This document shows, piece after piece, positions 1 through 64,000 of a stretch of DNA of 64,000 bases (the stretch's first letter is position 1; each line of letters begins with the position of its first letter). The notes beneath the pieces were generated by a model. It was not told the DNA's origin and did no database searches. It saw nothing but the letters and a program-made list of their open reading frames with translations. The DNA comes from Rahnella woolbedingensis. GTDB lineage: Bacteria > Pseudomonadota > Gammaproteobacteria > Enterobacterales > Enterobacteriaceae. Location of the stretch: positions 1 through 64,000 of the forward strand of contig NZ_RAHH01000022.1 in NCBI RefSeq assembly GCF_003602095.1. Reading direction: 5' to 3'. A program made the translations under genes and the position numbers.

Positions 1-555
1 CGTATTTTTTACTTCTTCTTTCAATTGCTGAATTGTTGGATGTTTCATCTTACATAGTAATTTATAATTATGATAACATAATTCCCAAGCTTTTTTATAC
101 TCAACATTATTTGGCTGGTCATTTTTTATCACTCCATAAAGATCCTTTTGAGCAGCCATTTGTGCAAGTTTTTTAGGGCCCCATGGAATATCTCCACCTC
201 TACATTCAAGTGCTTTAGTTGCTAAGTCATCACTATCACTAATACAGTTCACGATCAAAGAATTTTCATATAAGGAGGCTGCAACACAAGCAGCTTGATA
301 TGGGTATCCGATATTTAGTAAGAGCCACGCACCTCTGAAATCGCTCATGGTTCGCTTCATAAATGCAGAAGCCACTTTAAGGGATAATTTATTTCTCTCG
401 CTTTTCACAAGAAATGGAGCCTTAATAGCAAGAAGCATGCATTTTTGCGCTAGGGAATCCCAATCTTTGACCAACTTAAAGTTATTCTCTAAACACGAAG
501 CCTCTAAATAGGCTAAGTGCTCCCAGTAATAATCCGGCCAGTTATCTTTATTCAT
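1..555 (-). CDS. Hypothetical protein (possible DUF5677-like), N-terminal part, cut by window edge
   Basis: An open frame of 185 codons starts at ATG 555 and runs without a stop to base 1, so only the N-terminal part is visible. The product is soluble, with no signal peptide or obvious membrane segment. Around residues 85-115 it reads FMKRTMSDFRGAWLLLNIGY followed by a YQAACVAASLYEN stretch. This spacing of a charged helix, a Gly turn and an Ala-rich helix ending in Tyr-Glu resembles DUF5677-type proteins, but that is a weak pattern match. Base composition is much more AT-rich than the flanking chromosome, suggesting transfer. It lies just beyond a cos-like sequence and is transcribed away from it, the slot where P4-like satellites hold variable cargo, often anti-phage genes. 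The function is unknown; a defence role is inferred from position only. Confidence 0.7.
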   Translation of the reverse strand, partial: MNKDNWPDYYWEHLAYLEASCLENNFKLVKDWDSLAQKCMLLAIKAPFLVKSERNKLSLKVASAFMKRTMSDFRGAWLLLNIGYPYQAACVAASLYENSLIVNCISDSDDLATKALECRGGDIPWGPKKLAQMAAQKDLYGVIKNDQPNNVEYKKAWELCYHNYKLLCKMKHPTIQQLKEEVKNT

Positions 556-647
556 ATGTCACCTAGACTTCTCACTAATGTGATAAAAAATTAAAATACA
601 AAAATAAACATTCCACAACGTCCTACATTAGAGCATTAAGATACTCT

Positions 648-671
648 GCGCGCAATTCTCCCCGCCTGCCC
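648..671 (-). other. P2/P4-type cos-like sequence
   Basis: Read on the minus strand the segment is GGGCAGGCGGGGAGAA followed by TTGCGCGC. The P2/P4 cohesive-end region, as I recall it, has GGCGAGGCGGGGAAAG followed shortly by CTGCGCGC, so both the G-rich block and the GCGCGC block are kept at nearly the same spacing. It lies downstream of sid and ogr, as cos does in P4. The match is from memory, not alignment. If right, it lets a P2-like helper terminase cut and package the element. Confidence 0.5.
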
Positions 672-696
672 GCTGCTGACTTAGCTCGCTGGTTTT

Positions 697-800
697 AATG
701 CATGAAGAAAAACCGCTGAAAGCCCGTGTAGCATGGGGTTAGAGCCATTTTGAGCACTCCCGAATGCATGCAAAACCATGCACCCTATGCATGCAGAGCT
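697..800. repeat. Cluster of GCATGC palindromes next to cos
   Basis: ATGCATG occurs at about 699-705 and ATGCATGC at about 764-771 and 798-805, with a further CCATGCA between the last two. The palindromes are too dense for chance in 110 bp. Position beside a cos-like sequence suggests terminase or replication protein binding, but nothing in the sequence proves it. Confidence 0.45.
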
Positions 801-930
801 CACAAGGGCAGGCTAGCCAGAGAAAAGGCTGTCAGGAGGGACGGTTTTGCACCGTATTAATGAAAAATACCGCCTTCTGCGAAAGCGGCACTTGAGATTA
901 TTTTTTTGGGGAATTGAAACGAGCTGAAAT

Positions 931-1107
931 TTATATTTTCCGCTTTAGATTTTCTCTTTTGACGATTTTACTGACGCTTTCATTTGTTTTAAATGCGCAT
1001 GAGCATTCCAGCCTGGTGCACTGATAATTAGACTCCTTAGTCTGTTCGGTGATATAACGGCTTGTGCGAATGTGAGAAACAGAGCTGCAAAGCGGGCAGC
1101 GCATCAT
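931..1107 (-). CDS. ogr: Ogr/Delta-family phage late-gene activator
   Basis: A 58-aa protein, too short for most gene callers. It begins MMRCPLCSSVSHIRTSRYIT and has four cysteines at 4, 7, 30 and 35, the CX2C-X22-CX4C zinc pattern of phage P2 Ogr and P4 Delta; the SRYIT segment after the first pair is a family signature. Ogr/Delta proteins bind upstream of P2 and P4 late promoters and recruit host RNA polymerase through the alpha subunit. P2 Ogr has 72 residues and P4 Delta is a double-length tandem version, so this is a short single-domain form with a truncated tail. It starts 6 bp after the sid stop, consistent with a sid-ogr transcript. An alternative ATG lies one codon downstream. Family assignment is firm; activity is untested. 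Confidence 0.88.
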   Translation of the reverse strand: MMRCPLCSSVSHIRTSRYITEQTKESNYQCTRLECSCAFKTNESVSKIVKRENLKRKI

Positions 1108-1113
1108 TTGCTA

Positions 1114-1899
1114 TTACTCCTTGTTTGAATCGATACGCTGGGAGAGTTTTTGTGCCAGTAATTGCCTTTTTATCGGGCTTTGCAATAGCGCCATATCGAC
1201 ACCAGGCAGCGCAGGAGAATGCATCCCGATTTTCTCCAGCACAGGTTCTGCATCCATGTTGAACTGACCTATGTGAGCCGCACCGACTAACGCGTTGCCA
1301 ATTTCAGCGCTGATAATCTTGGCGGGCTCTACATAATGACCGGATTGTGTTTCCTGATAACTTACGGTGGATAACGCCAGAAGTTTAAGTTTCACAGCTC
1401 GCACAAGCGCCGGACTGAGATGGTTGATGGCCATGCGCCACTGTGTATCAGCATAGGCATTCAGTGCGCTGCGGTGGGCGCTAATCAACGCATCCCCGGC
1501 ATTAGCACAATGCAACATCGCCGACTGTTTCTCGACATTCAATTCTTCAATCAGGTCATCGAACTCTTTAACTAATCCCTGCTGAATAGCCCGCTGACTG
1601 TGTACGTTCTTGAGTTCGTCAGTCATAACCCCGCGTGACTTGCGAAAACGCGAACGCCAGCTCTCTTCGTTCTCTTTGATTTCGCTGTTCGCCGTTTCTT
1701 TTTCCTGGGCGCATCGCGCAATCGAACTTTCAATTTCTTCAAGTGCCTGCTTTTTCTTCGCAAACGCCGCTTTGGCCTGCTCAAAGTGTTGGATAGCACC
1801 TTCCGCGTTTCCTGATGATGGCTTTTCGTTGTGACCGGCTTTGACCTGAAGAAAGTCCTGGATAACAGCTTCGACGGTTTTGGTTGAATCGGGTTTCAT
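1114..1899 (-). CDS. sid: P4 Sid-like capsid size determination protein
   Basis: The 261-aa product is largely alpha-helical and charged, with a predicted coiled segment at about 35-100. Local matches to P4 Sid are clear: an Asp/Glu-Trp-Arg-x-x-Phe-Arg stretch, GVMTDELK (GVLSDELK in P4), a VKEFDDL segment (VQEYDNL), a LVRAVKL segment (LVRAMHL), GHYVEPAK (GYVAPEK) and a C-terminal EPVL motif. In P4, Sid forms an external scaffold that makes the P2 helper's capsid protein assemble a small T=4 head fitting the satellite genome and excluding the helper's. The ATG at 1899 follows TGAGG by seven bases; an upstream TTG in frame lacks such a site. P4 Sid has 244 residues, so this looks full length. 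No replication genes follow it to the right, so the element appears truncated. Confidence 0.85.
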   Translation of the reverse strand: MKPDSTKTVEAVIQDFLQVKAGHNEKPSSGNAEGAIQHFEQAKAAFAKKKQALEEIESSIARCAQEKETANSEIKENEESWRSRFRKSRGVMTDELKNVHSQRAIQQGLVKEFDDLIEELNVEKQSAMLHCANAGDALISAHRSALNAYADTQWRMAINHLSPALVRAVKLKLLALSTVSYQETQSGHYVEPAKIISAEIGNALVGAAHIGQFNMDAEPVLEKIGMHSPALPGVDMALLQSPIKRQLLAQKLSQRIDSNKE

Positions 1900-2270
1900 G
1901 GCATACCTCAGCAATATGTTGTCAATGTGAGGATATTGTGGGGAGGCTGGCCCGTTACCGCAAAGAAAGCCGCAACCCGCAAGGGTTTGCGGCTTTTTTA
2001 TTACCTGATACCTGCTGATACTCGCCTATCCATCCTGTTGTTTTTAAAGTGTATTGCAGAACTTATCCTGCTACACACTCCATTACTTCCCTCGCATATT
2101 CTGCCCAAAAACCAATCATCCTTATCTCGCACTGCTGCCCGTTTTGCACATAAGTTTGCCGCTTGACCACAATGAACCCAGTCGTCATATTCAAAATATA
2201 GAACGATCTTTTTACCCTCGTCGCAGCCGGTCGGGGGGTTGTTTTTATTGGGTACCACCGGAGAACACTT
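1900..2270. other. Satellite/host junction and promoter region of the binding-protein gene
   Basis: No gene is supported in these 371 bp. The first part is the sid leader; I found no TGT-N12-ACA Ogr-binding pattern. A strong hairpin with a T-run sits at 1972-2003. The rest is the upstream region of the binding-protein gene, whose ribosome site is the GGAG at about 2260. The exact satellite boundary and any attachment repeat are not visible. Confidence 0.5.
1972..2003 (+). terminator. Rho-independent terminator at satellite/host junction
   Basis: AAGCCGCAACCC and GGGTTTGCGGCTT form a stem around a GCAA loop, followed by TTTTTT. It terminates rightward transcription although no plus-strand gene precedes it here, so it may be the leftover end of a gene interrupted or removed when the satellite inserted or decayed. 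Confidence 0.7.
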
Positions 2271-3050
2271 ATGAAAAGAAGCAGCTTGCTGATCATCGCA
2301 GCATTAACCACCACCAGCGGGATGGCGCAGGCGGATACCACACTGCGATTTGGTGTCGATCCGTCGTTCCCCCCTTTCGAATCTAAGGCCCCCGATGGTC
2401 AGCTTGTCGGTTTTGATATCGATTTAGGCAACGCTATTTGCGCGCAGGCGAAAGTGAAATGTGAATGGGTCGAAACCGCCTATGACGGCATTATCCCGGC
2501 GCTGAATGCCAAAAAGTTTGATGCAGTACTGTCAGCAATGTCGATGACGCCAAAACGTAAAACGCAGGTCAATTTCTCCCACATGCTTTATCACGTGCCG
2601 AGTATTCTGATTGCCAGGAAAGGCAGTGGCTTACAACCCACGGCAGATTCCCTGAAAGGTAAAACTGTCGGTGTAGCTCAGGGCACCACGCAGGAAGCTT
2701 ACGCGCAAAGTGAATGGCAGAAGAAAGGTGTGAATGTGGTTTCTTATCAGAATCAGGATTTTATAAATCAGGATCTGGCATCCGGACGCATCGACGTCAC
2801 GTTAACTAACGCTGCAGCGGCTGAGACGGGCTTTCTAAAAACGAAGGAAGGCACTGATTACGCTTTCGCTGGCGAACCTTTAAATGATACCCGCTACTTA
2901 GGTGAAGGGACTGCTATCGGTTTGCGCAAAGATGACAAGACTCATCTCGCAGTAATTAACAATGCGCTGGCTGAAATCCACAAAGATGGCACCTTCGAAA
3001 AGCTGGAAAAGAAATATTTCAGCTTTGGGGTGTACAACAAAAAATCCTGA
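2271..3050 (+). CDS. Periplasmic amino-acid (Lys/Arg/Orn-type) binding protein
   Basis: The 259-aa protein has a signal peptide (residues 1-21, cleavage after AQA) and a single type II periplasmic binding domain of the ArgT/HisJ/ArtI family. The start of the mature protein, LRFGVDPSFPPFESKAPDG, and the GFDIDLGNAIC segment are family hallmarks, as is the DGIIPALNAKKFDA stretch. Such proteins deliver cationic amino acids to an inner-membrane ABC transporter. No permease or ATPase gene lies beside it, so it must use components encoded elsewhere or act as a sensor. It is an apparently single-gene unit with GGAG eight bases before the ATG. The nearest relative in this window is the binding protein at 14198-15007. 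Substrate specificity cannot be read from the sequence with confidence. Confidence 0.85.
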   Translation: MKRSSLLIIAALTTTSGMAQADTTLRFGVDPSFPPFESKAPDGQLVGFDIDLGNAICAQAKVKCEWVETAYDGIIPALNAKKFDAVLSAMSMTPKRKTQVNFSHMLYHVPSILIARKGSGLQPTADSLKGKTVGVAQGTTQEAYAQSEWQKKGVNVVSYQNQDFINQDLASGRIDVTLTNAAAAETGFLKTKEGTDYAFAGEPLNDTRYLGEGTAIGLRKDDKTHLAVINNALAEIHKDGTFEKLEKKYFSFGVYNKKS

Positions 3051-3243
3051 CATCACTTCTGCCTGTCGCATGACCCACGCTCTGCAGCAGGCATTTCCCG
3101 CGAACCATCTTCCACTAACTAATTTCAATTACTGCAACGCATTACATTCTCTGCGTGATGTTATGCAATCATCGAAACACCCCATATCCCCTCTTTCAAA
3201 GCAGGCTTATAGTCAGCGCCACCTTAAGTCATCGCTTTAAAGG

Positions 3244-4026
3244 TTATACAAGAATGAGTTTTGTTGACGTCCGTTTCAACGCTGCGCATGCATCTTCAGT
3301 TATCTCACTGTCTGTGATGATGGTGTCGATTTTTTCCATCGGCAGAACAAGGTTGTAACCACGGCGTCCAAATTTAGTGGAATCCGTGACAACGACGACG
3401 TGCTGAGCCGCATCGGCCATGATGCCGCTGATGCTGTAGCCTTCGTTAAATGTCGTGATCCCGGTGGCTGCATCCAGACCATCGGCGCCGACAAACATCA
3501 GGTTGGCCACAATGCCCTGCAACGCGTATTCAGTGATATTGCCATGTAATGAACGGGTTTTATGCCGCAGCGTTCCCCCGCAAACTACCAGTGTGATGTC
3601 TGGGTTTTCAGACAAAACAAAAGCGGCAGGAAGATTATTGGTGATGACCGTAATGTCCCCTGATTTTACGAGTTCCTCGGCCAGCAACATCGTTGTGCTA
3701 CCGCTGTCGAGGATCACGGTATCGCCGGGTTTAACCATGCCGGCAGCAGCTTGTGCGATACGTTTTTTGGGGTCGCTAGCCTGAAGATAGCGCTCTTCTA
3801 AAACCAATTCTCCCGGCGGTTTTTCCTGGCCGGAAGCTTCCTTCGCCGTCCATTTTGCCGCACCACCATGAAAGCGGCTAAGAGCGCCTTTTTGTTCCAG
3901 CAGACTCAAATCCGAACGAATGGTCACCTCCGAAACTTCGAAAGCACTCGAAAGGTCCGTCACCAGAACACTGCCATTCTCATTCACTAAATCAATGATT
4001 CTATTACGACGTTCATAGGTATTCAT
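3244..4026 (-). CDS. gatR: Galactitol operon repressor, DeoR family
   Basis: The 260-aa protein has an N-terminal DeoR-type winged helix (about 6-60, with the ERRNRIIDLVNENGSVLVTD start) and a C-terminal sugar-phosphate sensor domain (about 80-250) with the usual DSGSTT and VGADG motifs. It matches K-12 GatR along its length, including the NLPAAFVLSEN and ITTFNEGYSISG segments. GatR represses galactitol genes until a phosphorylated sugar binds. Here it is divergent from gatZ, whereas K-12 carries it downstream of gatD, so the 279-bp intergenic region with DeoR-type repeats probably serves both promoters. The frame is intact, unlike the IS3-disrupted gatR of some K-12 strains. Confidence 0.93.
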   Translation of the reverse strand: MNTYERRNRIIDLVNENGSVLVTDLSSAFEVSEVTIRSDLSLLEQKGALSRFHGGAAKWTAKEASGQEKPPGELVLEERYLQASDPKKRIAQAAAGMVKPGDTVILDSGSTTMLLAEELVKSGDITVITNNLPAAFVLSENPDITLVVCGGTLRHKTRSLHGNITEYALQGIVANLMFVGADGLDAATGITTFNEGYSISGIMADAAQHVVVVTDSTKFGRRGYNLVLPMEKIDTIITDSEITEDACAALKRTSTKLILV

Positions 4027-4178
4027 TATGAGTAATCCGAAAGGTCATATTCCTCACAGTGTAAACAAAAGACAACTTAATGAGGAGTAAAAATTCCCTG
4101 CGATGTGAATCGCAGCAACTCCCGATGCCGCTTTGCTGCTGACAGAGATTTTAGCTTTTCATTTTCCGCTACGCCACC

Positions 4179-4226
4179 TTAAACGAAAGAAAACGAATGC
4201 AATAAACTTACGAAACATTTCGATCT
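4179..4226. promoter_or_regulatory. gatR operator: DeoR/GatR-type operator repeats between gatR and gatZ
   Basis: AAACGAAAG and AAACGAAT lie in tandem 10 bp apart at 4181-4197, followed by ACGAAA and its inverse TTTCGA at about 4210-4224; a further TTTCGT lies at 4261. Repeated TTTCGTT-type motifs are the usual binding sites of AgaR/GatR-type DeoR proteins. Assignment to GatR rests on position. Confidence 0.55.
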
Positions 4227-4305
4227 CCATCACATTATGCAGAAAACGCTATTGTTTGACTTTCGTAAAGGTACGATCCTCTTCGAAAATAAACGGAGGC
4301 ATAAA

Positions 4306-5601
4306 ATGAAAGACATTATTGCTAAACATAAGACAAGTGAAAGGATCGGCATATGTTCAGTGTGCTCTGCGCATCCACTGGTGATTGAAGCGGCGTTACG
4401 CGAAGACCTGCATACCGATCGCAAAGTGTTGATCGAAGCGACGTCCAATCAGGTCAATCAGTTTGGTGGTTATACCGGAATGCTGCCGATGGATTTTCGA
4501 GATTTCGTTCTCGCGATTGCCGAAAAAATGGGATTCCCTACGCATCGTCTGATTTTAGGGGGTGACCATCTGGGGCCGAACTGCTGGCAGAATGAAAGCG
4601 CTGAAAACGCAATGGCAAAAGCCGAGGTGCTGATTGCCCGCTATGTTGAAGCCGGGTTCAGCAAAATTCATCTGGATGCGTCCATGTCTTGCGCGGACGA
4701 TCCTGTTCCTCTGGATCCCTTCGTGGTGGCTCAGCGAGCAGCGCGTTTATGCCAGGTCGCGGAAAACGTCGCTACGGCACAACAGAAACAACGGCTGACC
4801 TATGTCATCGGTACCGAAGTTCCGGTGCCCGGCGGTGAGTCTTCCGCCATTGAGCATGTCCATGTCACCAAAGCCGCAGACGCCAAAGCCACTCTCGACA
4901 TGCATCATCAGGCATTTCGTGAACTCGGGCTCAATGACGCAATAGGCAGAATTATCGCCGTCGTAGTCCAGCCAGGTGTTGAATTCGATCATAGCCGTGT
5001 CATCCACTACCAGCCCGAACTCGCCAGGGAGCTGTCCGCTTATATCGCGACGACTCCGCTAATTTACGAGGCCCATTCCACCGATTACCAGACCCGCGAT
5101 TCCTATCGCAGCCTGGTCAACGATCACTTCGCCATCCTGAAAGTAGGCCCTGCGTTGACTTTTGCCTTACGGGAAGCCGTTTTCGCACTGGCAAACATTG
5201 AACAGGTACTCATTGCACCTGAGTCCCGCAGCCAGCTTCTGACAGTCATTGATGGCGTCATGCTGGATGAACCTGGTTACTGGAAAAAATATTACAACCC
5301 GACATTCAGCCTTTCACTCATCGACCTGCATTTCAGTCTGTCCGATCGCATTCGCTACTACTGGCCACATGCCCGCATCAACCGGGCAATGGATGTTTTA
5401 ATCACTAACCTGCGTTCAGTGGATATCCCACTTGGCCTGCTGAGCCAATATCTTCCTGCTCAGTTTGAACGGGTGATGACCGGCAAACTCGCCAGTGATC
5501 CGCACGAACTTATTATCGACAAAATTCAGGATGTTTTACGTGCATACCACTTTGGTTGCACACCCCGGCAAGGCGTTCAGGAAGGATCCTGTCATGCATA
5601 A
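4306..5601 (+). CDS. gatZ: Tagatose-1,6-bisphosphate aldolase subunit GatZ
   Basis: The 431-aa protein is a TIM-barrel GatZ/KbaZ subunit, which is needed for full activity and stability of the GatY aldolase but is not itself catalytic. It follows K-12 GatZ closely: an [16 protein letters not shown] segment near the N terminus, [11 protein letters not shown] near residue 85, [10 protein letters not shown] near 175, [10 protein letters not shown] and the DRIRYYWPH segment. The start is set by the GGAGG four bases before ATG 4306; an earlier in-frame ATG at 4237 has no such site and adds sequence without family match. The C terminus is about 11 residues longer than in K-12 and overlaps gatA by 8 bp. 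It is first in the gat operon, whereas K-12 starts with gatY. Confidence 0.93.
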
Positions 5602-6076
5602 CTGCGAGATTTTCGTCAAAACCGGTATCAGTTTTGCGGATCATCACGAGGCGCTCACGCATATCGGCGAACGAATGGTTCAGGAAGGCGTAGTGGAAAC
5701 GTCGTATCCACTCGCGCTGATCAATCGTGAAGCTGAATTTCCAACGGGGATCCAGCTGGAACACCATGCGGTCGCCATTCCCCACTGTGAAGCGTCACAT
5801 GCCCGCAGCCCGGCCATTTATCTGATCAGACCCGACACAGCGGTGGAATTTTTTCAGGCAGACGACGACGGTACCATTCCGGCATCCCTGATTATTGCCC
5901 TGATAGTCACTCATCCTTCTGAACAGCTGAACTTATTACGTCAGTTATTCAGCCAGTTACAAGATCCCGTTTTTTACAATAGCTTGCTGACGGCGCCTGA
6001 AGAGCAGCTTTGTGCGCTGTTTAAACAACACATCTTTATTTCACAACCGGAGAAGCGATCCGCAGTTTGCACCTGA
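5594..6076 (+). CDS. gatA: Galactitol PTS EIIA component
   Basis: The 160-aa cytosolic protein is a fructose/mannitol-type EIIA domain. The VAIPHCEA motif places the phosphorylated histidine at residue 64 (His62 in K-12 GatA). It receives phosphate from HPr and passes it to GatB during galactitol uptake. The chosen ATG gives the family's usual length and overlaps the gatZ stop by 8 bp, implying translational coupling; an upstream in-frame start at 5495 would lie wholly within gatZ. The 75-bp gap before gatB contains a good GGAG site. Confidence 0.92.
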
Positions 6077-6151
6077 ACGCATTCTCGGTAATGAATCTGA
6101 CGTCTTACCTAAAAAAATAATATCAAAAACAACCTATTAAGGAGCCTTAAC

Positions 6152-6436
6152 GTGAAGCGAAAAATTATTGTTGCCTGTGGCGGAGCCGTTGCCACATCTA
6201 CGCTGGCAGCAGAAGAAATCAAAGAACTGTGTGAGGCAAACGGCATAAAAGTGGATCTCGTGCAGTGTCGCGTAACAGAGATCGAAACCTATATGCACGG
6301 TGCTCATCTGATCTGTACTACCGCCAAAGTCGACCGGACATTCGGCAGCATTCCGGTGGTTCACGGGATGCCGTTTATCTCGGGTGTGGGCATGGATACA
6401 TTGCGCCAGCAAATACTGACCCTGTTACAGGAGTAA
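6152..6436 (+). CDS. gatB: Galactitol PTS EIIB component
   Basis: The 94-aa protein starts [17 protein letters not shown]; Cys9 in the P-loop-like VACGGA motif is the phosphorylation site of galactitol EIIB. Length and sequence match K-12 GatB (94 aa) almost throughout, including the [10 protein letters not shown] segment and [13 protein letters not shown]. It takes phosphate from GatA His64 and transfers it to galactitol bound in GatC, forming galactitol-1-phosphate. gatC follows three bases after the stop. Confidence 0.95.
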
Positions 6437-6439
6437 GCC

Positions 6440-7807
6440 ATGTTTACCGAAATAATGCGCTACATCCTCGATCTCGGGCCGACTGTCATGTTGCCCGGCG
6501 TCATCATCGTATTCTCTCTGATATTAGGGATGAAACTGGGGGATTCTTTTAAATCGGCAATTCATATCGGCATCGGTTTTGTCGGTATCGGATTAGTGAT
6601 CGGCCTGATGCTCGACTCTATCGGTCCCGCAGCAAAAGCCATGGCTGAGCACTTTCAAATCAATCTGCAGGTTATCGATATTGGCTGGCCAGGTTCGTCC
6701 CCAATGACCTGGGCTTCACAAATTGCACTGGTTGCCATTCCGATTGCTATCGGTGTGAATATTGTGATGCTGCTGACCCGCATGACGCGTGTGGTCAATG
6801 TGGATATCTGGAATATCTGGCACATGACATTCACCGGTGCCATGTTGCATCTGGCTACCGGCTCTTACTGGCTGGGGATTATGGGTGTCGTGGTGCATGC
6901 GGCGTTTGTCTACAAACTGGGTGACTGGTTCGCGAAGGACACACGGGATTTCTTTAATCTTGAAGGCATTGCGATCCCGCACGGTTCTTCGGCCTATCTT
7001 GGCCCGATCGCTGTACTGGTCGATACCATTATCGAGAAGATCCCCGGCCTGAACAAAATTCATTTCAGCGCTGACGATGTTCAAAAACGTTTCGGTCCCT
7101 TTGGGGAACCGGTCACCGTCGGTTTTGTAATGGGGCTGATCATTGGTTTCCTCGCCGGTTATGACGTTAAAGGTGTACTGCAACTGGCCGTTAAAACAGC
7201 GGCAGTGATGCTCCTGATGCCAAGAGTCATCAAACCGATCATGGACGGCTTAACACCTATTGCCCGCCATGCCCGTACCCGTTTGCAAGCCCGCTTTGGT
7301 GGACAGGAATTCCTGATTGGTTTGGATCCCGCCCTTCTGCTCGGTCATACCGCAGTGGTTTCTGCCAGCCTGATCTTTATTCCACTGACCATTCTGATTG
7401 CCGTACTGGTACCGGGCAATCAGGTCCTGCCGTTTGGGGATCTGGCCACTATCGGTTTCTTCGTTGCCATCGCCGTCGCCGTCCATCAGGGCAACCTGTT
7501 CCGCACCCTTATCTCCGGCTGCATCATCATGAGCATCACGTTGTGGATTGCGACTCAGACTATCGACCTGCATACGCAGCTGGCAGCGAATGCCGGTGCA
7601 CTTACCGCAGGCGGCAGAGTCGCATCGATGGATCAGGGCGGTTCACCCATCACCTATCTGCTGATCCAGCTCTGCACACTGAAGAATATCGTGGGGCTGA
7701 GCGTTATTGGCGTCGTCTATGCCATCGGGGTCTTCCTGACATGGCGTCGTGCACGCAAGTTTACTCAGGCTGAAAAACTGGCAGTTGTTGCACAGGCCAC
7801 TTCTTAA
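6440..7807 (+). CDS. gatC: Galactitol PTS EIIC permease
   Basis: The 455-aa integral inner-membrane protein has about ten hydrophobic helices and belongs to the galactitol EIIC family (K-12 GatC 451 aa). Recognisable parts are the LPGVIIVFSLILGMKLGDSF start, a central GIAIPHGSSAYLGP motif and the KNIVGLSVIGVVYAIGVFLT C-terminal helix. It translocates galactitol while GatB phosphorylates it. It is tightly spaced after gatB (3 bp), with gatD 42 bp downstream. No damage is seen. Confidence 0.95.
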   Translation: MFTEIMRYILDLGPTVMLPGVIIVFSLILGMKLGDSFKSAIHIGIGFVGIGLVIGLMLDSIGPAAKAMAEHFQINLQVIDIGWPGSSPMTWASQIALVAIPIAIGVNIVMLLTRMTRVVNVDIWNIWHMTFTGAMLHLATGSYWLGIMGVVVHAAFVYKLGDWFAKDTRDFFNLEGIAIPHGSSAYLGPIAVLVDTIIEKIPGLNKIHFSADDVQKRFGPFGEPVTVGFVMGLIIGFLAGYDVKGVLQLAVKTAAVMLLMPRVIKPIMDGLTPIARHARTRLQARFGGQEFLIGLDPALLLGHTAVVSASLIFIPLTILIAVLVPGNQVLPFGDLATIGFFVAIAVAVHQGNLFRTLISGCIIMSITLWIATQTIDLHTQLAANAGALTAGGRVASMDQGGSPITYLLIQLCTLKNIVGLSVIGVVYAIGVFLTWRRARKFTQAEKLAVVAQATS

Positions 7808-7849
7808 CTTCATCTCAGCGGGGGGATGCCCCCGCTCAAGGAACCGACT

Positions 7850-9758
<1,909 letters not shown>

Positions 9759-9773
9759 CAGGCCTGTATTAAT

Positions 9774-9808
9774 GAAGCGGGCCTGCGCCCGCTTTGCGGA
9801 TTTTTATT
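9774..9808 (+). terminator. Terminator of gat operon
   Basis: AAGCGGGC and GCCCGCTT pair around a short CTGC loop; TTTTTA follows a few bases later. It ends the gatZABCDY transcript before the acetyltransferase gene. Confidence 0.65.
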
Positions 9809-9879
9809 AAAGTGCAGGTTGCAGCCGCCATTTCATTCTGATTTTATGGAAGTTCATTAATAGTAAAATGGAAACTGCT

Positions 9880-10581
9880 ATGACCACCCTGAACCACTTT
9901 GGCCAACCCATTGGTGATGCCCTCCCCGACTGGCAACCCCGTGAGCGCCCTGCACCTGTCCAGCTTGATGGCCTCTGGTGTCATCTTGAGCCTCTGTCCT
10001 GCGAACGCCACAGTCAGGATTTATTTAACGCCTGGCATAGCATTGATGACAATCGTGACTGGACTTATCTCGCTGTTGATCGTCCAGCAACTCAGGCAGA
10101 TTGCGACGTGTTTATTTCCCAGCAGGAGAAAAGCCAGGATCCGCTATTTTTTGCTGTTATCGACAACGAAACACAGCGCGCGGTGGGTAGCGTTTCTCTG
10201 ATGCGTATTGATGCCGTGAATGGCGTTGCCGAAATTGGCTGGGTGAACTGGTCACCGCTGATGAAACGCACACGTTTTGGCACTGAAGCCATTTATCTGC
10301 TGCAACGTTATTTGTTTAATACGTTGAAATATCGCCGCTGCGAATGGAAATGCCACAGTCTGAACGAGCCGTCAAAACTGGCGGCCAAACGCTTCGGGTT
10401 TGAATATGAAGGTATGTTCCGTCAGGCCATCATCAATAAAGGTCATAACCGCGACACCTGCTGGTATTCGCTTCTTGATTACGAATGGCCAGCCTCAAAG
10501 GCCGCGTTTGATCACTGGTTAAGTGCAGACAATTTCAGTGCACAAGGTCAGCAGAAGAAACGTCTGGAAGAGTTTCGTTAA
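9880..10581 (+). CDS. GNAT acetyltransferase, RimJ/RimL type
   Basis: The 233-aa protein is a RimJ/RimL-class GNAT N-acetyltransferase. After about 35 residues preceding the domain comes the fold, with GWVNWSPLMKRTRFGTEAI as the acetyl-CoA binding turn (about 122-140) and RRCEWKCHSLNEPS as the typical beta5 region. Members of this subgroup acetylate protein N termini or small amines; the substrate is unknown. Two starts are possible: ATG 9868 or ATG 9880; the second gives the more typical MTTLNHFGQP beginning and is preferred. It is a single-gene unit between two hairpins. Confidence 0.8.
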   Translation: MTTLNHFGQPIGDALPDWQPRERPAPVQLDGLWCHLEPLSCERHSQDLFNAWHSIDDNRDWTYLAVDRPATQADCDVFISQQEKSQDPLFFAVIDNETQRAVGSVSLMRIDAVNGVAEIGWVNWSPLMKRTRFGTEAIYLLQRYLFNTLKYRRCEWKCHSLNEPSKLAAKRFGFEYEGMFRQAIINKGHNRDTCWYSLLDYEWPASKAAFDHWLSADNFSAQGQQKKRLEEFR

Positions 10582-10585
10582 TCCT

Positions 10586-10622
10586 CTCAGCCCGCGTGGC
10601 TCTTTGAACGCGGGCTGAATTT
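10586..10622. terminator. Hairpin between convergent acetyltransferase genes
   Basis: CAGCCCGCG and CGCGGGCTG form a perfect 9-bp stem with a 12-base loop between the two convergent GNAT genes. The T-run is poor on either strand, so it is a probable but not certain bidirectional terminator. Confidence 0.5.
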
Positions 10623-11166
10623 AAAGAGTTAACACTGAAATATCTGGCCAGGAATAGATAATATTAGGCGAACGCCAGAGTGGCCCGGCATCGTTATAGC
10701 GCCCCGCTTCAAGGCCACCTAAAGCCCGGTAAAATCGAATAGCTGGCTCGTTGCCTTCAACAACGCCAAGCCCTGCGCTGCGGTAACCTTCTGCGATCAG
10801 ATGCGTGGCAGCTATGTCGATCAAACGTCTGCCAATTCCCTGACGCTTAAAGACAGGCGAAACATACAAAAATTTGATTTCGGCCATATCGCCAAATTCG
10901 GGATTTGAAGAACCCGAAGCCAGACTGAATCCGGCTAATTCTCCGCCGACCTCCGCGATAAAAATGCCCTGACTGACAGCGGGATGCGCAAACTTGTCTC
11001 GCCAGAATGATATCCGTTTTGGCACGTCCAGAGCGGCAAATGCGTCGGGTGGTGCCAGTTCACGATAGGTATCACGCCAGACGGCGACGTGTAATTTAGC
11101 AAGAGCCTCGATATCTTTGGGTTCAGCAATCCGTAAAGTGCAGGCTGGCACGGCATTCCTCGTCAT
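10621..11166 (-). CDS. GNAT family N-acetyltransferase
   Basis: The 181-aa protein is a single GNAT domain: LRIAEPKDIEALAKLHVAVW at the N terminus, then IKFLYVSPVFKRQGIGRRLI (about 105-125), which contains the Q/RxxGxG/A acetyl-CoA motif, and GLGVVEGNEPAIRFYRALGG at beta5/alpha4. The last is typical of YitI/toxin-type free-living acetyltransferases. The substrate is unknown. The ATG at 11166 is used; an in-frame TTG one codon upstream is possible. No partner gene is adjacent. Confidence 0.8.
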   Translation of the reverse strand: MTRNAVPACTLRIAEPKDIEALAKLHVAVWRDTYRELAPPDAFAALDVPKRISFWRDKFAHPAVSQGIFIAEVGGELAGFSLASGSSNPEFGDMAEIKFLYVSPVFKRQGIGRRLIDIAATHLIAEGYRSAGLGVVEGNEPAIRFYRALGGLEAGRYNDAGPLWRSPNIIYSWPDISVLTL

Positions 11167-11204
11167 CAAAATGTTTGGAAAATCATAAAGTCAGCTGAGT
11201 ATAG

Positions 11205-12302
11205 TCAGCCTTTCTCTTCCCGCGCCAGCAAACTGCATTTTCGTTCCACGCCCCAGCGGTAACCGGAAATGTTACCGCCGGTTTTTACCACCCGATGACA
11301 AGGAATGGCGACCGCCAGCAGGTTCGCGGCACAAGCTCCGGCCACGGCGCGGACTGATTTGGGCGAGCCGATTTTATTGGCAATCTCGGCATAACTGGCG
11401 GTAGTTCCCGCAGGGATATCACGTAATGCCTGCCACACGCGTTGCTGGAAAGCCGTGCCGCGAATATCCAGTGGCAAATCCAGCCCGATATGGGGCGCTT
11501 CAACAAAGCCGACAACTGTAGCAATTCGCTGTTCGAATTCCGGATCGCCGCCCAATAATTCCGCTTGTGGGAAACTGTTTTGCAGCTCGCTGATCAGCTT
11601 TTCAGGATCGTCACCCAGCAAAATGGCACAGATCCCACGCTGACTTTCAGCCACCAGAATATCGCCAAATGAAGACTTGCCGATGGCAAACCAGACGCTG
11701 ATGTCACGACCACCCGAGCGGAAACTTTGCGGCGTCATGCCGAGCGTTGCTGCGGACGTTTCATAAAACCGGCCATCGGAAGGATATCCCGCCGCGTGAA
11801 TCGCCTCAGTGACTGTCGATGATTCTGCCAGTTTTTCACGGACACGACGGGCGCGCTGAGCCTGCTGGTATTCTTTAGGTGTCACACCGGTTTGCGCCTT
11901 AAACAGACGATGAAAGTGGTAAGCACTGATGCCCACTTCAGCGGCCAGTTGATTGAGCGTCAGCATGTCGGCAGATTGTTCCAGCAACCGGCAGGCCTGA
12001 GTGACGCGCTGAGCGTGAAATTGCGCCCGTGAGATAAGCCCCTGACGGCAACGCTTGCAGGGACGAAACCCGGCCTGTTCGGCTGATTCGGCGTCATCAA
12101 AATAGAGGATATTTTCCGGTTTCGGCTGTCGCGACGAACAGGAAGGCGCGCAGTAAATCCCGGTGGTTTTGACGGCATAAACAAATTTGCCATCCGCATT
12201 CGCATCACAGCTGACGACCGCCTGCCAGCGCGGATCCTGGCTCTGTGCGCTGGCTGTCTTTTCCGCTGCCGTATTGTTGATGCCTTGTGTTTTACCTGAC
12301 AT
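11205..12302 (-). CDS. ada: Bifunctional Ada: methylphosphotriester sensor/activator and O6-methylguanine methyltransferase
   Basis: The 365-aa protein has the full Ada layout: zinc-bound N-Ada domain (about 23-90) with TGIYCAPSCSSR, whose first Cys (about 51) is the methyl acceptor, and FRPCKRC completing the zinc site; an AraC-type helix-turn-helix (about 100-190); and a C-terminal methyltransferase with the IPCHRVV active-site Cys (about 335). It repairs alkylated DNA and, once methylated at the N-terminal Cys, activates its own regulon. GAGGC eight bases before ATG 12302 sets the start. No alkB follows, unlike K-12 ada-alkB; the gene stands alone. Confidence 0.93.
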   Translation of the reverse strand: MSGKTQGINNTAAEKTASAQSQDPRWQAVVSCDANADGKFVYAVKTTGIYCAPSCSSRQPKPENILYFDDAESAEQAGFRPCKRCRQGLISRAQFHAQRVTQACRLLEQSADMLTLNQLAAEVGISAYHFHRLFKAQTGVTPKEYQQAQRARRVREKLAESSTVTEAIHAAGYPSDGRFYETSAATLGMTPQSFRSGGRDISVWFAIGKSSFGDILVAESQRGICAILLGDDPEKLISELQNSFPQAELLGGDPEFEQRIATVVGFVEAPHIGLDLPLDIRGTAFQQRVWQALRDIPAGTTASYAEIANKIGSPKSVRAVAGACAANLLAVAIPCHRVVKTGGNISGYRWGVERKCSLLAREEKG

Positions 12303-12512
12303 TTTCTGCCTCACGTTTCCCGACTGGATGAATGTCAGCATATGCCGCCATTATCCCCTGCGCCCTCCGGCTCTTGCTTTCTCATTCGGCGCCGGACTTT
12401 CGGTCTGCGACCGGAAGGATATGGGTCAGTTTAGTGATCCGTTTAATGGTAAGCCAGTCTGTCATGCTGTCGGTATGGCGAGGTTTTTAATGGTCGGCAG
12501 TGAAGCTGCGGA

Positions 12513-14198
12513 TTATGAGCGACAAATAGCCGCCACATTTTCGAGTAACGACAGGGCACGATCACGCTGACGGCAGAAGCGCGTGGTCATCATCAGCCAC
12601 ATTTCCGGTGATGTCTCTCCACGCTGCGCAGCCAGTTCCTGAAAACCGGGAAACGCGCCGCCGCGATAGCTCAGATCGTAATGAAAATCGTCCACAGAGC
12701 TGTATCGCAGGCGATGCAAACCGGCGATAGCCTGTTTTAACTGCGGCTGCCACGTCATTGGGTCCTTCTGCCACTTCGCAGTCAGTTCTGCCAAAACGGG
12801 CTGTAATTGCTGTAATTTTTCAGCTACCAACCTGAGATCAAATTCCGGTGAGATGGCTGAAATCAGTTCTGCCAGAGACTGCTGTAAACCATTCAGATAC
12901 GCCAGCGGAGCCAGCGGCAACGCGGGCTGCGTCAGCAGGCTTTCCAGCCAGTGCGCGTGGATCTGCGTATCGCGCCAGAGAATATTCAGATCCACTTTAT
13001 CGTAAGTGTCCGCTTCAGTGTGCCACCACCAGCCTCCGCCACTGCCCGGTGACTGACTGGTTTTTTCCAGCGGCACTTCGCGAAACGCAAAATGCAAAGG
13101 CAAACCGCATCCCCAGAATGACTGATCGCCGCCTTTGCCCAGCGTTGTGATGCGTCGCGCCGGTTCGCCGGTCACGGCTTCCACCGCGGCATTGAGAAAT
13201 ACGTGCGATTCCGCACCGCTGGCATTGAGCACCACGTCCACAGCATCCAGACAACCGGGCGAATCGACGTTGATGTGCGCCACACAATGCTGCTTCAGCT
13301 GCTGGCGGTAATTGTCGGCATACCACGTCGAGCCGCCGTAGCGGGCATTGGAATGTCCGGACCACCAGATGATCCGCAGCCCGCGCAACAGCGTTTGCGG
13401 TTGCTGATGGAAATGGATCGCCATCGCCAGGCACAGCGCATTGCCGGTGGCGTTGTCCGTGACGCCTTCATGCCAGGCGTCATAATGCGAAGAAAGCAGC
13501 ACAAATTCCGGCGTGGTACCGGGAATATCCACTACCGGCATACTGCATTCAGCGACGTGGAAATTCAGTTCGGTGGCGATTTCCAGCACCAAAAGCGGCT
13601 CCCGCTGTAGTTGCGCCAGCAACCGTTGCCCGTCCTGCTGATTGACACAAATCACCGGCAGTCGCGGGTAACGCAGAAAATCGTCCGGTTCCGGCGTGCC
13701 CCAGACCGGCCCGACGGTTTCTTCATGCAGCGCTGTTTCCGCCGATCCCCAGATATGGATAAGCCCGGCGGCACCTGCCGCGCATAAACGTTGCACGTAA
13801 TCTTCAAAGCCCTGACCGGCGATCACGATTTTGCCTCTTACATCCTGCGCCCAGCTTCTCCATTCGAGATCTGTGCGCGGTTCACAGGCTACGGCATCGT
13901 AATATGCACGCCCTTCCACACCCTGCGGACAGTGCGCCGAGAACGAACGGGTTTTGGCGTCGCACTGCCATTGCGGCTGTTCCGGCAAACGCAGACGTCC
14001 GGCCAGCGGATCGCTCAGATACAACGGACAATGCATCAGACGGGCGTCCAGCCCCTGTTCCTGCAACAAAGACACCATGCGCCGCGCCGCCTGTTCAGCA
14101 CCCTCGCAACCGGAAAGCCGGTGCAGCGTAGAAAACTCGCGCAACAGGCCATCCATCAGCGGCAATAAATGTTCACGAACCGGCGGGCGCAGCAGCAT
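12513..14198 (-). CDS. M28-like metallopeptidase homologue with PA domain, altered catalytic motif
   Basis: The 561-aa protein has an inserted protease-associated domain (about 95-210), an M28 aminopeptidase-like domain (about 220-425) and a helical C-terminal extension. Likely metal ligands are His238 and Asp248 in SSHYDAWHEGVTDNATG, Asp312 in NVDSPG and His393 in WWHTEAD. Where active M28 enzymes have a Glu-Glu pair after the WW strand, this one has WWSGHSNARYGGS (278-290), so the general-base glutamate appears absent. No signal peptide is seen, so it is probably cytosolic. It is translationally coupled to the upstream binding-protein gene (TAATG overlap), which is preceded by an M20 amidohydrolase gene. 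Together they suggest uptake and hydrolysis of an amide or peptide conjugate. The actual reaction is unknown. Confidence 0.75.
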   Translation of the reverse strand: MLLRPPVREHLLPLMDGLLREFSTLHRLSGCEGAEQAARRMVSLLQEQGLDARLMHCPLYLSDPLAGRLRLPEQPQWQCDAKTRSFSAHCPQGVEGRAYYDAVACEPRTDLEWRSWAQDVRGKIVIAGQGFEDYVQRLCAAGAAGLIHIWGSAETALHEETVGPVWGTPEPDDFLRYPRLPVICVNQQDGQRLLAQLQREPLLVLEIATELNFHVAECSMPVVDIPGTTPEFVLLSSHYDAWHEGVTDNATGNALCLAMAIHFHQQPQTLLRGLRIIWWSGHSNARYGGSTWYADNYRQQLKQHCVAHINVDSPGCLDAVDVVLNASGAESHVFLNAAVEAVTGEPARRITTLGKGGDQSFWGCGLPLHFAFREVPLEKTSQSPGSGGGWWWHTEADTYDKVDLNILWRDTQIHAHWLESLLTQPALPLAPLAYLNGLQQSLAELISAISPEFDLRLVAEKLQQLQPVLAELTAKWQKDPMTWQPQLKQAIAGLHRLRYSSVDDFHYDLSYRGGAFPGFQELAAQRGETSPEMWLMMTTRFCRQRDRALSLLENVAAICRS

Positions 14199-15007
14199 TA
14201 TTGGGCCTTCTCCTGATGAACGGAAATATCCAGCGGGCCAAAGTATTGGGTCTTAATTTTTTCCCAGGTGCCGTCGGCGATGATTTTCGCCAGACCGTCA
14301 TTAAGCAGTTTTTTGATGTGATCGTCGCCCTTACGCAGGCCGTAAGATGAGCCGATACTGAACAGTTTGTCGTCACGCACTTCCGGGCCGGTCAGGGTGA
14401 AATTCTTGCCTTCCGGTTTGTTGAGGAAACCGAAAGTCACGGCAACCGCCGGGCTCAGCGCCGCATCCAGACGTCCGGCAATCAGGTCCTGATAAATGGT
14501 GTCCTGATCGGCATAAGCCACCACTTCCACGCCTTTCGGCTGCCAGAACGTATTGGCGTACATTTCCTGAATCGATCCCTGCTGCACGGCAATGCGTTTG
14601 CCCTGCAATGATTCCGGCGTCGGCAGCAGCGGGCTGCCTTTTGCCACCACCAGTTTGGTTGGAATATGGTAAACAAAATCGCTGAAGTCGATCACTTTAC
14701 GGCGTTTTTCTGTCGCGCCCTGCGGCGAAATGAAATCCACTTTTTTAGCAATCAGCGACGGAATTTCGGCGTCAAAACTGCTGACAACAAATTCACACTT
14801 CACTTTCATCTCGCTGCAAATCGCGCTGGTCACATCGATTTCAAAACCGGTGGGTCTCCCCGTCGCATCACGATACTGGAACGGGGGATAGCCTAAATCG
14901 GCCGCCACACGCAAAGTTTCCCCTTCGGCATGCGCCAGCGCGCTGCCAAATGTCAGTGCCAGAACAGCAGCCGTCAGTGTCTTCTTCATCAGTGTTTTTA
15001 TCATCAT
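14198..15007 (-). CDS. Periplasmic amino-acid-type ABC binding protein
   Basis: The 269-aa protein has a signal peptide (cleavage near residue 27 after AHA) and one type II solute-binding domain of family 3: ETLRVAADLGYPPFQYRDAT, GFEIDVTSAICSEM and a late GLRKGDDHIKKLLNDGL segment. It is paralogous to the orphan protein at 2271-3050. A GAGGAG site precedes the ATG pair at 15007/15004. Its stop overlaps the M28-like gene's start by one base and it lies 42 bp after the M20 gene, so the three form an operon. No permease or ATPase is encoded nearby. The substrate is probably an amino-acid derivative hydrolysed by the neighbours; that is inference. Confidence 0.8.
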   Translation of the reverse strand: MMIKTLMKKTLTAAVLALTFGSALAHAEGETLRVAADLGYPPFQYRDATGRPTGFEIDVTSAICSEMKVKCEFVVSSFDAEIPSLIAKKVDFISPQGATEKRRKVIDFSDFVYHIPTKLVVAKGSPLLPTPESLQGKRIAVQQGSIQEMYANTFWQPKGVEVVAYADQDTIYQDLIAGRLDAALSPAVAVTFGFLNKPEGKNFTLTGPEVRDDKLFSIGSSYGLRKGDDHIKKLLNDGLAKIIADGTWEKIKTQYFGPLDISVHQEKAQ

Positions 15008-15049
15008 AATGCTCTCCTCTCACCCAAAGTTATTATTTTGATTGTTAAG

Positions 15050-16252
15050 TTAAAAATGGGACTTCCAGGTTAAAAACTCTTCCCGCACCGCCGACAACTT
15101 TGCTTCGTCCTGACACAAATCCACCGTCGTCATCGCCAGCGCTTTCGCCGCCTGCAACATCGCCTGTAAGCCCGCTTCGGAACCGGCGGCCTGCGCAAAT
15201 TCCGGCGTATGCGGTAATACGTCGCCGATGCGAATGTAAGGGTGGATCGCCGCCGTAATCTGGCTGACGTTGCCGATATCCGAAGAGCCAATACCGCCGC
15301 TTTTCGGTGGCGGCACCACTTCCACGCCGAGGATTTCCAGATTCTGTTTGAAGTATTCCGCCAGCGTCAGGTTGTTATTGCGCTCGGCGTAAGTCAGCCC
15401 TTCTTCGATTTCCAGCCGTGCGCCGGTCATCAGCGCGGCGCCACGCGCGGCATCAAACACTTTTTGCTTTACGACCGCCAGCCCCCTGACCGTGCTGGCA
15501 CGCATCAGGAATTTCGCTTCGCTGTAAGCCGGAACGATATTGGTGGCGCTGCCGCCGTCAGAGATAATGCCGTGCACCCGCACGTCGTCGGTGAATAACT
15601 GACGCAGCGCGTTAATGCCGTTAAAGGTGTGGATCACGGCGTCCAGCGCGCTGATGCCGTTTTGCGGTGCCGATGCCGCATGCGCTGCTTTGCCATAGAA
15701 TTTAAACACCGCATCGACGCAAGCCAGACCGCCGCGCACCACCATAGTTTTATCGCGAGGATGGAACATCATCACCGCGTCAACGTGATCGAAAAATCCT
15801 TTTTCACTGAGGATGATCTTTCCGCCGCCCTCTTCTTCCGCCGGCGTTCCCACCACTTCGAGCTTGCCGGTCAGCAGGTGCGAAACCTGTTTCAGCGCCA
15901 GCGCGGCAGTGACCGAAGCTGTGCCGATCAGGTTATGACCGCAGGCATGCCCGAGATCAACCAGCGCATCGTATTCCGCCAGCAGCGAAATCACCGGCCC
16001 CGGCTTGCCGCTGTCAAAGGTCGCGCGAAACGCCGTCGGCAGGCCGCCGAGCTGTTCTTCAATTTCAAAACCTGCCGCGCGCAAAGGGGCAATCAGCGCC
16101 GCCGCAGAATTGACTTCCTCAAAACTCAGTTCCGGATTGGCGTGAATATTCAGCGCCAGCGCGGTGACCTGCGGGGCGAGTGAATCCACGGCGGCGATAA
16201 TCTGAACTTTGTGTTGGTTGTGGTTATGAACTGATGTAGTGCAATCCGACAT
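15050..16252 (-). CDS. M20-family amidohydrolase (AbgB/PM20D2-like)
   Basis: The 400-aa protein is an M20 metallohydrolase: AEYDALVDLGHACGHNLIG (about 90-110) gives the first metal ligands, TPAEEEGGGK the catalytic Glu pair, MMFHP a further ligand, followed by the dimerisation domain beginning near KFYGKAAHAA. The subfamily includes p-aminobenzoyl-glutamate hydrolase subunit AbgB and PM20D2 dipeptidases, which cut amide bonds of amino-acid conjugates. It is the first gene of the M20-binding protein-M28 operon, divergent from a LysR gene 194 bp away that is its likely regulator. Residues are intact, so it is probably active; the substrate is unknown. Confidence 0.82.
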   Translation of the reverse strand: MSDCTTSVHNHNQHKVQIIAAVDSLAPQVTALALNIHANPELSFEEVNSAAALIAPLRAAGFEIEEQLGGLPTAFRATFDSGKPGPVISLLAEYDALVDLGHACGHNLIGTASVTAALALKQVSHLLTGKLEVVGTPAEEEGGGKIILSEKGFFDHVDAVMMFHPRDKTMVVRGGLACVDAVFKFYGKAAHAASAPQNGISALDAVIHTFNGINALRQLFTDDVRVHGIISDGGSATNIVPAYSEAKFLMRASTVRGLAVVKQKVFDAARGAALMTGARLEIEEGLTYAERNNNLTLAEYFKQNLEILGVEVVPPPKSGGIGSSDIGNVSQITAAIHPYIRIGDVLPHTPEFAQAAGSEAGLQAMLQAAKALAMTTVDLCQDEAKLSAVREEFLTWKSHF

Positions 16253-16446
16253 ATTTATTCCCTGCGATGGTGCAAAACCAAAAATTATTTTCGGATGAAT
16301 GTATTGTGGCGTTGCGGTAACTCGTCTCTATCATTAACAGAAATAGGGCTTTTGGCGTTTTCGGTCAAATTGAGCCTTTTTATCTGTTGCGCTTTTTACG
16401 CAAAAATTATTTTATGGCAGTCAGAATTCACGGGTGGCGAAAAACA

Positions 16447-17316
16447 ATGAATGAGAAAGACTGGCTGATCCTGCGGGCGGTATATCAGCATAAAAACATT
16501 ACCCGCGCGGCGGAGCAGCTTTACACATCGCAGCCTGCGCTCAGTTACCGTTTACGTCAGATTGAACGCAAGCTGGCGATCCGTTTGTTTGAAGAAGGGC
16601 ATAAGGGGCTGACCTTCAGCGCGCAGGGGGAATATCTGGCACAGCACGCGGTGAATGTTTTAAATGATTTGCAGCAACTGAAACTCAATCTGCACAGTCT
16701 GGATCAGGAACAACAGGGCGAGATTTCGCTGGGCGTGTCGAGCAACTATGCGGCTTATCGTTTGCCGCCGCTGCTCAGCCAGTTCCGGCAAACGCATCCG
16801 GGGATCCGCGTAAATCTGATGAGTGGTTTTAGCGAGGAAATCATTCAGAAACTGCTGCGCGGCGAAATTGATATGGCACTCGTGAAGGACGATTTTAACT
16901 GGAAGGAAGCCAAACACCTGATTGAGGAGGACGACTATGTGCTGGTCAACAGTCAGGATTTTGATTTCGCTCTGCTGCCGCACATGCCGCAAATTAAAAT
17001 CCATCACGGCGCGCATGTCACGCAACTGATTGAACGCTGGTGGAATGCCCATTTTTCCCATGCGCCGAATATCACCATGGAAGTCGACAAACTGGAAGTG
17101 TGTATGGCGATGGTGGAACACGGACTGGGATATGCGATTGTCGCCACGTATTTACCGCTGCCGGAACATTTTTACCGCCGCCCGATCAACGTGGACGGCA
17201 CGACGGTAAAAAACCGCACCTGGCTGCTGCATCGTCATAACCTGAATGCCACGCCCTATATGCAGGCGTTTATTCACCTGTTACAGACGGCGCAGCATGG
17301 GCTGACGCCACGCTGA
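16447..17316 (+). CDS. LysR-family transcriptional regulator
   Basis: The 289-aa protein has an N-terminal winged helix (residues 5-63, with NITRAAEQLYTSQPALSYRL) and a LysR substrate-binding domain (about 90-285). It resembles the YwbI/CysL group more than ArgP. The ATG at 16447 starts exactly where LysR family proteins do; an in-frame ATG at 16387 adds 20 unrelated residues. It is divergent from the M20-binding protein-M28 operon, the standard arrangement for a LysR protein controlling its neighbour, with both promoters in the 194-bp gap. The effector is probably the compound the operon degrades. Confidence 0.85.
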   Translation: MNEKDWLILRAVYQHKNITRAAEQLYTSQPALSYRLRQIERKLAIRLFEEGHKGLTFSAQGEYLAQHAVNVLNDLQQLKLNLHSLDQEQQGEISLGVSSNYAAYRLPPLLSQFRQTHPGIRVNLMSGFSEEIIQKLLRGEIDMALVKDDFNWKEAKHLIEEDDYVLVNSQDFDFALLPHMPQIKIHHGAHVTQLIERWWNAHFSHAPNITMEVDKLEVCMAMVEHGLGYAIVATYLPLPEHFYRRPINVDGTTVKNRTWLLHRHNLNATPYMQAFIHLLQTAQHGLTPR

Positions 17317-18198
17317 TCAGAGATCTAACGTGCCGTCGATGAGCGTACAGGTATCACCACCGACCCAGGGTTCGCCATCGACAAACGTCACGGTGACACG
17401 GCCATCGCGCTGCAATTTAGTGCCCTGACGCACGCGGTAAATTTCCGCCATATGTGCACCATCCGGGAAATTCGCCGCTTTCAGCACCCGCGCCAGACAG
17501 GCATTGGCGCTGCCGGTGACCGGATCTTCTTTCAGCACGCCATCCTCATCAATAATCGCCCGCACTTCATAATCCGCCGGACCGTTTTTATCGTGCAAAC
17601 CGTAGACGGCGATGCCGTTAATGCCCAGCTGGCTTTGCAGCTGACTGACAGCCGCAGCATCGGCGGTGATGTTCAGGCAATCCTGCGCGCTTTCCATCCG
17701 CACCACCAGCCAGATGATCCCCATATCGACTTCGACCGGCATGACATCGGCCTGAATCTTTCCACCGCGTAATGCCGTGGTCAGCAATTCAAGATGCTGA
17801 CTTTCAAGCGGTGTCTGCTGTGCCGGCGGCGCGCAAAATGCCTGTCCGCCTTCAGCCAGCTGTTTCACCTGCACCAGACCCACGCCACATTCCTGCACCA
17901 GATAACCGTCATTTTTCGGTTTCAGCCCGCTTTGCAACAGCGCGTACGCCGTGCCCAGCGTCGGGTGTCCGGCGAACGGCAGCTCTTTATCGGTGGTAAA
18001 AATCCGCACACGATAATCCGCTTGCGGTGAAGTCGGTTTGAGCACAAACGCGGTTTCCGCAAGATTGGTCCAGCGGGCCATCGCAAACATCTCGTCGTCT
18101 GTCAGCCCTTCGGCATCGAGTATCACGGCCAGTGCATTGCCTTTAAGCGGCTTAGCGGTGAATACATCAACTTGTTTAAAACGGCGCTGGCGGGTCAT
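17317..18198 (-). CDS. PhzF family isomerase/epimerase-like protein
   Basis: The 293-aa protein has the PhzF two-domain pseudo-symmetric fold signature: a QVDVFTAKPLKGNALAVIL start, the NLAETAFVL segment containing the family's conserved catalytic Glu near residue 48, and FAGHPTLGTAYAL near residue 75. The second half contains EDPVTGSANACLARVL. PhzF itself isomerises a phenazine precursor, but most homologues, such as E. coli YddE, have no known substrate. No phenazine genes occur nearby. It is divergent from the N-hydroxylase gene at 18351. Confidence 0.85.
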   Translation of the reverse strand: MTRQRRFKQVDVFTAKPLKGNALAVILDAEGLTDDEMFAMARWTNLAETAFVLKPTSPQADYRVRIFTTDKELPFAGHPTLGTAYALLQSGLKPKNDGYLVQECGVGLVQVKQLAEGGQAFCAPPAQQTPLESQHLELLTTALRGGKIQADVMPVEVDMGIIWLVVRMESAQDCLNITADAAAVSQLQSQLGINGIAVYGLHDKNGPADYEVRAIIDEDGVLKEDPVTGSANACLARVLKAANFPDGAHMAEIYRVRQGTKLQRDGRVTVTFVDGEPWVGGDTCTLIDGTLDL

Positions 18199-18350
18199 AG
18201 CAAATCCTTTCTAATCATTGAGTAAGAAACGGCGAAGTCACTGAGTTTAGGAATATTTCGAGAAGTTATCGAGAAAAATGTCAGCAACTGACGGCTGGCC
18301 TATGCTTAACAGAGTTTCCAAAATATCCTAAAAACATAAGGAACAGAAAG

Positions 18351-19631
18351 ATGTCCGCGAAGCATTTGATAGGTATTGGTATCGGTCCCTTTAACTTAAG
18401 TCTCGCCGCGATGGCAAAAGATACCGGAAAACTCAACGCCGCCTTCTTTGATGCTAATCCGGAATTCAGCTGGCACCCCGGTATGCTGCTGCCGACGGCC
18501 ACCATGCAAACCTATGTTTTGCAGGATCTGGTGACCACCGTTGCCCCGCGCAGCGAATTTTCTTTCATCAATTATCTGGTGGAACAGAAAAAAATTTACC
18601 GCTTTCTGGCGACGGAACAGCTGATTATCAGCCGCGACGAGTTTTCCGATTATCTGCGCTGGGCGTGCGACCGCATCCCTGATCTGCATTTCTCAGAGCC
18701 GGTTGAGCGAATCGATTTCGACGATAAGCGGCAGGAATTTATTGTGCAGAGTGAAAAAGCCGAACACCGCGCGCGCAATATCTGCCTCGGCACCGGCCAT
18801 GCGCCGTGGATCCCCAAACCGGCGCGGGCGGCGCTGGGGGATAACTGTTTCCATGCCGCCGAAATAGAACTGCGTGAGCCTGATTTCACCGGCAAACGCG
18901 TGGCGATTATCGGTGGGGGACAAAGCGGCGCTGACATTATTCTCAACGCGCTGAGCGGCCACTGGGGCGAGTTCGCCGAACTGAGCTGGATATCACGACG
19001 CCCGAATTTTCAGCCGCTGGATGAATCCATCTTCACTAATGAGTATTTCACACCGGAGTATGTGAATTACTTCTATACGCTGCCGCAAGACGTGCGCGGG
19101 CAGGAAATCGAAACGCAAAAATTACCGTCAGACGGCATCAGTTATCACACGCTGGAAGATATTTATAAGCAGCTTTATCACCGTTTCGACGTACTGCATC
19201 AGCCGCGCAACGTGCGTTTACTGCCGCACCGCGCGCTCGATCATATTGTGCGTAACGCCAAGGGGGATTTCAGTTTGCAGGCAAAACACGGGCTGGAAAA
19301 ATGCGAGGAGCATTTCAGCGCCGATATCGTGATCCTGGCGACCGGTTACCGTCCCGGTTTACCGGATTATCTTGAGCCGTTGCTGAACCGCATTCCTTAT
19401 GACCGCGAGCAGCATTTGCCGCTGCAGCCGAATTTCAATCTGCGCTGGGACGGGCCGGAGCAGAACCGGATTTATGCGGTAAACGCCGGTATTCACAGTC
19501 ACGGCAGCGCCGAAGGTCAGCTGACGCTCACCGCGTGGCGCTCGGCGAAAATCCTCAATCACCTGTTGGGTGATGCGCACTACGATTTACGACCGGTGCC
19601 TTCGCTGGTGCAATGGTGGGCTGATAAATAG
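18351..19631 (+). CDS. Flavin-dependent N-hydroxylase of the lysine/ornithine monooxygenase family (IucD/PvdA/AlcA-like)
   Basis: The 426-aa protein contains the FAD motif IGIGIGPFNLSLAAMA (about 6-22), WHPGMLLPTATMQTY (substrate/flavin region), the NADPH motif IIGGGQSGADI (near 187) and the late ATGYRPGLPDYL motif, the order seen in IucD, PvdA and SidA. These enzymes N-hydroxylate lysine, ornithine or a diamine as the first step of hydroxamate siderophore synthesis. No siderophore synthetase, acyltransferase or receptor gene is adjacent and I saw no convincing Fur box in the 152-bp upstream gap. Either the rest of the pathway is elsewhere or this is a solitary enzyme with another role. A terminator follows. 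Confidence 0.83.
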   Translation: MSAKHLIGIGIGPFNLSLAAMAKDTGKLNAAFFDANPEFSWHPGMLLPTATMQTYVLQDLVTTVAPRSEFSFINYLVEQKKIYRFLATEQLIISRDEFSDYLRWACDRIPDLHFSEPVERIDFDDKRQEFIVQSEKAEHRARNICLGTGHAPWIPKPARAALGDNCFHAAEIELREPDFTGKRVAIIGGGQSGADIILNALSGHWGEFAELSWISRRPNFQPLDESIFTNEYFTPEYVNYFYTLPQDVRGQEIETQKLPSDGISYHTLEDIYKQLYHRFDVLHQPRNVRLLPHRALDHIVRNAKGDFSLQAKHGLEKCEEHFSADIVILATGYRPGLPDYLEPLLNRIPYDREQHLPLQPNFNLRWDGPEQNRIYAVNAGIHSHGSAEGQLTLTAWRSAKILNHLLGDAHYDLRPVPSLVQWWADK

Positions 19632-19639
19632 CAGGCACA

Positions 19640-19672
19640 AAAAAGCGGAGCATCAGGCTCCGCTTTCCTTTT
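19640..19672 (+). terminator. Terminator of N-hydroxylase gene
   Basis: AAAGCGGAGC and GCTCCGCTTT pair perfectly around ATCAG and are followed by CCTTTT. It lies between convergent genes and the A-run in front lets it also serve trhA. Confidence 0.75.
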
Positions 19673-19691
19673 ACTGACTTCACAACACAAA

Positions 19692-20342
19692 TCAGACGTA
19701 AAAATAGATGGCTAAAAAGTGACAGGCACTGCCGCCGAGCACAAATCCGTGCCAGATAGCGTGACCGAAACGAAACCGTTTCGAAGCGTAGAAAATGACG
19801 CCCAGCGTATACACCACGCCGCCCAGCGCCAGTAATGTCACGCCGCCTAACGAAAGCTTGGTCGCCAGTTGGTAAATCACAATCAGTGACAGCCAGCCCA
19901 TCGTCAGATACGTCACCAGCGAAAGCACCTCAAAACGGTGCGCAAACGCCAGTTTAAAAATCACACCGAACAGCGCCAGCCCCCAGATCACCGCCATCAG
20001 TCCTTTCGCCAGCGGGGAGTTAAGCCCGACCAGCAGGAACGGCGTGTAGGTCCCGGCGATCAGCAGATAAATCGCGCAGTGGTCAAATTTTTTCAGCCAG
20101 TATTTGGCTTTCTGATGCGGTATCGCGTGATACAGCGTGGAGGCCAGATACAACAAAATCATGCTGCCGCCGTACAAACTGTAGCTGGTGATGGCCATCG
20201 CGCTGGCGTTTTCGCCCACCGCCTGAACCAGTAACAACACCAGACCGACAATCCCAAATACCAGACCAACGCCATGACTCAGGCTGTTGGCGATTTCTTC
20301 AGCCCACGGATATCCCTGTGGTGATGGTGACAACTTACCCAT
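19692..20342 (-). CDS. trhA: Hemolysin III/PAQR-family membrane protein TrhA
   Basis: The 216-aa protein has seven hydrophobic helices and the PAQR/hemolysin III histidines: [11 protein letters not shown] near the N terminus, STLYHAIPH, a KFDHCAIY helix and a C-terminal [17 protein letters not shown]. The K-12 homologue, YqfA/TrhA, is reported to affect membrane energetics homeostasis. GAGGG precedes ATG 20342; an in-frame start 39 bases upstream lacks support. In K-12 it also lies near ygfF-gcvPHT, so this marks the backbone edge; the 13-kb sugar region is inserted between it and ygfF. Confidence 0.9.
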
Positions 20343-20712
20343 ACGTTGAGAACCCTCGAGACAAAATTTATGAAAATACACAAGATATTGCAGTCTTCAG
20401 CCGTTTATTCCTGCTGATTATAAAACATACCGCGAGCAGATTAGCTGAGAACTATTCCAGTGTACACCTGTAAGCTTAAAATGAGTATTTCCCGATGTAA
20501 CAGTCTCTTAGCGGGATCATCATTTCATTATGACTCTGACTGGAATTCCTTCAATTCATTAACTTTGTTTATAATTTACCCATGTGACATTTTGACGACA
20601 GCGGGATTTTCCGCACCCAAAAACATGATTTTTTGTCATCAAGCGATTAAGGTGTACCGGAAATCTCTGATAACGCCGTTATTAATGTCGTCAATATGAC
20701 TAAGGTTTGACT
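20343..20712. other. Intergenic region between trhA and the HD protein gene
   Basis: Divergent promoter region of 370 bp. TATAAT at 20570-20575 is a plausible -10 box for the rightward gene, though no strong -35 precedes it. No other gene, repeat or hairpin of note was seen. Confidence 0.4.
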
Positions 20713-21321
20713 ATGTCTGCAGCAACTACTCCGCTGAATTTCGGAGCAATGACCGAAGTTTTTCAGTTCCTGATGGAAATCGACAAGCTGAAAAGCGTGC
20801 AACGCCGCACCAAAGTGTTAGGCACTGAGCGTCAGGAAAACTCCGCGGAACATAGCTGGCATTTCGCCGTCGCAGCGATGTCGCTGGCACCTTTCGCGCC
20901 GGAAGGTGTGGATATTAATAAAGTCATCCGTATGGCGCTTATCCACGACATCGTGGAAATCGATGCCGGTGATGTGCTGGTTTACGATCTTGCTGCCCGC
21001 GCGGCGGTTCATGATCAGGAAATCATTGCAGCAAACCGCCTGTTTGGCCTGCTGCCTGCGCCGCTGAGCACGCAGTTCCTGGATTTGTGGAATGAATACG
21101 AAGCGGGCGAAACCCCGGAAGCGCGTTTTGCGCTGGTGATCGACCGCGTAATGCCGATGGTCATGAACCTGAGTAATCAGGGTCAGAGCTGGGTGGAAAA
21201 CAATATCCGTCTGGAGCAGGTACTGGCGCGTAATGCCTTTATCGCCGATATCCATCCACAGCTTTGGCTGCATATCCGCGGTCATCTGGATAACGCCCAT
21301 CAGCAGGGCTGGCTGAAGTAA
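20713..21321 (+). CDS. HD-domain phosphohydrolase (HDDC2/YfbR-like)
   Basis: The 202-aa cytosolic protein is an HD-superfamily metal phosphohydrolase. The metal-binding pattern is visible as ENSAEHSWHFAVAAM (His near 43), ALIHDIVEIDAGD (the HD pair near 77 and the following acidic residues) and a later VIDRVMPMV. HDDC2 and YfbR relatives are 5'-deoxynucleotidases that remove phosphate from deoxynucleoside monophosphates; the same activity is likely but inferred. TAAGG seven bases before ATG 20713 supports the start; a TTG six bases upstream is in frame but unlikely. It stands alone, convergent with the ribokinase gene. Confidence 0.83.
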   Translation: MSAATTPLNFGAMTEVFQFLMEIDKLKSVQRRTKVLGTERQENSAEHSWHFAVAAMSLAPFAPEGVDINKVIRMALIHDIVEIDAGDVLVYDLAARAAVHDQEIIAANRLFGLLPAPLSTQFLDLWNEYEAGETPEARFALVIDRVMPMVMNLSNQGQSWVENNIRLEQVLARNAFIADIHPQLWLHIRGHLDNAHQQGWLK

Positions 21322-21377
21322 TTTTAGCCTCTGTTTTGCTCTTCCCCTGCGAAGGGGAGGAGCAAAACAAAACCGAC

Positions 21378-22310
21378 TCAAACCACCGCAACCCCCATTC
21401 TATCCCGCGCTTCTTCGTATGTCGGCATCGATGTCGCCGCACCGGCCCTTTCCACACAAACAGAAGCATAAGCGGATGCAAACTGCGCGGCGTCTGAAAG
21501 CGTGGCACCGGCGGCAAGCTGTGATGCCAGCGCGCCGTTGAAGGCGTCGCCTGCACCGGTGGTATCGACGGGTGTGGCAGGACAGGCGGCGATAATCTGC
21601 GTTTCACCGTTCGCCGAAAGCAGCGCGCCCTGGGTGCCTAAGGTGATGATCAGCGCCTGGATCCCTTTGGCGTGCAGCGCGTGGGCGGCGCGTCCGGCGG
21701 AGGGAATATCGCGGACGTCGATACCCGTCAGCAGCGTGCATTCCGTAGCGTTCGGGGTGAGTAAATCCACCTGCGCCAGCAGATGATCGGAAACCGGCTG
21801 GAACGGCGCGGGGTTGAGGATAATGTAGGTGCCGTTGTCCTTCGCGATGCCGATCAGTTTTTCAATCGCTGGCAGATTATTTTCGAGCTGGGTCAGCAGG
21901 ATATCCGCCGCCGCGACAGCGGGACGGCACTGTTCGACTTCTTCGTCGGTAACGGTCAGATTGGCACCCGGATCGACCGCAATCATGTTTTCCGCATCGG
22001 CTCCGGCGACATAAATCAGCGCGTTGCCGGTCGGGCATTCGCTGGTGGAAAACAGCGTGACAGCATCAAAACCGGCGCTGTCGAGGTGACGGCGGGCAAA
22101 CATACCGAAATCATCGCGCCCCACTTTGCCGATGTAATGCACCCGCGCACCGGCGCGCAGCGCAGCGACCGCCTGGTTTGCGCCCTTACCGCCCGCGCCC
22201 ATCATGCTGTTACGGGCAATCAGGGATTCTCCCGGTTTAGGGAAACGCGCCATGCCTGCGACGATATCGAGGTTGAAAGAACCAAATACGCATACCTTGC
22301 CTTTGTTCAT
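21378..22310 (-). CDS. rbsK: Ribokinase
   Basis: The 310-aa PfkB-family sugar kinase phosphorylates ribose (or a related pentose/hexose) with ATP. Diagnostic segments are the GSFNLDIVAGMARFPKPGE start, MMGAGGKGANQAVA (substrate region, about 40-53) and the DTTGAGDAFNGAL anion-hole/catalytic Asp motif near 250. The start follows an AGGAGAGAGG site; its ATG overlaps the stop of the upstream ROK kinase gene. It is the last gene of the minus-strand sugar operon, so the true substrate may be the transporter's sugar or a ribose unit rather than free ribose; rbsDACB is not present here. Confidence 0.87.
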   Translation of the reverse strand: MNKGKVCVFGSFNLDIVAGMARFPKPGESLIARNSMMGAGGKGANQAVAALRAGARVHYIGKVGRDDFGMFARRHLDSAGFDAVTLFSTSECPTGNALIYVAGADAENMIAVDPGANLTVTDEEVEQCRPAVAAADILLTQLENNLPAIEKLIGIAKDNGTYIILNPAPFQPVSDHLLAQVDLLTPNATECTLLTGIDVRDIPSAGRAAHALHAKGIQALIITLGTQGALLSANGETQIIAACPATPVDTTGAGDAFNGALASQLAAGATLSDAAQFASAYASVCVERAGAATSMPTYEEARDRMGVAVV

Positions 22311-23251
22311 GCCTCTCTCCTGAAGGAAAATGTTCCGGCGGCCAGAGCTGGCTGCGTCGGAAAAACGCGCTGTGCGGCTAAACACGCGCCACGACAACCG
22401 GTCTCGTCGGTGACGGCGCTGAAATGAATAGTCAGCCCGTTCGCCGGATACGGACTGCGTAAATGACTGCGTAACTGCTGTTCGAGTTCGGCCAGCGGGA
22501 AGTTTTCCATCGCCAGCACACCGCCGCCCAGCACTAAATATTCGGGATCCAGAATGTTCATTTCGCTGGCGACAGTGCGCGCCAGTCGTGCCACAAATTC
22601 GGTTAAATCCACATGCCCTGCATGACGCACAAACAGGTCAGCGAACGGCGTTTGCGGCGCATGTTGCCGCGCCCAGCCGGTCAGCCAGTTGCCGGAAGTC
22701 AGCGTCTCGACGCAGCCGGTTTTGCCGCATGGACAGAGTAGCGGATCCCCCGCCAGCGGAATGTGCCCCAGTTCGCCTGCACCGCCGTGCGCGCCGTGGT
22801 AAAAATCCCCGTTGATCCACAAACTGTTGCCAAGACCCGTGCCGAGATACAGCCCGACGGCGACATCCGGCAGCGCGCTGTGCTGCGTTAAATCCCACCA
22901 CATCAGATGGTTAACGTCTTTATCCATCGCCACCGGCAGATGCAAACGCGCTGAAAGCCGCGCCGCCACCGGCTGGTTATCCAGCGCGGAGATAAACGGC
23001 AGCGACAATACCGTTTGCCGGTCACGCGACAATATGCCCGGCAGCCCGAGCATGACCTGCGCCACCTGATGATGCGGATCCTGCTCCTGCAAATACGTTG
23101 TGATCAGGTTTTCCAGTCCCTGCAACGGGTCAGTCTGCCCCGCCCAGCTTTGGGTCGGAGTTTTGTGGTAGCCGCGAAAATTTTGCTGGCTGTCCATCAG
23201 CATTAAACGGGTATTGGTGCCCCCGACATCCACTCCAAGAAAGTGTGGCAT
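22307..23251 (-). CDS. alsK: ROK-family sugar kinase, AlsK-like
   Basis: The 314-aa protein is a ROK kinase: ATP-binding GVDVGGTNTRLML near the N terminus, a YLGTGLGNSLWINGDF substrate segment, GAGELGHIPL, and the zinc motif CPCGKTGCVET near 175. It matches K-12 D-allose kinase AlsK over its length, with the characteristic DVNH...WWD region. AlsK makes D-allose-6-phosphate. Placement directly after the alsE-like gene supports this substrate class. The stop overlaps the rbsK start (ATGA). Confidence 0.8.
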   Translation of the reverse strand: MPHFLGVDVGGTNTRLMLMDSQQNFRGYHKTPTQSWAGQTDPLQGLENLITTYLQEQDPHHQVAQVMLGLPGILSRDRQTVLSLPFISALDNQPVAARLSARLHLPVAMDKDVNHLMWWDLTQHSALPDVAVGLYLGTGLGNSLWINGDFYHGAHGGAGELGHIPLAGDPLLCPCGKTGCVETLTSGNWLTGWARQHAPQTPFADLFVRHAGHVDLTEFVARLARTVASEMNILDPEYLVLGGGVLAMENFPLAELEQQLRSHLRSPYPANGLTIHFSAVTDETGCRGACLAAQRVFPTQPALAAGTFSFRREA

Positions 23252-23266
23252 ACGGCTCTCCTGCCC

Positions 23267-23947
23267 TCAGGCTGCGTGACGCGCCTGACGCATCTGATCG
23301 AGCATTTTGTCCCAGGCAACATCCAGATCGTTGTCCAGCGTGAACAGGCCGGAACTGCCGACGATCAGCACTTCTGCGCCCGCGCCCATCAAGTCCTGAT
23401 AAGTACGCAGATTGCAGGATCCGTCGATTTCGATCAGATAGCGGTAACCTTTTTGCTGTTTGAGATCACGCAGCTGAGCGATTTTCCCGAGCATTTCAGG
23501 GATGAACGGCTGACCGGCATAACCCGGATCCACGGTCATCACGGTGATTTTATCCAGCAGATGAATGTAGTGCTGGATGTACTCTACCGGCGTCGCGGGG
23601 TTAAGCACCACGCCGACTTTTTTACCCAGCGAGCGGATCTGATGGATGATGCGGAACGCGTCGCGGTTAATGGTTTCGGCGTGCGGACAAATAAAATCGG
23701 CACCGGCAAGGGCTATCGGTTCGATAAAGTCAGCCGGATTTTCCACCATCATATGCACGTCCAGAACCAGCGGCGTGTACGGGCGGATCTGCTCGATAAA
23801 GAACGGCGACAGCGTGATATTTTTGACGTAATGGCCGTCCATGATGTCGATATGCAGCATGTCTGCGCGGCGGTTCAGCACTTCGAGTTGCTGCTTAATG
23901 TCGATCAGGCTCATGCACATCAGCGACGGAGAAATTTTGTATTCCAT
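23267..23947 (-). CDS. alsE: D-allulose-6-phosphate 3-epimerase
   Basis: The 226-aa TIM-barrel epimerase belongs to the ribulose-phosphate 3-epimerase family and is closest to K-12 AlsE: KISPSLMCM at the N terminus, HIDIMDGHYVKN (metal His and catalytic Asp near 36-38), VHMMVENPADF, MTVDPGYAGQPFIPEM with the second catalytic Asp near 175, and EIDGSCN. It interconverts D-allulose-6-phosphate and fructose-6-phosphate, feeding glycolysis. Rpe itself is a less likely assignment because the AlsE-specific segments ETINRDAFR and LSPFFIEQ are present and the gene sits with sugar uptake genes. Confidence 0.88.
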   Translation of the reverse strand: MEYKISPSLMCMSLIDIKQQLEVLNRRADMLHIDIMDGHYVKNITLSPFFIEQIRPYTPLVLDVHMMVENPADFIEPIALAGADFICPHAETINRDAFRIIHQIRSLGKKVGVVLNPATPVEYIQHYIHLLDKITVMTVDPGYAGQPFIPEMLGKIAQLRDLKQQKGYRYLIEIDGSCNLRTYQDLMGAGAEVLIVGSSGLFTLDNDLDVAWDKMLDQMRQARHAA

Positions 23948-23985
23948 GATGTTTTCCTAAGTCAGAGGCAATTTTAAAAAGGTGT

Positions 23986-25071
23986 TTAAGGTTGAGCCGC
24001 CCGCGCTTTGGCAGCGCTCATTCGCCCCGCCCTTTTTTGCAGATAACGGCTGCGGAAGAATTTCAGCGCCAGTACCACAATCAGTACCGCGCCCCACATC
24101 GCCAGACTGAAATGCGGGCTGACGTTCATCAGGTTCAGGCCGGTGGAAATCACCTGCAGGACAATCAGCGAGAGCACGACGCCCGCGACTTTGCCGAATC
24201 CACCGTTGGGATCCGTGCCGCCCAAAATGATGGCCAGCACCGTCAGCAGCAGATAGGAATCACCGTACCCCATGCGCGCCGAGTTGAAGCGCGCCATCAT
24301 AATCAGCCCGGCAATCACGCATAACATGCTGGAAATCACGTAGATGGCGATCAGTACGCGGTGGGTATTGATGCCGCTGAAATGGGTAGCGTTGATGTTA
24401 CTGCCGCTCATGTAGATATATTTGCCGAGGGGGGTACGTTCTAAGAACACCGCAATTAATGCCGCCGTCAGCAGGAAGATAATCAGCGGAACCGGCACGC
24501 CGAGCAGGGTTTCTGCGCCGATAAAGCGCACGATATCTGGCATTCCGCTGATCGCCGCGCCGCGTGAAAGGTAAATCCCGACGCCGTTCACCATGGTCAT
24601 GGTCGCCAGCGTCACCAGAATCGGATGCGCGCCGACATACGCCACCAGCGCGCCGGTCAGCATGCCAATCACCAGCGCCAGAATCATTGCGCCGACCAGC
24701 GCCAGCGTCAGCCAGACCGCCTGCATCGCCATGCTGGCATCCGGTGGCAGCCAGGTGAGAAACACCCACGCCATCAGTAAACTGGTCAGGTTAGCGGTGG
24801 CGATAATGCACAGGTTCAGGCCGCCGCTGAGGATCGGGATAAACATCGCCAGCGTCAGTAAACCGAGTTCCGGCAGTTGAAAGGCGACGCTCGTAAAAGT
24901 GGCGTCACTGAAGAAACGCCCCGGCATCGCCACGCTGAACCCGATGATCACCACCAGCAATAACAGCGATAATCCCAGCGTCGTATTGTCTATTTTCAGG
25001 TTGCCGATTTTAAGGCGAGGCCGCGCATCGGGCTTCGCTTTAAGACTCACATTTCTGCTTTTTGCGAACAT
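23986..25071 (-). CDS. Sugar ABC transporter permease (second permease)
   Basis: The 361-aa protein has eight to ten transmembrane helices and belongs to the RbsC/LsrD-type BPD_transp_2 permeases. A basic cytosolic N-terminal stretch of about 35 residues precedes the first helix. The LAIILGGTDPNGGFGKVAGVVLS loop near 285 is the ATPase-coupling region. It is separated by 11 bp from the other permease gene; together they would form a heterodimeric channel, as in LsrCD, rather than the AlsC homodimer of K-12. Confidence 0.85.
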   Translation of the reverse strand: MFAKSRNVSLKAKPDARPRLKIGNLKIDNTTLGLSLLLLVVIIGFSVAMPGRFFSDATFTSVAFQLPELGLLTLAMFIPILSGGLNLCIIATANLTSLLMAWVFLTWLPPDASMAMQAVWLTLALVGAMILALVIGMLTGALVAYVGAHPILVTLATMTMVNGVGIYLSRGAAISGMPDIVRFIGAETLLGVPVPLIIFLLTAALIAVFLERTPLGKYIYMSGSNINATHFSGINTHRVLIAIYVISSMLCVIAGLIMMARFNSARMGYGDSYLLLTVLAIILGGTDPNGGFGKVAGVVLSLIVLQVISTGLNLMNVSPHFSLAMWGAVLIVVLALKFFRSRYLQKRAGRMSAAKARAAQP

Positions 25072-25082
25072 AGCGGTTTTCC

Positions 25083-26072
25083 TCAGGCGAAGCCGACTTC
25101 GGTTTCTTTGCGTTTCTTATAATGGGTGACGGTGATGGCGGCGACGATCACCACGCCGATGACGATGTTCATGAAGTAACTGGAAACACCGATCAGGTTG
25201 AGGCCGTTTTTCAGCACGCCAATCAGGAACACGCCCATCAGTGTGCCGACCACGCTGCCTTTGCCGCCGTTGAGGCTGGCACCGCCGAGGACGGCTGCGG
25301 CCAGCACATCCAGCTCACCGCCGACCAGCGCATTCGGCACTACTTCACCGACGCGATACACCTGTACCAGTCCGCCAATCGCCGCCATCGCGCCGAGATA
25401 TCCGTAAGCAAACAGATGCAGCAACCCGACGCGGATACCGATACGGCGCGCGGATTCCTGGTCACCGCCGACGGCAAACAGCTGGCGTCCGAGATGGGTT
25501 TTGTTGAGCAAGACCCAGCTCAGCCCTGCGACGGCCAGCATCACGACTACCGGCAAACCAATCTGATAATGCTGCTCGCCGACGCTGAACGGCAGCACGC
25601 GGATTGGCGTGGTCAGCCAGTCCGGCAGGTCGTACAGACTGGTGCCGTTGGTCAGCCACATCAGCATGCCGAACAGCAGTGACTGCATACTGATGGTGAC
25701 GATGATCGACACAATGCGCAGGCAGTAGATCAGAATAGCGTTGATAGTTCCGAGCACGGTGCCGATGGCGACCGCCAGTAAAATGCTGCCAGCCGGACTG
25801 CTCAGGCCGTAGTGGATCGCCAGCGTAGCGATGATGTACTGCACGACGGAGGCCACGGCAGCGAACGAAATATCGATACCGCCTGTGACCAGCACCACAA
25901 ACAGGCCGAGAGCAAAGATGCCGCTGACGGCGTAGCTTTCGGTCAGATCCAGCAGGTTCTGCAAAGTCAGAAACTGGTTGGTGAGTAATGAAAAGGTGAC
26001 GATCACCACCAGCAATACCCAGGCTAAATAGCCTTCGTTACTGGACGGGCGTAACCGGCTGAGCTTAAGCAT
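25083..26072 (-). CDS. Sugar ABC transporter permease (first permease)
   Basis: The 329-aa integral membrane protein is an RbsC/AlsC-type permease with the usual VLVTGGIDISFAAVAS motif (about 55-70) and AAVLGGASLNGGKGSVVGTLMGV coupling loop near 265. The ATG at 26072 overlaps the end of the ATPase gene and matches the family start; an upstream in-frame ATG would add 23 residues lying inside that gene. It pairs with the 23986-25071 permease and the ATPase at 26065-27597. Confidence 0.87.
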   Translation of the reverse strand: MLKLSRLRPSSNEGYLAWVLLVVIVTFSLLTNQFLTLQNLLDLTESYAVSGIFALGLFVVLVTGGIDISFAAVASVVQYIIATLAIHYGLSSPAGSILLAVAIGTVLGTINAILIYCLRIVSIIVTISMQSLLFGMLMWLTNGTSLYDLPDWLTTPIRVLPFSVGEQHYQIGLPVVVMLAVAGLSWVLLNKTHLGRQLFAVGGDQESARRIGIRVGLLHLFAYGYLGAMAAIGGLVQVYRVGEVVPNALVGGELDVLAAAVLGGASLNGGKGSVVGTLMGVFLIGVLKNGLNLIGVSSYFMNIVIGVVIVAAITVTHYKKRKETEVGFA

Positions 26073-27597
26073 TGACCGCCTCCGCAAGTTGTTGCTGGGT
26101 AATCGCGCCCGGCAGATATTCCCCGACCACCGTGCCCTCACTGAAATGCAGCACGCGATCGCAGTTGAAATAGACTTCCGGCACTTCGTCGGAAATCAGC
26201 AGAATGGAAATCCCCTCTTCCGCCAGCTGATGGATCAGCTGATAAATGCTGGCTTTTGCGCCGACATCGACGCCGACGGTAGGCGAATCGAGGATCAGGA
26301 TTTTCGGCTGCGTCAGTACCCATTTCGCGAGCACGATCTTTTGCTGGTTGCCGCCGGAAAGCGTGGAAATTGCCTGATCAGGACTGGCGACTTTGACGCC
26401 GAGTTTTTCGATCCACTGCTGGATGATCTTGTTTTTCCGGTATTCGTCGATCAGATGAAAACGGCTGCGCAGCTGATCCATGATCGCCAGCACGGTGTTG
26501 TCACCGACCGACTGCTGCTGGATAAGTCCCAGTGTCAGACGGTCTTCCGAGACGTAACCGACGCCGGATTTGATCGCGTCTTCATGACTGCGAAAACGCA
26601 CCGGTTTGCTGTCGAGGTAGATTTTGCCGCTGTCCGGTTTGGTCATGCCAAACAGGCTGAGCGCCAGCTCGGTGCGACCGCTGCCAAGCAGCCCGCATAA
26701 ACCGAGCACTTCTCCGGCGTGCAGTTTGAAACTGACGTCGTGATACTGCCCTGCGCGGCTGAGTTTGTCGGTTTCCAGCATGATGCGTTCGTCATTCATG
26801 TTGGCGGCTTTGAGACGGTAATCGAGTTTCAGACCGGTCATCAGTTCGGTCAGGCGTTCACTGCTGACTTCAGATGCCGGGAACGTACCGACTCTTTTGC
26901 CGTCACGGATAACCGTCACGCTGTCGGAAATCTCCAGCACCTCATCCAGGCGATGGCTGACGAACACCACGCTGATGCCTTTGCTTTTCAGATAATGCAC
27001 GGTGCGCAGCAACTGATTCACTTCGGTGCGGGTCAGCGAGGCGGTCGGTTCATCCATAATCACCAGCCGCGCATCGGCCACCAGCGCGCGGCAAATCGCT
27101 ACCTGCTGGCGCTGGGCTATCGGCAGCGTGGACACTTTGCTGTCGAGATCCAGCGTGTAATTCAGTTCTGTCAGAATGCGCTGCGCGGTTTCCCGCAGGC
27201 GTGCCGGACGGTACCAGCCCATCAGCCCTTGCAGGTTGTGGTCGAAGGCGATGTTTTCGAACACGCTGAGGTTCGGGAACAGCGACAGGTCCTGATAAAT
27301 CACCTGCACGCCAAACTGCCGCGCCTGATCCGGTGACAGTTTGCTGAAACTCTGGCTGCCGCCGGACGGCGAACTGAGCGTGATCTGGCAACCGTTATCC
27401 GGCTGATAAACCCCCGAGATCACTTTGATCAACGTACTTTTTCCGCAGCCGTTGGTGCCCGCCAGGCAGTGAACTTCGCCCTGCATCAGCCGCAGGGAAA
27501 TGTCGTTGAGTGCACGCTGTCCGCCAAACGTCACTGACAGGTTTTGCACATCAATCAGCGGCGCGTTGTCTGTTTGAATGATCTCGGAGATTGCCAT
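26065..27597 (-). CDS. Sugar ABC transporter ATP-binding protein (AlsA/RbsA-like)
   Basis: The 510-aa protein holds two fused ABC ATPase domains. The first has Walker A AGTNGCGKSTLIK (near 50), an altered signature region (LPIAQRQQVAICRAL) and Walker B VIMDEPTAS. The second has a degenerate Walker A (GLLGSGRTEL), the signature LSGGNQQKIVLAKW and a LILDSPTVGVDVGA Walker B with Ser in place of Glu, as in sugar importers of this class. Length equals K-12 AlsA. It energises import through the two permeases encoded downstream and starts two bases after the binding-protein gene's stop. Confidence 0.9.
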   Translation of the reverse strand: MAISEIIQTDNAPLIDVQNLSVTFGGQRALNDISLRLMQGEVHCLAGTNGCGKSTLIKVISGVYQPDNGCQITLSSPSGGSQSFSKLSPDQARQFGVQVIYQDLSLFPNLSVFENIAFDHNLQGLMGWYRPARLRETAQRILTELNYTLDLDSKVSTLPIAQRQQVAICRALVADARLVIMDEPTASLTRTEVNQLLRTVHYLKSKGISVVFVSHRLDEVLEISDSVTVIRDGKRVGTFPASEVSSERLTELMTGLKLDYRLKAANMNDERIMLETDKLSRAGQYHDVSFKLHAGEVLGLCGLLGSGRTELALSLFGMTKPDSGKIYLDSKPVRFRSHEDAIKSGVGYVSEDRLTLGLIQQQSVGDNTVLAIMDQLRSRFHLIDEYRKNKIIQQWIEKLGVKVASPDQAISTLSGGNQQKIVLAKWVLTQPKILILDSPTVGVDVGAKASIYQLIHQLAEEGISILLISDEVPEVYFNCDRVLHFSEGTVVGEYLPGAITQQQLAEAVNA

Positions 27598-27599
27598 GA

Positions 27600-28586
27600 T
27601 TACAGCCCCATTTTGACCAGTTTCGGCAGGTTCGCTTTATCCAGGCTTTCAGTTTCGTTGCCCAGAATGGTGTGCGTTGCCTCGTCGACTTTCACTTTGC
27701 CCATGCCTTCAATGGTCATGCCGTCAGTGATTTTCTCGCCTTTTTCCAGCTTCTCGGCGATGCGCACGAAGACTTCACCGGCGACCATCGGGTTCCAGAT
27801 AAAGCCGCCTTTGATGGCTCCCGCTTTCACCAGACTTGCGCCCTGGCCCGGACTGAATGGCCCGAATACGCAGATGTCGTCAGTTTTGCCACGGTTGAGC
27901 ACCGCGCGGCCTGCGCCAATCGGGCCCTGAGAACCAATCGCCAGAATGCCTTTCAGGTTGGCGTCTTTGGACATCAGGTCATTAGTGGTACGGATGCTGT
28001 CATCGAGTGATTCACCCACACCAAATTTGTCGCCGACCAGATGCATATTCGGATAGTGTTCTTTCTGGTAATTGATGGCGGCATCGGCCCATTTCTGATG
28101 CAACGGCACGGTCAGACTGCCGACGTACACCGCATAATCGCCCTTCTCTTTCATACACTGCGCCAGCGCGACCATGTGATTAATGCCGTGCTGTGTGGCA
28201 TCGACCATTTCGAAATCCCAGTCGGCATATTTCTGATCCGGCGATTCATGCACGATGACTTTGATCCCGGCATCGTGAGCACGTTTCAGTACCGGCTCCA
28301 GTACGCGGGCGTCGTTTGGCACCACGCCGATCACATCCACTTTCTGGGCAATCAGATCTTCAATCGCACGCACCTGCAATGCGGGATCCGCGCTGGTCGG
28401 CCCGACCTGCCACGCATCGATCCCGCGTTTGGCGGCTTCGCTTTTGATCCCGGCTTCCATCGCGTTGAACCAGGCGTTACCGCCCACTTTCACTACCACG
28501 CCCATGCGGATTTTGTCGGCGGCGTGCGCCGACAGGGACAACATGGCTGTGGCGAACAGGCAGGCAAGAACGGATTTCTTGATCAT
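27600..28586 (-). CDS. Periplasmic sugar-binding protein (LsrB/RhaS-like type I)
   Basis: The 328-aa protein has a signal peptide (cleavage after AHA near residue 22) and a type I periplasmic binding fold: MGVVVKVGGNAWFNAMEAGI, VDVIGVVPNDARVLEPVLKRA, FGVGESLDDSIRTTNDLMS and GAIKGGFIWNPMVAG. The WFNAMEAGIKSEAAKRG region and the NDA/VLEPV motif are closer to the LsrB/RhaS group than to AlsB or RbsB. It captures the sugar for the ABC transporter encoded next. The exact sugar cannot be told from sequence; downstream AlsE and AlsK homologues suggest allose, allulose or a related hexose. Confidence 0.83.
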   Translation of the reverse strand: MIKKSVLACLFATAMLSLSAHAADKIRMGVVVKVGGNAWFNAMEAGIKSEAAKRGIDAWQVGPTSADPALQVRAIEDLIAQKVDVIGVVPNDARVLEPVLKRAHDAGIKVIVHESPDQKYADWDFEMVDATQHGINHMVALAQCMKEKGDYAVYVGSLTVPLHQKWADAAINYQKEHYPNMHLVGDKFGVGESLDDSIRTTNDLMSKDANLKGILAIGSQGPIGAGRAVLNRGKTDDICVFGPFSPGQGASLVKAGAIKGGFIWNPMVAGEVFVRIAEKLEKGEKITDGMTIEGMGKVKVDEATHTILGNETESLDKANLPKLVKMGL

Positions 28587-28604
28587 GTTTACTCTCCTGG
28601 TAGG

Positions 28605-29462
28605 TCAGTTATTTGCCGCAGCTAACGGGCCGTTGCGGCTGTTTTTAGTTTTTTTCTGTAGGGGTGACGGAGAAACTTCAATCACATTAACGTTGCTCCA
28701 GGCCAGTTCCTGGCGGAATTCTTCATCCTCCAGATGGTCTGTTATCAGTGTGTCGATTTCCCGGTAGTGGCAGATCCGCGCAAAAGAGCGGCGGCCGAAT
28801 TTGCTGGAGTCAGCCAGCAAAATTTTGTGCTCGGAGGAAAGCAGCATTTGCTGTTTCAGCCGCGCATGATGTTCGTTGCTTTCACGGATACCGCCTTCGT
28901 GGCTGATGCCGTGACAGGAGTAAAACAGTTTGTTGATGACGAACTCTTTCAGCATTTGTTCGGCCAGTACGCCGACAAAATCTTCGTATTTCGCCGAGTA
29001 CTCACCGCCCAGCCCGATCACCCGTACGTTGGCTTTTACCGCCAGTGTCTGAATGATGTGTACCGAGTTGGTCAGCACCACCAGCTGAATGTCTGGCAAC
29101 TGACGCGCCAGAAACCAGCTGCTGGAACTGCTGTCGAGCAGCAGACAATCGCCAGGATTGATCAGCTGTAATGCCCGTTTGGCGATGCGCGTTTTACTGT
29201 CCGGCGACTGATTACTGCGATCCCGAAACGATTCGCCCTGTTCAATCTGCGACGGTACGTAGGTTTTTTCCGCCGCCGAATGCTCCATAAACACCGCGCC
29301 GCCATGGCTGCGTAACAACACGCCGCGCTTTTCCAGCAGCGCCAGATCCCGCCGCGCCGTCTCCAGCGAGATGCGGCATAACTGCGCCACTTCCTGCACC
29401 AGAATGCGCCCGCGCTGGCTGAGAATTTCGGTGATATAACGATGTCGCTCTACTGGCAGCAT
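28605..29462 (-). CDS. DeoR-family transcriptional regulator of the sugar operon
   Basis: The 285-aa protein has the DeoR winged helix (residues 3-58, ERHRYITEILSQRGRILVQEVAQLC, with the SLETARRDLALLEKRGVLLRSHGG recognition region) and the sugar-phosphate sensor domain with LLLDSSSSSWFLAR (about 105-118) and ADSSKFGRRSF. It is the first gene of the minus-strand operon, 18 bp from the binding-protein gene, so it is probably autoregulated. K-12 als genes are instead controlled by AlsR, an RpiR/SIS protein. Operator candidates are the TGACCGTT repeats at 29680-29745, about 220 bp upstream. Confidence 0.85.
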   Translation of the reverse strand: MLPVERHRYITEILSQRGRILVQEVAQLCRISLETARRDLALLEKRGVLLRSHGGAVFMEHSAAEKTYVPSQIEQGESFRDRSNQSPDSKTRIAKRALQLINPGDCLLLDSSSSSWFLARQLPDIQLVVLTNSVHIIQTLAVKANVRVIGLGGEYSAKYEDFVGVLAEQMLKEFVINKLFYSCHGISHEGGIRESNEHHARLKQQMLLSSEHKILLADSSKFGRRSFARICHYREIDTLITDHLEDEEFRQELAWSNVNVIEVSPSPLQKKTKNSRNGPLAAANN

Positions 29463-29516
29463 GTGGTGATTCCTCTTTCCCGATGTCGATTAGGATACGC
29501 AGCCGGATGTTTACGG

Positions 29517-29555
29517 AATGCGCAGTGCCTCAAAGGCGACTGTGCGCATTTTTTG
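29517..29555 (+). terminator. Hairpin with T-run in the sugar control region
   Basis: AATGCGCA and TGTGCGCATT pair, with an inner GCC/GGC pairing, followed by TTTTTT. No plus-strand gene precedes it, so it may block transcription entering or leaving the regulator's upstream region. Confidence 0.5.
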
Positions 29556-29677
29556 CCACAATCGTCCTGTGATAGTTGTCACGAAAAGCTGAGAAAAGAT
29601 GAAATGTTAAAGTTTGGATCTGTGGCGGGAACGGCATTAAATCGTCATTTGCCTTGCAATAAGACAGCGACAGATTT

Positions 29678-29746
29678 GCAAACGGTCACAATTCCTCGTG
29701 CTTTCTTATGACCGTTAATGACCGTTTGCGTGGAATTGACCGTTTG
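29678..29746. promoter_or_regulatory. Four TGACCGTT operator-like repeats
   Basis: TGACCGTT occurs at 29709, 29719 and 29737 on the plus strand and inverted at 29681-29688. GCAAACGGTCA (29678-29688) and TGACCGTTTGC (29719-29729) are a perfect 11-bp inverted pair. The cluster lies between two divergent sugar operons; binding by the adjacent DeoR protein is inferred. Confidence 0.6.
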
Positions 29747-30233
29747 AAGGGAGTGAGCAGGGTTTGTGCAGAACATCACAGCGCTCATTTTCCGATTCCT
29801 GTTTACTACAGGTTCACTTTTTGCGGAGCACTTATGTTTTTATCTTCCGATATTAAACGCCTGTTACTGATTCTGCTGACGCCAGTCTGCGGAATAAAAG
29901 CGTTTATATTGGGATGCTGCTGTTTTAACTCTGTCGATAATCTGAGTGCGGCCACAGAAGAAAGCGCCGAAATAAACTCTGCGGATTTCAGTGACCAGTG
30001 GAAACAGCTGTGGTGCTGCGCCGGAAATTCTCTGTTTCAGGAAGTCAAAAAGCCGCCGTTTATTTCCCATGCGGATCATAAGGCTATTTCCGTCAGCGTT
30101 CGTCTGGTGGTTCAGTTACGTCAGCTTCTGGCGTTTTGTAATTTATCGCATTTAGTCAGTCAGTTGCGTTGCTGCCATCGTCTGAGCGGCGCTCCGGCCA
30201 CGGAGTCTGATTTTATTTTTGTTGTTTCCCCAG

Positions 30234-30271
30234 AAGGCACAACGCGCAATTTCGCCGTTGTGCTTTTTTTA
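30234..30271 (+). terminator. Terminator/attenuator ahead of the PTS EIIB gene
   Basis: GCACAACG and CGTTGTGC pair around a loop of about ten bases and run into TTTTTTT, ending 35 bp before the EIIB start. As no gene precedes it on this strand, it is a candidate attenuator controlling entry into the EIIB-EIIC-mngB operon. Confidence 0.7.
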
Positions 30272-30305
30272 TGTCTGAAATCATGCCAAACCCGAGGTAT
30301 TCATT

Positions 30306-30620
30306 ATGTATTTCGTTTGTATTGCTGCCTGCCCGACCGGTGTTGCCCATACTTATATGGCCGCAGAATCGCTTGAAGTCCTGGGAAAAAAACGCGGACA
30401 CGAAATTAAAGTCGAAACTCAGGGGAGTCTGGGGGCTGAAAATGTCATTACCGAAGAAGATCTGGCGCGTGCCGACGGCGTTATTCTTGCCGCCGATGTT
30501 GCCATCAATAATAAAGAACGCTTCGACGGCATGATCACGCTCGAATGCAGCGTCAGTGATCCGATCAAACACGGCGACGCCGTTTTCGAAGCGATCGAAC
30601 AGGAGGTCGCTAATGGCTAA
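30306..30620 (+). CDS. PTS fructose-like EIIB component
   Basis: The 104-aa protein is a fructose-type EIIB domain: MYFVCIAACPTGVAHTYMAA puts the phosphorylated Cys at residue 9 in the ACPTGVAHT signature. It matches FrvB/FrwB-type EIIB and the middle domain of K-12 MngA. A GAGGT site precedes the ATG. It overlaps the EIIC gene by 8 bp. The substrate is probably the mannosyl glycoside hydrolysed by the mngB product downstream. The EIIA that must phosphorylate it is not encoded in this cluster. Confidence 0.9.
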   Translation: MYFVCIAACPTGVAHTYMAAESLEVLGKKRGHEIKVETQGSLGAENVITEEDLARADGVILAADVAINNKERFDGMITLECSVSDPIKHGDAVFEAIEQEVANG

Positions 30621-31740
30621 ATTCAGGGCAGAAGGCGGTGGCGGACACGTCGGCACGGATGTGAAAAACGCCATCATGACCGGCGTTTCGTACATGCTGC
30701 CTTTCGTGATCGCCGGTGCGGTAATCATGGGCATCGCACGTATCGGCGCATCAATGTACGGCATCGATAATATCTGGGACAACAGTCACGCGCAGGCCGC
30801 CAGTCAGATGGTGAAACTGCTGCATCAGTTTGACGGATTCGGCGGCCTGGCGCTTTCGCTGATGCTGCCGGTTGTCGCCGGATACATCAGTTTCGCGCTG
30901 GCGAATAAACCGGGGATCGCACCCGGCATGATTGGCGGGCTGCTGGCCAGCAATCTCGGCACCGGTTTTATCGGCGCGCTGGTGGCCGGTTTTGTCGCGG
31001 GGTATATCGTCCGCTGGATGGTGCGTTTCATTAAACTGCCGCGTGCGCTGGCCTCCGCCGGACCCATTTTTATTCTGCCGGTCGGCGGCACGCTGCTGAC
31101 CTGCATCATCATGGCGTTTGTGGTCGGCACTCCGCTGGCGGCGCTGAATCGCGGTATGGAAGCCTGGCTGATGACGATGTCCGGCACCAATAAAATCCTG
31201 CTGGCGGCGGTGATCGGCGGCATGGTCGGGTTTGATCTCGGCGGCCCAGTGAACAAAGCGGCAGTGACGACGGCGATGGCACTTCTGGCTTCCGGCATTT
31301 ATGACCCGAATACTGCGGCGCAGGTGGCGATCATCATTCCGCCGATTGGCTTAGGCGTCGCGACATTACTGTGGAAAAAACGTTTCCCCGAATCCCTGCG
31401 CGAGGCGGGCAAAGCCTCGACGCTGATGGGGCTAATCGGCGTGTCCGAAGGGGCCATTCCTTTCGCGCTGTCGAATCCGAAAATTATTGTGATTAACGTG
31501 GTGGGCTCCGCGCTCGGTGCGGCCATGGCGGTCGGTTTAGGTGCCGTGAATCATGCGCCTATTTCCGGTTTCTATGGCTGGCTGGCAGTGGATGGTTGGC
31601 CGGTTTATGTGCTGTCGATTGCCGCCGGTTCTGCGGTGGTCGCCTTCGGATCCTTGCTGGTATTCCGCCACGGTGATACCGAAACCGTGATTAAACCCGC
31701 CGCCTCTGCTGCCCCCAAATTTAAGGTGAACCGCCAATGA
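30613..31740 (+). CDS. PTS fructose-like EIIC permease
   Basis: The 375-aa inner-membrane protein has about nine helices and is a fructose-family EIIC. Landmarks are KNAIMTGVSYMLPFVIAGAV at the N terminus, GYISFALANKPGIAPGMIGG near 90, a central VGFDLGGPVNKAA segment and GVSEGAIPFAL, the conserved EGAIPF loop. It corresponds to the C-terminal part of K-12 MngA, where EIIA, EIIB and EIIC are fused; here EIIB and EIIC are separate. AGGAGG precedes ATG 30613 within the end of the EIIB gene. Its stop overlaps the start of mngB. Confidence 0.9.
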   Translation: MAKFRAEGGGGHVGTDVKNAIMTGVSYMLPFVIAGAVIMGIARIGASMYGIDNIWDNSHAQAASQMVKLLHQFDGFGGLALSLMLPVVAGYISFALANKPGIAPGMIGGLLASNLGTGFIGALVAGFVAGYIVRWMVRFIKLPRALASAGPIFILPVGGTLLTCIIMAFVVGTPLAALNRGMEAWLMTMSGTNKILLAAVIGGMVGFDLGGPVNKAAVTTAMALLASGIYDPNTAAQVAIIIPPIGLGVATLLWKKRFPESLREAGKASTLMGLIGVSEGAIPFALSNPKIIVINVVGSALGAAMAVGLGAVNHAPISGFYGWLAVDGWPVYVLSIAAGSAVVAFGSLLVFRHGDTETVIKPAASAAPKFKVNRQ

Positions 31741-34331
31741 AAACCGTCCATCTGATTCAGCACACCCACTGGGATCGTGAATGGTATTTCACTGAAAATG
31801 ATTCCAAAGCCGTTCTTTATTATTTTATGGATGATCTGCTTAACCGGCTGGAAGCCGATCCGCAGTTGCCGCCGTTCGTGCTCGATGCGCAGACGGTGAT
31901 CCTCGACGATTATTTGCAGGTCGCGCCGGAAAATCTTGCGCGCCTGACCGCGCTTATTCGCGACGGGCGGATCCTCATCGGCCCGTGGTATACGCAAACC
32001 GATTTTCTGGTGGTGGGTGCGGAATCTATCGCCCGTAATCTGCTGCTGGGGATTGAAGGCGCGTGCAAATACGGCACGCCAATGCCGGTCGGTTATGTGC
32101 CGGATTCCTTCGGCCAGAGCGCGCAGTTGCCGATGTTTCTGAATCAGTTTGGCATCCGTCACGCAGTGCTCTGGCGTGGCTGGAGCGAGCACGACGTCGC
32201 CAGAACCGAGTTTATCTGGCACAGCGACGACGGCAGTCAGGTCACCGCGGCGGTATTGCCTTGGGGTTACGGCTGCGCCAAATGGTTACCTGCTGAGACC
32301 CAAAAGGCGCTGCCGGTGGTGCTGAAAGCCAGCCACAAACAGGCGCAGTTTGCCGCCACCGACCAGATTCTGTTACCTAACGGCAATGACCAGTCGCCGT
32401 TTGAATATCAGGTGCCGGAAATGTTGCAGGCACTGAATCAGCAGCAGGATGAATTCCGCTTTGTGAACAGCAGTTTCAGTGACTTTTTTGCGGCGCTGGA
32501 AACACAGCGCGAAAAGCTGCCGGACTATCACGGCGAGCTGCTCAGCCCGAAATATATGCGTATCCATCGCGGCATTTTCTCGACCCGCATCGATATCAAA
32601 AAACTGAATGCGAAACTGGAGAAAACGGTCAGCCAGTATCTCGAGCCGCTGCTGACGCTCAATGCCGCGCTCGGCCTGCCATATCCGCAAACCGCCGTGG
32701 ACACTCTCTGGCGCGAAGCGATGAAATCTCACGCCCATGACAGCATCGGCGGCTGCAATTCGGATCGCGTGAATGCGATGGTGAAAAACCGTCTGCTATC
32801 CGGCCTGGAAATGGCGGAGCAGTTGCTGGATCTCAACTTCCAGAAGCTCAGCGAAGGCATCACCGCCACGCAGGACGGTACAAAAATCGTGCTGTTTAAC
32901 AGCCTGCCACGAACCCGCAGCGGAGCCGTGAGGCTGACGGTAATGACGCCTGAACGTGATTTTCGCCTGTGCGACAGCCACGGCAACGACTGTCACTGGC
33001 AGTTGGTGAGCGAACAGCCGCAGGATATGTCGACGGTGGTGCAGGAGCTGTCGAACAGCACCGAAACGACCTGGTTCCGTAAATGCGAGTTGCAGGTGGA
33101 AGTGAAAAATATCCCGGCTTGCGGCTACACCACGCTGTGGTTTAAACCCGGTGAAGTCTCCCGGCATCTTGCGCATACGGTAAATCCTCATCAGCTGGAG
33201 AATCATTTTCTGCATCTGCGTGCCGATGCGCACGGCGTGCTGACGCTGACCGACAAACGTAGCGGCCAGCATTATCACCAGCTACTGCAACTGGTGGACG
33301 GCGGGGATGCGGGCGATAACTACAATTATTCGCCGCCGGAGGAAGACTGGAAAATTACCGGTGACGGCCATTTACTGGAATGTCACACCGATGGCGGCAG
33401 TCTGTTTAACCGGATGGTGTTGCGTTACCGGCTGCCGGTTCCGCAGGATCTGGACTCACGGCAGCAGGGGCTGACGGAGGCAAAGCTTGATGTCACGATA
33501 ACCCTGACGCTGGCGCACAATTCACCGGAGCTGAACGTAGATATCACCGTGGATAATCAGACTCGCGATCATCGTTTGCAGGTACTGATGCCGACCGGCG
33601 CGGCCAGTCGGGTGCATTTCGCTGACCAGCCGTTCGGGCTTTTCCAGCGCGACAATCAATCTGCCGCGATGAAAATGTGGCAGGAGGAAAACTGGAGCGA
33701 AGCCCCCGCTGCGCTGTATCCGATGCAAAGTCTGGTGATGATGCACGATGAACAACGCGGGCTGTGCACGGTGACCGAAGGACTGCGCGAGTATGAAATC
33801 CCCGAAGCGCAAAACGATGTGCTGGCGATCACTTTACTGCGCAGCGTCGGCTGGCTGGGACGCGCCAATATGCCTTACCGGCCGGGACGCGCATCGGGTA
33901 TGGTTCTGCCTTCGCCTGAATCGCAAATCCCCGGCATTCATCATTGTTCACTGGCGGTAATGCCGCTGACCGGCGCGCCTGATGCGGCTTTCTGGCGGCG
34001 GGTGGAAGAATGGAAAACACCGATGCTGGCGTATCTGGCTACCGGCTGGTCACGCTTCCGGCTTAATCCGCACGGGCGGGAATTCCCGGCAGATTACAGT
34101 TTACTGAGCTGGGACACGCCGCTGCATTTCAGCACGCTGAAAAAGTCGCAACGTGGCGATCACTGGGTCATACGCGGGTGGAACCCTTGCGCATATCCGG
34201 TGAAAACCGGTGAAGTGAAATCAGCGAAGGGAGTGGTGCCGTCGAATCTGGCAGAAGAAGTGCTCAGCGGAGAACGTTTCTGTGAGGTCACTGCCGTTTG
34301 TGCGCCGGTGACATTTTTAATGGAGAATTAA
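31737..34331 (+). CDS. mngB: GH38 alpha-mannosidase (MngB-like)
   Basis: The 864-aa cytosolic enzyme is a glycoside hydrolase family 38 alpha-mannosidase. HTHWDREWY at residues 9-17 gives zinc ligands, GYVPDSFGQ holds the nucleophile Asp123, and HAHDSIGGCN near 335 completes the metal site; the remaining two thirds are the mid and beta-sandwich domains. In K-12, MngB hydrolyses 2-O-(6-phospho-mannosyl)-D-glycerate imported by MngA. Co-transcription with EIIB and EIIC (ATGA overlap) supports a phospho-mannoside substrate, though not necessarily mannosylglycerate. No mngR-type GntR regulator is adjacent. Confidence 0.9.
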   Translation: MKTVHLIQHTHWDREWYFTENDSKAVLYYFMDDLLNRLEADPQLPPFVLDAQTVILDDYLQVAPENLARLTALIRDGRILIGPWYTQTDFLVVGAESIARNLLLGIEGACKYGTPMPVGYVPDSFGQSAQLPMFLNQFGIRHAVLWRGWSEHDVARTEFIWHSDDGSQVTAAVLPWGYGCAKWLPAETQKALPVVLKASHKQAQFAATDQILLPNGNDQSPFEYQVPEMLQALNQQQDEFRFVNSSFSDFFAALETQREKLPDYHGELLSPKYMRIHRGIFSTRIDIKKLNAKLEKTVSQYLEPLLTLNAALGLPYPQTAVDTLWREAMKSHAHDSIGGCNSDRVNAMVKNRLLSGLEMAEQLLDLNFQKLSEGITATQDGTKIVLFNSLPRTRSGAVRLTVMTPERDFRLCDSHGNDCHWQLVSEQPQDMSTVVQELSNSTETTWFRKCELQVEVKNIPACGYTTLWFKPGEVSRHLAHTVNPHQLENHFLHLRADAHGVLTLTDKRSGQHYHQLLQLVDGGDAGDNYNYSPPEEDWKITGDGHLLECHTDGGSLFNRMVLRYRLPVPQDLDSRQQGLTEAKLDVTITLTLAHNSPELNVDITVDNQTRDHRLQVLMPTGAASRVHFADQPFGLFQRDNQSAAMKMWQEENWSEAPAALYPMQSLVMMHDEQRGLCTVTEGLREYEIPEAQNDVLAITLLRSVGWLGRANMPYRPGRASGMVLPSPESQIPGIHHCSLAVMPLTGAPDAAFWRRVEEWKTPMLAYLATGWSRFRLNPHGREFPADYSLLSWDTPLHFSTLKKSQRGDHWVIRGWNPCAYPVKTGEVKSAKGVVPSNLAEEVLSGERFCEVTAVCAPVTFLMEN

Positions 34332-34341
34332 AGCAAGCTAA

Positions 34342-34372
34342 GGACGGGGAACGCTCCCCGTTCTGTCTCTAT
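34342..34372 (+). terminator. Hairpin after mngB
   Basis: ACGGGGA and TCCCCGT pair around ACGC between convergent mngB and ygfF, followed by a T/C-rich stretch. It is a modest intrinsic terminator. Confidence 0.5.
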
Positions 34373-35112
34373 TTCCCGCCCGCCAGTTCGATAAAGCTGC
34401 CGGTGACGTAGGACGCGGAATCCGACAGCAGCCAGGAAATCGCCTCGGCCACTTCTTCCGGCTGGCCGCCGCGCTGCATCGGCAGGTTGGCTTTCACGCG
34501 ATCGACACGCCCCGGCTCACCGCCGCTGGCATGCATTTCGGTGTAGATAAGACCCGGACGCACGCAGTTAACGCGAATACCGTACGCCGCCACTTCCAGC
34601 GCCAGACCGGTGGTCAGGGTATCCACCGCGCCTTTCGACGCGGCGTAATCCACATATTCACCCGGCGCACCCAGACGGGCAGCCGCCGAAGACACATTCA
34701 CAATCGCCCCGCCCTTTCCGCCATGGCGATGCGACATGATTTTCACCGCCTCGCGGCAGCACAGGAAGTAACCGGTCACGTTGGTGGACAGCACTTTGTT
34801 GATACGTTCGGCGGAGAGATTTTCAATGGTCATCTGCTGAAACAAGATCCCGGCATTATTCACCAGCGCGGTGACCGGCCCGAGTTCTTCGCCCAGACGT
34901 TTGAACATTGCCACAACCTGCGCTTCATCAGCGATATCGGCTTTCAGCGCTATCGCTTTACCCCCGGCCTGATGGATTTCATCAATGACGGATTGCGCTG
35001 CGGTTTCGTTATTGACGTAATTAACGCCGACAGCGTAACCCTGCTGGGCAAGGAGAAGAGCCGTTGCACGGCCGATACCGCGACTGGCGCCAGTGACGAG
35101 AGCGATTTTCAT
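34369..35112 (-). CDS. ygfF: SDR-family oxidoreductase YgfF
   Basis: The 247-aa short-chain dehydrogenase has the NADP-binding TGASRGIGRA motif (8-17), NNAG near 86, and the catalytic Ser...Tyr-x-x-x-Lys as VSSAAA and YAASK near 155-159. Its length equals K-12 YgfF, and it occupies the same position next to gcvP. It probably reduces a sugar or keto compound as in glucose 1-dehydrogenase-like SDRs, but no substrate is known. It marks the return to the conserved chromosomal backbone. Confidence 0.88.
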   Translation of the reverse strand: MKIALVTGASRGIGRATALLLAQQGYAVGVNYVNNETAAQSVIDEIHQAGGKAIALKADIADEAQVVAMFKRLGEELGPVTALVNNAGILFQQMTIENLSAERINKVLSTNVTGYFLCCREAVKIMSHRHGGKGGAIVNVSSAAARLGAPGEYVDYAASKGAVDTLTTGLALEVAAYGIRVNCVRPGLIYTEMHASGGEPGRVDRVKANLPMQRGGQPEEVAEAISWLLSDSASYVTGSFIELAGGK

Positions 35113-35467
35113 GAGTGACCCCTTTTTAGAAAGTGAGAAAAGTGTAGAAGAGGAAAATTCAACAGCAATCTGTTTTTTTATCTCTCAGATATGTCGATTG
35201 GCGTGCTTAAAAATGACACCGAATGAACGGTTCGAGACCGAAAGGCTCGAAGCCTGAAATGAGGGAATCGCGCAGCGATGGCATTTTGCGCCACTCACTA
35301 TTGTTACGGAACAGGTCCGTCGTGAATGCGACAGCGCGGAGTGAAAAAACGCAGGATTGTTCAGGGGCGCGTTTACGCACCTTAACCCGGTGTGGGCCGG
35401 CGCCCACGACCTTGATTTTGACGTTAACTGAGGCCGCAAATAATGGCGGCCTCAGTTAAAACGAGTT
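35113..35467. repeat. Intergenic region with possible dispersed repeat between ygfF and gcvP
   Basis: 355 bp with no credible gene, though frames of 60-85 codons are open on both strands across 35185-35459, including two different minus-strand frames. Such multi-frame openness with GC-rich inverted segments such as GGGCCGGCGCCC (about 35395) is typical of a structured or repeated non-coding element. The right end is the gcvP hairpin. The repeat nature is a suspicion from appearance only. Confidence 0.35.
35425..35458 (-). terminator. Hairpin after gcvP
   Basis: AACTGAGGCCGC and GCGGCCTCAGTT form a perfect 12-bp stem ten bases past the gcvP stop. The T-run is weak, but the position suggests it ends the gcvTHP transcript. 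Confidence 0.6.
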
Positions 35468-38341
35468 TTACTCGTAATCTGACATCGGTACGCAAGAACA
35501 GAACAGGTTTCTGTCTCCGTACACGTCATCCAGACGTTTCACGGTCGGCCAGTACTTGTTGTCGTAACCGGCCGGGAATACCGCCACTTCGCGGGTGTAA
35601 GGATGATTCCAGTCGCTGACCAGCTCGTTCTGCACGTGCGGTGCATTCACCAGCGGGTTGTCTTCCAGCGGCCATTCGCCTTTCGCCACGCGGTCGATTT
35701 CACTGCGGATTGCCAGCAGCGCATCGATAAAGCGATCCAGTTCCACTTTGCTTTCTGATTCAGTTGGCTCAACCATCAGCGTACCTGCCACAGGGAAGGA
35801 CATCGTTGGCGCGTGGAATCCGTAGTCGATCAGACGTTTGGCGATATCCATTTCGCTGATGCCGGTAGTTTCTTTCAGCGGACGGATATCCAGAATGCAT
35901 TCATGCGCCACACGACCATCGCGGCCAGTGTAGAGCACCGGATAGGCGTCCTTCAGGCGGGTGGCGATGTAGTTCGCATTGAGGATCGCAACCTGGCTGG
36001 CTTGTTTCAGACCTTCCGCGCCCATCATGCGGATGTACATCCAGCTGATTGGCAGGATAGAAGCGCTGCCGAACGGTGCCGCAGAAACCGCGCCGTTTTG
36101 GGTCAGTACGCCATCAATCTGCACCACGCTGTGACCCGGAACGAACGGAGCCAGATGCGATTTCACGCCGATAGGACCCATACCCGGGCCGCCACCGCCG
36201 TGCGGAATACAGAAGGTTTTATGCAGGTTGAGGTGCGAAACGTCCGCGCCGATGTAGCCCGGCGTCGTGATGCCGACCTGGGCGTTCATGTTCGCGCCGT
36301 CGAGGTAAACCTGACCGCCGTACTGATGCACAATCTGGCAAACTTCGCGGATGGTTTCTTCGTAAACGCCATGCGTTGACGGGTAAGTCACCATAATACA
36401 AGACAGTTCGTCGCCTGCTTTCGCCGCTTTCTCACGCAGGTCACTCAGGTCGATGTTGCCCTGTTTGTCGCACGCGACCACCACCACAGTCATGCTCGCC
36501 ATCTGCGCGGATGCCGGGTTAGTGCCGTGCGCTGAACTTGGGATCAGACAGATGTGACGGCTGCTTTCGTTACGGCTTTCGTGGTAGCGGCGGATAGCCA
36601 GCAGACCGGCATATTCGCCCTGTGCGCCGGAGTTTGGCTGCATACAAACCGCGTCGTAACCGGTGAGCTGAACCAGCCATTGTGACAGCTGACCAATCAT
36701 TTGCTGATAACCGCCAGCCTGTTCTGTCGGGCAGAACGGATGCAGTTCAGCGAATTCCGGCCAGGTAATCGGGATCATTTCTGCTGCAGCATTCAGTTTC
36801 ATGGTGCAGGAGCCCAGCGGGATCATCGCCTGATTCAGCGCCAGATCCTTTTTCTCCAGACGGTGCATATAACGCATCATCTCGGTTTCGCTGTGGTACT
36901 GGTTGAAGACCGGATGGGTGAGGATCGGGTTCACACGCAGCATCGCCGCAGGAATGGAGTTGCTGTCAGTCGATGCAGCTTTGTCCAGTTTGTCGATGTC
37001 CAGGCCGTTGTCGTCACCCAGCAGGGCAGCGAACAGCACCTGAACGTCTTCGCGGGAGGTCGCTTCATCGAGGGTGATACCGACCGCGCCGTGAATATCG
37101 GTACGCAGGTTCAGACCGAAGCTCAGCGCGCGTTCCAGCACGGCGGCTTTGTCTTTGACTTCAACGGTCAGCGTGTCGAACCAGGTGTTGTGGCGCAGCG
37201 TCAGGCCGCCCTGTTTCAGGCCTGCGGCCAGAATGTCGGTCAGGCGGTGAATGCGTGACGCAATGCGTTTCAGGCCTTCAGGGCCGTGGAATACCGCATA
37301 CAGGCTGGCAATGTTGGCCAGTAAAACCTGCGAGGTACAGATGTTAGAGTTGGCTTTCTCGCGGCGGATATGTTGCTCGCGGGTCTGCATCGCCATGCGC
37401 AGTGCAGTTTTGCCAGCAGCATCACGGGAAACCCCGATAATACGGCCCGGCATGGAACGTTTGAATTCGTCTACGCAGGCGAAGAAAGCCGCGTGCGGAC
37501 CGCCGTAACCCATCGGCACGCCAAAGCGTTGCGCGGAGCCGAAGACCACGTCTGCGCCCTGCTTGCCCGGTGCGGCCAGCAGCACCAGTGCCATAATATC
37601 AGCGGCAACGCTGGTGATAATTTTGCGGGATTTAAGCTCACCTAGCAGCGCCGTGTAATCGTGCACTTCGCCGGTAGTGCCAACCTGCTGTAACAGCACG
37701 CCGAACACGCCTTCCAGCTCGAGCACTTTTTCGGCTTTATCGACGATGATGTCAAAACCGAACGTTTCCGCACGGGTGCGAACGACGTCCAGCGTTTGCG
37801 GATGTACGTCGTCAGCCACGAAGAAACGGTTAGCGTCTTTCAGTTTGCTGGCGCGTTTTGCCAGTGCCATCGCTTCGGCGGCAGCAGTCGCTTCGTCGAG
37901 CAAAGAGGCAGAAGCCAGATCCAGACCGGTCAGATCTAATGTCAGTTGCTGGAAGTTCAGCAGCGCTTCAAGACGGCCCTGAGATACTTCCGGCTGATAC
38001 GGGGTATACGCGGTGTACCAGCCCGGATTTTCCAGCATGTTGCGCAGGATAACCGGCGGCGTCAGCACCGCGCTGTAGCCCATACCGATGTAGGATTTGT
38101 AGCGCTGGTTCTGGCTGGCAATGGCTTTCAGCTCAGCCAGAGCCTGATGTTCCGTCACGGCATCGCCGACGGCCGGTGGTCCCGGCAACTGAATATCGAC
38201 CGGAACGATCTGCTGGATCAGCGCGTTTAAGGAATCCGCACCGACCGTTTCCAGCATCTGTTGCTGCTGCTGGGAAGACGGACCGATATGGCGGCCGATA
38301 AAGGCTTCGCTGTGTTCGAGTTGGCTGAGAGTCTGAGTCAT
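35468..38341 (-). CDS. gcvP: Glycine dehydrogenase (decarboxylating), P protein
   Basis: The 957-aa PLP enzyme has the same length as K-12 GcvP and consists of two homologous aminotransferase-fold halves. The PLP lysine lies in [18 protein letters not shown] near residue 705; the N-terminal [14 protein letters not shown] and [20 protein letters not shown] segments are typical. It decarboxylates glycine and passes the aminomethyl group to lipoyl-GcvH. Last in gcvT-gcvH-gcvP; the 107-bp gap before it contains a GC-rich hairpin. Confidence 0.97.
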
Positions 38342-38404
38342 TTGCTACGCATTCCTGAAATCTGCTGGAGGTGTCTTGGGATACTGACAAAAGCTACGGG
38401 TCTG

Positions 38405-38434
38405 GATGTGCCCCGCAAGCGGGTTGCGGGGCGG
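38405..38434. other. Hairpin in gcvH-gcvP gap
   Basis: GCCCCGCAA and TTGCGGGGC pair around a GCGGG loop. There is no T-run, so it is more likely an mRNA-stability or processing element than a terminator. Confidence 0.5.
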
Positions 38435-38448
38435 TCTTGCAATCTTTC

Positions 38449-38835
38449 TTATTCGTCTACGGAAGCAGCGTAGGCCTGTGCATCAAGCAGATTAGCCAGT
38501 TCGCTTTCGTCTGACGCTTTAATCTGGAACAGGAAGCCAGTGCCGTATGGCTCGCTGTTGACCAGCTCCGGGGAACCTTCAAGTTCGCCGTTAACAGCAA
38601 CGATTTCGCCACTGATTGGAGAGTAAATATCGGAAGCCGCTTTAACGGATTCCGCCACGGCGCAGTCTTCACCGGCAGCTACTTCGCGCCCCACTTCTGG
38701 CAGATCCACGAAAACCATGTCGCCCAGTAATTCCTGCGCGTGTTCGGTGATGCCTACGGTGTAAACGCCGTTGCCTTCTGAACGGACCCATTCGTGGGAA
38801 GGGGCGTATTTCAAATCTGCTGGAACGTTGCTCAT
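38449..38835 (-). CDS. gcvH: Glycine cleavage H protein
   Basis: The 128-aa lipoyl carrier has the [13 protein letters not shown] motif with lipoylated Lys65 (counting Met). The fold is the small hammerhead lipoyl domain, starting [18 protein letters not shown]. It shuttles the aminomethyl and dihydrolipoyl states between GcvP, GcvT and Lpd. It lies between gcvT (62 bp) and gcvP, as in all enterics. Confidence 0.97.
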
Positions 38836-38897
38836 TATACTTTCTCCAAAAAAGTGCTTAATTCAGCGTTAACTGGATAATTTTTATGACGAATTCT

Positions 38898-39995
38898 TTA
38901 CTGCGCCAGCGGTTTGCCATTACGGACAAAACCTGGCTTGGTGACTTTCACCGGCATTTCGCGGTTACGGATTTGCACAATGGCGTGTTCGCCAATGCCC
39001 GCCGGAACGCGTGCCAGAGCAATACTGTAGCCCAGCGTCGGAGAGAATGAGCCGCTGGTGATCACGCCTTCCAGCGTATTGCCTGCACTGTCGGTGAATC
39101 GCACCGGCAGTTCGTTACGCAGTACGCCTTTTTCGGTCATCACCAGGCCGACCAGTTGCTCGGAGCCCTGCTCGCGCTGTCTTTCCAGGGCGTCACGGCC
39201 AATAAAGTTGCGGTCTTCAGGCGTCCACGCGATGGTCCAACCCATGTTGGCTGCCAGGGGCGAAACACCTTCGTCCATTTCCTGACCGTAAAGATTCATG
39301 CCCGCTTCCAGACGCAACGTGTCGCGCGCGCCCAGACCGGCAGGTTTCACGCCTGCTGCCAGCAGTTTCTGCCAGAAATCGGCAACCTGTTCCTGCGGCA
39401 GTGCGATTTCATAACCTGCTTCACCGGTGTAACCGGTGGTGGCGATAAAGAGATCGCCTGCCTGCACGCCGAAGAACGGTTTCATGCCCGCGACGGCTTG
39501 TTTTTGTTCAGCGGTAAACAGGGTTTCTGCTTTTTCTTTTGCATGAGGCCCCTGCACGGCTACCAGCGCCAGATCATCACGCACGGTCAGTTCGATGCCA
39601 TACGGTTCTGCATGCTGCGAAATCCATGCCAGATCTTTCTCGCGGGTGGCGGAGTTCACCACCAGACGGAAGTAATTTTCATTGAGGAAATAGACAATCA
39701 GATCGTCAATCACGCCGCCGGATGCATTGAGCATGCCGGTGTACAGCGCTTTACCGGGAACGGTAAGTTTGGCGACGTCGTTCGCCAGAAGGTAACGGAG
39801 GAATTCACGGGTACGGGCACCGTGGAGATCGACAATGGTCATGTGCGAGACGTCAAACATACCCGCATCCTGACGCACGATGTGGTGTTCATCCAGCTGA
39901 GAGCCATAATGCAAAGGCATCATCCAGCCGTGGAAATCGACCATACGCGCGCCGCACGCAACATGTTGTTCATAAAGCTGAGTCTGCTTAACCAT
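38898..39995 (-). CDS. gcvT: Aminomethyltransferase (T protein)
   Basis: The 365-aa folate-dependent enzyme matches K-12 GcvT nearly throughout: [20 protein letters not shown] near the N terminus, [22 protein letters not shown] with the catalytic Asp near 101, and [13 protein letters not shown]. It releases ammonia and forms 5,10-methylene-THF. The ATG at 39995 has GAGGAAT upstream and the family start; an in-frame start 84 bases earlier adds unrelated residues. First gene of the gcv operon; control by GcvA, Lrp and PurR is known in K-12 but sites were not verified here. Confidence 0.96.
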
Positions 39996-40305
39996 CTTAT
40001 TCCTCATTGAATTAAGTGCATAAACGGTACACCGCGCAAACGATACCTTTTCTTGGACGTTACCACTGAATAAGCTCACTAACCATAAGTTAAAATATGC
40101 AAAGCAGAGATAATGTCAGTGATTTCACAGGGGCATTGTGCAGAGTTTTTGACTGGAAAACTGAGGTTTATGGCGCAAAATCTACAAATAAACATCAAAA
40201 GTATCGATGTTATATAACGGCAAGGCCGGATTTCTCACCATTTGCAGAATAAGAAACCCGACCCCGGATTAGAAAATGTAATGGAAAAATTGAGCTGAAA
40301 TTAGA
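39996..40305. other. gcv promoter region and ubiI 3' flank
   Basis: 310 bp between ubiI and gcvT, AT-rich near 40080-40300. It should hold the gcv promoter with GcvA and Lrp sites. I see several ATTAG/CTAAT-like words near 40265-40310 but no motif clear enough to call. No glycine riboswitch fold was recognised. Confidence 0.4.
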
Positions 40306-41532
40306 TTATTTCAATCGAACCGAATCATCCTGTAACCACTCAGGTAAATCATTGAGCCCCATCGCCTGACGGACCAGTTTCGGTTTAACGCCCGGCAGGG
40401 AATCGGCCAGCGTCAGGCCGATATCACGCAGCAGTTTCTTGGCAGGATTGTCACCGGCAAACAGTTCGCGAAAGCCCTGCATACCCGCCAGCATCAGCGC
40501 GGCGCTGTGTTTACGGCGGCGCTCGTAGCGGCGCAGGTACATGTGCTGGCCGAAATCTTTGCCTTCTTTTTGCAGGCGTTTGATTTCTGAAGCCAGCTCA
40601 GCAGCATCCATGAAACCTAAGTTGACGCCCTGACCGGCCAGCGGATGGACGGTATGCGCAGCATCTCCGACCAGCGCCAGACGTTGCCCGGCAAAACTGC
40701 GGGCATAACGGCCGGTCAGCGGGAAGGTCATACGTTCGCTTTGTACAGTACAAACGCCCAGACGCAGGTCAAAGGTGCTGGCGAGGATTTTGTTGAACTC
40801 CTCAGGCTCCAGCGCGCTCAGGCGCTGCGCTTCATCTGGCGAAACTGACCAGACGATAGAAGACAAATGGGCATCAGCCAGCGGCAGAAATGCCAGAATG
40901 CCTTCACCGTGGAAGACCTGGCGTGCAACAGACTGGTGCGGTTCTTCAGTGCGGATGGTCGCAACCAGTGCATGATGGCGATAATCCCAGAACGTCAGCG
41001 GAATGTCGGCATGCTGACGCAACCATGACTGCGCGCCGTCCGCACCGACCACCAGCCGAGCGCTGAGCTGCCGGTCATCACTGAGGGTAATGAACGCTTC
41101 ATTTTCGCCCCACGCCACATTCTTCAGGGTCGCTGGTGCGAGCAAAGTGATGTCGGAACATTTTTCCGCACGTTGCCACAAGGCACGGTGGATCACCTGA
41201 TTTTCGATAATGTGGCCAAGATGACTGAAACCGTACTCTTCGCCGCGGAACGCGATTTTGCCGAAGCTGTCGCGATCCCAGACTTCCATCCCCTGATAGG
41301 CATTCGCGCGCTGAGCAATAATGTTGTCCCAGACGCCGATAAATTTCAGCAGACGTTCACTGGCAGCATTAATAGCAGAAACCCGCAAACCCGGCTGTTC
41401 CGGTAACGGTGAATCGAGATCCGGCTGCTGGTTTTCCAGCACCGCAACACGCAGGCCGCTGCCCTGTAAACCACACGCCAGCGCCAGACCGACCATTCCG
41501 CCACCGGCGATAACCACATCAAAAGATTGCAT
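40306..41532 (-). CDS. ubiI: 2-octaprenylphenol hydroxylase UbiI
   Basis: The 408-aa FAD monooxygenase (formerly VisC) has the Rossmann motif VVIAGGGMVGLALACGL (5-21), a DG motif as VVGADGAQSWLR near 160, and GDAAHTVHPLAGQGVNLGFMD near 290. It performs C5 hydroxylation in ubiquinone biosynthesis within the Ubi complex. It lies 17 bp after ubiH in the ygfB-pepP-ubiH-ubiI operon, the conserved enteric order. Confidence 0.95.
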   Translation of the reverse strand: MQSFDVVIAGGGMVGLALACGLQGSGLRVAVLENQQPDLDSPLPEQPGLRVSAINAASERLLKFIGVWDNIIAQRANAYQGMEVWDRDSFGKIAFRGEEYGFSHLGHIIENQVIHRALWQRAEKCSDITLLAPATLKNVAWGENEAFITLSDDRQLSARLVVGADGAQSWLRQHADIPLTFWDYRHHALVATIRTEEPHQSVARQVFHGEGILAFLPLADAHLSSIVWSVSPDEAQRLSALEPEEFNKILASTFDLRLGVCTVQSERMTFPLTGRYARSFAGQRLALVGDAAHTVHPLAGQGVNLGFMDAAELASEIKRLQKEGKDFGQHMYLRRYERRRKHSAALMLAGMQGFRELFAGDNPAKKLLRDIGLTLADSLPGVKPKLVRQAMGLNDLPEWLQDDSVRLK

Positions 41533-41549
41533 AATTGTTCCTGTAAGGA

Positions 41550-42728
41550 TTAACGGTCAACCCAACCCAGCGTCCTGCGGGTGAAAGCATCGCGCAACGG
41601 CGTAATACCTTCCATCGCCAGCAGACCGAGGTTACGTCCGACCATTAGCGGCAGCCAGCGGTTGGCAAAGAGATGGATAAGGCCATCGGTCACGCCGACG
41701 GTGGCCTGCTGATCGGGCTGACGGCGACGCTGATATTCACTCAGCACGCGATAACTGCCGATATCGGCGCCCTTAGCAGCCGCACCGGACAGCGTTTGTG
41801 CCAGCGTCATGACATCGCGCAGACCGAGGTTAAAGCCCTGTCCGGCAATCGGATGCAGCGTTTGCGCCGCATTGCCGACCAGCGCCAGACGGTGGCTGAT
41901 ATGGCTGTTGGCTTTTTGTAATTGCAGCGGATAACTGAAACGTTTACCGGCCTGTTTCATGGTGCCCAGACGCCAGCCAAACGCATTTTGCAGCTCGCTG
42001 AGGAACTGTGCCTCGCTCCAGTTATCAATTTCTTCTTTCGCTTCACGCGGATGACACCAGACCAGAGAACTGCGGCCATCGGACATCGGCAGCAGTGCCA
42101 GCGGTCCGTGTTTGGTGAAGCGCTCGAAAGCACGGTTGTTGTGCGGCTCGCTGGTCGCCACGTTAGCGATGACGGCAATCTGGCCATAATCTTCACGCTG
42201 CCAGCCAATGTTGCAGGCTTTTGCCAGCGAAGAATGCGAACCGTCAGCGGCGACAAGCAACTGTGCGTGCAGCGTTTCGCCGGTATCGAGCGTTACGCTG
42301 GCAGAATCTTGCGAGCGCGCGACATCCGTGACTTTCGCCGGACAATGCAGCGTCACGCCGGGCGCATTTTTCAGCATGGCAAACAGGCGTTTGCCAACTT
42401 CGTGCAGCTCAACCACCTGTCCCAGCGCTTCCACGCCGTAATGGGCGGCATTGAGATTCACAAAGGCCGCATGACCGCGGTCACTGACATGAATATCACG
42501 GATGGGCGTGGCGATAGCCTTCAGCGCAGGCCAGATGCCGACGCGGGCTAATTGCTGACAGGTTCCCTGCGCCAGCGCAATCGAGCGGGCATCAAAACCC
42601 GGATGCCCGTGATGTTCCGGCGCAGTGGCTTCCACCAGATGCACCGGTAAACTGCCTTTCGTCAGCGAGGAAATTGCCAGCGCCAGAGAGGCACCGGTCA
42701 TTCCGCCGCCAACAATTACGATGCTCAT
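41550..42728 (-). CDS. ubiH: 2-octaprenyl-6-methoxyphenol hydroxylase UbiH
   Basis: The 392-aa FAD monooxygenase carries IVIVGGGMTGASLALAIS (3-20), VAADGSHSSLAKA near 160 and GNAAQTLHPIAGQGFNLGLRD near 285. It hydroxylates the quinone ring at C1 in ubiquinone synthesis and is a paralogue of UbiI next to it. The ATG lies one base after the pepP stop, so translation is coupled. Confidence 0.95.
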   Translation of the reverse strand: MSIVIVGGGMTGASLALAISSLTKGSLPVHLVEATAPEHHGHPGFDARSIALAQGTCQQLARVGIWPALKAIATPIRDIHVSDRGHAAFVNLNAAHYGVEALGQVVELHEVGKRLFAMLKNAPGVTLHCPAKVTDVARSQDSASVTLDTGETLHAQLLVAADGSHSSLAKACNIGWQREDYGQIAVIANVATSEPHNNRAFERFTKHGPLALLPMSDGRSSLVWCHPREAKEEIDNWSEAQFLSELQNAFGWRLGTMKQAGKRFSYPLQLQKANSHISHRLALVGNAAQTLHPIAGQGFNLGLRDVMTLAQTLSGAAAKGADIGSYRVLSEYQRRRQPDQQATVGVTDGLIHLFANRWLPLMVGRNLGLLAMEGITPLRDAFTRRTLGWVDR

Positions 42729-42729
42729 A

Positions 42730-44046
42730 TTATTTCTGTGCCGCCGCCATTAACGCTTCAATATCATCGGCTTCTTTCACCACATCGCCGGTCAGGATTT
42801 CAATGCCGGTGGCGGTGATCAGAATGTCGTCTTCGATGCGGATACCGATACCACGGTACGCTTCCGGTACGTCAGCGTCCGGCGCGATATACAGACCCGG
42901 TTCAACGGTCAGTACCATACCCGGTTCCAGCGTACGGCTGCGGTCAACTGAACCATAATGACCGACGTCATGAACGTCCAGCCCCAGCCAGTGAGACAAA
43001 CCGTGCATAAAGAACTGGCGGTGTGCCTGCTCCGCGTACAGGGTCTCAACGTCGCCTTTCATCACGCCCAGCTTCACCAGACCTTCAATCATGACGCGCA
43101 CTGCGGCTTCGGTCGCGGCCTGAATGCTGCTGCCCGGCCCGAAGACTTCCAGCGCTTTATATTCTGACGCCAGAACGATGTCGTAGATTTCACGCTGCGC
43201 TTTACTGAATTTACCGTTCACCGGGAACGTACGGGTGATATCACCGGCATAGCCACGATATTCACAACCGGCGTCGATCAGAACTAAATCGCCGTCACGC
43301 AGTTCGCATTCGTTTTCGGTGTAATGCAGGATGCAGCCGTTTTCGCCGCCGCCCACAATGGTGTTGTAGGAGGGATAACGCGCGCCGTGGCGGTTAAATT
43401 CGTGGTGAATCTCGCCTTCGAGCTGGTATTCAAACATGCCCGGCTGGCATTTTTCCATCGCACGGGTATGAGCCAGCGCGGTGATTTCTCCGGCGCGGCG
43501 CAGGATGGCGATTTCTTCCGCCGATTTAAACAGGCGCATGTCGTGCACCCACGGACGCCAGTCGATGACGGTTGCCGGAGCAGAGAAGTTCTGACGGAAA
43601 CCTTTGCGTAGTTTTTCCATGGCACGGTTTACGATTTCGTCGGCATAGGCGTAATCGCCCTGCGCGTGATACATCACATCAAGGCCGTTAAACAGCAGAT
43701 GAAGCTGGTCGTTGATATCGTCAAAAGGCAACGCTTTAGTCACGCCAAGTTTGGCGGGCGCAGCTTCCTGACCTAAACGACGACCAAACCAGATTTCAGC
43801 GGTGAGATCACGCACGCGGTTGAACAGCACGCTGTGGTTATGATTTTCATCACTTTTCACCAGGATCAGCACCGCTTGCGGTTCATTGAAACCGGTGAAG
43901 TACCAGAAATCACTGCTCTGACGATACGGGTATTCACTGTCGGCACTGCGTGGTGCTTCCGGCGCAGAAAAAATTATCGCAGCGCTTCCCGGTGCCATCT
44001 TCGCTAACAGCGCCTGACGACGATTCTCGTACTCTTGCTGAGTCAT
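42730..44046 (-). CDS. pepP: Xaa-Pro aminopeptidase
   Basis: The 438-aa cytosolic metallopeptidase has an N-terminal domain (1-170) and a C-terminal pita-bread domain with manganese ligands visible in VLIDAGCEYRGYAGDITRTF (two Asp), HGLSHWLGLDVHD (His), a VEPGLY segment (Glu) and GIRIEDD (Glu). It removes N-terminal residues preceding proline. AGGAG before ATG 44046 fixes the start; a GTG one codon upstream is possible. The operon context ygfB-pepP-ubiH is conserved. Confidence 0.95.
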   Translation of the reverse strand: MTQQEYENRRQALLAKMAPGSAAIIFSAPEAPRSADSEYPYRQSSDFWYFTGFNEPQAVLILVKSDENHNHSVLFNRVRDLTAEIWFGRRLGQEAAPAKLGVTKALPFDDINDQLHLLFNGLDVMYHAQGDYAYADEIVNRAMEKLRKGFRQNFSAPATVIDWRPWVHDMRLFKSAEEIAILRRAGEITALAHTRAMEKCQPGMFEYQLEGEIHHEFNRHGARYPSYNTIVGGGENGCILHYTENECELRDGDLVLIDAGCEYRGYAGDITRTFPVNGKFSKAQREIYDIVLASEYKALEVFGPGSSIQAATEAAVRVMIEGLVKLGVMKGDVETLYAEQAHRQFFMHGLSHWLGLDVHDVGHYGSVDRSRTLEPGMVLTVEPGLYIAPDADVPEAYRGIGIRIEDDILITATGIEILTGDVVKEADDIEALMAAAQK

Positions 44047-44087
44047 CACCTTCTCCTGAAATCGTTTTAATTAATGCATCATTTTAA

Positions 44088-44660
44088 TTAGTGCAATGTA
44101 CGGTGATTTTCCGCGGCCGTCGGGCGGCTGTGACCAAATTCACCGAAGCACAAAATGGCAGCGACGCGAACGTACTCCACCACTTCTTCTAAAGATTGCG
44201 CCAGTTGTTCCTGATCTTCATCTTCGTCGTAACCAAGTTGCGCGATGCTACGCAAATCGTCGATAGCTTCACCGACTTCGCCTTTCACTTTAGCGAGTTT
44301 GGGTTGCATCATGCCCAGACCGAGCAGGTAGTGGTTGACCCATCCGGCCAGCGCATCGGCACGCTCAAAGACGTGTTTTTCATCGTCAGGCATCAGCATT
44401 TTGAATTCGAAGCTGTCATCTTCGAGAGTGTCTGACGTCACTTTGCGCAGTTGTTGCAGCAAATCTGCCAGCGTGTGCGGGAAGGCCATGCCTTCGTTAG
44501 TCAGATCATGCACCATCGTCAGCCAGCTGCCGTCGCGATTGCCACCGCACAGCAAGCCACTGATCAAACCGTGCATTTCTGCTGCGGTCAAAGCAACTGA
44601 TTGTTGTTTCAGGTTTTGATCCAACGAATCGTAAGTAGGGTAAGTATTCTCAATAGACAT
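44088..44660 (-). CDS. ygfB: UPF0149 family protein YgfB
   Basis: The 190-aa acidic protein of the UPF0149/YecA-like family begins [13 protein letters not shown] and contains [18 protein letters not shown] and a [19 protein letters not shown]-like segment (here [10 protein letters not shown]), plus a very acidic [10 protein letters not shown] stretch near 150. It has no assigned activity in K-12; in Pseudomonas a homologue affects AmpDh3 and beta-lactam response. First gene before pepP and divergent from zapA. An alternative ATG lies two codons upstream. Confidence 0.9.
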
Positions 44661-44913
44661 GCGCATTCGCCATCGTTGGCTGGTTAAGTTCGTGTTATGC
44701 TACCACCAAGGTCTGTCGTAGTACCAGATTAGCAGCCCGCGATCGGGTGGTATAAGACATGAATGGCACGCCCTGAACAATCGGGCAGCAGTCAGTCGGT
44801 CATGGGGTTGTAACCTGGTATTGAGATAGTTATAGTGGCGCCCGCTTCCAACATCCTGCGCCAGGTCGTAGTGGTCACGTTGGGGCGGACGAATAATTTA
44901 GCAGGAAGGTGGC
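44661..44913. promoter_or_regulatory. Divergent ygfB/zapA promoter region
   Basis: 253 bp between divergent genes. A GGAAGG ribosome site for zapA is at 44904-44909. No individual -10/-35 pair stands out enough to call. Confidence 0.4.
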
Positions 44914-45243
44914 ATGTCTGCACAACCGGTAGATATTCAAATTTTTGGTCGCTCTTTACGAGTGAATTGTCCGCCAGAACAACAGGAAGCACTGAATCTG
45001 GCAGCTGATGATCTTAATCAGCGGTTGCAAGATCTGAAAGTTCGCACTAGAGTCACCAATACAGAGCAACTGGTTTTCATCGCGGCATTGAACGTATGTC
45101 ACGAACTTGCTCAGGAAAGGTTGAAAACACGCGACTACGCATCCAATATGGAACAACGTATCCGGATGTTGCAACAAACCATCGAGCAGGCATTGCTCGA
45201 ACAAGGTCGGATCTCTGAACGTGAAGGGGCGCCTTTCGAATAA
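44914..45243 (+). CDS. zapA: Cell division protein ZapA
   Basis: The 109-aa protein starts [20 protein letters not shown] and ends with a long coiled coil (about 60-105, [20 protein letters not shown] onward), matching K-12 ZapA (109 aa). ZapA binds FtsZ and cross-links filaments at the midcell Z ring. It is followed at once by the 6S RNA gene, the universal gammaproteobacterial arrangement. Confidence 0.96.
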
Positions 45244-45290
45244 CACACGTTGCTGACTGGCTGGTCACAGGTCGTCAGAAACGGTAAAAA

Positions 45291-45474
45291 ATTTCTCTGA
45301 GATGTTCGCCAGCGGGCCCGTCCCCTGAGCCGATAATTAGTACCAACAGAATGTGATGATCCGTAATCGGTGCGCATGCTCGGTCCGTCCGAGAAGCCTA
45401 AAGATTGCGACAGCACGTTCACCTTGAACCATGGGTTCAAGGGTTACAGCCTGCGACGGCATCTCGGAGATTCC
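45291..45474 (+). ncRNA. ssrS: 6S RNA
   Basis: The 184-nt segment starts ATTTCTCTGAGATGTTCGCC and ends CGGCATCTCGGAGATTCC, the complementary ends that form the closing stem. The central GAGCATGCTCGGTCCGTCCGA region (here with CGCATGCTCGG) and CACCTTGAACCATGGGTTCA hairpin match E. coli 6S. 6S RNA mimics an open promoter and sequesters sigma-70 RNA polymerase in stationary phase. zapA upstream and fau downstream confirm identity; fau is co-transcribed in K-12. Confidence 0.96.
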
Positions 45475-45512
45475 CCTTTCTTTCGGTACATCCCTTTCTG
45501 GTGTTTGTATCT

Positions 45513-46109
45513 ATGCCCTACACACCTCTGTTTGCATCAGCCCGACAAACCCTTCGCACTGAAATACGTCAACGCAGAAATAATCTGACCGCTGAGCAGC
45601 AATCGCATTTTGCGCTTCAGGCCGCAGAGCGCGTCGTGACACACCCAAAGATTCAATCCGCAAAAACAATTTCCGTCTTTCTGTCTTTTGATGGCGAGCT
45701 GGATACTAAACCTCTGATCGACCGTTTCTGGCGAGAAGGCAAACAGCTTTGTCTGCCGGTGCTTCACCCTTTCTCTGCGGGCAATTTGCTTTTTCTGCGT
45801 TACACGCCCGATACACCGTTGGTGCGCAATCGCCTCAAAATTCTCGAGCCGCAGCTGGACGTCACGCAGGTCATTCCATTATCACAGCTGGATGTCATCC
45901 TCACGCCGCTGGTCGCCTTCGACAGCACCGGACAGCGCTTAGGTATGGGTGGCGGCTTTTATGACCGTACTCTTGAGCACTGGCAGGAATGCGGGCCATA
46001 TCCGATTGGTCTGGCGCACGATTGCCAGCATGTCGATGCTTTACCGGTGGAACACTGGGATGTGCCGTTACCCGCAGTCATTACGCCCGGGAAAATATGG
46101 ACGTGGTAA
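45513..46109 (+). CDS. fau: 5-formyltetrahydrofolate cyclo-ligase
   Basis: The 198-aa enzyme (YgfA) converts 5-formyl-THF to 5,10-methenyl-THF with ATP. The signature GQRLGMGGGFYDRTLEHW (about 140-158) binds the substrate and nucleotide, and an N-terminal LRTEIRQRRNNLTAEQQ segment is typical. The ATG at 45513 gives the family length; an in-frame start at 45405 would lie inside 6S RNA. It follows ssrS by 38 bp, as in K-12, where this unit is linked to persister formation. Confidence 0.93.
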   Translation: MPYTPLFASARQTLRTEIRQRRNNLTAEQQSHFALQAAERVVTHPKIQSAKTISVFLSFDGELDTKPLIDRFWREGKQLCLPVLHPFSAGNLLFLRYTPDTPLVRNRLKILEPQLDVTQVIPLSQLDVILTPLVAFDSTGQRLGMGGGFYDRTLEHWQECGPYPIGLAHDCQHVDALPVEHWDVPLPAVITPGKIWTW

Positions 46110-46258
46110 TGCCAGGCAAGAAAACATCTCAATAAAGTGCAGATACGACAGAAGTATTGTGCAACCCATTAGTATGTTGTAACTAAGCAAGTTAACTTTC
46201 AACGACGCGCGTAACACATCACAGCTAACTCGTTGAAATAAAGCATATCCTCATTTTA

Positions 46259-46272
46259 TACATACCGTTACA
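46259..46272 (+). promoter_or_regulatory. RstA-box-like site upstream of asr
   Basis: TACATACCGTTACA differs by one base from the RstA consensus TACATNTNGTTACA, which in E. coli activates asr under acid stress. It lies 107 bp before the asr start, a normal activator distance. Confidence 0.65.
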
Positions 46273-46379
46273 CGCCGATACCAATCACTCACGGACAACG
46301 CTGTTCGCCACGCCTATTATCCTCTCACCGGCCCCGCAGTGGGGCAGACACTTAAACCAAAATTCTAAAGGAATACCCA

Positions 46380-46853
46380 ATGAAAAAAGTATTAGCTCTG
46401 GTTGTAGCCGCTGCAATGGGCCTGTCTTCAGTTGCTTTCGCTGCTGAAACCACCGCAACTCCGGCACCAACTGCAACAGCAACTACCGCTGCTCCGGCTC
46501 ATGCAACTAAACATAAAGCACACAAAAAACCTGTGCAGAAAGCTCAGGCTGCCAAGAAACACAAAAAAGCAGCTAAGAAAGCGCCAGTAGCTCAGAAAGC
46601 TCAGGCGGCTAAAAAACCTGTGAAACACGCTAAGAAAGCGGCTCCGGTAGCTCAGAAAGCCCAGGCTGCTAAAAAACACGTGAAACACGCTAAAAAAGCT
46701 GCACCGGTAACTCAGAAAGCTCAGGCTGCTAAAAAACACGTAAAACACGCTAAGAAAGCGGCTCCGGTAGCTCAGAAAGCCCAGGCTGCTAAAAAACACG
46801 TAAAACATGCTAAGAAAGCTGCTCCGGTTGCAAAAGCAACTCCGGCAGCATAA
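46380..46853 (+). CDS. asr: Acid-shock protein Asr with expanded 20-aa repeats
   Basis: The 157-aa precursor begins [20 protein letters not shown], nearly identical to the K-12 Asr signal peptide (cleavage after AFA, residue 21). The mature part is Ala/Lys/His-rich and very basic. From about residue 65 it consists of near-perfect 20-residue units of the type [20 protein letters not shown], about four copies (60-bp DNA period), against a much shorter region in K-12 (102 aa). Asr is a periplasmic intrinsically disordered protein induced at low pH and required for acid survival. An RstA-type box lies upstream and a terminator downstream. In K-12 asr is elsewhere in the chromosome, so its place between fau and serA is different. 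Confidence 0.93.
46576..46838 (+). repeat. 60-bp tandem repeat within asr
   Basis: Successive 60-bp units at about 46621, 46681, 46741 and partly 46801 differ by only a few, mostly silent, bases. They encode the 20-aa Asr repeats; a 5' degenerate unit precedes them. Copy number is likely to vary between strains by slippage. Confidence 0.9.
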
Positions 46854-46910
46854 GAAGTAACGAAGAAGTCTTCGTGAGCACCACTGCTCGCTCTTATCAA
46901 GACTGTTAAT

Positions 46911-46940
46911 TTAACACCCGGTTCGCCGGGTGTTTTTTTC
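46911..46940 (+). terminator. Terminator of asr
   Basis: AACACCCGG and CCGGGTGTT pair around TTCG, followed by TTTTTT. It lies between asr and ydgU, so ydgU is read only by read-through or its own promoter. Confidence 0.85.
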
Positions 46941-46968
46941 TCCGGTTTTTATTCCGAGGTACTGACAG

Positions 46969-47052
46969 ATGATGCTGCGCCGCTACCAGTTTGAAATCAC
47001 CCTGTCATCGCTGATCCTTTGCGGTCTGGTCGCCCTCTCCTTTTACTTCTGA
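46969..47052 (+). CDS. ydgU: Small inner-membrane protein YdgU
   Basis: A 27-aa open frame, MMLRRYQFEITLSSLILC followed by GLVALSFYF, has a basic N terminus and one hydrophobic helix. GAGGT lies nine bases upstream. In K-12 the 27-aa membrane protein YdgU is encoded directly downstream of asr and co-expressed with it; the same length, position and topology here identify it. Its function is unknown in any organism. An ATG one codon downstream is an alternative start. Confidence 0.75.
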   Translation: MMLRRYQFEITLSSLILCGLVALSFYF

Positions 47053-47124
47053 ATGCTTTCGTTACCTGGTTATATCCCTCCCTGATATTCTTTACTTCCC
47101 TGATGCCCATTCTTTATTTCCCAA

Positions 47125-47156
47125 AAATCCCCAAAAAAAACCGCCTTTCGGCGGCT
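47125..47156 (-). terminator. Terminator of serA
   Basis: On the minus strand AAAGCCGCC and GGCGG pair around GAAA and are followed by eight T residues. It lies 22 bp beyond the serA stop. Confidence 0.85.
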
Positions 47157-47178
47157 TTGTTATTTACGGCTGATACGA

Positions 47179-48417
47179 TCAGTAAAGCAGGCGTGCCCGA
47201 ATGGTGCCCGGAATGGCTTTCATCAGTTGCAGCGCGGTAGTCAGCGTATTGATATCCGTTTCTGCGTCAATCACCACATAACCGATTTCAGGGCTGGTTT
47301 GCAGGTACTGTGCCGCAATGTTGATGCCTTGCTCCGCGAAAATCTGGTTGATGCTGGTCAGCACGCCCGGACGGTTTTCGTGAATATGCAGCAGACGGCT
47401 GGCTTTCTCGGTATGCGCTGGCAAAGAGGCTTCCGGGAAGTTAACCGCGGAAAGCGTTGAACCGTTATCAGAGTATTTTGCCAGTTTTCCTGCCACTTCC
47501 AGACCGATACCTTCCTGCGCTTCCATCGTCGAACCACCGATGTGTGGCGTCAGCAATACGTTATCGAATTCACACAGCGGAGAAATGAACGGATCGCTGT
47601 TGGTTGCAGGTTCTTCCGGGAAGACGTCAATTGCCGCACCGGAAAGATGCTTGCTGCGCAGTGCGTTGCACAGGGCAGGAATGTCGATGACCGTACCGCG
47701 TGAGGCGTTGATCAGCAGTGCGCCCGGCTTCATCTGCGCCAGCTGCACTTCAGAAATCATGTCTTTGGTGCTCAGGGTTTCCGGCACGTGCAAGGTCACG
47801 ACATCGCTGGTGCTGAGCAGTTCATTCAGAGTAGCAATCGGCTGCGCGTTGCCCAAAGGCAGCTTGCTTTCAATGTCATAATAGAAGACGCGCATCCCCA
47901 GGCTTTCCGCGAGGATCCCCAGTTGCGTACCGATGTGGCCATAACCGATAATACCCAGACGTTTACCACGCGCTTCGAACGAGCCGACCGCCAGTTTGTT
48001 CCAGATACCGCGGTGCGCTTTGGCGTTGGCTTCAGGAATGCCACGCATCATCAGCAGCATTTCGCCCAGCACCATTTCGGCAACCGAACGGGTATTAGAG
48101 AACGGTGCGTTGAAGACCGGAATACCGCGACGGGTCGCTGCTTTCAGATCAACCTGGTTAGTCCCGATACAGAAACACCCAACAGCCACCAGTTTTTCGG
48201 CTGCCTGGAACACTTCTTCAGTCAGCTGAGTACGCGATCGGAGTCCAACAAAGTGCGCATCACGGATCGATTCTTTCAGCGACTCCGTATCTAAAGCACC
48301 TTTGTGAAATTCAATATTGGTGTAACCCGCGGCACGGAGTGTATCAACCGCACTTTGGTGGACGCCTTCCACTAACAAAAATTTAATCTTGTCTTTCTCA
48401 AGTGATACTTTTGCCAT
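47179..48417 (-). CDS. serA: D-3-phosphoglycerate dehydrogenase
   Basis: The 412-aa enzyme catalyses the first step of serine synthesis. It has the D-2-hydroxyacid dehydrogenase layout: substrate domain, NAD-binding GIIGYGHIGTQLGILAESLG (near 158), catalytic Arg in NASRGTVIDI and His in LTPHIGGSTMEAQEG, then a C-terminal ACT domain (about 340-412) that binds serine for feedback inhibition. Length is two residues more than K-12. Convergent with asr-ydgU and separated from rpiA by 336 bp. Confidence 0.96.
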   Translation of the reverse strand: MAKVSLEKDKIKFLLVEGVHQSAVDTLRAAGYTNIEFHKGALDTESLKESIRDAHFVGLRSRTQLTEEVFQAAEKLVAVGCFCIGTNQVDLKAATRRGIPVFNAPFSNTRSVAEMVLGEMLLMMRGIPEANAKAHRGIWNKLAVGSFEARGKRLGIIGYGHIGTQLGILAESLGMRVFYYDIESKLPLGNAQPIATLNELLSTSDVVTLHVPETLSTKDMISEVQLAQMKPGALLINASRGTVIDIPALCNALRSKHLSGAAIDVFPEEPATNSDPFISPLCEFDNVLLTPHIGGSTMEAQEGIGLEVAGKLAKYSDNGSTLSAVNFPEASLPAHTEKASRLLHIHENRPGVLTSINQIFAEQGINIAAQYLQTSPEIGYVVIDAETDINTLTTALQLMKAIPGTIRARLLY

Positions 48418-48753
48418 TTCCCGACCCTATATTTTTCTGACTGAATTCGAACTGCTAGGTGACTGCTCAGTCAACATAACAAAAAATCCGCCATCATCAA
48501 TACAAACGATTGCCTGCCCCGTAGCAGAAGGCTCACTTCGCCTGATGGTTTTCAGCATTTCGTGCTGGTTAGAATTTATGGAGCCAGACGTTCAGGAGGA
48601 GAATGTGAGGAATGTGACATAAGTCACCAAATTAAGGCTTTTGAAGAAAAGATGATTCATCCAGAAAATTATCATCTTCATAACATTGCGTTATGACAGG
48701 AGTGTGTCTGGCTGCTTTTCTCTGAGCAGCCAGATCTTCTGCTTATCGCTGAC
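48418..48753. other. serA promoter region
   Basis: 336 bp between rpiA and serA without a gene. It carries the serA promoter region and a hairpin (TCTGGCTGC / GCAGCCAGA, about 48707-48734) just past the rpiA stop. K-12 has serA promoters controlled by Lrp and CRP here; I see no clear site. Confidence 0.45.
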
Positions 48754-49416
48754 TTATTTCAGCTTAACAGTTTTAACGCCTTCAGAAGTGCCGACCAGTG
48801 CCACGTCAGCGCCACGGTTGGCGAACAGGCCGACAGTCACCACACCGGCAATACTGTTGATCTTATTTTCCATCGCAACGGCATCCACAATGCTCAGGTT
48901 ATGCACATCCAAAATCACGTTGCCGTTGTCGGTCAGGACATTCTGACGGTATTCCGGCAGGCCGCCCAGTTTCACCAGTTCACGCGCCACGTAAGAACGC
49001 GCCATCGGTATCACTTCCACCGGCAGCGGGAATTTGCCCAGCACGTCAACCTGCTTGGAAGCATCCACGATACAGATGAATTTTTTGGCAATCGCCGCAA
49101 TGATTTTTTCGCGGGTCAGCGCTGCACCGCCGCCTTTAATCATTTGCATTGAGCCGTTGATTTCATCAGCGCCATCGACATATACATCCAGCGAATCTAC
49201 TTCGTTGCTGTCGAAAACGTGAATGCCTAAACTTTTCAGTTTAGCGGTAGAGGCGTCGGAACTGGAAACCGCGCCTTCAATCTGGCCTTTGATGGAACCC
49301 AGTGCGTCAATGAAATGTGCGGCTGTGGATCCGGTACCGACACCGACAATGGTGCCCGGTGTGACGTAATCCAGTGCGGCCCAGCCGACTGCTTTTTTCA
49401 ATTCTTCCTGCGTCAT
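48754..49416 (-). CDS. rpiA: Ribose-5-phosphate isomerase A
   Basis: The 220-aa enzyme interconverts ribose-5- and ribulose-5-phosphate. Family motifs are intact: [15 protein letters not shown] (phosphate loop, near 25-39), [28 protein letters not shown] with the catalytic Asp residues and Lys, and [11 protein letters not shown]. The ATG at 49416 matches K-12 [15 protein letters not shown]; an in-frame start 78 bases upstream adds unrelated residues. Divergent from argP. Confidence 0.96.
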
Positions 49417-49643
49417 AATGGCTTCTCTGTCTGATAACACGAAAGTGGCGTGAATGCTTCGATGGAACGAATAGTGGCGGTGATTATAAAGCATGTGCCG
49501 GCAATTTGGATAAGCAACACCGCAGCCAGATCACACTTATTAAGTGCAATTGTGCTGCAAACACAAAGATTTTCCTCACCACAAATCCTGACAATCTGTG
49601 GCATAGTGTTCGGATAAAATTAAATCTAAGGGACAGAACTCCG

Positions 49644-50546
49644 ATGAAACGCCCGGACTATAGAACGCTGCAGGCACTGGACGCGGTGATCCGCGAGCGC
49701 GGTTTTGAGCGCGCGGCACAGAAGCTTTGCATCACTCAATCGGCGGTCTCTCAGCGCATTAAACAACTGGAAAATTTGTTCGGCCAGCCTTTGCTGGTGC
49801 GTACCGTACCGCCCCGCCCGACCGAGCAGGGTCAGAAATTACTGGCATTGCTGCATCAGGTGGAATTGCTGGAAGAAGAATGGCTGGGCAGTGACAGCAA
49901 TAATGAAAGCAATGATACGCCATTGCTGCTTTCGCTGGCGGTCAACGCCGACAGTCTGGCAACCTGGCTGTTACCGGCGCTGAAATCGGTGCTGGTCGAT
50001 TCGCCTGTCCGTCTGAATTTGCAGGTAGAGGATGAAACGCGCACGCAGGAACGTCTGCGTCGCGGTGAAGTGGTGGGTGCGGTGAGTATTCAGCCACAGC
50101 CGCTGCCGAGTTGTCTGGTGGATCAGCTTGGCGCGCTGGACTATTTATTTGTCGGCTCCAAACCATTTGCCGATCGCTATTTCCCGAACGGCGTCACCCG
50201 CTCCGCCTTGCTGAAAGCACCTGCGGTGGCGTTTGACCATCTGGATGATATGCATCAGGCCTTCCTGCAACAGAACTTCGATCTTTCGCCGGGCAGCGTT
50301 CCGTGTCATATCGTTAACTCGTCGGAGGCCTTCGTGCAACTGGCCCGTCAGGGCACCACCTGCTGTATGATCCCGCATTTACAGATTGAGAAAGAGCTGG
50401 AAAGCGGCGAACTGATCGACCTGACACCCGGCCTGTTCCAGCGGCGTATGCTTTACTGGCACCGCTTTGCGCCGGAAAGCCGCATGATGCGAAAAGTTAC
50501 CGACGCGCTGCTCGCCCACGGCCATCAGGTATTGCGTCAGGACTGA
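49644..50546 (+). CDS. argP: LysR-type regulator ArgP (IciA)
   Basis: The 300-aa protein has a LysR winged helix (2-62, [25 protein letters not shown] with [18 protein letters not shown]) and an effector domain. It matches K-12 ArgP, which senses arginine and lysine and activates argO and other genes. Only the ATG at 49644 gives the family start; a longer in-frame form begins in the intergenic region. Its target argO lies two genes downstream on the opposite strand, the K-12 arrangement. Confidence 0.94.
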
Positions 50547-50565
50547 AACTCCTGTTATGCCCGAA

Positions 50566-50600
50566 AACAAAAAACCCGCCGGAGCGGGTTTTTCATTTTT
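50566..50600. terminator. Bidirectional terminator between argP and yggE
   Basis: AAAACCCGC and GCGGGTTTT pair around CGGA, with T-rich flanks on both strands. It serves both convergent genes. Confidence 0.85.
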
Positions 50601-50609
50601 ACGACTTCA

Positions 50610-51347
50610 TTATTGCGCAGCCGCAGCCTGCGGCTGCAATTCGAACACCACATCGACCTGATCGTCGAAGTGAATGCTTTGCTGCTCGTAAGTCTGTGCG
50701 ACATCGCTCTGCCCTGCGGCTTCGGCGGTTTTATACATCCGCGCGACCGGCATAGGCTGATAGTTGGCTACGTGATAGCGAATGCTGTAAACCGGCCCCA
50801 GTTTGGTGTGGAAACCTTCGGCCAGAGATTTTGCCTGCTGCGTGGCGTTTTCGATCGCTTTCTGACGCGCTTCATCACGGAATTTATCCGGATTTGCCAC
50901 GCCCAGTTCCACCGCACGCACTTCATTCAGACCTGACTTCAGTGCGCCATCCAGAAGCTCGTTCAGTTTGTCCAGCTGACGCAATGTCACCTGAACCTGA
51001 CGCACGGCACGATAGCCTTTCAGCTGTGATGTCCCGTCTTTCAGATAGTTATATTCCGGCTGAGTGCGCAGGTTAGCCGCATTGATATCTTTCTTCTCAA
51101 TGCCGTTTTTTTGCAGGAATGCAAAATATTCCGCTACACGCTCATCGGCCTGTTTCTTGGCGCTGGCTGAATCATTCGCCGACACGCTGACTTCAATCGC
51201 CAGCGTCGCGATATCCGGCGTTGCATCAACGCTCGCCGTGCCTGACGTCACCACATGCGGTCCGGCAGGTAATTCCGCCGCCTGCAACGCCAAAGGTAAT
51301 GTCCCTAATCCCAACATCGCTGCTACAGCTAATGCTTTCAGTTTCAC
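50610..51347 (-). CDS. yggE: Periplasmic SIMPL-domain protein YggE
   Basis: The 245-aa secreted protein has a signal peptide (cleavage near residue 23, after LQA) and one DUF541/SIMPL domain (about 28-235) with TSGTASVDATPDIATLAIEV and QVQVTLRQLDKLNELLDGAL. In K-12 YggE lowers oxidative stress and its loss raises intracellular ROS; the mechanism is unclear. The start is a GTG at 51347 placed five bases after GGAGG; an in-frame ATG 18 bases upstream contains the ribosome site inside its coding part, so it is not preferred. Confidence 0.9.
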   Translation of the reverse strand: MKLKALAVAAMLGLGTLPLALQAAELPAGPHVVTSGTASVDATPDIATLAIEVSVSANDSASAKKQADERVAEYFAFLQKNGIEKKDINAANLRTQPEYNYLKDGTSQLKGYRAVRQVQVTLRQLDKLNELLDGALKSGLNEVRAVELGVANPDKFRDEARQKAIENATQQAKSLAEGFHTKLGPVYSIRYHVANYQPMPVARMYKTAEAAGQSDVAQTYEQQSIHFDDQVDVVFELQPQAAAAQ

Positions 51348-51451
51348 AGTGCCTCCATTAATCATCAAAGATCTGGCAATAGATAGGTCAAAACAATCTG
51401 CGAAACCGTAGCATAATCCGTTACAACTGAAACTAAGATTAGTGACAAAAG

Positions 51452-52069
51452 TCAAAATACCCCGGTCTGACGCGCCAGTTGTACGGCAATTCCCCACATA
51501 ATCGCCCCGACGATAAAGTTGATGACCCGCTGCACTTTGCCGGTATTCAGCCAGGGTGCCAGTACGGCAGCGAGGATCGCCAGCCCGAAGAACCATATGA
51601 CTGAAGCACTGACCGCGCCGAGCGCAAACCACGAACGCTCATCGTGACTCAGGCTGCCGCCGAGACTACCAAGCACCACAAAGGTATCCAGATAAACATG
51701 CGGATTCAGCCAGGTGACCGCCAGCATACTGACGACGATTTTCCAGCGGCTTTGTTTCGCCACTTCGGCCTGCACCAGTTCGGGATTTTTACTGAATGCC
51801 GTGCGAAACGCACCCCAGCCATACCAAAGTAAAAATGCCACGCCGCCCCAGCTCACCAGTAACAGTAAGATCGGGGATTGACTCAGCAGCGCGCTACCGC
51901 CAAAGATGCCCCCACAGATCAGCGCGATATCGCTCAGCGCGCATAATCCGGCAATCATCAGGTGATATTGTCGGCGAATGCCCTGGTTCATCACAAACGC
52001 ATTCTGCGGACCAATCGGTAAAATCATTGCGGCGCTCATCGCCAGTCCTTGCAGGAAAATAGCCAGCAC
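51452..52069 (-). CDS. argO: Arginine exporter ArgO
   Basis: The 205-aa inner-membrane protein of the LysE/ArgO family has six helices: an N-terminal [20 protein letters not shown], a [20 protein letters not shown] loop, and [22 protein letters not shown] with the conserved Asn-Pro-His. It exports arginine and canavanine. The start is a GTG at 52069 with AAGGA six bases upstream; an earlier in-frame ATG at 52144 gives a hydrophilic extension absent in the family. ArgP, encoded nearby, should activate it. Confidence 0.93.
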
Positions 52070-52213
52070 GGGATATCCTTCAGAGAGTTGATAACAGAGA
52101 GTAAATAACAGAGATTGCGCGCAGTGTAAGGGCTTTGCTGGCATAAGAGGAAATGGATATTTCTAATCGGTCATTAGACTGACTTATAAAAGCGGTTTGT
52201 AAATCTGAGGCAT

Positions 52214-52236
52214 GAAAAAGGCGCCCGCAGGCGCCT
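52214..52236 (-). terminator. Terminator of mscS
   Basis: On the minus strand AGGCGCC and GGCGCCT pair around TGCG and are followed by TTTTT, 32 bp past the mscS stop. Confidence 0.75.
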
Positions 52237-52264
52237 GTGAAAATCTGAATCCGTCAAGAATCTG

Positions 52265-53152
52265 TTACTCGAACGAGCGTCGTTCTTCCTGCTGGTTGCC
52301 CGCCGCATTCGCCACCTGATAAAGGTGAACATCCATCTGCGGATAGGCAATATTGATTTTGTTTTTATCCAGTGCCCGCTTGAACGATTCCAGCAGATCC
52401 CATTTCACGTTCTGCGCATCACCGTTGTTGGTCCATGCGTAAACAATAAAATTCAGGGTAGAAGCGGCCATTTCGTTCATACGAACCACGACGTCTTTAT
52501 CTTTCAAAACGCGTGGATCGGCAGAGACGATTTCGGTCAGAAGCTGCTTCACCAGATCGATGTCAGAGTCATAACCCACGCCAATGGTCAGATCGATACG
52601 ACTCGTCGGTTCGCGGGAGTTGTTGATGATATTACCGGCGATGATTTTACCGTTTGGCACCACAATGATTTTGTTGTCTGGCGTACGCAGGGTCGTCGAG
52701 AAAATTTGCACCTGAGTGACCGTACCGGCTACACCACCGAGATCAACATACTCACCGGCGCGGAACGGACGGAAGATCACCAGCAAAACGCCTGCTGCAA
52801 AGTTAGACAGCGACCCCTGTAATGCCAGACCCACGGCCAGACCGGCGGCACCGATGACCGCAATCACAGAGGTGGTTTGTACGCCAATTCGCCCCAGAAC
52901 CGCAATCAGCGTGAATGCGATAATCGCGTAACGCACCATCGCGGAAAGGAAATCGGAAACGGTGATATCAATGCCACGAACTTTTAAAACCCGGCTGACG
53001 GTACCGGAGACGACGCGGGCGATAATCATACCGACAATCAGAATGAAAATAGCAGCCACAATATTCACGGCATAATGAAGCAGTAACGCCTGGTTTCTCA
53101 CCAGCCAGTTGCCAGCATTATTAATGCTGCCTACCACGTTTAAATCATCCAT
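52265..53152 (-). CDS. mscS: Small-conductance mechanosensitive channel MscS
   Basis: The 295-aa channel has three transmembrane helices: TM1 near 30-55, TM2 near 70-90 and the pore helix TM3 with [21 protein letters not shown] (about 98-118), followed by the cytosolic beta and alpha/beta vestibule domains ([20 protein letters not shown]). It opens under membrane tension to release solutes during hypo-osmotic shock. It is nine residues longer than K-12 MscS at the C terminus. In K-12 fbaA follows directly; here a lac locus is inserted between them. Confidence 0.96.
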
Positions 53153-53287
53153 TTAAAGTACCTCAAAATTACACCCTGACGGGTAGTAAGAAAACAAAAT
53201 TGCCCGACAATGCGGGCAGCAAGTGTGCTTTAAGGTTAACTAACAAAGTGATGAAGTGCCAATTCTGCACGAAAGACTTCCGGTGAA

Positions 53288-54556
53288 TTAAACATTTGCT
53301 GGGCTGTTTTTTAACGGTTCCGGAGTTTTGAATGCCTGAAGAGGTCCACGGCCACTCAGCGTAAAGACTGAGATTATCGTGAAGGTCAGTGCGACCAGAC
53401 CAAGGATCAGGTACGTTCCGTGGAAACCGATGCGGTCATACATGTTCCCGGCAAAAACGGACATAAACATGATCGCCACCTGTTTGAAGAAGCAGAATGT
53501 GACCAGATAAATCGTGGCGGAGAAACGCACTTCAAACACTGACGTGATGTATTTAAAACAGCCCACAATCAGGAACGGTATTTCAAACATATGCAGCGTT
53601 TTCAGCACCACGACTTCCAGCGGCGAAGAAGCAAATGAAGAGCCGATAATGCGCACTGACATAATCATCCCGGCCAGCAATAAGGCATTCTTACCCCCAA
53701 TACGGTTCACAATCAGCGGCGCGAAGAACATGATGCAGGCGTTGAGCAATTCGCCCATCGTGGTCACATAGCCAAAGACCCTGGTCCCTTCTGAAGATGA
53801 TGAGAAGAACGAGGTAAAGAAATTGGCAAACTGCTGGTCGAATACGTCATAAGTGCAGGAAACGCCGATCACGTACAGCGCCAGGAACCACAGTTTTTTG
53901 TCTTTCAGCAGTTCGAGCGCGAGTTTGAGATTGAAGGGTTTAGAGTTGGCTCCCAGTTCATTGGCCACGCGGGCGCTCGAGGTCACTTCCGGTTTGGCGA
54001 TCAGCAACAGAATGGCGAGGATCACCGCACAGCCGGAGCCGAGCCAGAACACGAATTCGTTGTTGATGGTGAACATGATACCGACCACTGACGCACACAG
54101 CGCCCAGCCGACACAACCAAACATACGCGCACGACCAAATTCAAAGCTGCTGCGGCGGCTGACTTTTTCGATGTAGGCCTCAATGGCTGGCGCACCGGCG
54201 TTGTATATCAGACCGAGATAAATCCCGCCGACCACCGATCCGAGATAAATATTTATCTTCAGCAACGGGCCAAAAACATAAATGAAGAAGGGGGCGAACA
54301 ACACCAGCATACCGGTGATGATCCACAGCAAGTGCTTTTTCAGCCCCAGTTTATCGGCCAGTAAACCAAACACCGGCTGGAACATCAGCGAGAATAACGA
54401 AATGCTGGCGAAGATAATGCCGGTGTCGCTTTTACTGATCTGATTAATGTCATGGAGCCAGATCGGGAAGAACGGGAAGTAGGCGCCCATGATGAAAAAG
54501 TAAAAGAAGAAGAACAGCCCGAACATCCAAAAGTTAGTATTTTTCAGGTAATACAT
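53288..54556 (-). CDS. lacY: Lactose permease LacY
   Basis: The 422-aa MFS transporter has twelve helices and matches K-12 LacY (417 aa), starting [20 protein letters not shown]. Functional residues are kept: the sugar-binding Glu in [17 protein letters not shown] (Glu126 equivalent), Arg in FGRARMFG (Arg144), Glu269 region in [15 protein letters not shown], and the H+-coupling pair in LHMFEIPF (His322/Glu325). It is a lactose-proton symporter. It follows lacZ by 60 bp that hold a strong hairpin; no lacA follows. Confidence 0.94.
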
Positions 54557-54581
54557 AAGCAGTTTCCTTACGTCTGAATGT

Positions 54582-54611
54582 CGCGCCGTGGCAAAAAATC
54601 GCCACGGCGCA
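54582..54611. other. Hairpin between lacZ and lacY
   Basis: GCGCCGTGGC and GCCACGGCGC form a perfect 10-bp stem with an eight-base A-rich loop. It lies six bases past the lacZ stop and can protect lacZ mRNA or lower lacY expression by partial termination. Confidence 0.7.
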
Positions 54612-54616
54612 GGCGG

Positions 54617-57849
<3,233 letters not shown>

Positions 57850-58932
57850 TCACAGCGCGCTGAGCTGACGCGCAATGCGGATCAGTTCCTGAGATAAGGT
57901 TTCCTGCGACACATTTTCTGCGCCTGGTCTGGCCGTTGTGTGACGCTCCACCAGGGACGTGGGCAGCAACAGCGAGTCGCCAGGGTGATCGCCGTGATGA
58001 TGCAGATGATCGACCAGCCGGTTGATGCTCTCGTGACCGAGCTGGCGGAAATCCTGCTTGATGGTGGTCAGCGGCGGGAAGAAAAACGCGCTGTCTTCGG
58101 TATCGTCATAGCCAATCACCGAGATTTGCTCCGGCACACGCAGGCCAAACTCATGGACAGCCCGTAGCACGCCCAGCGCCATCTGGTCATTGGCCACCAG
58201 GATCGCCGTAGGCCGCACTGCCTCGCTAAGTAACAACAACGCCTGCTGGTAACCGGACGCAGCGCTCCAGTCGCCGTGCTGAACCGCACAGGGCGTAATA
58301 TCACGCGTCGCCAGGGTATTAAGCCAGCCTTCATAGCGTAAGCGCGCAGAGATGGATTCCAGCGGGCCGGTCAGCACCGCGATTTGCTGATGTCCGAGCG
58401 CCAGCAAATGTTCCACACCCTGCTGTGCCCCGCAGTGCGGATCGAACAGAATTTTGAAGACGTCAGCCTGCGGATCCACATCCAGAAACAGCGCCGGTAA
58501 ATTGCCACAAAGCTGCGCAATTGCGCCAGCATCCTCATTCGACAGCGGCACGTTAATCAGCACGCCATCCACCCGCTGCGACATCAGCTCGTTCACCGCC
58601 GTGCGGCAGGCGGCCAGACTCAGATTATCAATCATCGAAATCACGACGTTGAAACCTAACTGATTGGCGCGGGTTTTCATCGCCGATGCGATTTGCGAAG
58701 GCGCATGCAGCGCCAGTTCGGTGGTCGCCAGTCCGAGGGTGTAGCTCTGTTTACCTGCCAGTTGCTGGGCAACCCGGTTGGGCACGTAGTTAAGCGCAGC
58801 CATCGCCTGCTCGACTTTATTGCGCGTTCTGACCGACACGTGCGCCGCCTGATTCAGCACGCGCGAGACGGTCTGATAGGACACACCGGCGTGGCGCGCA
58901 ACATCATCAAGGGTGACAGATTTTGGCTTCAT
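57850..58932 (-). CDS. lacI: Lac repressor LacI
   Basis: The 360-aa repressor has the DNA-binding headpiece MKPKSVTLDDVARHAGVSYQ with the recognition helix YQTVSRVL, identical to K-12 at the operator-reading Tyr-Gln positions, hinge helix NRVAQQLAGKQS, a type I sugar-binding core, and a C-terminal tetramerisation-like heptad helix (QETLSQELIRIARQLSAL). It should bind the O1 and O2 sites found here. The ATG at 58932 is used; an ATG seven codons upstream is less typical. lacI, lacZ and lacY are all on the minus strand, as in K-12. Confidence 0.94.
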   Translation of the reverse strand: MKPKSVTLDDVARHAGVSYQTVSRVLNQAAHVSVRTRNKVEQAMAALNYVPNRVAQQLAGKQSYTLGLATTELALHAPSQIASAMKTRANQLGFNVVISMIDNLSLAACRTAVNELMSQRVDGVLINVPLSNEDAGAIAQLCGNLPALFLDVDPQADVFKILFDPHCGAQQGVEHLLALGHQQIAVLTGPLESISARLRYEGWLNTLATRDITPCAVQHGDWSAASGYQQALLLLSEAVRPTAILVANDQMALGVLRAVHEFGLRVPEQISVIGYDDTEDSAFFFPPLTTIKQDFRQLGHESINRLVDHLHHHGDHPGDSLLLPTSLVERHTTARPGAENVSQETLSQELIRIARQLSAL

Positions 58933-58954
58933 GGCTCTACCTTCAGACTTCATG

Positions 58955-59335
58955 TTATGGACAGCTTAAATCGCCTTCTTCGCAATGCAGAATGTCATTA
59001 ATTTCTTTGGTGCGCTGCTCGGTTTTCAGTTGCAGACAGCCGGAATAAATCATCGGCTGAACTGAGCCCCCGTCAACGCCGGAAGACATAAACGCGCAGT
59101 CGTTATCACGAAATGCAATCCAGCTGCGCTGGGCGGCTTTGAATTTGGTTTGCTGCTCCGGCGAAAGTTGCGCCATTTTTTGTTTGTAGGCCTGATTTAA
59201 CAACGTATCGCTGCGCTTGAAATCCTGTCCGGCACAAATGTTCATATCAATCTGCGTCGTGGCATTTTTACAATCAATTTCAGCAGCATGGACAAAGGGT
59301 GTCAGGGCAAATAACGCGAACAAGGCTATACGCAT
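58955..59335 (-). CDS. Secreted LprI-type DUF1311 protein
   Basis: The 126-aa protein has a signal peptide (residues 1-17, FVHA then AEIDC) and one LprI/DUF1311 domain with six cysteines (IDCKNATTQIDMNIC, RDNDCAF, GCLQLKT, and a C-terminal pair) and the family motif QRSWIAFRDNDC. Mycobacterial LprI inhibits lysozyme, but enterobacterial members are mostly of unknown role. GGAG precedes ATG 59335. Its stop lies 22 bp before the lacI start, so it may be co-transcribed with lacI. It probably came in with the lac insertion or was at the site already. Confidence 0.83.
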   Translation of the reverse strand: MRIALFALFALTPFVHAAEIDCKNATTQIDMNICAGQDFKRSDTLLNQAYKQKMAQLSPEQQTKFKAAQRSWIAFRDNDCAFMSSGVDGGSVQPMIYSGCLQLKTEQRTKEINDILHCEEGDLSCP

Positions 59336-59393
59336 AATTTTCTCCGCCAGTGGCGTTTCCGTTAACAGAACTGACATTGTGACGATAAAACGG

Positions 59394-59421
59394 GCAATAA
59401 AAAAGGGGCCGAAGCCCCTTT
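59394..59421 (-). terminator. Terminator of fbaA
   Basis: On the minus strand AAAGGGGC and GCCCCTTT pair around TTCG and run into TTTTTT, 47 bp past the fbaA stop and before the accessory lprI-lac unit. Confidence 0.88.
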
Positions 59422-59468
59422 GACGATGATCCTCACATTCCGGTGGTCAAGCACCGGAAGGATAAGAA

Positions 59469-60548
59469 TTACAGTACGTCGATTGCGTTCAGTTCTTTGA
59501 ATGCCAGTTCCAGGCGAGTCACCATGGAAGACTGAGCAGAACGCAGCCATACGCGCGGGTCATAGAATTTCTTGTTAGGTTTGTCCGCGCCTTCCGGGTT
59601 ACCCAACTGACCTTGCAGGTAAGCTTCGTTTTTCTTGTAGAACTGCAGGATGCCGTCCCAGTTAGCCCACTGGGTGTCGGTATCGATGTTCATTTTGATA
59701 ACACCGTAGCCTACAGATTCTTTGATTTCTGCTGCAGTAGAACCGGAACCGCCGTGGAATACGAAGTTCAGGCTGTTGTGTGGCAGGTTGTGTTTCTTGC
59801 AAACGTATTCCTGAGAATCACGCAGGATCGTTGGAGTCAGTTTAACGTTACCTGGTTTGTAGACACCATGTACGTTACCGAATGACGCAGCGATAGTGAA
59901 ACGCGGGCTGATGGCGTTCAGTTTTTCGTATGCGTAATCAACGTCTTGTGGCTGAGTATACAGTGCTGATGCGTCCATATGGCTGTTGTCCACGCCATCT
60001 TCTTCACCGCCGGTGCAACCCAGTTCGATTTCCAGAGTCATGTCGAGTTTTGCCATGCGAGCTAAGTACTTGCTGCAAATTTCGATGTTTTCTTCCAGAG
60101 ATTCTTCAGACAGGTCGATCATGTGTGAAGAGAACAGTGGCTTACCGGTTTTAGCGAAGTGAGCTTCACCCGCGTCCAGCAGACCGTCGATCCATGGCAG
60201 CAGTTTTTTCGCGCAGTGGTCGGTGTGCAGGATAACTGGCACGCCGTAATGTTCTGCCATCTGGTGCACGTGGTGCGCGCCAGAGATTGCGCCCAGAATT
60301 GCCGCGCCTTGTGGCACGTCAGTTTTCAGGCCTTTACCCGCGATGAACGCAGCGCCACCGTTAGAGAACTGAACGATAACCGGTGAACGGACTTTCGCAG
60401 CCGCTTCGAGAACGGCGTTGATAGAGTCGGTGCCTACGCAGTTAACCGCTGGCAGAGCAAATTTGTTTTCTTTAGCAATAGCGAAAACTTTCTGTACATC
60501 ATCACCAGTGATAACGCCTGGTTTTACGAAATCAAAAATTTTAGACAT
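59469..60548 (-). CDS. fbaA: Fructose-bisphosphate aldolase class II
   Basis: The 359-aa zinc aldolase has the same length as K-12 FbaA. ILHTDHCAKKLLPWIDG (about 106-122) contains the catalytic Asp109 and zinc His110; further metal ligands are in a later GNVHGVYKPG and FVFHGGSGST. It cleaves fructose-1,6-bisphosphate in glycolysis. It is the last gene of the epd-pgk-fbaA operon, the standard enteric arrangement. Confidence 0.97.
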   Translation of the reverse strand: MSKIFDFVKPGVITGDDVQKVFAIAKENKFALPAVNCVGTDSINAVLEAAAKVRSPVIVQFSNGGAAFIAGKGLKTDVPQGAAILGAISGAHHVHQMAEHYGVPVILHTDHCAKKLLPWIDGLLDAGEAHFAKTGKPLFSSHMIDLSEESLEENIEICSKYLARMAKLDMTLEIELGCTGGEEDGVDNSHMDASALYTQPQDVDYAYEKLNAISPRFTIAASFGNVHGVYKPGNVKLTPTILRDSQEYVCKKHNLPHNSLNFVFHGGSGSTAAEIKESVGYGVIKMNIDTDTQWANWDGILQFYKKNEAYLQGQLGNPEGADKPNKKFYDPRVWLRSAQSSMVTRLELAFKELNAIDVL

Positions 60549-60674
60549 AGTTCTTTGTCCTGTATTCGTCGGCCGTAGATGGATTGAATCGGTTTGCTAT
60601 GTCGCGCGAGTTCCACTGTGCAGCCCCTCGCGCGGCAAAGAAGAACAGGAAGCCGCTGGCTCCCCGCTCAGGGT

Positions 60675-61841
60675 TCATGACTTCTTAGCACGCTCTTCCA
60701 GCATCACAACCGCTGGCAGTGCTTTCCCTTCAACGAATTCCAGGAATGCGCCACCGCCAGTAGAGATATAGGAAATTTTGTCAGCGATACCGAACAGGTC
60801 GATCGCTGCAAGAGTGTCGCCGCCGCCTGCGATAGAGAAACCTTCGCTGTCAGCAATAGCCTGCGCCACAATCTCGGTCCCTTTACGGAAATTAGGGAAC
60901 TCGAACACGCCTACAGGACCATTCCACAGAATGGTTTTAGCGTTTTTAATGATCTCAGCCAGGCGATATGCAGACTCGTCGCCCATGTCGAGAATTTGTT
61001 CGTCATCTTTGATGTCTTTAACAGACTTCACAGTGGCAGTTGCAGTTTCAGAGAACTCAGTCGCCACGCGAACATCTGTAGGAACAGGAATGTCGCAGGT
61101 TTCCAGCAATTTGCTTGCGGTGCCTACCAGGTCTGCTTCGTACAGGGATTTACCGACGTTGTTGCCTTGAGCAGCCACGAAGGTGTTCGCAATACCACCG
61201 CCAACGATCAGCTGGTCAGCGATTTTGGACAGGGAATCCAGAACGGTCAGTTTGGTAGAAACTTTAGAACCACCCACGATAGCAACCATCGGACGAGCCG
61301 GGTTACCCAGAGCTTTACCCAGTGCTTCCAGTTCTGCTGACAGCAGCGGACCCGCACAAGCGATTGGAGCAAATTTGCCCACGCCGTGAGTAGAAGCCTG
61401 CGCGCGGTGCGCAGTACCGAATGCATCCATCACATAGATGTCACACAGGGCAGCGTATTTTTTGGACAGGGCTTCGTCGTCTTTCTTTTCGCCTTTGTTG
61501 AAGCGAACGTTTTCCAGAACAACCAGCTCGCCTTCGGCAACTTCAACGCCATCCAGATAGTCTTTAGCCAGACGTACAGGAGAAGACAGTTTGTCTTTCA
61601 GGTAGTTAACAACAGGCAGCAGAGAAAACTCTTCGTTATATTCGCCTTCAGTCGGACGACCCAGATGCGAGGTAACCATCACGCGTGCGCCTTGTTTCAG
61701 GGCAATTTCGATGGTTGGCAAAGAAGCGCGGATACGTGCATCTGAAGTTACTTTGCCATCTTTTACTGGCACGTTCAGATCGGCACGGATCAGTACGCGT
61801 TTACCCGCTAAATCCAGATCGCTCATCTTAATAACAGACAT
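60675..61841 (-). CDS. pgk: Phosphoglycerate kinase
   Basis: The 388-aa glycolytic kinase transfers phosphate between 1,3-bisphosphoglycerate and ADP. N-domain [11 protein letters not shown] (19-29) and [10 protein letters not shown] bind the substrate; the C-domain nucleotide site includes [12 protein letters not shown] and the [13 protein letters not shown] loop. One residue longer than K-12. The gap to fbaA (126 bp) is longer than other operon gaps, as in K-12. Confidence 0.97.
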
Positions 61842-61913
61842 GGTGAATCCTCTCGTTGATTCTCTTTAAAGTTGCTTGAAGGCAATTTCGGCCAGAAGGC
61901 CGGAACAGCCGTA

Positions 61914-62930
61914 CTAGAAACCGCTAGCGGACATTGCCAATGTTGTATCCAACATTCGGTTGGCAAAACCCCACTCGTTATCGCACCAGACCAGTGTTTT
62001 TATCAGGTGCTTTCCACTTACCCGCGTCTGCGTTCCATCTACGATGGCGCTGTGGGGATCGTGGTTAAAATCTGTCGAGACTAATGGTAGTTCGGTATAG
62101 TCAACTATACCACGAAAAGCACCTGTTGCGGCCTTTTGCAGCAGCTGGTTCACCTCGTCTACCGTCACAGAACCCTCGACAAATACGCTCAGATCAATGG
62201 CTGTGACATTGATTGTCGGCACGCGCACCGAGATCGCTTCAAAGCGATCGCAAAATTTTGGCATGATGCGCGTGATCCCTGCGGCGAGTTTGGTATCGAC
62301 CGGAATAATGGACTGGCTGGCAGCGCGCGTACGGCGTAAATCCGCATGGTACGCATCGATAACCGGCTGGTCATTCATCGAAGAGTGGATGGTCGTTACC
62401 GTGCCAGACTCAATGCCGAAGGCATCGTCGAGCAGTTTGATCACAGGGATAATACAGTTGGTGGTGCAGGACGCATTGGACACAATGCGGTGCTGGCGTT
62501 CGAGCAGATCGTGGTTCACACCGTAAACCACGGTGGCGTCAAGATCATGACCACCCGGGTGCGCGAACAGAATTTTTTTGGCTCCGACTGCAAGCTGTGC
62601 TTCACCGTCTTCGCGACTGCCATAAACGCCGGTGCAATCGAGTACCACGTCAATGCTCAGTTCGCCCCAGGGCAACTGGCTGGCATCGGGCTGATGGAGT
62701 AAACGGATGGAGTCATCGCCGACGTAAAGGTTTTCACCTTCCTGGCGGACATCCCAGGCGAAGCGCCCGTGGCTGGAGTCGTATTTAAGCAGATGGGCCA
62801 TGCCTTCAGGGCTGGCAATTTCATTGATGGCAATGACGGAGATTTCCGCCCGACGCCCGGATTCGTATAACGCGCGCAATACGCTACGGCCAATGCGACC
62901 AAAGCCATTAATTGCAATACGTATTGGCAT
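61914..62930 (-). CDS. epd: Erythrose-4-phosphate dehydrogenase
   Basis: The 338-aa GAPDH-like enzyme oxidises erythrose-4-phosphate to 4-phosphoerythronate for pyridoxal phosphate synthesis. It has NAD motif [19 protein letters not shown] (7-25), catalytic Cys in [13 protein letters not shown] (near 155) and the [13 protein letters not shown]-terminal motif. The ATG at 62930 matches the family; an in-frame start 42 bases upstream adds unrelated residues. Position before pgk-fbaA distinguishes it from gapA. Confidence 0.95.
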
Positions 62931-63425
62931 ACATCTCCCTGTTACACGGTTGTTACTCAATATCAGTAACACCTATAGTAATGCAGCGTGCGTTTACGGT
63001 GAATCACCATCGTCATCTGTCAGCACAATGCGTGCGGCAGAAAAACTTCAGTTTCCGGCACGATAACAACCTGGTGAGGATGTTAAGCTCAAATAGCCCG
63101 ACTGAAACGGTTCAGCTGAGAATAAACCAAACGGTCAACAAAAGGAATAATTCGTCAGTCTCAGGCGCATTAATCGCGCCAAACGCTTAAAAAAACATCA
63201 GTCAATTCTGTCTATTCACAGTGATTTTACTTTTCCATCACCTTTTCGACAGTGATTATTCTCAAAAACCGACGCAATGAAACAGTGTCAGGATGCAGGG
63301 AGTTTAGCTGAGTCCGCGCCTGAAGGGTTTGACCTGCGTCATTTCGCGCGAAACTGAGAACCTGCGCATGAAATTGCAGACGAAAAAAAAGCACCCGAAG
63401 GTGCTTTTGATTTCAAAAAGTCAGA
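62931..63425. other. Intergenic region between tktA and epd
   Basis: 495 bp containing the epd-pgk-fbaA promoter region and, at 63381-63410, the tktA terminator. No gene, repeat or other RNA could be supported; reading frames present are short and lack homology. Confidence 0.5.
63381..63410 (-). terminator. Terminator of tktA
   Basis: On the minus strand AAAAGCACC and GGTGCTTTT pair around TTCG, followed by seven further T residues; 16 bp past the tktA stop. Confidence 0.88.
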
Positions 63426-64000
63426 TTACTTCAGTAACGCCTGTGCCTGGGCAACCACGTTATCCACAGTGAAACCGAACTCTTTGAACAGCAGGTCTGC
63501 CGGAGCAGATTCGCCGAAGCTGTGCATACCGACGATTGCGCCGTTCAGGCCAACGTATTTGAACCAGTAGTCAGCGATACCCGCTTCCACGGCAACACGT
63601 GCAGAAACGGCTTTCGGCAGTACGGATTCACGGTAAGCCGCGTCCTGTTTGTCGAAGGCGTCAGTGGAAGGCATGGAAACCACACGCACTTTAGTGCCCG
63701 CAGCAGCCAGTTTATCAGCCGCTTCCACGGTGATACCCACTTCGGAACCGGTCGCGATCAGGATCACTTCCGGCGTACCGTCGCAATCTTTCAGCACATA
63801 ACCACCGCGCGCCACGTTTGCCAGTTGCTCAGCGGTACGTGGTTGCTGGGTCAGGTTCTGACGGGAGAAGATCAGGGTAACCGGGCCATCGTTACGCTCA
63901 ATCGCGTATTTCCATGCCACAGCAGATTCAACCTGATCCGCAGGACGCCAGGTGCTCATGTTTGGCGTAACGCGCAGGCTGGCGATTTGCTCAACAGGCT
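63426..64000 (-). CDS. tktA: Transketolase, C-terminal part (cut by window edge)
   Basis: The frame is open to base 64000 and encodes the last 191 residues of a transketolase; the rest of the roughly 660-aa protein lies outside. Visible are the end of the pyrimidine domain ([31 protein letters not shown]) and the C-terminal domain, with [16 protein letters not shown] and [23 protein letters not shown]. It transfers two-carbon units in the pentose phosphate pathway using thiamine diphosphate. The tktA-epd-pgk-fbaA order marks it as TktA, not TktB. Confidence 0.95.

Follow-up and report, generated by a model that had tools for sequence, protein, structure and literature searches.

The left end of the DNA analysed here, a stretch of 64,000 nucleotides from Rahnella woolbedingensis that we call the window, very probably carries a P4-like satellite that inserted at the 3' end of ssrA and was immobilised by a later deletion. 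The window corresponds to bases 1–64,000 of contig C22, one of 113 contigs in a draft assembly that has sid at three loci, and its base 1 is the contig end. On the minus strand, read from right to left, it contains genes for the capsid-size determination protein Sid (1899–1114) and an Ogr/Delta-type late activator (1107–931), a P2/P4-type cos region (approximately 800–646, with a cohesive-end-like stretch at about 646–672) and, in the passenger slot beside cos, an incomplete ORF (555–1). The sid-delta-cos order on one strand is that of P4, with psu missing. From 1952 rightwards the DNA is chromosomal, consisting of the downstream flank of ssrA followed by a solute-binding-protein (SBP) gene (SBP_bac_3, E=3e-39). 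An earlier note, made from the letters of the sequence, had described a P4-type satellite remnant with sid, ogr and cos in P4 order on one strand, and the gene matches and cos scores given below bear this out; of the extent it assigned, 1–2003, the part up to 1951 is satellite, and 1952–2003 is ssrA-flank DNA.

The frame at 1114–1899 is intact, and its 261 aa product matches PHROG 6165 in a profile search (E=6.4e-57), the solved P4 Sid chain (7jw1_E, E=6e-28) and P4 sid in tblastn (27.9% identity over about 222 residues, E=9e-17). The label of PHROG 6165 is 'Psu-like', yet the P4 gene matched is sid. Like the earlier note, we place the start at the ATG at 1899, because a TAA separates the upstream TTG position from this same ATG in the copies on contig C30 of the source genome (own C30) and on contig C22 of another Rahnella genome (G013:C22). 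The Sid search proposed in the earlier note thus returned a match; the result it had named as fatal, a frame without a Sid match, was not what we found. Its suggestion of a little-sampled branch holds as regards divergence from P4 (Sid 28% identical), but not as regards sampling, with eleven longer copies at 78–95% DNA identity and a Sid match in 59 of 392 family genomes.

The zinc-finger pattern CX2C-X22-CX4C, described in the earlier note, is present in the translation of 931–1107, which has a single zinc-finger domain and matches the Ogr/Delta domain PF04606 with 64 bits (cut-off 26.3); NCBIfam NF007241 gives 64.8 bits, below its own cut-off of 116. Of 14 Delta copies compared, counting the window, 12 are 58 aa long, among them those of nine of the eleven longer relatives, so the window's short form is no private truncation; the own C30 and G013:C22 copies encode 69 aa. 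The cos region is kept in seven aligned copies, again counting the window. Against the joined ends of P4 it has an alignment score of 78 (maximum 40 in 200 shuffles), and against P2 a score of 53 (shuffle maximum 36). The source strain also carries P2-like prophage genes, as the earlier note had advised looking for, with full-length portal genes on contigs C34 and C38. Two P2-like prophages from this genome have a cos next to their portal gene, and comparison with these gave 102 and 114, where 100 shuffles for each reached no more than 40 and 38. Judged by these scores, the satellite cos is closer to its likely own-genome helpers than to P2 or P4, and its sequence appears to suit a P2-like helper. 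Near the satellite on own C30 there is also a short P2 portal fragment (C30:4222–4323).

Given that Ogr and cos are common to P2-like phages, the region could in principle be a piece of a P2-like prophage and not a satellite. We give this reading almost no credence: the annotation of P2 lists no Sid, the longer relatives have P4-type neighbour genes, and the full-length portal genes are on contigs other than C22. The region is not part of a complete P2-like prophage, the other finding that would have spoken against a satellite.

The block 648–1951 recurs in eleven longer P4-like satellites. Four are from Rahnella (L022–L025: own C30, 93%; G013:C22, 93%; G012, 88%; G003, 78%) and seven from IMG/VR contigs (L094–L100, 92–95%). 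All eleven have an integrase match, and ten contain alpha, orf106, cI and vis; the piece fetched for the remaining one (L096) ends just past vis. In G012 and G003 the satellite is at ssrA, with int beside ssrA, while in own C30 and G013:C22 int is beside tRNA-Gly, on the alpha side. Neither psu nor epsilon had a match in the eleven longer relatives, and psu had none in the window element. Since the longer relatives are also without a psu match, the missing psu looks native to this sublineage; de Sousa and Rocha (PMC8628076) describe psu-less P4-like variants. Our literature search found no paper on P4-like satellites in Rahnella.

Two further Sid-bearing elements are present in the source genome. 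That on own C30 (L023 7688–14597) is a second P4-like satellite with vis, cI, orf106, alpha and int, and its Sid differs from that of the window by 7% (93% identity). Contig C13 (L026 10290–18662) holds a third, divergent element with partial matches to alpha, epsilon and cI and with both P2-type and P4-type integrase matches.

The deletion is located by two homology boundaries that meet at 1951/1952, 52 bp upstream of the sid ATG. Homology of the block to the four Rahnella and seven IMG/VR copies stops at 1951, and homology to the empty ssrA sites of two other Rahnella genomes (G004 and G005) begins at 1952. The bases 1952–2010 match the DNA downstream of ssrA in relatives, including the terminator, and form a truncated attR flank without the att core. 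In other elements attR reads CCCCCAGCCCACCAAA, followed by flank bases; the window lacks both, and the best match to the 16-base core within 1600–2400 has five mismatches, versus none in the L045 control. The vis-cI-orf106-alpha part, including the alpha primase/helicase, is thus missing from the window, as are the att core and some 29 bp that follow the end of ssrA. The lost satellite part, measured to the att core, would be 6.2 kb if like that of G003 and 7.1 kb if like that of G012, giving a deletion of roughly 6–7 kb. No shared repeat was seen at the junction. We also considered a deletion made by the integrase via a pseudo-att site, an idea prompted by a junction that falls at the att core in another genome (G013:C41), and rejected it: the junction in the window is some 29 bp away from the end of ssrA and has no core, which makes a plain deletion the simpler reading.

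A junction of this kind might instead be an assembly artefact, the contig fusing a satellite copy to the ssrA flank while the cell holds a complete element. The draft state of the genome, with its 113 contigs and three sid-bearing loci, lends this some plausibility, as do the ends of C22 and C57, the contig that carries ssrA, both of which fall in satellite DNA. Nevertheless, it is highly unlikely, as the satellite side is unique (its Sid is 93% identical to that of C30), no repeat common to both sides is visible at the junction, and the same half is deleted in other genomes.

In G004 and G005 the matches to the ssrA flank and to the SBP region are about 30 bp apart, which defines the empty site. 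Both matches are on one contig in 11 of 14 Rahnella genomes; two of these 11 have the empty site, and in the other nine the matches are separated by 1.4 to 15 kb, which marks the ssrA-SBP site as an integration hotspot. Decay at the hotspot (L042–L048) is varied, and G001 and G002 have an int fragment and the end of alpha there, the reverse of the window's pattern. In the source genome, ssrA is on C57 together with a P4-like int that runs to the contig end. This integrase is 33.8% identical to P4 Int over 400 residues, and the int and ssrA stretch is 93.5–94% identical to G003 and G012. It is very likely the other end of the window element. The ends of C57 and C22 share no overlap of 8 to 150 bases, so their join is drawn from synteny. 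The earlier note had advised looking leftward for a P4-like integrase; one is present beside an attachment gene at the C57 end, its adjacency to C22 being subject to that same synteny.

These observations make the following history very likely. A P4-like satellite of a Rahnella sublineage inserted between ssrA (tmRNA) and the SBP gene. A later deletion then fused a point 52 bp before the sid ATG to the chromosome about 29 bp beyond the ssrA end. Comparison with the longer copies and the empty sites shows that it took the attR core together with vis, cI, orf106 and alpha. The present order would be ssrA, int, assembly gap, passenger ORF, cos, delta and sid, provided that C57 and C22 are joined as proposed. 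The element is probably unable to replicate by itself or to excise by its own integrase, although its passenger gene may still act.

In intact P4/P2 systems, the sid-delta operon is activated by the Ogr of the helper or the Delta of the satellite. Sid then causes the P2-like helper to assemble small capsids, into which the satellite is packaged by the helper terminase, starting at a helper-like cos. A perfect TTGT-N12-ACAA box, the consensus that we take to be the Ogr/Delta site, ends 36 bp before the sid ATG in all eleven longer copies, and the corresponding box of P4 lies 33 bp before sid. In the window, 16 of the 20 bases of the box remain (1936–1951, minus strand); the half distal to sid was replaced at the junction, where three of four bases differ. 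With half of the predicted box gone, activation of sid is probably lost or weak. The evidence on the box comes from a sequence scan of this sublineage, P4 and 12 family loci whose starts are approximate; a perfect box was found in six of these 12 (scan of about 220 bp), at varying distances from the tblastn match start, so that either the box is not universal in the family or the approximate match starts mislead. We take the satellite to be immobile and its sid promoter to be crippled.

Alternatively, int, passenger, cos, delta and sid could naturally make up a functional minimal satellite that obtains replication and activation from a helper or from the C30 satellite. Both sid and delta have intact frames, C57 carries int, and the longer C30 satellite could supply alpha and delta in trans; moreover, sid lies next to ssrA-flank DNA a second time, in G013:C41. 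We nonetheless regard such a satellite as very unlikely. The junction has no attR core and cuts the activator box, none of the seven IMG/VR relatives has the short form (all reach at least vis beyond sid), and in G013:C41 the breakpoint differs and sid is broken, which fits independent decay. Specifically, G013:C41 keeps flank bases that are lost in the window and lacks the sid start that the window keeps. The ssrA and int of G013 are on a separate contig (C6), and about 3.3 kb more lies between the C41 flank copy and the SBP region. Two separate deletions, one in the window and one in G013:C41, are the simplest reading.

Decay by deletion remains the preferred account. The alpha half is missing in three of the seven genomic copies of the block 648–1951 found in the genus. 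In G002, cos, delta and only the end of sid are found next to P4-like gop, beta and cII. This locus (L029 5298–8828; beta 70%), with its gop, beta, cII and sid remnant, is near tRNA-Leu, and the 18 kb fetched contained no match to a P4-type int. We surveyed alpha at 40 of the 77 listed Sid places, 39 of them in other genera and one in Rahnella G006. An alpha match of at least 600 residues was found at 33 of the 40, and shorter ones at four (about 310 residues in L103 and L137, 112 in L130 and 178 in L133). No alpha match was detected in the remaining three, L104 (where a contig end cuts the locus), L119 and L128. In L113, one of the 33, alpha is on the sid strand at a distance of 6 kb and is probably part of an adjacent element. 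L119 and L128 are Sid and delta loci with an int match.

The window element resembles P4 (NC_001609) in its sid-delta-cos order on one strand, its homologous Sid and its cos-like ends, and its longer relatives share with P4 an Ogr/Delta-type box at a nearly equal distance from sid. It differs from P4 in the low identity of Sid (28%), the length of Delta (58 aa versus 166), the missing psu, the deleted alpha/cI/vis half and its integration at ssrA; the integration site of P4 is a tRNA-Leu gene. Compared with the longer Rahnella and IMG/VR satellites, it is psu-less alike and lacks vis, cI, orf106, alpha and the full box; the passenger slot of several of those satellites holds genes that are known to act in defence or are candidates for it. 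P4-like variants without alpha have already been described as Type B and C by de Sousa and Rocha (PMC8628076). Like them, the window element is a satellite set without alpha, but it has also lost vis, cI and the attR core, by one visible deletion.

The passenger ORF (1–555, minus strand) is partial, with 185 codons, because it is cut by the end of contig C22. The Pfam, PHROG and PADLOC profile searches used window positions 3–555, a query that is shorter than the ORF by one codon. All matches in Pfam (ChAPs, E=0.0046; DUF5677, E=0.023) and PADLOC (an AbiB fragment, E=0.018) were sub-threshold. No match was found in PHROGs, NCBIfam or PDB, in 391 other family genomes, in a phylum sample (397 other genomes) that is partly shared with the family sample, in 72,556 plasmids, or among viral contigs in a pattern-limited scan. 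A single-sequence AlphaFold model was set aside (mean pLDDT 39.9). The cargo gene announced in the earlier note is a candidate by its slot position, with no recognised relative.

In E. coli P4-like satellites, anti-phage genes are located between psu and int, next to cos, according to Rousset et al. (PMC9122126). We scanned the ten main slot ORFs from nine of the eleven longer relatives, and nine of the ten match a PADLOC model at an E-value threshold of 1e-3. The matches comprise HerA and SIR2, OLD/Gabija-like, Lamassu LmuB-like, PtuA-like, pAgo-associated SIR2 and candidate PDC-M36A proteins; the own C30 slot ORF matches solely via a C-terminal stretch (SEC-C motif), and the G012 slot ORF had no PADLOC match. 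Because the window ORF itself matches nothing, its candidacy as a defence gene is a guess from position. A more speculative proposal, which we consider rather unlikely, is that the ORF is a new anti-phage gene retained in the chromosome after the satellite was locked in, so that the dead satellite would serve as a host-owned defence locus, and that P2-like helpers could also begin to package adjacent chromosomal DNA from the helper-like cos that is left.

The window element is a decayed P4-like satellite, stripped of roughly half its genes, and a fairly ordinary fossil. It is also a clear snapshot of satellite immobilisation, in which the replication half, the attachment core and half of the activator box went in a single deletion that left cos, delta, sid and the passenger behind. 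With a second Rahnella genome, where another deletion removed the same half, it forms a short natural series. Of wider interest is the orphan passenger, which may protect against phages.
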